Positions 1 through 33,179 of a stretch of DNA of 33,179 nt are shown here, piece by piece (position 1 is the stretch's first letter; each line of letters begins with the position of its first letter). Both the position numbers and the translations under genes were made by a program. Under the pieces are notes generated by a model, which did not search any database, was not told the DNA's origin, and worked only from the letters and a program-made list of their open reading frames with translations. Origin of the DNA: an uncultured Caryophanales bacterium (GTDB taxonomy: Bacteria > Bacillota_I > Bacilli_A > RF39 > UBA660); assembly GCA_946615975.1 (NCBI GenBank), contig CAMOID010000009.1, positions 1 to 33,179 on the forward strand. The letters run 5' to 3'.

Positions 1-1263
1 GGACTAGTTATTACTATGGCTGAAAATAGACCTTTAGTAGAAAAACTAGATATTGTTATAGAAGATGATACTATAAAAGAATTAGTTCCAGATTATGATG
101 GTCCATATGATTCTATAGAGTATGCTAATAAAAAAGTAATAATACCTGGTTTAATAAATGGACATTCACATCATGGAATGGCTATCTTTAAAGGTATAAA
201 TGATAATCTTACTTTAGATGATTGGTTAAAAGAAAAGATATGGCCATTAGAAAATAAATTAACTGAAGAAGATATTTATTATTCAACATTATTTAGTTGT
301 ATAGAAATGATTAAATCAGGATGTACATGTACTAATGAAATGTATATTAATAATAAGGCTACATTAAAAGCATTTAAAGATACGAAAATAAGATGTTTAT
401 ATGGATATAATTTTATGGATATAAATGGTCAAGGTGATGAATGCTTTAAGTCATATAAAGAATCATATAAAGAGTATAAAGATGATCCATTAATAAACTT
501 TAGTGTTGCACCACATAGTTTATATACTTGTAGTAAAGAGTATTTAAAACGTTGTAGTGATTATGCATTAGAATTAGGAGTTCCTGTTCATATTCATTTC
601 TGTGAAAATGAAAATGAAGTTAATGGTATAAAAGAAAACTATAATATGGATCCAGTAGATGCTTTAGAAAGTGTTGGTTTATTAAGAAATAAACTAATAC
701 TAGCACATGGTACATTTATAAGTGATGAAGGATTAAAAAAACTAAGTGAACATGATGTAAGTATTTCACATAATCCAATAAGTAATTTAGATTTGGGATG
801 TGGAATAGCAGATATTACAAAATATAAAAAATATGTTAATGTTTGTTTAGGAACTGATGGAGTAGGTTCATGTAATAATTTAAATATGTTCTATCATATG
901 AGCATGGTAGACTTATTGCAAAAAGGATTATATAAAGATCCAACAGTTCATTCATCATATGAGACATTAAAGATGGCTACTATAAATGGAGCTAAAGCTT
1001 TAGGTTTAGAAGATCAAATAGGTAGTATAGAGGTTGGAAAGAAAGCTGATTTAGTAGTATTAGATATGGAACATACTACAACACTTCCTATAAATGATTT
1101 AATAGTAGATATAGTTCATAATGTACATAGTAATAATATACATATGACTGTTATAAATGGAGATATTGTTTATAGAGATAATATGTTATATCTACCATTT
1201 ATGGAAATGGAAATAAGAGATAGAGTAAACAGTATTTTAAGAAGATTACAAGAAAATAGGTAA
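1..1263 (+). CDS. Amidohydrolase, MtaD/SsnA-like (5'-methylthioadenosine/S-adenosylhomocysteine deaminase type), 5' end cut by window
   Basis: Metal-dependent deaminase of the amidohydrolase superfamily. It probably deaminates a purine nucleoside such as MTA or SAH in the cytoplasm; the exact substrate cannot be read from sequence. Metal ligands are visible: an HSH pair in GLINGHSHHGM, a histidine in HIHFCENENEV, a histidine in LAHGTFISDEG and an aspartate in LGTDGVGS. The SGCTCTNEMY stretch matches the SGTTTFxDMY of this family. The open frame continues to base 1, where it reads GLVITMAENRP. This matches the usual N-terminal VxTMDENRP of family members, so the ATG at 16 is an internal Met and the true start lies upstream of the window. 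A hairpin terminator follows. Family assignment is firm, substrate is not. Confidence 0.85.
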   Translation, partial: GLVITMAENRPLVEKLDIVIEDDTIKELVPDYDGPYDSIEYANKKVIIPGLINGHSHHGMAIFKGINDNLTLDDWLKEKIWPLENKLTEEDIYYSTLFSCIEMIKSGCTCTNEMYINNKATLKAFKDTKIRCLYGYNFMDINGQGDECFKSYKESYKEYKDDPLINFSVAPHSLYTCSKEYLKRCSDYALELGVPVHIHFCENENEVNGIKENYNMDPVDALESVGLLRNKLILAHGTFISDEGLKKLSEHDVSISHNPISNLDLGCGIADITKYKKYVNVCLGTDGVGSCNNLNMFYHMSMVDLLQKGLYKDPTVHSSYETLKMATINGAKALGLEDQIGSIEVGKKADLVVLDMEHTTTLPINDLIVDIVHNVHSNNIHMTVINGDIVYRDNMLYLPFMEMEIRDRVNSILRRLQENR

Positions 1264-1278
1264 TAAGAAAAAAGTATG

Positions 1279-1308
1279 AAAAGTAAAGTCTATGACTTTA
1301 CTTTTTTA
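1279..1308 (+). terminator. Rho-independent terminator after the amidohydrolase gene
   Basis: An AAAAGTAAAGTC arm, a TAT loop, and a GACTTTACTTTT arm running into a T tract. The ATG at 1292 that opens the longest upstream frame of the next gene lies in the loop of this hairpin, which argues against its use as a start. Confidence 0.85.
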
Positions 1309-1372
1309 TATATACTTTTATATAATTAAGAGCGTAGGAAGAGTTTTGGAATATATAAGAAAGGAAAATATT

Positions 1373-3133
1373 ATGTTAAAGTTATTTAAAAATTTTACTA
1401 TTAAAGAATGGCTAATAGTAATTATGTGTGTATTATTAACTTGTGTTAATGTTAGCTTAGAATTAAGAATTCCTGATTATATGTCTGATATAACAAGATT
1501 GATTCAATCTACTGGTGAAGATGTTACTAATGAAATATTAATCCAAGGATTATATATGATATTATGTGCATTTGGTAGTTTAATAAGTGCAATTATAATT
1601 GGATATGCATCTGCTAGATTATCTTCTTCATTTAGTTTGAATTTAAGAGAAAAGATTTTTAATAAAGTTGAAAGTTTTGGAGATTCAGAAGTAAAGAAAT
1701 TTTCTACTGCATCTTTAATTACTAGAACAACTAATGATGTAACTCAAATAGAAATGTTAATTGCTATGGGATTACATATGATATTAAGATCTCCAATTAT
1801 GGCTATATGGGCAATAAGTAAGATAATAGGTAAGAGTATAGAATGGTCAATGTTAACTGCAGGATGTGTAGTATTATTACTATCTGTAGTTATTACACTT
1901 ATGATGATAGTATTACCTAGATTTAAATTAATTCAAAAACTAATAGATAAAGTTAATGGTGTTACTAGAGAAAATTTAACTGGTATTAGAGTTATAAGAG
2001 CTTTTAATGCAGAAGAATTTCAAAGTAATAGATTTGAGACTGTTAATGAACAATTAACAGGTATTCAAATGTTTAATCAAAGATTATTTGCTATTATGGG
2101 ACCAATGATGAATTTAGTAATGCATTCATTAGTATTTGGTATATATATAATAGGTGCTTACTTAATATATAATTCAACAATGGCTGATAAGATTACATTA
2201 TTCTCAAATATGGTTGTATTTACTTCATATGGTATGCAAGTAATCATGTCATTTTTAATGTTAGCATTTATATTCATGATGGCTCCAAGATCTCAAATAA
2301 GTGCTAATAGAATTAATGAAGTATTAGATGAAGAAATACTTATTAAAGAAGGTAAATTTGGAGGCTCAACTGATCAAAAAGGAACAGTTGAATTTAGAAA
2401 TGTTTCATTTAAATATCCAGATGCAGATGAATACATATTAGAAGATATTTCATTTACTGCAAATAAGGGTGAAACAATTGCTTTCATTGGTTCAACTGGA
2501 TCAGGTAAATCAACATTAATAAATTTAATACCTAGATTCTATGATGCTACTAAGGGTGAAATATTAGTAGATGGTATAAATGTTAAAGATTATAAATTTG
2601 AAACATTAAATAATAAATTAGGATATGTACCTCAAAAAGCAGTTATGTTTACTGGTACAGTAGAAGAAAATGTTAAATATGGAACATCATCTAGAAAGAT
2701 TGCAATAGATGATATTAAAGAAGCTATTAAAGTTGCACAAGCAAAAGACTTTGTTGAAAAAATGGAAGATAAATATCATTCTCATATAGCAAGAGGTGGT
2801 ACTAATCTTTCAGGTGGACAAAAACAAAGATTATCTATTGCAAGAGCAATAGCTAGAAAACCTGAAATATATATATTTGATGATACTTTCTCAGCATTAG
2901 ATTATAAAACTGATTCTATATTAAGAAATGAACTAAAAAAATATACTAAGAATTCTACTAATCTAATAGTAGCTCAAAGAATTGGAACAATAATGAATGC
3001 TGATAAGATAATAGTATTAGATGAAGGTAAATGTGTTGGAATTGGAACACATAAAGAATTATTAAAGAAATGTAAGGTATATAAAGAAATTGCCTTATCA
3101 CAATTAAGTGAGGAGGAATTAAAAAATGCCTAG
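1373..3133 (+). CDS. ABC exporter half-transporter, degenerate-site subunit of a heterodimer
   Basis: Type IV (MsbA/BmrCD-like) exporter subunit of 586 aa: a transmembrane domain with six predicted helices, then an ATPase domain. Walker A is GSTGSGKST near residue 372, the signature is LSGGQKQRLSIARA, and Walker B is IYIFDDTFSALD. The catalytic Glu after Walker B is Asp and the switch His is Gln (VAQRIGTI). These changes mark the non-hydrolysing half of heterodimeric exporters such as TM287/288 or BmrC. I start at ATG 1373, preceded by AAGGAAAA, rather than at an in-frame ATG at 1292 inside the upstream terminator. It overlaps the next gene by 8 nt, so the two halves are translationally coupled. 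Substrate unknown; drug or peptide export is plausible. Confidence 0.92.
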   Translation: MLKLFKNFTIKEWLIVIMCVLLTCVNVSLELRIPDYMSDITRLIQSTGEDVTNEILIQGLYMILCAFGSLISAIIIGYASARLSSSFSLNLREKIFNKVESFGDSEVKKFSTASLITRTTNDVTQIEMLIAMGLHMILRSPIMAIWAISKIIGKSIEWSMLTAGCVVLLLSVVITLMMIVLPRFKLIQKLIDKVNGVTRENLTGIRVIRAFNAEEFQSNRFETVNEQLTGIQMFNQRLFAIMGPMMNLVMHSLVFGIYIIGAYLIYNSTMADKITLFSNMVVFTSYGMQVIMSFLMLAFIFMMAPRSQISANRINEVLDEEILIKEGKFGGSTDQKGTVEFRNVSFKYPDADEYILEDISFTANKGETIAFIGSTGSGKSTLINLIPRFYDATKGEILVDGINVKDYKFETLNNKLGYVPQKAVMFTGTVEENVKYGTSSRKIAIDDIKEAIKVAQAKDFVEKMEDKYHSHIARGGTNLSGGQKQRLSIARAIARKPEIYIFDDTFSALDYKTDSILRNELKKYTKNSTNLIVAQRIGTIMNADKIIVLDEGKCVGIGTHKELLKKCKVYKEIALSQLSEEELKNA

Positions 3134-5120
3134 ACCTGGAAGAAATCAAGTAGCAGAAAAACCTAAAAATTTCTTTGGTTCATTAAAGAAACTATTTAAT
3201 AGTTTAAGTACTTGGAAAAACTTAATAATATTCTCATTATTATTAGCAGTTATAAGTGCTATCTTTAGTATAATAGCACCTAAAATGTTATCTAAGTTAA
3301 CTGATGAAATTACATTAGGTATTAAACCTGATACTGAATTATTAACTGAAATAAATAATCAAATAAAAGAAAATAATATGCAAAAAGATATTGTTATAAA
3401 TGATGTAACAATAACTATAAATGATCAAATTGAATATGTTAAATTATTATCTTCTATGAATGTAAATGATCAAGATGCTATGCTAAAAACATTTGATAAA
3501 CTACCAAGTAGTATATATAGTTTAGTAAAACCTAAAATGAATATAGATAATATTAGAAATATAGCTATAGTATTAGCAATACTATATTTATTAGGTTCTA
3601 TATTTAATTATATTGAAGGATATAATATGGCAACTGTTTCTAATAATTTTGCTAGAACTTTAAGAACTAATATATCTTATAAGATAAATAGATTACCACT
3701 TAAGTTCTTTGATAATCATGAAACAGGAGATATATTATCTAGAATTACAAATGATATTGATACTATTCATATGAATTTAAATCAATCACTTGCAAACTTA
3801 ATTGCTAATCTAACATTATTCTTAGGTTCAATGGTAATGATGTTTGTAACAAATTGGATAATGGCTATAGTTGCTATATTATCTAGCTTATTTGGATTTA
3901 TATTTATGTTTATTATTCTAAGTAAATCTCAAAAATACTTTGAACAAAAACAAAAAATATTAGGAGAATTAAATGGATATATTGAAGAAATGTATTCTGG
4001 ACATACTATAGTTAGAACTTATAATGGTATTAACAATGCTCAAAAAGAATTTGATAGATTAAATAAAGGTTTATATAAGAGTAATATGATGAGTCAATTC
4101 TTATCTGGACTTATGGGACCATTTATGGGATTTATTGGAAATTTTGGATATGTATGTGTATGTATAGCAGGAGCTATTTTAGTATTTAATGGTCATACAA
4201 CATTTGGTACAATTGTAGCATTTATGGTATATATCAGATTATTTACTAATCCATTATCACAAATAGCTCAAAGTATGACTTCAATGCAATCAACAGCAGC
4301 TGCTTCAGAAAGAGTATTTGAATTCTTAGATGAAGAAGAAATGGAAAGCGAAACACACATTACTAAACATTTAGATAAGTCTAAGGTAAAAGGCGAAATA
4401 GTATTTGATCATGTTAAATTTGGATATGATCCAGATAAAACTATTATTAAAGATTTCTCTGTTAAAGTTAAACCTGGACAAAAGGTTGCTATTGTTGGAC
4501 CAACTGGTGCTGGTAAAACAACACTAGTAAATCTATTAATGAAATTCTATGATATTAATTCAGGTAATATAACTATAGATGGTGTATCTACAAAAGAATT
4601 AACAAGAGAAAATATTCATGATTTATTCTGTATGGTATTACAAGATACATGGTTATTTGAAGGTTCTATAAGAGATAATATTAAATTTAATAGAACTGAT
4701 TTATCAGATGAAGAAATTATGAATGCTTGTAAAGTAGTAGGGGTATCTCATTTTATAAATGCATTACCAAATAAATTAGATTTTGAATTAAAAGATTCCG
4801 AATCAATTTCTAGTGGACAAAAACAATTATTTACAATTGCAAGAGGTATGTTAGAAGATGCTCCATTCTTAATATTAGATGAAGCAACATCTAATGTAGA
4901 TACTAGAACTGAAGAGTTAGTTCAAAAAGCAATGGATAAATTAACTGTAGGTAGAACATCATTTATTATTGCTCATAGATTATCTACAATTAAAAATGCA
5001 GATCTAATATTAGTAATGAAAGATGGTAATATAATTGAAACTGGAAATCATAAAGAATTAATGAAAAAGAATGGTTTCTATGCTGATTTATATAATTCAC
5101 AATTTGAAAAGACAATTTAA
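3126..5120 (+). CDS. ABC exporter half-transporter, catalytic subunit of the heterodimer
   Basis: Partner of the preceding subunit, 664 aa. It has the full catalytic set: Walker A GPTGAGKTT near residue 457, signature SISSGQKQLFTIARG (variant of LSGGQ), Walker B LILDEATSNVD with the catalytic Glu, and switch His in IIAHRLSTI. One competent and one degenerate half is the classic arrangement of asymmetric exporters. Between the first two helices (about residues 60-150) is an enlarged, polar, presumably extracellular loop of some 80 residues, which also occurs in EfrB/BmrD-like proteins of anaerobic Bacillota. GAGGAGG precedes the ATG. A 10-bp hairpin with T tract closes the operon directly at the stop codon. 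Confidence 0.92.
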   Translation: MPRPGRNQVAEKPKNFFGSLKKLFNSLSTWKNLIIFSLLLAVISAIFSIIAPKMLSKLTDEITLGIKPDTELLTEINNQIKENNMQKDIVINDVTITINDQIEYVKLLSSMNVNDQDAMLKTFDKLPSSIYSLVKPKMNIDNIRNIAIVLAILYLLGSIFNYIEGYNMATVSNNFARTLRTNISYKINRLPLKFFDNHETGDILSRITNDIDTIHMNLNQSLANLIANLTLFLGSMVMMFVTNWIMAIVAILSSLFGFIFMFIILSKSQKYFEQKQKILGELNGYIEEMYSGHTIVRTYNGINNAQKEFDRLNKGLYKSNMMSQFLSGLMGPFMGFIGNFGYVCVCIAGAILVFNGHTTFGTIVAFMVYIRLFTNPLSQIAQSMTSMQSTAAASERVFEFLDEEEMESETHITKHLDKSKVKGEIVFDHVKFGYDPDKTIIKDFSVKVKPGQKVAIVGPTGAGKTTLVNLLMKFYDINSGNITIDGVSTKELTRENIHDLFCMVLQDTWLFEGSIRDNIKFNRTDLSDEEIMNACKVVGVSHFINALPNKLDFELKDSESISSGQKQLFTIARGMLEDAPFLILDEATSNVDTRTEELVQKAMDKLTVGRTSFIIAHRLSTIKNADLILVMKDGNIIETGNHKELMKKNGFYADLYNSQFEKTI

Positions 5121-5134
5121 CATTGTCTTTTTTT
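5107..5134 (+). terminator. Rho-independent terminator of the ABC exporter pair
   Basis: AAAAGACAAT, loop TTAAC, ATTGTCTTTT, then more T. The stop codon of the ABC subunit is inside the hairpin. Confidence 0.9.
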
Positions 5135-5140
5135 ATTGGG

Positions 5141-5149
5141 TGTTATACA
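5141..5149 (+). promoter_or_regulatory. Possible extended -10 promoter for the orphan structured RNA
   Basis: TG-T-TATACA (TGnTATAAT-like) directly after the ABC terminator. The same TGTTATACT form appears before the MFS gene at 8172 and, on the minus strand, at 29625-29633. There is no good -35 box. If used, transcription would start near 5156. Confidence 0.45.
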
Positions 5150-5212
5150 ATGTATATATACACAAGAAAATCTATTTTACACGGCGTTAGACATTTTTAT
5201 TACTCATCTTAG
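5150..5212 (+). CDS. Possible 20-codon leader peptide inside the orphan attenuator
   Basis: ATG at 5150 opens a 20-codon frame (MYIYTRKSILHGVRHFYYSS) ending in TAG at 5212. Its last four codons contain the first arm (5201-5211) of the antiterminator described below. This is the same geometry as the better supported leader peptide at 17445. The ribosome site is weak (GGGTG at 5138-5142), and the ATG overlaps the proposed -10 box, so it can only be translated from a longer transcript. A frame this short is easily fortuitous in AT-rich DNA. Confidence 0.25.
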   Translation: MYIYTRKSILHGVRHFYYSS

Positions 5213-5273
5213 AAAGCCGGTATCTATATAGGATTAGTACATTATTTAAGATGAGTATTACTCATCTTTTTTT
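5182..5273 (+). ncRNA. Orphan structured RNA or riboswitch/attenuator upstream of nrdD
   Basis: Three segments form two mutually exclusive helices. TACTCATCTTA (A, 5201-5211) is perfectly complementary over 11 bp to TAAGATGAGTA (B, 5247-5257). B can instead pair with ACTCATCT (C, 5260-5267) to give an 8-bp terminator hairpin with loop ATT and a T tract at 5268-5273. CGGC at 5182-5185 can pair with GCCG at 5216-5219; together with A:B this would form a pseudoknot. The arrangement is that of a riboswitch or leader attenuator. I do not recognise it as purine, 2'-dG, preQ1, fluoride, THF, SAM, c-di-GMP or cobalamin. A separate promoter for nrdD lies downstream, so the RNA could also be a free-standing small RNA of about 120 nt. 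Confidence 0.6.
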
Positions 5274-5307
5274 ATTGATTTGTAAAAAAATATAAAAAAT
5301 GTCTAAT

Positions 5308-5323
5308 TGTTGCACCTGCAACA
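5308..5323. promoter_or_regulatory. Palindromic operator-like site at the nrdD promoter
   Basis: Perfect 7-2-7 inverted repeat, TGTTGCA-CC-TGCAACA, ending 21 nt before the -10 box and so abutting or overlapping the -35 position. No consensus -35 is present, as expected for an activator-dependent or repressed extended -10 promoter. It does not match the NrdR, Rex, FNR or CIRCE consensus as I know them. The regulator is unknown. Confidence 0.55.
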
Positions 5324-5341
5324 TTTATATAAAAATAGTAG

Positions 5342-5350
5342 TGTTATAAT
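5342..5350 (+). promoter_or_regulatory. Extended -10 promoter of nrdDG
   Basis: TG-T-TATAAT, a perfect extended -10 box 39 nt before the nrdD start codon. The -35 region is poor (CATTTA). Confidence 0.65.
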
Positions 5351-5388
5351 TTTCTTAAGAAAAATAAAAAATATTGGGAGAGGTAAAT

Positions 5389-7623
5389 ATGAAAATTATT
5401 AAGAGAGATGGTAGAGTAGTAGACTACGAACCAGAGAAAATTGAAAACGCAATTTCAAAGGCAAACGCAGAAGTAGATGATGATGATAAAGTTACTCCTG
5501 CACAAATTAAAAATATAGTTAAATATATTGAAAATATGAAAAAGAAAAGAATGTTAGTAGAAGACATTCAAGATATTATTGAAATGAGATTAATGTCTTT
5601 AGGTAAGTATCAATTGGCAAAAGCATACATTACTTATAGATATACAAGAGAATTAGTTAGACGTTCTAATACAACTGACTTATCAATTAAAGAATTAATT
5701 GATGGAGAATCAGAATATTGGAATACTGAAAACTCAAATAAAAATGCAAAGATTGTTACAGTACAAAGAGATTATCTTGCTGGTATAACTTCTACAGATA
5801 TTACTAGAAGATTCTTATTACCTGAAGATGTAGTTAAAGCTCATGATGCTGGTATTATCCATTTCCATGATGCTGATTACTTTGCACAAAATGCATTACA
5901 TAACTGTGACCTTATCAATCTAGAAGATATGTTACAAAATGGTACTAATATTAATGGTGTAATGATTGAAAAACCTCATAGATTCTTAACAGCTATGACT
6001 ATTGCAACTCAATTAATTACTGCAGTATCTTCATCACAATATGGTGGATGTACTATTTCATTAACTCATTTAGCTCCATTTGTTAGATCAAGTTATGAAA
6101 ATTATTTAAAGAAATATAAAAACAGAAAATTTAGTGCTAAAGATTGCGAAAAGTATGCTAAAGAAGATCTTAAGAAAGAAATTACTGATGGTGTACAAAC
6201 TTTCCAATATCAAATAAATTCAATGACTACTACAAATGGTCAAGCTCCATTCTTATCAGTTTGTATGTATTTAGGTGAAACTGAAGAATACAAAGATGAA
6301 TTAGCAATGATCATTGAAGAAGTTTTAAAACAAAGAATTCAAGGTATGAAGAATGAAAAAGGAGTTTATATTACTCCAGCATTCCCAAAACTTCTATATG
6401 TTCTTGAAGAAGATAATATTAAACCAAAATCAAAATATTATTATTTAACAGAATTAGCTGCACAATGTACAGCTAAGAGAATGGTTCCAGATTACATTTC
6501 TGAAAAAGTAATGAAGGAATTAAAGAAAAATGAAAATGGTGATGGAGATTGCTATCCATGTATGGGATGTAGATCTTTCTTAACACCTGATAGATCAATA
6601 AGCAAAGGTAATGTTGCTAAAGCTAAGAATTATGTTCCTGGTAAGCCAAAATACTATGGTAGATTTAACCAAGGTGTTGTTACAATCAACTTACCAGATG
6701 TAGCTTTAAGCTCTGAAAAAGATATGGATTTATTCTGGGATATCTTAGATGAAAGACTAGAATTATGTCATAAAGCATTACAAGTAAGACATGAAAGATT
6801 AGCAAGTGCTTTATCAGATGTTGCTCCAATCTTATGGCAACATGGTGCATTAGCTAGACTTGAAAAAGGTGAATCAATTCACGAATTATTACATAATGGA
6901 TATTCTACTATCTCATTAGGATATGCTGGATTATATGAATGTGTTAAATATATGACTGGTAAATCTCATACTGATGGTGGAAAAGGTTATGAATTTGGTA
7001 TTAAAGTTATGCAACGCTTAAATGATAAGTGTGCTGAATGGAAAGCTGCTGAAAATATTGATTATTCAGTATATGGTACTCCAATCGAATCAACTACATA
7101 TAAGTTTGCTAAAGGTTTAAGAGAAAGATTTGGTGTTATTAAAGGAATCACTGATAGAGATTATATAACTAACTCATACCATGTTCCTGTATTTGAAGAA
7201 ATCGATGCATTCACTAAATTAAAACTTGAATCAGATTTCCAAAGATTATCACCAGGTGGAGCTATTTCATATATTGAAACTCCAAACTTACAAAACAATA
7301 TTCCTGCAGTACTTGAAATTATTGATTTCATTTATAATAACATCATGTATGCAGAATTAAATACAAAGAGTGATTATTGCCAACAATGTGGTTATGATGG
7401 AGAAATACTATTAGATGATAAACTTGAATGGTATTGCCCAAACTGTGGTAATAGAAATCACGACACATTAAATGTTGCAAGACGTACATGTGGATATATC
7501 GGAACTAATTTCTGGAACAAAGGTAGAACTCAAGAAATTAAGGAAAGAGTATTACATGTTGATAATAAAGTAGATTGCAAATGTAATTCAAAAGAATGCA
7601 AGGACACTAAAAAGAAAAAATAG
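5389..7623 (+). CDS. nrdD: Anaerobic (class III) ribonucleoside-triphosphate reductase, large subunit
   Basis: Reduces ribonucleotides to deoxyribonucleotides with a glycyl radical installed by NrdG, in the cytoplasm under anoxia. The N-terminal ATP-cone begins MKIIKRDGRVVDYEPEKI. The catalytic barrel follows, with a HFHDADYF segment and SQYGGCTIS. A CxxC...CxxC zinc site (CQQCGYDGE, WYCPNCGN) precedes the glycyl-radical loop RTCGYIGTNFW, with the radical Gly near residue 702. ATG 5389 follows GGGAGAGG; a TTG at 5374 in the same frame lies in the ribosome site and is not used. Odd point: after the usual C-terminus there is a tail of about 20 residues with three Cys (DCKCNSKEC) and a Lys run. 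nrdG follows after 12 nt. Confidence 0.96.
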   Translation: MKIIKRDGRVVDYEPEKIENAISKANAEVDDDDKVTPAQIKNIVKYIENMKKKRMLVEDIQDIIEMRLMSLGKYQLAKAYITYRYTRELVRRSNTTDLSIKELIDGESEYWNTENSNKNAKIVTVQRDYLAGITSTDITRRFLLPEDVVKAHDAGIIHFHDADYFAQNALHNCDLINLEDMLQNGTNINGVMIEKPHRFLTAMTIATQLITAVSSSQYGGCTISLTHLAPFVRSSYENYLKKYKNRKFSAKDCEKYAKEDLKKEITDGVQTFQYQINSMTTTNGQAPFLSVCMYLGETEEYKDELAMIIEEVLKQRIQGMKNEKGVYITPAFPKLLYVLEEDNIKPKSKYYYLTELAAQCTAKRMVPDYISEKVMKELKKNENGDGDCYPCMGCRSFLTPDRSISKGNVAKAKNYVPGKPKYYGRFNQGVVTINLPDVALSSEKDMDLFWDILDERLELCHKALQVRHERLASALSDVAPILWQHGALARLEKGESIHELLHNGYSTISLGYAGLYECVKYMTGKSHTDGGKGYEFGIKVMQRLNDKCAEWKAAENIDYSVYGTPIESTTYKFAKGLRERFGVIKGITDRDYITNSYHVPVFEEIDAFTKLKLESDFQRLSPGGAISYIETPNLQNNIPAVLEIIDFIYNNIMYAELNTKSDYCQQCGYDGEILLDDKLEWYCPNCGNRNHDTLNVARRTCGYIGTNFWNKGRTQEIKERVLHVDNKVDCKCNSKECKDTKKKK

Positions 7624-7635
7624 GATGTGATCTTC

Positions 7636-8139
7636 ATGAGATACAACTTAATTAGAAAAATGGATATCGCTGATGGTCCTGGTGTAAGAGTATCTATATT
7701 CTTACAAGGATGTGAATTTCATTGCTTTAACTGTTTCAATCCTGAAACATGGGATTTTGATGGTGGGGATGAATTAACAGACGAAGTTATCGAAAGACTA
7801 ATGGAATTGTGTAGTGAAGAATATATTCAAGGTTTATCTATATTAGGTGGTGAACCTATGCATCCAAAAAATATTGCTGCAACAACTATGATTGCTAAGA
7901 CATTTAAAAATATGTATCCTGAAAAGAACCTATGGGTTTGGAGTGGATTCACTTTTGAAGCATTACAAAAAAGAAAAGATGCCCAAGAAGTTTTACAATA
8001 CTTAGATACATTAGTTGATGGTCAATATAAAGATGAGTTACATGACTTTAGATTAGAATGGAGAGGTTCTTCTAATCAAAGAGTTATTAATGTACCGGCT
8101 TCGTTAAAAAAAGGTGAGATTGTGTTATTAACAAAGTAG
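7636..8139 (+). CDS. nrdG: Anaerobic ribonucleotide reductase activating protein (radical SAM)
   Basis: Radical-SAM activase that abstracts the hydrogen from the NrdD glycine. The iron-sulfur motif CxxxCxxC is present as GCEFHCFNC, and the SAM-binding GGE motif is LGGEPMHP. Length (167 aa) fits NrdG. I choose ATG 7636 because AGGATGTGATC just upstream matches the extended anti-Shine-Dalgarno complement at ten of eleven positions; the in-frame GTG at 7627 lies within that ribosome site. It is transcribed with nrdD and closed by a strong terminator. Confidence 0.95.
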   Translation: MRYNLIRKMDIADGPGVRVSIFLQGCEFHCFNCFNPETWDFDGGDELTDEVIERLMELCSEEYIQGLSILGGEPMHPKNIAATTMIAKTFKNMYPEKNLWVWSGFTFEALQKRKDAQEVLQYLDTLVDGQYKDELHDFRLEWRGSSNQRVINVPASLKKGEIVLLTK

Positions 8140-8161
8140 AGTGAAAACTCTACTTTTTTTA
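8133..8161 (+). terminator. Rho-independent terminator of nrdDG
   Basis: AAAGTAGAGT, loop GAAA, ACTCTACTTT, then a T tract. The nrdG stop is within the 5' arm. Confidence 0.9.
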
Positions 8162-8171
8162 TGTTAAATTG

Positions 8172-8180
8172 TGTTATACT
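8172..8180 (+). promoter_or_regulatory. Extended -10 promoter of the envelope cluster
   Basis: TG-T-TATACT, 23 nt before the MFS start codon, giving a very short leader. No convincing -35 box. Confidence 0.55.
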
Positions 8181-8203
8181 TATACTAGTGAGGGTATGTG
8201 AGT

Positions 8204-9232
8204 ATGAAGAAAAATATAACTGGTATATTATATTTCTATATTCATTTCATAGTTGAAATAGCATGCTTCTTTTATTTATCAAGAGTTACAAATGGATCAA
8301 ATGTTGTTTGGTTGATACCATTTATATATGATGGTGTTGCATTTGTACCTCAAAGTATAATTGGATATATATCAGATAAATATCCAAAGATAAATATGGC
8401 ATTTATTGGTACTATTTTAATGATTATATCTTATTTAATATTTGGACTTACTAAATGGTCAGTGTTTATATCTTTAATTATTATCTGTTTAGGTAATGCA
8501 TTCTTACATGTAGCAGGAGCAGAGAATACTTTAAAAACATCAGGTGGTAGATTAAGTCCATCAGCTATATTTGTAGCAGGTGGTTCATTTGGTGTAATAA
8601 CAGGAAAAGTATTAGCCATGTCTTCTATTAATCCTTTATGGTTGTTAATTCCAATTATGACTATTATTCCTTTTTCTATATTAGCTGATATGTATATAGA
8701 AAAAGATAGTAATACAGATAAGTTTAATTATGTTAGAGAATGTTTAAATCCTTATGTAGTTATATTAATTGCTTTCTTAGTTGTAATAGCAAGAGGATAT
8801 GTTGGATATGGAATACCAACATCATGGAATAAAACAGTTATTCAAAATATTATATTTTTTTGTACTATGGGATTAGGTAAAGCATTAGGTGGAATACTAT
8901 CAGATAAGATAGGTATTAGAAAAGTTGCTGTTGGATCAACATTACTTGCAATACCATTTTTATGTTGTGGTAATAATTTAATGATTGTTTCTATTATAGG
9001 TGTTATGTTTTTTTCTATGACAATGAGTATTACACTTGGAATACTTACATCTATTTTAAAAGAGAATCCTGGATTAGCATTTGGTATTACAACTATTGGT
9101 TTGTTCTTAGGAACAGCTCCAATATTTTTTATAAAGTTAACTATGAATATTAATATTATATTAATAATAATTGTTTCAATTATATGTTCAATTTTATTAG
9201 GTTATGTATTAAAAGGAGATGAAAAGAAATGA
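8204..9232 (+). CDS. MFS-type permease, substrate unknown
   Basis: Hydrophobic protein of 342 aa with about ten to eleven predicted membrane helices. Major facilitator features include YISDKYPKIN after the second helix and a matching GGILSDKIGIRK in the second half, the duplicated GxxSDK/R loop of MFS proteins. It is short for the family (usually near 400). Start ATG 8204 is nine bases after AGGG; a GTG at 8198 is too close to the ribosome site. It ends in TGA, the only TGA stop among the genes here. It overlaps the next gene as ATGA, so it is translationally coupled to the small membrane proteins that follow. Confidence 0.75.
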   Translation: MKKNITGILYFYIHFIVEIACFFYLSRVTNGSNVVWLIPFIYDGVAFVPQSIIGYISDKYPKINMAFIGTILMIISYLIFGLTKWSVFISLIIICLGNAFLHVAGAENTLKTSGGRLSPSAIFVAGGSFGVITGKVLAMSSINPLWLLIPIMTIIPFSILADMYIEKDSNTDKFNYVRECLNPYVVILIAFLVVIARGYVGYGIPTSWNKTVIQNIIFFCTMGLGKALGGILSDKIGIRKVAVGSTLLAIPFLCCGNNLMIVSIIGVMFFSMTMSITLGILTSILKENPGLAFGITTIGLFLGTAPIFFIKLTMNINIILIIIVSIICSILLGYVLKGDEKK

Positions 9233-9357
9233 AAATAATATTTGATCCTAGATATATAACTAATAATACTGTTTTCTGGATATATGTTGTTGCAATGATA
9301 TTAATTATTATTGCTACAGTTATATTTGTAATTAAGGAAGTTGGTGGTAAAAGATAA
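9229..9357 (+). CDS. Small single-span membrane protein (42 aa)
   Basis: Starts at the ATG overlapping the MFS stop (ATGA) and ends in a TAA sharing its last base with the ATG of the next gene. The peptide begins MKIIFDPRYITNNTVFW, carries one hydrophobic span (about residues 16-35, IYVVAMILIIIATVIFVI) and a basic tail EVGGKR. No domain recognised. Support comes from overlap coupling on both sides, an AAAAGGAGATGAAAAG ribosome site within the upstream gene, and the membrane-protein composition shared with its neighbours. Its function is unknown; a small subunit of a membrane complex is an inference. Confidence 0.75.
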   Translation: MKIIFDPRYITNNTVFWIYVVAMILIIIATVIFVIKEVGGKR

Positions 9358-9710
9358 TGTTTGATAATATGCCACTGATAATGGCAAGATGTTTAATTCT
9401 TACAATAGTGATTGAATTAATATTTGCCATCATATTAGGTATAAGAGATAAAAAAGATATATTAAATGTAATACTAGTACAAGTATTAACAAATCCAATT
9501 GTAGTAACAGTACCTTATTTAATATATATAGAATTTGGATATATACCATATAAAGCATCTATATATATTTTAGAAGTATTAGCAGTTTTAATAGAAGGAT
9601 TTGTTTATAGTAAAACATTAAAATATAAAAAGATAAACCCATATTTATTTTCATTCCTATTGAATTTATTTTCATATTCATTAGGATTAGTAATAAATAA
9701 ATTTTTATAG
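9357..9710 (+). CDS. Polytopic membrane protein of unknown function (117 aa)
   Basis: About four predicted membrane helices with a short basic loop (GIRDKKDILNV) and a conserved-looking VLTNPIVV motif in the second helix. Small membrane proteins of this pattern (LTxxxELxxAxxLGxRxxxD, then LTNP) occur beside signal-peptide proteins in gut Bacillota; I recognise the type but not a function. The ATG overlaps the preceding TAA by one base, and the next small gene starts 12 nt downstream. Confidence 0.75.
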   Translation: MFDNMPLIMARCLILTIVIELIFAIILGIRDKKDILNVILVQVLTNPIVVTVPYLIYIEFGYIPYKASIYILEVLAVLIEGFVYSKTLKYKKINPYLFSFLLNLFSYSLGLVINKFL

Positions 9711-9721
9711 GAGTATAGAAT

Positions 9722-9895
9722 ATGATTTTAGATGTTATAGGTCCAGGACCAGTTGAAGATACAAAATTTTATTTAAGTGAGTATTGGCCATTTATAATAA
9801 TAGGTATTATTGCATTAATAGGTTTATATATGGTTTTTAGAGTTATTAAAAGAAATCTATTAGCAAGAGTAATGTATGGAAAGAGAGGAAGATAA
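9722..9895 (+). CDS. Small single-span membrane protein (57 aa)
   Basis: The ATG at 9722 follows TAGGAGTATAGAAT. The 57-residue product starts MILDVIGPGPVEDTKF, has one hydrophobic segment at about residues 27-44 (FIIIGIIALIGLYMVFRVI), and a strongly basic C-terminus (MYGKRGR). It ends two bases before the ATG of the SH3b protein. No family recognised. Position, spacing and ribosome site make it a real gene of the cluster. Confidence 0.75.
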   Translation: MILDVIGPGPVEDTKFYLSEYWPFIIIGIIALIGLYMVFRVIKRNLLARVMYGKRGR

Positions 9896-9897
9896 AA

Positions 9898-11322
9898 ATG
9901 AAAAGAGTTTATAAACTATTAATATTATTTTTAGTATTATGTGTACCTGTAGTTGTTAAAGCTGATATGGGTGCACCAATGATTAAAGAATATAAAGCAA
10001 CTGTAATTAATCCTGAAGGAATAGATTACTATAGAAATGAATATAACGAAGAAACAAAAAAATATGAAAGTAAAAAAATAGGACATTTAAATAGTGGTGA
10101 TACTTTTACTGTATTATATGAAAATGAAAAAGGATCTGTTGCAGGTGATAAGGCATATTTAGAATGTTCACTAGTTGGTGGATGGGAAAATATTTTTTTC
10201 ATTTATGAAGAAGATATAAAAGGTGTTAGACCAGTTGAATCTGAATTTATACCAAATGATACAAATATTAAAGATATAGGAAAGCATTATAAAAGTATGC
10301 TTAATGCTTTAACAAATGCAGAAGTAAATTTATATAAAGGTCCATCTATTGCTTATGAAGTAATTACTACAATTCCTAAAGAGACAAAATTATCTTATGA
10401 ATATGTAATTGGTGATTCAGATGAATCAGGAACCGTATATATTTATACTGAATACAATGGTAATAAAGGATGGGTAAGTGTTTTAGATGCTAAAGTATTA
10501 TTTGAATATTCTCAAAAAAATGTAACATTTGAAGATATACAAACTGATTGTGGAGTAATACCAGCAGGTACTGTATTTACATCTAGATATGTTACTGATA
10601 TGTGGGATAAAAGTGTATCTTATGAAACAGATGGATGTAGAGCATTAGTTAATAATTTTAGAAGTGAAAAAATAGCTACTTATTATGATAATGATACTTA
10701 CTATGAAGTTAAAAGAGATATTAGATTATATGAAAAACCAAAGAATAAAGGAAAAATAGTATATACAATAAAAAGAGGATCTCAAATAAAAATTAATTAC
10801 ACTAATGAATATGAGGAAGAATATTCTGATTATTATTTTGAAATTGATGGTCAAAAAGGATTTGCATTTTTAAAAACTGATTCTGATATATTTGAATATA
10901 TTGATCGTAGTAAAGTAACTTCTACAACAAGTACAACAACTACAACAGAAGAAACAACAAGTGAAGAAACTACTACTGATGAATCTTATTCTTTAGGTGC
11001 TACTAATAGTAAAACTTCAGTTGAAAAAACAAAAGAAATAATTATTATTTCTACTATAGTTGGTGTTGCATTAGCATTAACAGCAATTGTAATAATTGTT
11101 ATTGTTAATAAGAAAAATAAAAATACAAAAGAAGAAGTTAAACCTGAAACAGGTATGACTGAAAATGATTTAAATCTTGTTAGTCAAAATGCTGAACAAG
11201 TAGTTGCTCCAGTAGAAACACAAATTGATTCATTAAATAATGAAAATGATTTAAATAATGTTTCTGAACAAGAAGAAGTAAGAGCTGAAGAAGTAACAGA
11301 ACAAAAAGAAGATGCTGAATAG
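9898..11322 (+). CDS. Secreted, membrane-anchored SH3b-repeat protein
   Basis: 474 aa. Signal peptide at residues 1-22 (cleavage likely after VVKA) and mature start DMGAPMIKEYKA. Three SH3b-like modules can be made out at about 30-110, 135-205 and 265-345, each with a pattern such as VNLYKGPSxxYEVITTIPKxT...GWVSV. They are followed by a Thr/Ser/Glu-rich linker near 345-370, one membrane helix (about 383-404, followed by KKNKNTKEE) and an acidic cytoplasmic tail of about 65 residues. SH3b modules usually bind peptidoglycan or peptides, so it is likely to sit in the cell wall. It is the last gene of the 8204-11322 unit. Function unknown. Confidence 0.8.
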   Translation: MKRVYKLLILFLVLCVPVVVKADMGAPMIKEYKATVINPEGIDYYRNEYNEETKKYESKKIGHLNSGDTFTVLYENEKGSVAGDKAYLECSLVGGWENIFFIYEEDIKGVRPVESEFIPNDTNIKDIGKHYKSMLNALTNAEVNLYKGPSIAYEVITTIPKETKLSYEYVIGDSDESGTVYIYTEYNGNKGWVSVLDAKVLFEYSQKNVTFEDIQTDCGVIPAGTVFTSRYVTDMWDKSVSYETDGCRALVNNFRSEKIATYYDNDTYYEVKRDIRLYEKPKNKGKIVYTIKRGSQIKINYTNEYEEEYSDYYFEIDGQKGFAFLKTDSDIFEYIDRSKVTSTTSTTTTTEETTSEETTTDESYSLGATNSKTSVEKTKEIIIISTIVGVALALTAIVIIVIVNKKNKNTKEEVKPETGMTENDLNLVSQNAEQVVAPVETQIDSLNNENDLNNVSEQEEVRAEEVTEQKEDAE

Positions 11323-11332
11323 CATCTTTTTT
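11309..11332 (+). terminator. Rho-independent terminator of the envelope cluster
   Basis: AAGATGCT, loop GAAT, AGCATCTT, then T. The stop codon is within the hairpin. Confidence 0.88.
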
Positions 11333-11343
11333 ATTTGGAATAC

Positions 11344-11372
11344 TTGCAATTTTTATAAATTACATATATAAT
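11344..11372 (+). promoter_or_regulatory. Sigma-A promoter of the HD hydrolase-valS operon
   Basis: -35 TTGCAA, 17-bp spacer, -10 TATAAT. Predicted start near 11379, at the beginning of the T-box leader. Confidence 0.8.
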
Positions 11373-11378
11373 CATAGT

Positions 11379-11602
11379 AGTTTTAAAAAGACATGGAACA
11401 AGAGGAGTAAGTTAAAACTACTTAACAGGAATGAATGTTCACCGACTGAGAGACATTCTTAAGAAAGATAACTGAAGGTAGCTTGGGAGTTGTTAGTCTG
11501 AAATAATAGTAAGATTAAACGTTTAATACACGTTACGTATTTGAGAAGTAATTAAAGTGGTACCACGATCTAATCGTCTTTATGATGATTAGATCTTTTT
11601 TA
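11379..11602 (+). promoter_or_regulatory. T-box leader, valine (specifier GUA)
   Basis: tRNA-sensing attenuator. The stem I distal part is seen as GAATGT...ACCGACTGAGAG...ACATTC. The specifier loop CTGAAGGTAGCTT places GTA at 11478-11480, a Val codon followed by a purine, in register with the Lys T-box of this window (GAA-N-codon-G). The T-box core AAAGTGGTACCACGA is at 11555-11568. The competing terminator is GATCTAATC / GATTAGATC (11567-11595) with a T tract to 11602. Uncharged tRNA-Val should stabilise the antiterminator and raise expression of the two downstream genes. Confidence 0.93.
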
Positions 11603-11623
11603 TTTTAAGAAAGGAGTATTTAT

Positions 11624-12331
11624 ATGAATCACTATAAAGAAATATTTGATAAGTATTATAGTCAATTTGATAATTCAGAATATTGGATTAAATATAAATA
11701 TGATCACACAATGCGAGTTGTCGAATATGCTAAACAAATTGCTATAAGTTTAAACTTATCTGATGAAGATATTGAATTAGCAGAATTGTGTGGTTTATTT
11801 CATGACATATCAAGATTCAAACAATGGGCTGAATATCAAACATTCGTTGATTTAAATTCATTTGATCATGGAGATATGGGATATGAAATATTAAAAGAAT
11901 TAGGTATAGATAATGAAATAATATTAATTAGTACTAAAGTACATAATAAATATGAAGTACCTGAAGAATTAGATGATAGAACTAAGTTATTCTGTAATAT
12001 TACGAGAGATGCAGATAAAGTAGATATCTTAATTGATTTAGCTAATGAATCAGATGATGATGAAGTAGATATTCCTGAAGAAGTAATTGAAGCGTTTAGA
12101 AATCATAAGATGGTACAAAATCGAGTGGCTAATAGTCAAAATATGACAGTTAAAATGCTTAGATGTTTAGCGTTTATATTTAATGCTCAATATAAAAAGA
12201 CATTTGAATTAATTAAAGAACATAATGTTGTAAACATTAAATGTGATAACATTTTATCTAAACATGATGATGATAGAATCAAAGAAATAAAAGATATACT
12301 TAATAAGTTTGTAGATGAAAGGGTGAAATAA
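11624..12331 (+). CDS. HD-domain phosphohydrolase in the valS operon
   Basis: Cytoplasmic 235-aa protein with the metal-binding HD signature: His28 in YDHTMRVVEYA, His60-Asp61 in LFHDISRF, a later VHNKYEVP and an Asp in ITRDADKVDIL. This is the pattern of metal-dependent phosphohydrolases acting on nucleotides or similar phosphoesters. The ATG follows GAAAGGAG. It is the first gene after the Val T-box and is separated from valS by one base, so its expression should follow valine tRNA charging. The substrate cannot be told. What is notable is its place between T-box and synthetase. Confidence 0.85.
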   Translation: MNHYKEIFDKYYSQFDNSEYWIKYKYDHTMRVVEYAKQIAISLNLSDEDIELAELCGLFHDISRFKQWAEYQTFVDLNSFDHGDMGYEILKELGIDNEIILISTKVHNKYEVPEELDDRTKLFCNITRDADKVDILIDLANESDDDEVDIPEEVIEAFRNHKMVQNRVANSQNMTVKMLRCLAFIFNAQYKKTFELIKEHNVVNIKCDNILSKHDDDRIKEIKDILNKFVDERVK

Positions 12332-12332
12332 T

Positions 12333-14858
12333 ATGTTAGATACAAAATATAATCATGAAGAAGTAGAAAAGAATAAATATGAAGAATGGTTAAAAAAAGA
12401 TTATTTTAAATGTGAAGAAAATTCAGATAAGAAACCATTCTGTATTGTGTTACCTCCACCTAACGTTACTGGTGTATTACACTTAGGACATGCTTGGGAT
12501 GTAACATTACAAGATATTATTATTAGATATAAAAAGATGGAAGGTTATGATACATTCTGGTTACCAGGAATGGATCATGCTGCAATTGCTACTGAAGCAA
12601 AAGTAGTAAAAAGATTAAAAGACAAAGGTATAGATAAATATGAATATGGTAGAGAAAAATTCCTAGAAGCTTGTTGGGATTGGACTCATGAACATGGAGA
12701 TATTATTAGACAACAATGGGCTAAGATGGGTATAGCTTTAGATTATTCTAAAGAAAGATTTACATTAGATGAAGGATTATCTAAAGCAGTTAGAAAAGTA
12801 TTTGTTGATTTCTATAACGAAGGATTAATCTATCGTGGTGAAAAAATAATTAACTGGGATCCAGCAGCTCAAACAGCATTATCAAATGAAGAAGTTATTT
12901 ATTCAGAAGAAAAGAGTGCTTTCTATCATTTAAAATATATGATTGAAGGAACTGATGAATATTTAGATGTTGCTACTACTAGACCAGAAACATTATTTGG
13001 TGATACTGCTGTAGCAGTTAATAAAGATGATGAAAGATATCAAAAATATATTGGAAAGAATGTTATTCTTCCAATAATGAATAAACCAATTCCTGTTATA
13101 GCAGATGAACATGCTGATATGGAAAAAGGAACAGGTGTAGTTAAGATTACTCCTGCACATGATCCTAATGACTTTGAAGTTGGTAATAGACATAATCTTG
13201 AAAGAATTTGTATCATGAATGATGATGCAACTATGAATGAAAATGTTCCTGAAAAATATCAAGGAATGACAAGAGAAGATTGTAGAGAAGCTGTTCTTAA
13301 AGATCTAGAAGAACAAGGATTATTATTAGAAGTTGAACCATTAGTTCATGAAGTAGGACATTCTGAAAGAACTCAAGTAATGGTTGAACCAATGATTAAA
13401 AAACAATGGTTTGTTAAGATGAGACCTTTAGCAGATCATGTACTTGAAACTCAAAAGAAAAAAGATGAAAAAGTTAACTTTGTACCATCTAGATATGAGA
13501 AGACTATGAACCATTGGATGGAAATAACATATGACTGGTGTATTTCTAGACAATTATGGTGGGGTCATAGAATACCTGCTTGGTATAAAGGTGATGAAGT
13601 ATATGTAGGAATGGAAGCTCCTGAAGGAGAAGGATGGGTACAAGATGAAGATGTATTAGATACATGGTTCTCATCTGCTTTATGGCCATTTGCTACATTA
13701 GGATGGCCTGATAATACTAAACTATTAGAAAAGTATTATCCAAATCAATGTTTAGTTACTGGATATGATATTATTCCATTCTGGGTTAATAGAATGACTT
13801 TCCAAGGTGAAAAATTACTTGGTCAAAGACCATTTGAAGATTGTTTAATCCATGGTTTAATTAGAGATAAACAAGGTAGAAAATTTAGTAAATCATTAGG
13901 AAATGGAATTGATCCATTTGATATGGTTAAAGAATATGGTGCAGATGCATTAAGATATTATTTAGCTACTGATGTTGCTCCAGGAACTGATATGAGATTC
14001 GATGAAGATAAGATTAAATCTACATGGAATTACATTAATAAAATATGGAATGCTTCAAGATTCACATTAATGAATATTGAAGGATTAAAAGAATTAACAT
14101 TTGATAATTTAACAAATGAAGATAAATGGATTTTAAGTGAATATGAAAAATGTATTCATGATACAAAGAAATTCATGGATAAATATGAATTCAATAATGC
14201 TGGTGCAGTAATTTATGAATTTACTTGGGATAAGTTCTGCTCTAATTATATTGAATTTGCTAAGTTTAATTCAGATTCAAATACAACTAAATCAGTATTA
14301 TGTCATGTATTAACTGGCATCTTAAAAATGTTACATCCATTCATGCCATTTGTTACTGAAGAAATTTATCAAATGTTACCAATTAAAGATTCTGAATCAA
14401 TCATGATTTCTTCATATCCAGAATATGATAAGAAATTTATTGATAAAGAAACTGCTAAATTAGTAGATGATAAGATTGAATTCATTAAAGCATTTAGAAA
14501 TATTAAAACTGAAAATAATATTCCTAAAGATGCTAAAGTAATGATTAATACAGATGATGAAATAATTATTAAGATGTTAAAATTACAAGATGTAATGATA
14601 ACTGAACCAGAAGATATTAAATCTTATAATGTTAAATTAGGTTCATATGAAGCTACTATCTTCTATGAAAAAGAAGAAACAGCAGAAGATAAAGCAGCTA
14701 AAGAAAAACAAATAAATGATTTAAAAGCTTCTATTGAAAGAAGAAAGAATTTACTTGCTAATGAAAACTATGTTGCTAAAGCTCCAGAAGCTTTAGTTAA
14801 TAAAGAAAGAGAAACATTAGCTAAAGAAGAAGAACAATTAGCATTATTAACTAAATAA
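12333..14858 (+). CDS. valS: Valyl-tRNA synthetase
   Basis: Class I synthetase, 841 aa, attaching valine to tRNA-Val. The HIGH motif is seen in PPPNVTGVLHLGHA near residue 45 and KMSKS as RKFSKSLGNGIDP near residue 516. The editing domain between them includes the TTRPETLFGDTAVAV segment. The C-terminus is the charged coiled coil typical of ValRS (KEKQINDLKASIERRKNLL...). Length is slightly below the usual 870-880. The GUA specifier in the upstream T-box agrees with this assignment. GGGTGA precedes the ATG. Confidence 0.97.
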   Translation: MLDTKYNHEEVEKNKYEEWLKKDYFKCEENSDKKPFCIVLPPPNVTGVLHLGHAWDVTLQDIIIRYKKMEGYDTFWLPGMDHAAIATEAKVVKRLKDKGIDKYEYGREKFLEACWDWTHEHGDIIRQQWAKMGIALDYSKERFTLDEGLSKAVRKVFVDFYNEGLIYRGEKIINWDPAAQTALSNEEVIYSEEKSAFYHLKYMIEGTDEYLDVATTRPETLFGDTAVAVNKDDERYQKYIGKNVILPIMNKPIPVIADEHADMEKGTGVVKITPAHDPNDFEVGNRHNLERICIMNDDATMNENVPEKYQGMTREDCREAVLKDLEEQGLLLEVEPLVHEVGHSERTQVMVEPMIKKQWFVKMRPLADHVLETQKKKDEKVNFVPSRYEKTMNHWMEITYDWCISRQLWWGHRIPAWYKGDEVYVGMEAPEGEGWVQDEDVLDTWFSSALWPFATLGWPDNTKLLEKYYPNQCLVTGYDIIPFWVNRMTFQGEKLLGQRPFEDCLIHGLIRDKQGRKFSKSLGNGIDPFDMVKEYGADALRYYLATDVAPGTDMRFDEDKIKSTWNYINKIWNASRFTLMNIEGLKELTFDNLTNEDKWILSEYEKCIHDTKKFMDKYEFNNAGAVIYEFTWDKFCSNYIEFAKFNSDSNTTKSVLCHVLTGILKMLHPFMPFVTEEIYQMLPIKDSESIMISSYPEYDKKFIDKETAKLVDDKIEFIKAFRNIKTENNIPKDAKVMINTDDEIIIKMLKLQDVMITEPEDIKSYNVKLGSYEATIFYEKEETAEDKAAKEKQINDLKASIERRKNLLANENYVAKAPEALVNKERETLAKEEEQLALLTK

Positions 14859-14882
14859 AAGAAGGTTTATACCTTCTTTTTT
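14857..14882 (+). terminator. Rho-independent terminator of valS
   Basis: AAAAGAAGGT, loop TTAT, ACCTTCTTTT, then T. Confidence 0.9.
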
Positions 14883-14883
14883 G

Positions 14884-14912
14884 TTTACACTTAATTATGT
14901 TAAGTTTATATA
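14884..14912 (+). promoter_or_regulatory. Probable sigma-A promoter before the surface protein gene
   Basis: TTTACA, 17-bp spacer, TATATA, starting immediately after the valS terminator. Both boxes are one mismatch from consensus. Confidence 0.55.
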
Positions 14913-14971
14913 GGATTGATTGCTTATTATTGAATTATGAATTATGATGGAGTTAGAAAGAGTGAGTGTAT

Positions 14972-16438
14972 ATGAGGAGATTTATATTGATACTACTTGT
15001 GATTTTACTTATGCCAGCTACAGTATTGGCAGAAACTTGCCATGCAGATGGTATTACGATTGAATCAATCGAAACGATTGAAAAATCAGAAGGGACAAAA
15101 GAATTAAGTTCAGCAAAAGCAAATGGAACTTATATGGATCTAGATATATCTTTTACTAGAGAGAAAGATTACATAATATATAAAATAGTTATTAAAAATA
15201 ATACTGAAAATGATTATGTTTTAGATGAAGCAATGTTTACTAAAAATTATAATAATGTTAGTTATAAATTTGAAACAGATAATAAATTAGTTAAAGCAGG
15301 GAATGTAAGAGAATTAAGTTTAAGAGTCGAATTAATTAGCGTTCCAGAAAACGGTCATTTTAATGAAAAAAATACTTTAGATTTAAATTTAACAGGTGGA
15401 GCTATTGAAAATCCACCAACAGGAGTAAAGAGTTTATTATATGTTATTCCTGTATTATTAATTATAGGTTTTCTAGTTGTATTTACAGCTAAGAAAAAAA
15501 CATCATTTAAAGCAATGGCATTAATAGTTGGTTTATTAGTAAGTATTCCAACAATAGTTAATGCAGTATGTAAGTGTAATTTAAAAGTTAATTCCACAAT
15601 TACAGTTTCTAATTGTAAGTATAAATTAATAACTGATAAAGGTACTTTTGAAGAAGGAAAAGATGTAAAAGATATTTGTGTTGGATCTAATGAAGTAGCA
15701 GATTCATCTGAATTTATTTGTAAGGGGTTCACTTATTATAGCGAATATGATGCCGCTGCCTATTTTGGTGACGATGATACACCTACAATAACTGAAGCTA
15801 CATCATTTGGTGATAGAAGTATTTCTCCAAAAATGTTGTTCAGTAGACCTGCTAATGCATATGCATATATGATTATATATAGTTATAAGCCTTCAGAACC
15901 ATTATTTAATGATAAATCTTATATAAAAGTATATAGTGATTATGAAAAGAAAAATTTAATTAAAACAATTACTAAAAACGATATAGATGGACATTACTAT
16001 GTATTGGAAGAAAATAAATATTTAGATAGTTATGCTTTAATTCCATTAGGTGAATATGGTGATGTATATTATACAGTATCTAGAGATTTATATAATAAAA
16101 TTGATATTGATATTGATCATGAGGATCCTGAAGATTATCGTGAGGATTCATGTCCTGCAGGATATCCAATTATTACAAGTTCAATTGTAATTGATAAAAT
16201 AGAATCAATGATTTATTCTGTAGATGATGAAGATCAAGCCCTTTATGGATTCTCTAATTGTCAAAATGAATATGGAGAATGGGTTATGAAACCAAATAAT
16301 TATCGCAGAAGAGAATTTGAGAGTAGAGGATTAAGAAGAACACCTGTATTAAGAGGTGCTTCAGTATATAAACCTTCACAAATAACATGTGCAGGTAATG
16401 AATATCATGCAGTATGGGGAAATAGAATTGATAAATAA
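14972..16438 (+). CDS. Surface protein with internal NPPTG sorting-like signal followed by a second signal-peptide-like helix
   Basis: 488 aa from ATG 14972 (a GTG two codons earlier is also possible). Counting from that GTG: signal peptide 1-22 (VILLMPATVLA), a beta-rich domain of about 125 residues, NPPTG at 149-153, a hydrophobic span 157-174 and AKKK. The N-terminal third therefore ends like a sortase substrate. The frame then continues KTSFKAMALIVGLLVSIPTIVNA-VCKCN, which looks like a second signal peptide, and a Cys-containing extracellular domain of about 285 residues with no anchor. No internal start with a ribosome site is visible at the junction, so it reads as one fused polypeptide with two membrane spans. 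No known domain recognised. Confidence 0.72.
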   Translation: MRRFILILLVILLMPATVLAETCHADGITIESIETIEKSEGTKELSSAKANGTYMDLDISFTREKDYIIYKIVIKNNTENDYVLDEAMFTKNYNNVSYKFETDNKLVKAGNVRELSLRVELISVPENGHFNEKNTLDLNLTGGAIENPPTGVKSLLYVIPVLLIIGFLVVFTAKKKTSFKAMALIVGLLVSIPTIVNAVCKCNLKVNSTITVSNCKYKLITDKGTFEEGKDVKDICVGSNEVADSSEFICKGFTYYSEYDAAAYFGDDDTPTITEATSFGDRSISPKMLFSRPANAYAYMIIYSYKPSEPLFNDKSYIKVYSDYEKKNLIKTITKNDIDGHYYVLEENKYLDSYALIPLGEYGDVYYTVSRDLYNKIDIDIDHEDPEDYREDSCPAGYPIITSSIVIDKIESMIYSVDDEDQALYGFSNCQNEYGEWVMKPNNYRRREFESRGLRRTPVLRGASVYKPSQITCAGNEYHAVWGNRIDK

Positions 16439-16440
16439 TA

Positions 16441-16469
16441 AAAAAGTAGATTAATATCTACTTTTTTTA
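16441..16469 (+). terminator. Rho-independent terminator
   Basis: AGTAGAT, loop TAAT, ATCTACT, then T, flanked by A and T runs that lengthen the stem. Confidence 0.88.
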
Positions 16470-16505
16470 TTTTGTATGTTAAAATATATTTCATCGGTGA
16501 TTATC

Positions 16506-17363
16506 ATGAATAAAACATTAATGAATAAGTTTACTCATTTATTAGAGTTGACTACAAAAAAGAAACAAGATTCTATTGAATCTAAAATATTATTAGATGA
16601 CATGTTATCTAAAATAAATAGTTATTTAGATGATATAGATATAAGCGAATTTGAAGATAGAAGTAGAGAGAGTAAAAAGAATGTTTTAAGATATGATAGT
16701 CAATTCTTTAGAGATAATTTACCACTTCAAGAAGTATTAACTTTTGATAAGAAAAATGGAGTATATGAAACCAATCCTTTTAAATTAATTGAATTTGATG
16801 AAACAGCTGATAAATCAATTGTTGATTATTCTAAAATAATAACTGGACCACATGAAGGAAATATAGGATTTAATTCAATAATAATTGCAGGTGATGTATC
16901 TAAGTTATCTTATGGATTTGTTGGTCATGAATTAGTACATACTCAAATAGAAAAGAATCCATATACATTAACTAATTATTATAATGGTGAAGTATTATCT
17001 ATGTTTGTAGAAATGATTATTTCTAAATCATTAAGTAAAAATATATTAAATAATTATATGAGATATCGTTTTAGAGATGTTCATGAATGTTTAATAGGAT
17101 TATCAAGATATGAAGAATATTATTATACATATGATCTAATATGTAAGTTTAGATGTTATTTATCATCATCATTAAAAGCATTACATTTATATGATATTTA
17201 TATTAATTCAAATAAGTTAAGAAGAATAGAAATATTAGGTTTAATCGAAGATGTATTTAATAATAAAATAACAGTAGAAGATTTTTTAAATAAAATGGAA
17301 ATAACATATAATAATTCAAAAGATATTGATTTAGTAAAAGAGTATGTTAAAAGATATAAATAA
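16506..17363 (+). CDS. Putative cytoplasmic zinc metalloprotease (HELVH)
   Basis: 285 aa from ATG 16506, preceded by GGTGATTATC; an in-frame ATG at 16476 lacks a ribosome site and lies at the promoter region. A zincin motif HELVH is at residues 141-145 within YGFVGHELVHTQ. A conserved-looking YNGEVLSMFVEM follows, with a Glu 17 residues beyond the second His that could be the third ligand, as in gluzincins. No signal peptide or membrane span, so it is cytoplasmic or exported by another route. The rest is charged and helical. I do not recognise a named family; M3/oligopeptidase-like is the nearest in pattern. A single gene with its own terminator upstream and the leader promoter downstream. 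Confidence 0.65.
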   Translation: MNKTLMNKFTHLLELTTKKKQDSIESKILLDDMLSKINSYLDDIDISEFEDRSRESKKNVLRYDSQFFRDNLPLQEVLTFDKKNGVYETNPFKLIEFDETADKSIVDYSKIITGPHEGNIGFNSIIIAGDVSKLSYGFVGHELVHTQIEKNPYTLTNYYNGEVLSMFVEMIISKSLSKNILNNYMRYRFRDVHECLIGLSRYEEYYYTYDLICKFRCYLSSSLKALHLYDIYINSNKLRRIEILGLIEDVFNNKITVEDFLNKMEITYNNSKDIDLVKEYVKRYK

Positions 17364-17382
17364 TCTTGTAAACCTTTTTATG

Positions 17383-17411
17383 TTGACAAGATAGTTTAGA
17401 TGTATTATTAT
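17383..17411 (+). promoter_or_regulatory. Sigma-A promoter of the leader peptide-ABC exporter unit
   Basis: Perfect -35 TTGACA, 17-bp spacer, -10 TATTAT. Predicted start near 17418, giving a leader of about 178 nt before the ABC gene. Confidence 0.85.
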
Positions 17412-17444
17412 TAAAGCGTAATTTTTGGAAGGAGTGTGATTATA

Positions 17445-17528
17445 ATGAGAGTTACAACAATGATTTTAAAAGTATTTGAAAAAGACAGTATAAGTGGATT
17501 AATCACAACTCCATTCTTTTTAGCATAA
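17445..17528 (+). CDS. 27-aa regulatory leader peptide
   Basis: ATG 17445 follows a strong ribosome site (GGAAGGAGTG). The peptide is MRVTTMILKVFEKDSISGL plus ITTPFFLA, ending in TAA at 17528. Codons 18-21 lie in the 5' arm of the antiterminator (17496-17507), so ribosome position on this frame decides the fate of the downstream terminator. The PFFLA end followed at once by a stop resembles nascent-chain stalling peptides, but that is inference. The strong ribosome site, perfect promoter and downstream switch support a real regulatory frame, comparable in principle to BmrB upstream of bmrCD in Bacillus subtilis. Confidence 0.82.
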   Translation: MRVTTMILKVFEKDSISGLITTPFFLA

Positions 17529-17571
17529 CTTTGAAGAATATGTGATTAATCCTACTTATGTAGGATTTTTT
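17496..17571 (+). promoter_or_regulatory. Translation-coupled transcription attenuator
   Basis: GGATTAATCACA (17496-17507) is perfectly complementary over 12 bp to TGTGATTAATCC (17541-17552). The latter overlaps the 5' arm of the terminator AATCCTAC / GTAGGATT (17548-17555 and 17560-17567, loop TTAT) with a T tract to 17571. The two folds exclude each other. A ribosome that completes the leader peptide covers the first arm and lets the terminator form; one held earlier on the peptide frees the arm, so the antiterminator forms and the exporter gene is transcribed. Confidence 0.85.
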
Positions 17572-17595
17572 ATTTATTAGGAAAGGGGAATGTAT

Positions 17596-19350
17596 ATGAA
17601 AAAAACTAATAAGAAGAAAAAACAAAATCTTAAAAGTTTATCTGTAATGCTTAAGTACCTTAAACCTTATAGATTCAAAGTTATAGTATTAACTTTAATT
17701 ATTTTTATATCGGAATTATGTTTTGTTGCTACAGGTTATTTAAATGGTAAATCTGTAGAAGAATTAACACTAGGAAATATTAAACTAGCAGTTCTATTTA
17801 TGTTAGCTTATGGTGCTATAGAAATGTTTGGTTCATTGATTTGGAATTTTTCATCAAATGCCTTATCAAGAATGCAAACAACTGCAGCACATAAGATGAC
17901 AGAAGATGTATATTTAAAAATAATGTATTTACCTGCTAAAGCATTTGAAAAAATTAAATCAGGTAAATTAATTAATATTATTACTTCAGATACAGAACAA
18001 ATAGTAGGTTCTGTTCAACAATTAATATCAATTATTGCTAGAGTAATTAATACAGTAATTGTATTTATATACATATTAATTGAAGCACCTATTATTTGTT
18101 TAGAAATAGTATTCTTCTTAGTTGTTTATTATTTTATTAATAAATATTTTAAGAAGAAATTAAAGAAAATAAGAGAAGATACTAAGAAAGATTATGATAA
18201 TCTTTCATCTATCTCAAATGAATCTATACATGGTGTAAGAGAAATAAAAACATTAGGAATTATTAAAAATGTATTTGCTGATGTTAAAGATATAGTTAAG
18301 AAATTAGATAAACATAATAAAACTGAATATAATACTGAAACACTATATGATGCTGCATCAACTATATTATGTGTATCACTTGAAATTGGCTCATTTATAA
18401 CTGCAATTATTTTAGTAGGAATGGGACAAACAAGTGTAGCATTCATGGTTGCTATGACATGGTATATCTATAGATTTACAAATTTAGTATATAATATTAC
18501 ATCATTTACTAAGACATTAGAAAGATTATCAGTTTCTATGGATAGAATAGCTGAAATCTTAGATAATAAGCTTTATAAGGATGTTGAATTCGGAGTAAGT
18601 GAAGTAAATGGAGATGGTGTAGTAGAATTTAAAGGGGTTACATTTAAATATCCAAATGAAAGTAGATTAGTATTAGATAATATTAATATTAAATTTGAAA
18701 ATAATAAAAAGATTGCTATCGTTGGTGCATCAGGTGAAGGTAAATCAACTATATTCAATTTAATTACTAGATTATTTGATCCAACTAAAGGAACTATTAC
18801 AATAGATGGAGTTAATATTAAGAAATTAACTGAAAATTCTTTAAGACAAAATGTATCTATTATTAGACAAGAACCATTTATCTTTAATAGAACAATTAAA
18901 GAAAACTTTGAATTAATAGATCCTAAAGTGAACTTAGAATCTATTAGAAAGTATTGTAAGTTAGCATCTATTGATGATTATATAATGTCTTTACCTAAAC
19001 AATATAATACACTTTTAGGTGAAGGTGGAGTTAACTTATCTGGTGGACAAAAGCAAAGACTTGCTATTGCTCGTACTTTATTAAAGAGATCAAAGATTAT
19101 TCTATTTGATGAAGCAACATCTGCTTTAGATAATGAATCTCAAGAAATAGTAAAAGATACAATCGATAATTTAGTTGAAGATCATACAATTATAATTGTT
19201 GCACATAGATTAACTACAATAGTTAATGCTGATGTAATATATGTAATTGATAAAGGTAAAGTTATTGCTGAAGGAACACACGAAGAATTACTTAAAAATT
19301 GTAAAGAATACCAAAAATTATACAAAAAAGAAAATAGCATTACTAAATAA
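17596..19350 (+). CDS. ABC exporter, MsbA/LmrA-like, attenuator-controlled
   Basis: 584 aa with an N-terminal domain of six membrane helices and a C-terminal ATPase. Walker A is GASGEGKST near residue 376, the signature is LSGGQKQRLAIARTL, Walker B is IILFDEATSALD and the switch His is in IIVAHRLTTI. All catalytic residues are present, so it can work as a homodimer, unlike the pair at 1373-5120. ATG 17596 is seven bases from AAAGGGG; an ATG at 17590 is too close. Control by a drug-responsive leader peptide suggests export of a ribosome-targeting compound, which is inference. A 10-bp inverted repeat without T tract covers the stop codon. Confidence 0.92.
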   Translation: MKKTNKKKKQNLKSLSVMLKYLKPYRFKVIVLTLIIFISELCFVATGYLNGKSVEELTLGNIKLAVLFMLAYGAIEMFGSLIWNFSSNALSRMQTTAAHKMTEDVYLKIMYLPAKAFEKIKSGKLINIITSDTEQIVGSVQQLISIIARVINTVIVFIYILIEAPIICLEIVFFLVVYYFINKYFKKKLKKIREDTKKDYDNLSSISNESIHGVREIKTLGIIKNVFADVKDIVKKLDKHNKTEYNTETLYDAASTILCVSLEIGSFITAIILVGMGQTSVAFMVAMTWYIYRFTNLVYNITSFTKTLERLSVSMDRIAEILDNKLYKDVEFGVSEVNGDGVVEFKGVTFKYPNESRLVLDNINIKFENNKKIAIVGASGEGKSTIFNLITRLFDPTKGTITIDGVNIKKLTENSLRQNVSIIRQEPFIFNRTIKENFELIDPKVNLESIRKYCKLASIDDYIMSLPKQYNTLLGEGGVNLSGGQKQRLAIARTLLKRSKIILFDEATSALDNESQEIVKDTIDNLVEDHTIIIVAHRLTTIVNADVIYVIDKGKVIAEGTHEELLKNCKEYQKLYKKENSITK

Positions 19351-19377
19351 TTGTTGACTAAAAAAAGTTATTTAGTA
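19341..19377. repeat. 10-bp inverted repeat spanning the ABC stop codon and the lysS promoter
   Basis: TACTAAATAA (19341-19350) and TTATTTAGTA (19368-19377) are perfect complements. The loop contains the lysS -35 box and the 3' arm overlaps the first bases of the -10 box. There is no T tract, so it is not an ordinary terminator; it may be an operator. Confidence 0.6.
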
Positions 19378-19381
19378 TAAT
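19354..19381 (+). promoter_or_regulatory. Sigma-A promoter of lysS
   Basis: -35 TTGACT, 16-bp spacer, -10 TATAAT. Start predicted near 19388, at the beginning of the T-box leader. Confidence 0.8.
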
Positions 19382-19387
19382 ATTGCT

Positions 19388-19592
19388 ATAAAAAGCGAAG
19401 AAGATATGAGTAGTTAATCTAAATCTATCTAAGAGAGAGGCTATATGCTGGGAATGCCTTATAGATATTTTAATGAAAAAAGATATTGGAGCTTGTTGCT
19501 GGTAAGCATTAAAATACATAAAGTGCATGGAGACATGAAGTAGGATGGTACCACGGGTATATCTCGTTCCTACAGAGTGTTTCCATTTTTTT
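19388..19592 (+). promoter_or_regulatory. T-box leader, lysine (specifier AAA)
   Basis: tRNA-Lys-sensing attenuator. AGAGAGAGGC...CTGGGAATGCC forms the distal stem I region. The specifier loop TAATGAAAAAAGATATTGGAG places AAA at 19479-19481, a Lys codon followed by G. The T-box core is AGGATGGTACCACGG (19543-19557). The terminator is a long hairpin: TGGAGACA (19528-19535) with TGTTTCCA (19578-19585) and GTAGGA with TCCTAC inside it, followed by T at 19586-19592. It encloses the whole T-box core, so it directly excludes the antiterminator. Confidence 0.93.
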
Positions 19593-19615
19593 ATTTTTAG
19601 AAAGAAGGAATAAAG

Positions 19616-21103
19616 ATGGAAAGAAAATTAACTGACCAAGAAATAGTAAGAAGAGAGAAGATGCAAAGAATAGCTGAATCTGGTAAAGATCCATTTGGAC
19701 AAAGATTTGATAGAACTGACTTTGCAGCTGATATTAAAGAAAAATATAAAGATGTAGAACATGATGCATTTGAAAACATGGATGATCAAGCTACTGTAGC
19801 TGGTAGAATTATGTTTATAAGAAAGATGGGTAAAGCATCATTCTTTACAATTCAAGATAAGACAGGTAAGATTCAAATTTATATCTCAATTAATGATGTT
19901 GGTGAAGAAGATTATAACTTATTCAAAACAGCTGATATTGGAGATATAGTTGGTGTTACTGGTAAAATTATGAAGACTAATTCAGGAGAAGTAACTATTA
20001 AATGTTTAAAATATACTCATTTAGTTAAGTCTTTAAGACCACTTCCTGAAAAGTTCCATGGTTTAACTGATATTGAAGAAAGATATAGAAGAAGATATGT
20101 TGACTTAATCATGAATGAAGATTCAATGAGAGTTGCTATGATGAGACCAAAGATTATTAGATGTATTCAAAACTTCTTAGATAATCGTGGATTTGTTGAA
20201 GTTGAAACTCCAATTTTAACAACTTTATTAACTGGTGCATCTGCAAGACCATTTGTTACACATCATAATACACAAGACTTAGATATGTATCTAAGAATTG
20301 CTCTTGAATTAAATTTAAAGAGATTATTAGTTGGTGGTATGGAATCAGTTTATGAAATAGGTAGAACATTCAGAAATGAAGGAATGGACCCACAACATAA
20401 TCCAGAATTTACATTAATGGAAATCTATCAAGCTTATTCAGATCTTGAAGGTATGATGGATTTAACTGAAAATATGTATAAAGAAATAGCTAATAAAGTA
20501 TGTGGAAAGACTACTTTCCATTACTTAGGACATGATATTGATTTAGCAGGTGATTGGAAGAGAATTTCAATGACTGATGCAATTAAAGATAAAACTGGAA
20601 TTGATTTCAAAGCAATTACAGATTTAGATGAATGTATTAAATTAGCTGAAGAACATGGAATTGAATTAGCTGAACATGAAAAACAATATGGACATATTAT
20701 TAATAAATTCTTCGAAAAATATGTAGAAGAAACATTAATTGAACCAACATTCTTATATGGACATCCAATTGAAATTAGTCCATTAACTAAGAAAGATCCT
20801 GAAGATCCAAGATTTACTCAAAGATTTGAGTTATTTATCTCAGGTCATGAATGTGCTAATGCTTATACTGAATTAAATGATCCAATTGATCAATTAGAAA
20901 GATTCGAAGCTCAATTAAAAGAAAAAGAATTAGGTAATGATGAAGCTAACGATATCGATTATGATTTCATAGATGCATTAGAATATGGTATGCCACCTGC
21001 AGGTGGAATCGGATATGGTATTGATAGAATGATTATGTTATTCACTGAAAGTGAAACAATAAGAGATGTTCTATTATTCCCAACAATGAAACCAGAAAAG
21101 TAA
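19616..21103 (+). CDS. lysS: Lysyl-tRNA synthetase, class II
   Basis: 495 aa, charging tRNA-Lys. An N-terminal OB-fold anticodon-binding domain (about 55-145, VAGRIMFIRKMGKASFF) is followed by the class II core: motif 1 region RCIQNFLDNRGFVEVETPIL, motif 2 RTFRNEGMDPQHNPEFTLME, motif 3 GGIGYGIDRMIML. Length is normal. GAAGGAATAAAG precedes the ATG. The AAA specifier of the leader confirms lysine. A terminator overlaps the stop codon. Confidence 0.97.
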   Translation: MERKLTDQEIVRREKMQRIAESGKDPFGQRFDRTDFAADIKEKYKDVEHDAFENMDDQATVAGRIMFIRKMGKASFFTIQDKTGKIQIYISINDVGEEDYNLFKTADIGDIVGVTGKIMKTNSGEVTIKCLKYTHLVKSLRPLPEKFHGLTDIEERYRRRYVDLIMNEDSMRVAMMRPKIIRCIQNFLDNRGFVEVETPILTTLLTGASARPFVTHHNTQDLDMYLRIALELNLKRLLVGGMESVYEIGRTFRNEGMDPQHNPEFTLMEIYQAYSDLEGMMDLTENMYKEIANKVCGKTTFHYLGHDIDLAGDWKRISMTDAIKDKTGIDFKAITDLDECIKLAEEHGIELAEHEKQYGHIINKFFEKYVEETLIEPTFLYGHPIEISPLTKKDPEDPRFTQRFELFISGHECANAYTELNDPIDQLERFEAQLKEKELGNDEANDIDYDFIDALEYGMPPAGGIGYGIDRMIMLFTESETIRDVLLFPTMKPEK

Positions 21104-21123
21104 GAGAAATCTTGCTTTTTTTT
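21099..21123 (+). terminator. Rho-independent terminator of lysS
   Basis: AAGTAAGA, loop GAAA, TCTTGCTT (one G-T pair), then T. Confidence 0.8.
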
Positions 21124-21140
21124 ATTTTAAGTATTATGAT
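21112..21140 (+). promoter_or_regulatory. Possible promoter of the RSH gene, overlapping the lysS terminator
   Basis: TTGCTT, 17-bp spacer, TATGAT. The -10 box is good and the -35 box weak; the latter forms the 3' arm of the lysS terminator. Confidence 0.4.
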
Positions 21141-21183
21141 ATTTTAAATTTAAAAGGGGTTTCTAAGGTTAGGAGGCGAATAT

Positions 21184-22698
21184 ATGAACATTGAAGATTT
21201 ATTAGCTTATATAGAAGACTATGAAGGCCAATATAAGAAATTAATTCTTGAAGCATATAAATATGCTAAAATACATCATGGTGATACTAAACGTAAAAGT
21301 GGTGAACCATATTTGATTCATCCAGTTGCAGTTGCATGTATACTTGCTAAAATGCATGCTGATGCTGATACAATAGCAGCAGGTTTGTTACATGATACAC
21401 TTGAAGACTGTCCTGAAGTAACCTATGAAGAACTTGAAACAAAATTTAATAAAACAATAGCTGATTTAGTTGAAGGAGTAACTAAAATTAGAAAAACTGA
21501 TGTTAAAGATCCTAATGAAAGAGAACAAATTAATAAACGTAAGATTGTTGAAAGTTTAACTAAAGATGTAAGAATATTTATTATTAAACTTGCAGATAGA
21601 TTACACAATATGAGTACTTTAGAGTATCAAACTCCTGAAAAACAAATTATTAAATCAAGAGAAACAATGAACTTATATGTACCATTTGCAACTTTAATAG
21701 GTTCATATACAGTTAAATTACAATTAGAAGATATGTGTTTTAAATATCTTAATCCAGAAGAATATGGAAAGATTGCTGGATATGATAAAAAAGTAGGTAG
21801 TAAAATTGTACATGTTAAAGGTACAAGAGAAATGATGGATGAAGATATTAGAGATGAATTAGATATCATTATTGCTGATATTGAAGGAGTCCTAATTGAA
21901 AACGGTATTAAAGCTAAAATTATTAAACAAGATAAAAATGTATATGGTTTATATAAGAGATTAAAAAGATATGGTGATTTAAAGAGTGTTCATGATGCAG
22001 TAACTCTTAAAATAATTGTTGATGCTCAACAAGGATTAAATGATGTAGATATTTGTTATAAAACTATGGATATTTTAAAACGTAAGTATAAAACTATTCC
22101 TGGAAGAGATAAAGATTTTATTTCAGCACCAAAATCAAATATGTATAGAGGATTGCATGAAACAATTAAAATGAAAAATGGATATGAAATACAATTTCAA
22201 GTTAAATCTCCTCAAATGTATGAAATTAATGCATTTGGTATAACAGCTTTATGGAATATATATAAGACTAATTTAAATATCAATTCTGCATATGAAATGC
22301 AAAATAGAGTACAACAATTACAATTCTTTAAAACATTAAAAGAAATTGTTGAATCAGATTTACCAACAAATGAATTTACTGAAGTAATTGATACAGACTT
22401 AGCTGCTGAAGAAACTATTGAAGTATATTCACTTGATAAAAATTGTTATATTAAACTACCAAAAGGATCTACTGCTGTAGATTTAGCTTATAAAATAGGA
22501 AAAGATGTTGGAAACTATCTTGTTTCCTGTAAACAAGATAGAGTATCAGTACCTATAGATATGCCATTACATGATAGAGCGGTAATAGAATTATTCTCTG
22601 ATAGAAACTTAGTAGATACTTCTAGAGATTTATCTAATGCTTGTATAACAAAAATGGCTAAGAGAAAAATAAAAGATTTTAGAAAAAACAACATATAA
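21184..22698 (+). CDS. rel: RelA/SpoT homologue, C-terminally short, with altered synthetase residue
   Basis: Metabolises (p)ppGpp. The HD hydrolase domain is intact: RKSGEPYLIHP with His46, His70-Asp71 in LLHDTLEDC, and Asp138 in KLADRLHNM. The synthetase domain has KRYGDLKSVHDAV (Asp271), GRDKDFISAPKSNMYRGLHET and EIQFQVKSPQMYEINAFG. In active synthetases the last segment reads E-V/I-QIRT; here the catalytic Glu position is Gln337 and the Arg is Lys341. A TGS domain follows (about 418-480), and the protein stops at 504, without the helical, zinc-finger and ACT domains of the usual 730-residue Rel. It may therefore be mainly a hydrolase, but this needs an assay. GGAGG precedes the ATG. Confidence 0.9.
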   Translation: MNIEDLLAYIEDYEGQYKKLILEAYKYAKIHHGDTKRKSGEPYLIHPVAVACILAKMHADADTIAAGLLHDTLEDCPEVTYEELETKFNKTIADLVEGVTKIRKTDVKDPNEREQINKRKIVESLTKDVRIFIIKLADRLHNMSTLEYQTPEKQIIKSRETMNLYVPFATLIGSYTVKLQLEDMCFKYLNPEEYGKIAGYDKKVGSKIVHVKGTREMMDEDIRDELDIIIADIEGVLIENGIKAKIIKQDKNVYGLYKRLKRYGDLKSVHDAVTLKIIVDAQQGLNDVDICYKTMDILKRKYKTIPGRDKDFISAPKSNMYRGLHETIKMKNGYEIQFQVKSPQMYEINAFGITALWNIYKTNLNINSAYEMQNRVQQLQFFKTLKEIVESDLPTNEFTEVIDTDLAAEETIEVYSLDKNCYIKLPKGSTAVDLAYKIGKDVGNYLVSCKQDRVSVPIDMPLHDRAVIELFSDRNLVDTSRDLSNACITKMAKRKIKDFRKNNI

Positions 22699-22712
22699 TT
22701 GTTGTTTTTTTA
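22683..22712 (+). terminator. Rho-independent terminator of the RSH gene
   Basis: AAAAAACAAC, loop ATATAATT, GTTGTTTTTT, with the stop codon in the loop. Confidence 0.85.
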
Positions 22713-22766
22713 TTTTATTTTACTTTTATATATGATATTATATATATAAGAATAGGGTGAAATGAT

Positions 22767-23594
22767 ATGAACGAAAATAATTTAAATAATGATACATCTG
22801 TAATACCAGTAACACCAACTGAACCAGTTACTCCTGAAGCAATGGCAACTCCAGTTGAAACACAAGCTCCTGTAGCTGAAACACCAGTTGCTCCTGTAAC
22901 TCCAGTAGTTGCTCCAGTTGCCCCTGAAGCTCCTGTAGCTCCAACAGTAGAAGTTGCTGCACCAGCTGCTCCTGAAGTAGCACCTGTTGCTCCTGTTGCA
23001 CCTGTTGCACCAGTAGTAGAAGCTGCTCCTCAAGCACCTGTAGCACCAGTTACTCCTGTAGTAGAAAATCCTGGTATAGCACCTGTACAACCAACTCCAA
23101 TAGATCCAGTTAATGTTGCTCCTGTAGCACCAGCAGCTCCTGTAGCTCCTGAAGTTGCTCCTGTAGCACCACAACCTGTAGCTCCTATGGGAGTTCAACC
23201 ATTAGATAATGGTGTTGCTCAAGCTGTTGCTGTTGAATCTCAACCAGTACCAGAAGCACCAAAGAAAAATAAAAAGAGAATGGGATTAATAATTGCAATA
23301 GCTGCTGTAGTTATGGTTATAATTGTTGCAGTATTATGTGTAACTTCATTAAAAGATATTCCTAAAGCAATTCCTAGAGATCAAGCTTTAGCTAGAGTTA
23401 ATGTTAGACCATCAACAACAACTACAACAACAACAGTAACTATTCCAGAAGAGGAAATTACTGAAGCTACTGAAATAGCTGAAGAAATTGGTAATAGTGT
23501 TCCTGAAGAAGTAACAACTGAAGTTCCTACAACTGAAGCTCCAGTAGTTGAAGAACCTACTACTGATATTCCATTAACAACAATAGAAGAATAA
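22767..23594 (+). CDS. Pro/Ala/Val-rich single-span membrane protein
   Basis: 275 aa. Residues 10-165 are almost only Pro, Ala, Val, Thr and Glu in irregular APVAPV / APEVAPVAP repeats. A basic stretch KKNKKRM and one membrane helix (172-193) follow, then a Thr-rich segment ([12 protein letters not shown]) and an acidic C-terminus. There is no N-terminal signal peptide. By the positive-inside rule the repeat region is cytoplasmic and the Thr/Glu-rich tail is outside. PAPV-type stretches act as stiff spacers in other membrane proteins; no specific function can be assigned. AGGGTGA precedes the ATG. It has its own terminator. Confidence 0.8.
22809..23190 (+). repeat. Low-complexity Pro-Ala-Val coding repeat
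   Basis: Imperfect tandem runs of CCTGTAGCTCCA/GCACCAGTT-type units encoding AP-V repeats. Long open frames on the opposite strand here come from this composition. Confidence 0.7.
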
Positions 23595-23595
23595 T

Positions 23596-23616
23596 AAAGA
23601 TCGTAAAGATCTTTTT
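23596..23616 (+). terminator. Rho-independent terminator
   Basis: AAAGATC, loop GTAAA, GATCTTT, then T. Confidence 0.85.
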
Positions 23617-23630
23617 ATTTTTACATAAAA

Positions 23631-23657
23631 TTAGCAAATGCTATTGACGAGTGCTAA
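23631..23657. promoter_or_regulatory. Degenerate CIRCE element (HrcA operator)
   Basis: TTAGCAAAT-N9-GAGTGCTAA. The right arm is the perfect CIRCE arm; the left matches TTAGCACTC at six of nine positions, with the correct nine-base spacer. It overlaps the -35 box of the hsp20 promoter, as expected for HrcA repression. Confidence 0.78.
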
Positions 23658-23672
23658 TTTTAGTGATATATT
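23644..23672 (+). promoter_or_regulatory. Sigma-A promoter of hsp20
   Basis: -35 TTGACG, 17-bp spacer, -10 TATATT, with the -35 inside the CIRCE element. Confidence 0.75.
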
Positions 23673-23700
23673 AATAATGTCAGGAAAGGAAGTGACAGAT

Positions 23701-24099
23701 ATGTTACCAAGCAGAATATTTTTCGATGACTTTTTTGATGATATGGATAAACCAAGAAGATTAGAAAATAATCTTATGAAATGCGATATTTTTGAAAAAG
23801 ATGGAAAATTTAACATTGAAATGGATGTTCCTGGATTCAAGAAAGATGACATCAAAATGGACTTAGATGATGGTTATTTAACTGTTACAGCTGAAAAGAA
23901 AGAAGAATCTAAAGACGAAGACGGAAAGAACTATATTCGTAGAGAAAGAACTTCATATGCAAAATGTGAACGTAAATTCTATGTTGGAAATATAGATGAT
24001 TCTTTAGTTAAAGCTGAATTTAAGAATGGTACTTTATTAATAACTGTTCCAAAAGAAGAAGAACCAGCTGATACTAAGAAATATATTACTATAGATTAA
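23701..24099 (+). CDS. hsp20: Small heat-shock protein, Hsp20/alpha-crystallin family
   Basis: 132-aa ATP-independent chaperone that holds unfolding proteins in the cytoplasm. The alpha-crystallin domain runs from about residue 25: NIEMDVPGFKKDDIKMDLDDGYLTVTAEK, then RRERTSYAKCERKFYVG and the terminal strand FKNGTLLITVPK. Start ATG 23701 follows AGGAAAGGAAGTGA; the longer frame from 23638 would begin inside the operator and promoter. Monocistronic, closed by a terminator, and probably repressed by HrcA. Confidence 0.95.
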   Translation: MLPSRIFFDDFFDDMDKPRRLENNLMKCDIFEKDGKFNIEMDVPGFKKDDIKMDLDDGYLTVTAEKKEESKDEDGKNYIRRERTSYAKCERKFYVGNIDDSLVKAEFKNGTLLITVPKEEEPADTKKYITID

Positions 24100-24100
24100 T

Positions 24101-24128
24101 AAAGAAGGTTTTAAACCTTCTTTTTTTT
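24101..24128 (+). terminator. Rho-independent terminator of hsp20
   Basis: AAGAAGGTTT / AAACCTTCTT followed by eight T. Confidence 0.9.
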
Positions 24129-24189
24129 GTGGAAAAATCCCAATTTTTAGGGTAAAAATGGAGAAAAAACATGTATTATATTTGTATTT

Positions 24190-24222
24190 CTATAAATGAG
24201 TCATAAAAATGCTATAAATATC
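24190..24222 (+). repeat. Three phased 11-bp direct repeats upstream of the sortase promoter
   Basis: CTATAAATGAG, TCATAAAAATG and CTATAAATATC follow one another with an exact 11-bp period, ending 34 bp before the -35 box at 24257. CTATAAAT recurs exactly after 22 bp. Head-to-tail sites spaced by one helical turn are typical of OmpR- or LytTR-type response regulators. The rest of the 128-bp stretch 24129-24256 holds no gene; it has a weak inverted repeat AACCTAA / TTAGGGTT near 24232-24250. Confidence 0.5.
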
Positions 24223-24256
24223 TAGTTTATAACCTAAAATTATTAGGGTTAGAAAT

Positions 24257-24285
24257 TTGACAGAATGTGTATAAAGTGTTATTAT
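24257..24285 (+). promoter_or_regulatory. Sortase locus promoter P1
   Basis: Perfect -35 TTGACA, 17-bp spacer, -10 TATTAT. Start predicted near 24292. Confidence 0.85.
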
Positions 24286-24291
24286 ATAACG

Positions 24292-24413
24292 CAATTCAAG
24301 GGGGATTGGTAAAATATTTAATGGTTTGGGGTTCCGTTAAATGTGATATTTTCTAATTCTAATGAAGCATAGCATTGAGGACACCATGGAGTTTGACAAA
24401 ATGGTGCCTTTTT
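24292..24413 (+). ncRNA. Structured leader or small RNA from P1
   Basis: The roughly 120-nt transcript contains a long hairpin: AAAATAT (24311-24317) with ATATTTT (24346-24352) and TTAATGG (24318-24324) with CCGTTAA (24334-24340), separated by a five-base bulge ATGTG on the 3' side and closed by loop TTTGGGGTT. It ends in a terminator: CACCAT (24382-24387) with ATGGTG (24401-24406), a mismatch, then G-C, loop of 13 nt and TTTTT at 24409-24413. The 5' end (CGCAATTCAAGGGGGA) resembles that of the P2 transcript (CGCATAAGTTTGAGGGG). No known RNA class recognised. Confidence 0.6.
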
Positions 24414-24421
24414 GCTATTAT
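24393..24421 (+). promoter_or_regulatory. Sortase locus promoter P2, embedded in the P1 terminator
   Basis: Perfect -35 TTGACA, 17-bp spacer, -10 TATTAT. The -35 box lies in the loop of the terminator hairpin and the spacer contains its 3' arm and T tract. Start predicted near 24428. Confidence 0.8.
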
Positions 24422-24428
24422 ATACCGC

Positions 24429-24469
24429 ATAAGTTTGAGGGGTGTTCACCACTTTGTTTGAAAACTTAT
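24429..24469 (+). promoter_or_regulatory. Structured 5' leader of the sortase mRNA
   Basis: ATAAGTTT (24429-24436) pairs with AAACTTAT (24462-24469) and encloses a small hairpin GGTG-TT-CACC (24441-24450). It sits at the very 5' end of the P2 transcript and could protect the mRNA or act as a switch. No competing terminator is seen between it and the sortase ribosome site (AGAGGGGGA). Confidence 0.5.
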
Positions 24470-24505
24470 AGGTGATAAAAGAATAAAAAGAGGGGGATTA
24501 ATTCT

Positions 24506-25561
24506 ATGAAGAGGAAAAAGAGAAGAATAAGCAATGGTGCTATCTTCATCAATCTTCTTCCTTGTATTACAGTCCTAGGTATAGGTGGAGCAGTAGTATG
24601 CAAAACCTTTGGTGCTGATATTCTAGATTCTTATAATAATTGGAAACTAGAACATCAATTTGTATCAGGTAATGAATCTACATTTGATCTACCAGATATG
24701 CCTACTTGGGATGACATCAAAGCATTAATTGGTGACAAGGAAGAAAATGTTGCTAAAGAACCTGAAGAAGATATTATTGATTTTGATTCAAGTTCAACAG
24801 CAAGTTCTTCAGATTATGTTGAAGAACTTCCTGAGATTGAAGAAGAAATAGTAGAAGAAGAGCCAGAGCCTGTTATAACTCCTGAGTATACTTCATCAGA
24901 GTTATTAGACTCAGGCTATGAATTTTTGGATATCGATTTCGATGGCCTAAAAGAACAAAATGAAGATATTGTTGGTTGGATTGATGTTCCTGGAACAACA
25001 ATAAGTTATCCAGTAGTTCAAGGTGATGATAATGAATATTATCTACATCATGATCTAAATGGTAATAATTCAGCTAATGGAACAATCTTCATAGATTCAA
25101 GAGTTGATTTGGGATTAGGTGATGACTCAAGTACTGTTCAAGGAATGCCAATAGGTTTCTATGGACATCATATGAGATCAGGAAAAATGTTCCAACAACT
25201 TATGAAATTTAAACAAGATGGATTTGTTGAAAATAATCCATATGCAGTTTATTATTCACCTGAAGGTGTTTACAAGTTAGAATTCTTTGGTGATCAATAT
25301 GTTGCCGGAGATAGTGATGAAGGTTTATTTACTAATCAATTATTTGATGAAGAACAATTTAATGATTTCACAAATAATATTATAGATAATTCTTCATTCC
25401 AAACTGATGTAATACCTGAAATGGGTGATAAGATTGGATACTTAGTAACATGTACTTACGAAAGAGACAATTTAAGATATGCTGTTTGGTATAAAGCTGT
25501 TAAGCAATATACTAATGAAATCGATAAGCCAAATGATAATGTATTAACATTATCAAAATAA
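24506..25561 (+). CDS. srtB: Class B sortase
   Basis: Membrane-anchored transpeptidase that attaches surface proteins to peptidoglycan. 351 aa: basic N-terminus, membrane helix at about 11-33, an acidic Ser/Glu-rich linker (about 55-130) longer than usual, then the sortase fold. Catalytic residues: His221 in GFYGHHMRSGKMF, Cys316 in GYLVTCTYERDNLRY, Arg324. The GHHM and TCTYE motifs are those of class B. The two genes immediately downstream encode proteins ending in PKTGD signals and are the obvious substrates. Strong AGAGGGGGA ribosome site; transcribed from P1/P2. Confidence 0.95.
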   Translation: MKRKKRRISNGAIFINLLPCITVLGIGGAVVCKTFGADILDSYNNWKLEHQFVSGNESTFDLPDMPTWDDIKALIGDKEENVAKEPEEDIIDFDSSSTASSSDYVEELPEIEEEIVEEEPEPVITPEYTSSELLDSGYEFLDIDFDGLKEQNEDIVGWIDVPGTTISYPVVQGDDNEYYLHHDLNGNNSANGTIFIDSRVDLGLGDDSSTVQGMPIGFYGHHMRSGKMFQQLMKFKQDGFVENNPYAVYYSPEGVYKLEFFGDQYVAGDSDEGLFTNQLFDEEQFNDFTNNIIDNSSFQTDVIPEMGDKIGYLVTCTYERDNLRYAVWYKAVKQYTNEIDKPNDNVLTLSK

Positions 25562-25583
25562 TTAAAGAGGGAGAGTTTATACT

Positions 25584-26147
25584 GTGATAAGAGTTAGAGA
25601 AACAAGAAAAATCAGCTTACTAAAATTAAAAAAGATTTTAGCAACTGCTGGATTAATATTAAGTATGGGTTTAGCTGCTATTCCATCAACTCCAGTTTAC
25701 GCTGAAGAAGAAGTATTATTCGAAGATACTTCATCAGATGATGTAAATTTAGAAGATGCTGATAGTAACGGTGTTGAACAAACTAATGGTGATACTAAAG
25801 TAAAGAAAGAAAAAGAAAAGGTAAATAATGGATCTGTTGATACATCTAAGGATACAAAACCTAAAGATGCTAAAAAAGATGAATACAATGGTGATGATAA
25901 TGATTACTTTGATTCATATGATAAATCAAAAGATTCAGATCCTAATGGTGGAGAATATATAGATAGTGATGATGAATACACTAGAAAACATCCACCTGTA
26001 CCAAAAACTGGTGACAATCCTTGGATGCCTGTTGCAGGAGTAGGAGGAACCACAGCTGCTTTAATAGCACTATATGAAATAAGAAAAAAATTATCATTCA
26101 TGAAAAATCTAAATGTTGATGCAAAAGCATTAAAAAAAGTAAAATAA
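25584..26147 (+). CDS. Sortase-anchored surface protein A (PKTGD signal)
   Basis: 187 aa from a GTG start at 25584, placed after GAGGGAGAG exactly as the ATG of the next paralogue is. N-terminal signal peptide with a distinctive SLLKLKKILATAGLILSMG core, cleavage after VYA. The mature part is short, acidic and apparently disordered: [19 protein letters not shown], a Lys-rich stretch, then DTSKDT...YNGDDNDYFDSYDKSKDSDPNG. C-terminal sorting signal VPKTGDNPW, hydrophobic span and basic tail (RKKLSFMKN). No folded domain recognised. Mature part of about 100 residues to the motif: a wall spacer or small antigen-like protein. Confidence 0.88.
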   Translation: MIRVRETRKISLLKLKKILATAGLILSMGLAAIPSTPVYAEEEVLFEDTSSDDVNLEDADSNGVEQTNGDTKVKKEKEKVNNGSVDTSKDTKPKDAKKDEYNGDDNDYFDSYDKSKDSDPNGGEYIDSDDEYTRKHPPVPKTGDNPWMPVAGVGGTTAALIALYEIRKKLSFMKNLNVDAKALKKVK

Positions 26148-26179
26148 TAGAAACAAAGAAGAGGGAGAGTTGATATTAT

Positions 26180-26965
26180 ATGAAAAAAGTTAGAGAATCA
26201 AGAAAAGTAAGTTTATTAAAATTAAAGAAAATGTTAGCAACTGCTGGATTAATGTTAAGCATGGGTATGGTAGTAATGCCATCTGTTCCAGTTTATGCTG
26301 AAGAAGAAGTATTATTTGAAGATACTTCATCTGATGATGTTAATTTAGAAGATGCTGAAACACCAGCTGTTGAAGATACATTACCTGCTGGAACTGAAAC
26401 AACTCCAGCTACTACTGAAGAACCAGTTGTAGAACAAACTAATGGTCCAACAACTGAAACAAGAAGTGAAGAAACTGTTAATGATGGAACTGTAGATACA
26501 TCTAAGGATACAAATCCTGCAGATGCTGTTAAAGATCCATACAATGGTGATAATAATGATTATTTCGATGATTATGATAAATCAAAGGATCCAGATCCTA
26601 ATGGTGGAGAGTATATAGATAGTCCAAGTGAACCTGAAAGAAAAGGTTTAGTGCCAACACCTACACCAACTCCAACACCAACACCTACACCAACACCAAC
26701 ACCAACACCAACACCTACACCAACTCCAACACCTACACCAACTCCAACACCAACACCAACACCAACACCAACTCCAACACCAACACCAACTCCAGTTCCA
26801 AAAACTGGTGACAATCCTTGGTTACCTGCTGCTGGTGTAATCGGTTTAAGTGGTGCATTAGTTGCTTTATATGATTTAAGAAAGAGAGCATTATTTATTA
26901 AAAAAGTAACAAGTCTTGGTCAAGAAGATGTAGAAGAAATCGAAATTCATCCAAGATCTAAATAA
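26180..26965 (+). CDS. Sortase-anchored surface protein B with Thr-Pro repeat stalk
   Basis: 261 aa paralogue of the preceding gene. The same signal peptide ([19 protein letters not shown]), the same acidic block [19 protein letters not shown] and the same [28 protein letters not shown] block are present. Residues 160-205 are 23 uninterrupted Thr-Pro units, then VPKTGDNPW, a hydrophobic span and [11 protein letters not shown]. The repeat probably forms an extended, possibly glycosylated stalk through the wall. The tail beyond the basic residues is unusually long (about 20 residues, acidic), so the C-terminus reaches well into the cytoplasm before sorting. GAGGGAGAG precedes the ATG. Confidence 0.9.
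26657..26794 (+). repeat. (ACACCA)n-type tandem repeat encoding 23 Thr-Pro units
   Basis: 138 bp of six-base units (ACA/ACT/ACC-like Thr codon plus CCA/CCT) without interruption. Synonymous changes are scattered but the period is strict. Such tracts change length by slippage or recombination, here always in steps that keep frame if whole units are lost or gained. Confidence 0.9.
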
Positions 26966-26967
26966 AT

Positions 26968-26996
26968 AAGAATGGATTAAAGTCCATTCTTTTTTA
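26968..26996 (+). terminator. Rho-independent terminator of the sortase operon
   Basis: AAGAATGGA, loop TTAAAG, TCCATTCTT, then T. Confidence 0.9.
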
Positions 26997-27080
26997 TTGT
27001 AAAGTCTTGTAAAAGAATACAATATATATACACTTACTTTATATTTATGTAGTAAAATGATTATATAGGAGTGGATTATT

Positions 27081-28073
27081 ATGCTTATTTTAGCTAAATC
27101 TATTCTAGGTTTAACATTAGGCTTTATAATAGCTATAATTACAGGTTTTATAGTTATTCCATTAATTAAAATGTTAAATGCTAGACAAACAGTAAGTGAA
27201 TATATTAATAAAAGACATCAACAAAAAAATGGAACACCTACAATTGGTGGATTAATATTTATATTACCTGTATTAATATCAATATTAGTATTAATTTTAA
27301 GAGGTAGTATTGAATGGAATCATAATTTAGTAATTGTTTTATTAGTATTTTTAGGTTATGGTGCATTAGGATTTGCAGATGACTTAAAAAAGATAATTGA
27401 ACATAATAATAGTGGATTAAGCGTAGCTGTAAAGTTCATTGCGCAACTAATTATAGCAATTGCATTCTATATTATTTATAAACAAAATGGTGGTATATCA
27501 ACATTAGAAGTATCATTATTAGGATTTAAATGGAATATGGGATGGGGCTATGCTATATTTATCTTATTCTTACTAGTAGGTACTACAAATGCTGTTAATA
27601 TAACAGATGGATTAGATGGTTTATGTGGTGGCTTATCAGTCATGGCTTTCCTTGCATATGGTGTTATAGCATGGGGTAGTGATTGGATTGTAGGATATGA
27701 ATCACTTGCAATATTCTCATTTATATTAGTAGGTGGTTTATTAGGATTCTTATTATTTAATGCACATCCTGCTCGAATATTTATGGGTGATACTGGATCA
27801 CTTGCTCTTGGTGGAGCACTTGCTACTATAGCAATTCTTACTCACCATGAATTATCATTAGCAATTATAGGTGGCGTATTTGTAATTGAAACATTATCAA
27901 GTATGATTCAAATAATAGCAATAAGAAAGTTTAATAAAAAGGTATTCTTAAAAGCTCCAATTCATCATCATTTTGAAGAATTAGGATGGGCTGAAACAGA
28001 TATAGTAAGAGTATTCTGGGTAGTAGGATTCTTACTTGCTATGTTTGGTGTAATATACGGCGTATGGTTATAA
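27081..28073 (+). CDS. mraY: Phospho-N-acetylmuramoyl-pentapeptide-transferase
   Basis: Integral membrane enzyme making lipid I from UDP-MurNAc-pentapeptide and undecaprenyl phosphate. 330 aa with about ten helices. Conserved segments: GTPTIGGLIF, FADDLKKI (active-site Asp pair), NITDGLDGLCGG, HPARIFMGDTGSLALGG and the HHHFEELGW loop. GGAGTGG precedes the ATG. It stands alone between the sortase operon and a convergent gene, not in a division/cell-wall (dcw) cluster. A near-perfect hairpin with T tracts on both strands separates it from the convergent gene. Confidence 0.97.
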   Translation: MLILAKSILGLTLGFIIAIITGFIVIPLIKMLNARQTVSEYINKRHQQKNGTPTIGGLIFILPVLISILVLILRGSIEWNHNLVIVLLVFLGYGALGFADDLKKIIEHNNSGLSVAVKFIAQLIIAIAFYIIYKQNGGISTLEVSLLGFKWNMGWGYAIFILFLLVGTTNAVNITDGLDGLCGGLSVMAFLAYGVIAWGSDWIVGYESLAIFSFILVGGLLGFLLFNAHPARIFMGDTGSLALGGALATIAILTHHELSLAIIGGVFVIETLSSMIQIIAIRKFNKKVFLKAPIHHHFEELGWAETDIVRVFWVVGFLLAMFGVIYGVWL

Positions 28074-28076
28074 AAA

Positions 28077-28102
28077 AAAGAAGGTTTAAAACCTCCTTTT
28101 TA
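28077..28102. terminator. Bidirectional terminator between mraY and the convergent gene
   Basis: AAAAGAAGGTTT and AAACCTCCTTTT (one A-C mismatch), with A and T runs on both sides, so it can serve both strands. Confidence 0.75.
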
Positions 28103-28678
28103 TTTTTCAAATTTTTTTGTTAAACTTATACCAGTTTCTAGATCTTTTGTAATTGAATCATTTACTGTTTCAATATTATCATCATGGAATACTACAATTC
28201 CTGATTTAGTTTCTTTTAATGATTCACCATAATATCTTATTAAGTTAGCAGTAACTTTATGTTCAAGATATTTATTCATTCTTTTTAATAATTTAATAAT
28301 TCTTTCATAGTCGAATTTCTTATCATCAAAACCAAAATCACATACACTTTCAATGTTTGCAATTCTAGCTCTTTCATTTTGATCTAAACTATATTGTTGA
28401 GCAACTCTGTTTGTTAATAAGTAAACTTCATCTCTATAAACATCTCTTAATCTTCTATTAAAACTATTTGCATCAGTTAAACTTATATAGAAATCTTCAT
28501 CTAATGTTTTTAAGAATAAATCTTTATAAATAGACATGGTTTCTAATTTATCTCCAGGTCTAACTTTAGCAATTTTATTACCAATATATAATTGATCATT
28601 GAAAATAGCTGATGTTCCTAAATATGAGGTAGAAACACCACGTGCTGTAGTTTTAGTTACTTCGTTTAATTTTGTCAT
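28100..28678 (-). CDS. Hypothetical protein, 192 aa
   Basis: Not recognised. A soluble, charged, mostly helical protein without signal peptide or membrane span; it begins MTKLNEVTKTTARGVSTSYL and contains RDVYRDEVYLLTNRVAQQY and LEHKVTANLIRYYGESL. No catalytic motif is evident. AAAGGGG precedes the ATG, and a near-consensus promoter lies upstream (TTGACT, 17, TATAAT on this strand). It is monocistronic. The clear promoter and ribosome site make it a real gene; the function is open. Confidence 0.8.
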   Translation of the reverse strand: MTKLNEVTKTTARGVSTSYLGTSAIFNDQLYIGNKIAKVRPGDKLETMSIYKDLFLKTLDEDFYISLTDANSFNRRLRDVYRDEVYLLTNRVAQQYSLDQNERARIANIESVCDFGFDDKKFDYERIIKLLKRMNKYLEHKVTANLIRYYGESLKETKSGIVVFHDDNIETVNDSITKDLETGISLTKKFEK

Positions 28679-28704
28679 ATGTCTAACCCCTTTACGTAAG
28701 ATAT

Positions 28705-28733
28705 ATTATAAATATTTGTTATCCTTTAGTCAA
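28705..28733 (-). promoter_or_regulatory. Sigma-A promoter of the 192-aa protein gene
   Basis: On the minus strand: TTGACT, 17-bp spacer, TATAAT. It abuts the 5' edge of the ABC pseudogene on the other strand. Confidence 0.78.
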
Positions 28734-28739
28734 ATTATT

Positions 28740-28959
28740 TCTACAATATTAGCACTATTAATTGGTTTTACTTCAGGTACTACAGTAACTGAGATAGGTA
28801 ACCATTGTTCAAAGTTATAATTTATTACCTCATTATACTGCTATAGAAAATATTATATTATCAATGGATATTAGTAATGTTAAAGTTAAAGATAAAAAGA
28901 AAAAAGCTTTAGAATTAATGTCTAAAGAAAATAAGATAAATAAAAAGAAATCTATTTAG
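28740..28959 (+). pseudogene. Degraded fragment of a MacB/LolD-type ABC ATPase
   Basis: Two frames together read like the N-terminal part of an ABC ATPase. Frame 1 (28740-28799) gives STILALLIGFTSGTTVTEIG, resembling the end of Walker A (KSTLLxLLxGxxxPTSG). Frame 2 (28801-28959) gives TIVQSYNLLPHYTAIENII followed by LSMDISNVKVKDKKKKALELM, the Q-loop region of the family (VFQSYNLLPHLTALENV). The frames meet at an extra A near 28800. The glycines of Walker A are missing, and the frame stops before signature and Walker B. No start codon with a ribosome site is present. It is a relic of an ABC transporter gene cut short on both sides. Confidence 0.7.
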
Positions 28960-28974
28960 TAGATTTCTTTTTAA
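28944..28974. terminator. Bidirectional terminator at the end of the zinc-ribbon protein gene
   Basis: AAAGAAATCTA, loop TTTAG, TAGATTTCTTT (11 bp), with T tracts on both strands. It contains the stop of the minus-strand gene and of the pseudogene. Confidence 0.85.
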
Positions 28975-29596
28975 TTTCTATTGTCTTTAATATTTTGTTT
29001 ACTTCATTAGTAATTTGTTCATTCATTTCATAGTTATTAGTGTAATTAACTGTTATATGATAATATTCATCATTTAACATGAATAAATAACTATATGAAG
29101 TATCTGATGCATATGTCTTTGCTGAAATTTCTCCAAGTTTAGAATCTAAACATTCATTAGCTTCTAATAATTGTTTATATTCTGTAATATCTATATTTCT
29201 AAATGTTATATTAATTGCAGCATTTTCTATTAAGAAAATAGTACTTGTTGCTGATCCAAATGAATCAGTGTAATAAAGTTTAATATTATTAAAAGTAAAT
29301 TCATGCTTTGTTTCTTTATCTACTACTATTTGAGTAGTAGTAATAGGTTCATCTTTTAAATCACTTTTAGTATCTTTAATTGAATAAAGTAATAAACCAG
29401 CAAGAGCAATAACTGCTGCTATAATAAGTGTAGGAAATACATAATCATGATTTCTTTTTTCTTCTTTTAATTCTTTATCAAGATTATCTAAGTCTTTTTT
29501 ATTTTTTACGATAATATTATTTTCATTATCAAATTTACACTTTTTACATATTAGAGAATCTTCATCGAGTAAAGTATGACATTTTTTACAATACAT
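28952..29596 (-). CDS. Zinc-ribbon membrane protein of unknown function
   Basis: 214 aa. N-terminal zinc ribbon MYCKKCHTLLDEDSLICKKC (two CxxC pairs), a charged linker, one membrane helix at about 50-67 (FPTLIIAAVIALAGLLLYS) and an extracellular domain of about 140 residues. Zinc ribbon inside with one span and an outer domain is common among uncharacterised Bacillota proteins. GGAGTGATTT precedes the ATG. It is divergent from the envelope operon at 29732, with which it shares a compact promoter region. Confidence 0.8.
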   Translation of the reverse strand: MYCKKCHTLLDEDSLICKKCKFDNENNIIVKNKKDLDNLDKELKEEKRNHDYVFPTLIIAAVIALAGLLLYSIKDTKSDLKDEPITTTQIVVDKETKHEFTFNNIKLYYTDSFGSATSTIFLIENAAINITFRNIDITEYKQLLEANECLDSKLGEISAKTYASDTSYSYLFMLNDEYYHITVNYTNNYEMNEQITNEVNKILKTIEIKKKSTK

Positions 29597-29624
29597 TTTA
29601 AATCACTCCAATCTCTATAAATAT

Positions 29625-29654
29625 AGTATAACAAATGAAAAATACTTATGTAAA
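29625..29654 (-). promoter_or_regulatory. Promoter of the zinc-ribbon protein gene
   Basis: On the minus strand: TTTACA, 18-bp spacer, TATACT with an extended TG. Divergent from the next promoter; the -35 boxes are 16 bp apart. Confidence 0.7.
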
Positions 29655-29670
29655 CGTACTAGACAGTATA

Positions 29671-29700
29671 TTTACTTGTAGTATATAGAGATGTTATAAT
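29671..29700 (+). promoter_or_regulatory. Promoter of the 29732-32060 operon
   Basis: TTTACT, 18-bp spacer, TATAAT with extended TG (TGTTATAAT). Confidence 0.72.
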
Positions 29701-29731
29701 TTACATAGAATAGAGAAAGTTGGTAATTAGT

Positions 29732-30793
29732 GTGAAAAAATATTTATTTGTTATAGTTTTTTCTTTAATTATTTTATTACCTACAAAAGTATTAGCTTCT
29801 GGTAATACAAGTGTTGTTATTAGTTGTAGTGAAGCATCAGTGGGTGAAACTTTCACATGTGATCTACATGGATATTTAGGAGATGCATATGTAAGTTATA
29901 TTTCTGCTAAATATGATATTAGTTCTATATTTGTATTAAATGATTTTAAATTTGCAGAAGGACTATCTGGTAGTTATGAATCTAATATGTTACAAATAAA
30001 TTCAGATCATGCTTTAAATGGACAATTCTTAATTGGTACTTTTGAATTAAAAGCAACTAGAGAAGGAATAGGTTCTATACTTGTTCAAAACGTTGAATTT
30101 GTTAACAATGATTCTACATATACAGCAGGAGCTAATAGAGTAGATATACAAGTAAGTGCATCTAAAACTACTGTATCTATTCAAACTGAATCTGATTTAG
30201 ATGTTCCAATGTTAAATAATTTATATATAGTTGGTTATCCAATAGAATTTGATAAAAGAAATAGACATTATACTATTGATGTTCCATATGATTTAGATGA
30301 ATTATATATCATGGCAAATGCTTTTGAAGGATATTCAATAGAAGGAATAGGTATTGTTAAATTAAATAAAAAAGGTACTACTGAAATAAATATAGTTGTT
30401 AAAAAAGATAATTATATTAGTAATACTTATACTATTAAAGTAAGAAAAACATATAAGAATATTCTTTGGTATGCTATAACTGGTGCTTTATTCTTAGCAT
30501 TAATAGCTGTTATTATATTATCTTATATAAGTAAGAAGAAAGTAGTAGAAAGTATTTATAAAGATAATCCAGAATTACATAAGAGAACTAAAGAAGGAGT
30601 ATTAATGAATGGTCAAATGGTTAATGTAAGTGCAATACCAGTTAAGACTAATAATGAATCATTTAGAGCAGTTAATACATCTAATTTAATGGATAAACAA
30701 GAAGAAAAGAAAGTAGTTAAGAAAGTACAAGTAGTAACTACTAAAAAAGAAGAACATAAAGTTAATACTTTAGATTTAACTAATAAAAAATAG
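29732..30793 (+). CDS. Membrane-anchored surface protein with cohesin-like and cadherin-like beta-sandwich domains
   Basis: 353 aa from GTG 29732 (a TTG four codons earlier is the alternative). Signal peptide, then a domain of about 130 residues starting GNTSVVISCSEASVGETFTCDL, whose layout (AxxGETFTCDL, FVLNDFKFAEGL, LIGTFELKATREG) recalls cohesin-type carbohydrate-module receptors. At about 165-245 lies a cadherin-like beta-sandwich domain: NNLYIVGYPIEFDKRNRHYTIDVP...NTYTIKVRK. A membrane helix (about 252-272) and a basic cytoplasmic tail of about 80 residues follow. First gene of a three-gene operon. The cohesin likeness is tentative, the cadherin-like domain clearer. Confidence 0.8.
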   Translation: MKKYLFVIVFSLIILLPTKVLASGNTSVVISCSEASVGETFTCDLHGYLGDAYVSYISAKYDISSIFVLNDFKFAEGLSGSYESNMLQINSDHALNGQFLIGTFELKATREGIGSILVQNVEFVNNDSTYTAGANRVDIQVSASKTTVSIQTESDLDVPMLNNLYIVGYPIEFDKRNRHYTIDVPYDLDELYIMANAFEGYSIEGIGIVKLNKKGTTEINIVVKKDNYISNTYTIKVRKTYKNILWYAITGALFLALIAVIILSYISKKKVVESIYKDNPELHKRTKEGVLMNGQMVNVSAIPVKTNNESFRAVNTSNLMDKQEEKKVVKKVQVVTTKKEEHKVNTLDLTNKK

Positions 30794-30802
30794 AGGTGTT
30801 TT

Positions 30803-31432
30803 ATGAGTATAGTAATATTATTACTAATAATTCCAGTATTCTCTGTAGGTTTAGTATTATATATTACTAATCTATATGAATTTTTTGTAACAGGTAATTT
30901 TAATGAATTATTATTTATAATTAGTATGAGTATATCTGTTGTAACAGGTTATTTTATACCAGGTTTATTTGTAAATTTAATTAAATCTAACAAAATAAAA
31001 TACTTAAATAATAAAAATAAGTATTTAATTATTAGCAATTATATCTCTTTAATACTATTATTTATGTTAGGTATAGCATTATTATATAGAGGTTTACTAA
31101 ATCTTAATTATGGACAATTAATATTTGGTATAGGAATTATATTCTTATTCTTCTATGGTACATATGCATATTTTATGCAATATGAAGAAGATGATTTCAT
31201 ATTAAAAGTTATTTATACAATGAATGGTTATAATGAATTACATTTTGTACGTGATGATATATCTATTATTTATTATACTGATAGTAATAAATATAAAGAA
31301 AATCAAAGATATGTACTTAAATATAATAAGTACATTAATAGTATAAAGAAAATAAATGGAATGGTATTAGGCGGTGAAACACATGAAAAAAACAACAAAG
31401 AAAAACACGAAAAAGAAACAAGTAGAGTATAA
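30803..31432 (+). CDS. Polytopic membrane protein of unknown function
   Basis: 209 aa with four predicted helices (about 3-21, 34-56, 74-95, 103-123) and a polar C-terminal part of about 85 residues, probably cytoplasmic (EEDDFILKVIYTMNGYNELHFVRDDISIIYY...). GAGGTG precedes the ATG, nine bases after the preceding stop. Its last 50 nt overlap the next gene in another frame, giving a highly charged C-terminus (KNNKEKHEKETSRV). Not recognised. Coexpression with two membrane-anchored proteins suggests one complex, which is inference. Confidence 0.78.
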   Translation: MSIVILLLIIPVFSVGLVLYITNLYEFFVTGNFNELLFIISMSISVVTGYFIPGLFVNLIKSNKIKYLNNKNKYLIISNYISLILLFMLGIALLYRGLLNLNYGQLIFGIGIIFLFFYGTYAYFMQYEEDDFILKVIYTMNGYNELHFVRDDISIIYYTDSNKYKENQRYVLKYNKYINSIKKINGMVLGGETHEKNNKEKHEKETSRV

Positions 31433-32060
31433 GAAATCTGTAATTGTTACAATGTGTATCTTAGTACTAGCTATTGGTATTATGCTAGGTGCTATGGTTT
31501 ATAGATATTCTAATGGTGATTCTATATTAGATATTAAATCATCATCACATGATATTAAGAATTATTTAAGTGTTACAAATACTATTAGAAAATTTAGTAA
31601 TAAAGATTATACAATTATATTTAGTCCATATGGATATGATTTAAGAAAGAATAAAGACTATTATTTATTAATTGATACAAGTAATCCAGAAAATGTTACT
31701 TCTAGTTATGGAACATATACTCAAGAAAGTAATCATATATCATTAGATAATGGAGAAAAGTTATTTATATCAGATGATGGTTTAAGTTTTAAAGGAACAA
31801 ATTTAAATATAGATAAAGAAAATGTTAATTATTATACTTATAAAGATGATTCTTCTAAATATTTATTAATACAAAATACAAAGAAGAATGTTAATTATAT
31901 ATTATATTTAAATACAAGAAAGAATAGTATAACTGTTATAAATGATAGTTATACTGAATCAGATGATTATATTACTTTAAGTGATGGAACAATATTTACA
32001 AAAGCATCTGATGGATCACATATTACATATAATAGTGTTCAAATGAATCTAAGTAAATAG
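31383..32060 (+). CDS. Single-span membrane protein with extracellular beta-rich domain
   Basis: 225 aa from ATG 31383, five bases after AGGCGGTGA; the in-frame GTG at 31374 lies in that ribosome site. A very basic N-terminus (KKTTKKNTKKKQVEYKK), one membrane helix at about 22-43, then about 180 residues outside. This part is rich in Asn, Ser, Thr and Tyr, with short repeated hairpin-like strands (SYGTYTQESNHISLDNGEKLF and DSYTESDDYITLSDGTIFT). No known domain recognised. It overlaps the preceding gene by 50 nt and ends the operon without an obvious hairpin. Confidence 0.8.
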   Translation: MKKTTKKNTKKKQVEYKKSVIVTMCILVLAIGIMLGAMVYRYSNGDSILDIKSSSHDIKNYLSVTNTIRKFSNKDYTIIFSPYGYDLRKNKDYYLLIDTSNPENVTSSYGTYTQESNHISLDNGEKLFISDDGLSFKGTNLNIDKENVNYYTYKDDSSKYLLIQNTKKNVNYILYLNTRKNSITVINDSYTESDDYITLSDGTIFTKASDGSHITYNSVQMNLSK

Positions 32061-32062
32061 AC

Positions 32063-32091
32063 TTGCTCTAATATAGTTTATTTGCTATACT
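32063..32091 (+). promoter_or_regulatory. Sigma-A promoter of the second HD protein gene
   Basis: TTGCTC, 17-bp spacer, TATACT. Confidence 0.65.
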
Positions 32092-32116
32092 TATACAGGT
32101 TGAAGGAATGACAAAC

Positions 32117-32641
32117 ATGAAAAAGAGATATAAGAAGTTTGATACAATTGCTAAAGAATTTATATCTAATGAAAAGTTCATGAGAATTCAAAATGAATCA
32201 CATCATGGAATTACAAGATATGAACATTCAATGAGAGTAGCAAGAAATGTATATAAATTATCAAAAAAATTAAATTTAGATTATATATCAGCTACAAGAG
32301 CTGCAATTGTACATGATTTCTTTGTTAATGAAGAATTTGGTACAAATCGTGGATTAATCCAAGGTGTAGTTCATCCTGATATTGCTTTAGCAAATGCTAA
32401 AGGAGAATTTAAAATAAATGATAAAGAAGCAAATGCAATAGAAGCACATATGTTTCCTTTAAGTACAGTTTTACCTAAATCAAAAGAAGCATGGTGTTTA
32501 ACAGCAGTTGATAAAGCTGTTGCTATATATGAATATGCAACTAATAAGTTTAGTGTTAAAAGAATTGCTAATCCAGTTAGTTATGCTGTATGTTTAGTAT
32601 TTGTTTACATTATGAATATAATAACTATTAACAATAGATAA
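32117..32641 (+). CDS. HD-domain phosphohydrolase (short)
   Basis: 174 aa from ATG 32117, nine bases after GAAGGA; the ATG at 32108 touches the ribosome site. HD pattern: His in TRYEHSMRVARN, His-Asp in AIVHDFF, then VHPDIAL and EAHMFPL with further His, and AVDKAVAIYEY with an Asp. This is the arrangement of small metal-dependent nucleotide phosphohydrolases. The C-terminus (YAVCLVFVYIMNIITI) is hydrophobic and its last codons lie in the terminator stem. It is not closely similar to the HD protein at 11624 beyond the motif. Substrate unknown. Confidence 0.82.
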   Translation: MKKRYKKFDTIAKEFISNEKFMRIQNESHHGITRYEHSMRVARNVYKLSKKLNLDYISATRAAIVHDFFVNEEFGTNRGLIQGVVHPDIALANAKGEFKINDKEANAIEAHMFPLSTVLPKSKEAWCLTAVDKAVAIYEYATNKFSVKRIANPVSYAVCLVFVYIMNIITINNR

Positions 32642-32657
32642 GTTAATAGTTTTTTTA
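32623..32657 (+). terminator. Rho-independent terminator overlapping the HD gene end
   Basis: AACTATTAAC, loop AATAGATAA, GTTAATAGTT, then T. Confidence 0.88.
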
Positions 32658-32666
32658 TGCTATAAT
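32658..32666 (+). promoter_or_regulatory. Extended -10 promoter of the last gene
   Basis: TG-C-TATAAT, directly after the terminator and 17 nt before the next ATG, so the leader is only about 10 nt. Confidence 0.55.
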
Positions 32667-32682
32667 TAGACTAGGTGAGAGT

Positions 32683-33179
32683 ATGAAAAAGAAGAATAAA
32701 AAAGAAACTAAATTACATATATTTGAAAGATATTTATTCTATTTTTTAATATGTGCAATGATAGGTTGGTTATATGAAGTATTTTTTGAAATGGTAATAT
32801 GGCAACAACCATTTAGTAATAGAGGTGTTTTATTTGGACCTTGGTTACCTGTATATGGATTTGGTGCTGTTTTAATTATTTCTATATTTGGTAGATTTGT
32901 TACAGGTAAATCTATTAAAACAAAAATACTATTAATACCAGTTATGTTTGTAGGTATATTTTTATTAACATCATTTGTAGAATTAATAACATCTTATTTA
33001 TGTGAATGGTTTATGGGATCATGGCCATGGGATTATACAATGTTTAAATATACATTAGATGATAGAGTTGCTTTAGTAACTAGTACAGTATTTGGAGTAG
33101 GTGGTTTATTCTTCTTATATATTCTTAAACCACTTGTGGATAAATTAGTAAGTAAATTTAATGAAAAAGCATTAAATAT
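32683..33179 (+). CDS. Putative membrane protein of the CmpB (ABC transporter type IV permease-like) family, 3' end cut by window
   Basis: At least 165 residues, running off the window. Basic N-terminus, then a helix ending ICAMIGWLYEVFFE, the family motif NRGVLFGPWLPVYGFGA, further helices, and LTSFVELITSYLCEWFMGSWPWDY. This pattern (GWxxEV...NRGxLxGPxxPIYGxG...E...W.WDY) is that of the widespread CmpB/putative ABC-transporter type IV family in Bacillota, whose function is not established. GGTGAGAGT precedes the ATG. Confidence 0.85.
   Translation, partial: MKKKNKKETKLHIFERYLFYFLICAMIGWLYEVFFEMVIWQQPFSNRGVLFGPWLPVYGFGAVLIISIFGRFVTGKSIKTKILLIPVMFVGIFLLTSFVELITSYLCEWFMGSWPWDYTMFKYTLDDRVALVTSTVFGVGGLFFLYILKPLVDKLVSKFNEKALN

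Follow-up and report, generated by a model that had tools for sequence, protein, structure and literature searches.

A translated leader before an ABC exporter gene in uncultured gut Bacilli, a probable ribosome-mediated transcription attenuator that would respond to arrest near its own start codon

The leader that precedes an ABC exporter gene in the window, i.e., the whole stretch of 33,179 nucleotides analysed here, is probably a trp-like four-arm ribosome-mediated transcription attenuator, in which the anti-antiterminator holds the start site of the leader itself and the arrest of a ribosome close to that start would switch the exporter on. Comparison of the sequences of relatives supports the anatomy, the reading frame, the covariation of arms A and B, the pairing of arms B' and C in about half of the leaders, the terminator, and the exclusive linkage to one exporter. 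From these, we infer the switching, the direction of the response, and the signal, which would be drugs that arrest start-proximal ribosomes, in the likeliest case inhibitors of translation that keep ribosomes on or close to start codons. A ribosome-mediated attenuator before an ABC exporter had already been proposed in the first-pass annotation, and this proposal is supported, given that the frame and the arms, on whose conservation in relatives it had been staked, both recur, in 41 of 93 loci and at 31 of 31 matches to an upstream signature. The features of the leader and its target are as follows.

17383 to 17411, forward strand: sigma70-type promoter, TTGACA-17-TATTAT, with 11 of 12 consensus bases.
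17430 to 17434, forward strand: Shine-Dalgarno (SD) core AGGAG of the leader ORF, from the sequence.
17431 to 17443, forward strand: arm A, GGAGTGTGATTAT, SD and start region, 5' strand of the putative anti-antiterminator, pairing with arm B.
17445 to 17528, forward strand: leader ORF of 27 codons and TAA, peptide MRVTTMILKVFEKDSISGLITTPFFLA*.
17496 to 17507, forward strand: arm B', GGATTAATCACA, 5' strand of the putative antiterminator inside the ORF, 12 bp with 17541 to 17552.
17499 to 17513, forward strand: arm B, TTAATCACAACTCCA, ORF end, antisense to arm A and overlapping B'.
17541 to 17552, forward strand: arm C, TGTGATTAATCC, 3' strand of the putative antiterminator, overlapping the 5' arm of the terminator.
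17548 to 17571, forward strand: intrinsic terminator from a terminator scan, 8-bp stem, 4-nt loop, T6.
17596 to 19350, forward strand: ABCB-type exporter gene with a transmembrane domain and a nucleotide-binding domain (Pfam PF00664, PF00005).

Three alternative pairings would be formed by these arms. Arm A would present the SD and start codon of the leader, B' and B would lie in the second half of the ORF, C would overlap the 5' arm of the terminator, and D would be its 3' arm; A:B would then act as anti-antiterminator, B':C as antiterminator, and C:D as terminator. The A:B pairing would also hide the start site of the leader. In the undisturbed cell, the leader would be translated and released, or A:B would fold, and transcription would end at the terminator. 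If a ribosome came to a halt at the start codon or within the first eight or so codons, it would cover arm A and A:B could not form; B' would pair with C, and the polymerase would enter the exporter gene. Start-proximal arrest would induce the exporter whatever the peptide says, and arrest at the stop codon would have a similar, weaker effect by masking arm B.

The promoter, previously described as perfect, is strong but falls short of perfection, and a TTGAC...TATAAT motif resembling a promoter is found at the same distance before most relatives. The sequence also contains all the other elements described earlier: the ribosome site, which is strong, the frame of 27 codons, the antiterminator of 12 bp, and the terminator that overlaps it. 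The span 17418 to 17571 is right for the transcribed part. The SD region reads AAGGAGTG in the window, which is also typical of the relatives. The terminator, AATCCTAC-TTAT-GTAGGATT at 17548 to 17567 with its T6 run at 17566 to 17571, has the second antiterminator arm in common; the scan found one terminator versus 0.4 expected. The leader folds at -39.1 kcal/mol versus -25.1 kcal/mol for shuffled sequences (z = -4.33), and none of 200 shuffles was as good. Versus dinucleotide shuffles, the duplexes in the window reach -16.2 kcal/mol for A:B (p = 0.017) and -26.2 kcal/mol for B':C (p = 0.003). A conserved GAATTTrAAG is also seen at the probable start of the transcript (17418 to 17460 in the window, and in relatives), partly complementary to AAATTC in codons 3 to 6. 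A possible 5' stem, GAATTTG...CAAATTC, would enclose the ribosome site; it seemed to be conserved but is individually weak (p < 0.05 in 7 of 56 leaders).

The pairing of arm A, from the SD to codon 3, with the end of its own ORF was missed in the first reading of this DNA, and it is the best conserved pairing of all, ahead of B':C. Both pairings were evaluated in 56 non-identical leaders by duplex and dinucleotide-shuffle tests, and A:B by ORF swaps as well; these direct tests were preferred to a covariance model because the loops differ too widely in length for a reliable MAFFT alignment. The candidate ORFs L102, L131, and L137 were dropped for their weak A:B, and L062 was retained (-21.9 kcal/mol). 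Arm A pairs with its own ORF end at p < 0.05 in 55 of the 56 leaders (47 at p <= 0.01), with a median of -18.8 kcal/mol versus -8.8 kcal/mol for shuffles and 18 pairs. In all 56, the best partner of arm A starts inside the ORF, also if the choice is extended by 60 nt downstream, and the end of arm B lies a median of 5 nt upstream of the ORF end. ORFs swapped in from relatives pair worse with arm A (-11.9 versus the native -18.8 kcal/mol), and the window's own ORF ranks first among 56 partners for the arm A of the window. The pair types change in a compensatory manner at position -1 (AU 28, CG 11, UA 8), position -5 (AU 26, GC 19, UA 6), and position +5 (GC 13, UA 12, AU 8, CG 3), which is covariation around the leader start codon.

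The B':C pairing is individually significant (p < 0.05) in 30 of the 56 leaders and not significant in the remaining 26; jointly, Fisher's p is about 1e-22, a value uncorrected for relatedness. A terminator was found in 51 of the 56, and none by simple scan in the other five. In 12 of the 51 leaders, the ORF extends into the first arm of this terminator, so a ribosome held there would block the terminator itself too. At L087, L091 (G126, G248), and L133 (G066), A:B is strong and there is no convincing terminator; control at these loci may act on translation.

The leader frame is clearly conserved. The 31 signature loci were picked without any ORF criterion, and in all of them the ATG that follows the signature opens a frame of 26 to 36 codons, while none of the 62 alternative frames (+1 and +2) has a length of 20 to 40 codons, with the first stop after 3.6 codons on average. 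A GGAG lies 7 to 8 nt before the ATG in 50 of the 56 leaders, the SD spacing being constant. The peptides, on the other hand, have a pS of 0.178 and a pN of 0.195 (pN/pS 1.09, from 22 close pairs that are not fully independent). Frame conservation together with this ratio means that being translated is selected, and that the identity of the peptide is not. The recurring residues, which are NSK close to the start, a central VV, and FP or TP towards the end, coincide with the RNA arms, the FP/TP codons falling in arm B, antisense to the SD; beyond these RNA-imposed residues, no arrest motif is shared among the leader peptides. The best reading of these sequences is that the amino-acid sequence would be irrelevant to the proposed switch. 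The family would in this way separate translation from peptide, two things that are usually confounded in leader peptides.

The exporter is a single ABC half-transporter, in which the transmembrane and ATPase domains are fused, and is nearest by sequence, among PDB chains, to P-glycoprotein-type/ABCB proteins and SAV1866. Its frame is also open from 17590, and the start is best placed at the ATG at 17596 because the SD at 17582 to 17588 fits that ATG. No consistent second ABC gene was found downstream. A second ABC exporter is encoded at 1292 to 5120 as a two-gene pair in a BmrC/BmrD-like arrangement; the hairpin before it (about 1280 to 1306) resembles the terminator of the preceding gene, and no attenuator-type leader ORF was seen there. 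The window also carries a T-box leader (Rfam RF00230, 98.6 bits) at 11385 to 11584, before the gene of an HD-domain-like protein and valS (valine--tRNA ligase), and a surface-protein-like gene at 26180 to 26965, whose product has a long tract of (PT)n repeats and ends in the LPXTG-like PKTGDNP. A shorter paralogue of the latter (25584 to 26147) and a sortase-like gene (24506 to 25561) adjoin it.

Orthologues of the exporter, with 39 to 54% identity, are found in many members of the GTDB family of the window, which consists of uncultured gut Bacilli; paralogues fall below about 38%. The upstream DNA of 93 orthologues was inspected, and 41 have a leader of the same plan, with promoter, strong SD, an ORF of about 22 to 41 codons, and a U-tailed hairpin. 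The leader is missing from more than half of the orthologues, among them L003 and L004 from the genus of the window, in whose genomes the leader precedes a second copy of the exporter instead (L085, L086). A loose pattern, RAAGGAGTGDRAAYATG, gave 51 sites in 291 genomes, mostly ordinary gene starts such as rpmF, and for this reason a longer signature, GAATTTRAAGWGARAGGAGTGRRAA, was adopted. Searched for without mismatches in 84,980 species genomes, this signature gave 31 matches. All are in MAGs, for the most part labelled Bacilli or Erysipelotrichaceae, and the sample names of many of these point to rumen or gut. All 31 precede this exporter, 30 according to blastp and L172 by its N-terminus read by eye. 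With up to one mismatch, the signature is absent from all genomes drawn outside the family; with three mismatches, chance matches are many and similar in controls. The leader of the window has itself drifted from the signature and has kept the arms. At L035 (G314:C2, about 1460 to 1720), found with a relaxed pattern, the leader is followed by a second hairpin and T-run and the exporter is absent; it may be a relic or have been recruited elsewhere. With about 60 examples, these sequences make a well-supported case for a new RNA family. No Rfam family covers the window leader at gathering score and the family is absent from Rfam 15; no description of it was found among the freely accessible papers searched.

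Folding of the leaders with and without a ribosome was used to follow the competition between the arms. In the nascent leader without a ribosome, A:B has a probability above 0.5 in 49 of the 56 leaders once the ORF end is reached, and 0.90 in the window before arm C is made. For the complete free leader, the means over 51 leaders are 0.66 for A:B, 0.79 for the terminator, and 0.14 for the antiterminator. A ribosome was represented by a mask of 29 nt that was moved in steps of one codon along a transcript ending between C and D. With the mask on codons 1 to 7, A:B is at most 0.17 and the antiterminator reaches 0.74 to 0.81; on codons 12 to 14, A:B is 0.65 to 0.72 and the antiterminator 0.32 to 0.39; near the stop codon, A:B is at most 0.16 and the antiterminator 0.47 to 0.68. 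According to the mask folding, read-through is favoured by a ribosome that stalls early in the ORF and, to a lesser degree, by one that stalls at its end, whereas a mid-ORF ribosome or none favours termination. The dependence of read-through on the position of the ribosome is a prediction from these foldings.

The antiterminator of the window is exceptionally strong. In the free full leader at equilibrium it reaches 0.63 (0.99 in another fold) and the terminator 0.26, so that it beats both A:B and the terminator, and under the mask antitermination dominates unless codons 14 to 24 are occupied. Because the antiterminator wins at equilibrium, the OFF state in the window must rest on a moving ribosome that covers B' (codons 14 to 24) or on the earlier folding of A:B, two routes between which thermodynamic folding cannot choose. 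As modelled, the relatives illustrate the four-arm logic better than the window does.

This behaviour of the window is what would be expected from a general sensor of elongation rate of the bmrB kind, where slowing anywhere before B' would allow B':C and A:B would have only the accessory role of limiting re-initiation at the leader ORF. It is also known that bmrCD responds to several 50S drugs and that its anti-antiterminator has no proven role (PMC4191407). Nonetheless, A:B is better conserved than B':C, and in the relatives stalls at codons 10 to 14 leave A:B formed, with the antiterminator at 0.3 to 0.5, which makes such a sensor unlikely. Drug- and peptide-specific stalling on a nascent motif, in the manner of ErmCL or TlrB, is less likely still. 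An ORF of 23 to 41 codons gives a peptide long enough to enter the tunnel, many peptides carry FP or TP near the end, and whether the PFFLA end in the window matters had been raised as a question. A role of this end finds no support among the relatives: the endings differ in every clade (PFFLA, ILTSF, SHIFS, FFTN, HFPVL, FFPTH, TPVFAC), a conserved TTPFFxA ending searched for in their leader ORFs was not found, pN/pS is about 1.1, and the FP/TP codons coincide with the SD-antisense arm B.

The remaining readings are both very improbable. A small ORF directly before an exporter gene could encode the exported peptide, bacteriocin-like or a signal, yet this one is under no purifying selection and ends in an RNA arm that can pair with its own SD. 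The four-arm geometry would equally suit an attenuator of amino-acid starvation such as the phe, trp, or his leaders, and there was a weak, sub-threshold match to Phe_leader in Rfam (21.8 bits versus a cut-off of 55, E = 0.18), which was rejected; the leader has no run of a single codon and no conserved residue, and its target is an exporter.

If the four-arm attenuator with start-proximal arrest is the correct reading, A:B hides the SD and the leader may therefore shut out re-initiation once a single ribosome has gone through. We tentatively consider a self-closing gate, somewhat short of an even chance, in which the ORF end is antisense to its own start, about one pioneer ribosome would probe each transcript, and a ribosome held at start or stop would induce the exporter regardless of drug class or peptide. 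If so, this would be a peptide-independent, general sensor of start arrest in an uncultured gut lineage, and an RNA class of its own. To our knowledge, inducible drug responses have not been described for the uncultured Bacilli of rumen and gut, in which this leader family would tie one exporter to the status of the ribosome. End-to-start antisense pairing would be a simple and portable design, and it predicts induction by antibiotics that arrest ribosomes at start or stop and none by those that arrest them in mid-ORF.

Among known systems, bmrB-bmrCD had been named as the model. The comparison is right in kind, given that a translated leader ORF, an antiterminator and terminator, and a downstream multidrug-type ABC exporter are common to both, but the anatomy differs. 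In bmrB, the terminator lies within the 54-codon ORF (162 nt) and the role of the anti-antiterminator is said to be unclear (PMC4191407), whereas here the terminator follows the ORF, overlapping the stop codon in 12 of 51 leaders; bmrB also controls a heterodimer, and the leader family a single half-transporter. In the patAB genes of S. pneumoniae, ABC exporter genes are likewise reported to be under a transcriptional attenuator (PMC4319486), and the heterodimeric PatAB again differs from the single half-transporter.

The start-codon sensing of vmlR and cplR is closer. In vmlR of Bacillus subtilis, the anti-antiterminator cannot form when initiating ribosomes are arrested on a 3-codon uORF (PMC9226507), and in cplR of C. 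difficile such arrest opens a 5' hairpin that sequesters the uORF (PMC10201436). Sensors of this type are induced by pleuromutilins, lincosamides, and streptogramin A. The start region within the anti-antiterminator, the antiterminator set against an intrinsic terminator, and a peptide that is not the main cue are alike, and induction by start arrest is predicted here as well. No sequence relation to the vmlR or cplR leaders was found. The target differs, being an ABC-F ribosome-protection factor in vmlR and cplR and a membrane exporter (ABC_membrane and ABC_tran) here. The SD of vmlR is outside the hairpin, while here both SD and start codon are inside the stem A:B, whose other strand is the ORF end. 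The leader ORF, of 23 to 41 codons, is far longer than the 3 to 4 codons of vmlR and cplR, and mid-ORF stalls may for this reason matter too. In the toiL uORF of topAI-yjhQ, a single uORF reports arrest at start, middle, and stop for several drug classes (PMC12121999); unlike the present leader, it acts on translation and Rho in E. coli without an intrinsic terminator switch, and its target is a toxin-antitoxin system. With the trp/phe-type attenuators, the leader shares the alternative arms 1:2, 2:3, and 3:4 and a translated leader; it differs in having no regulatory codons and in that its arm 1 consists of the SD and the start codon.
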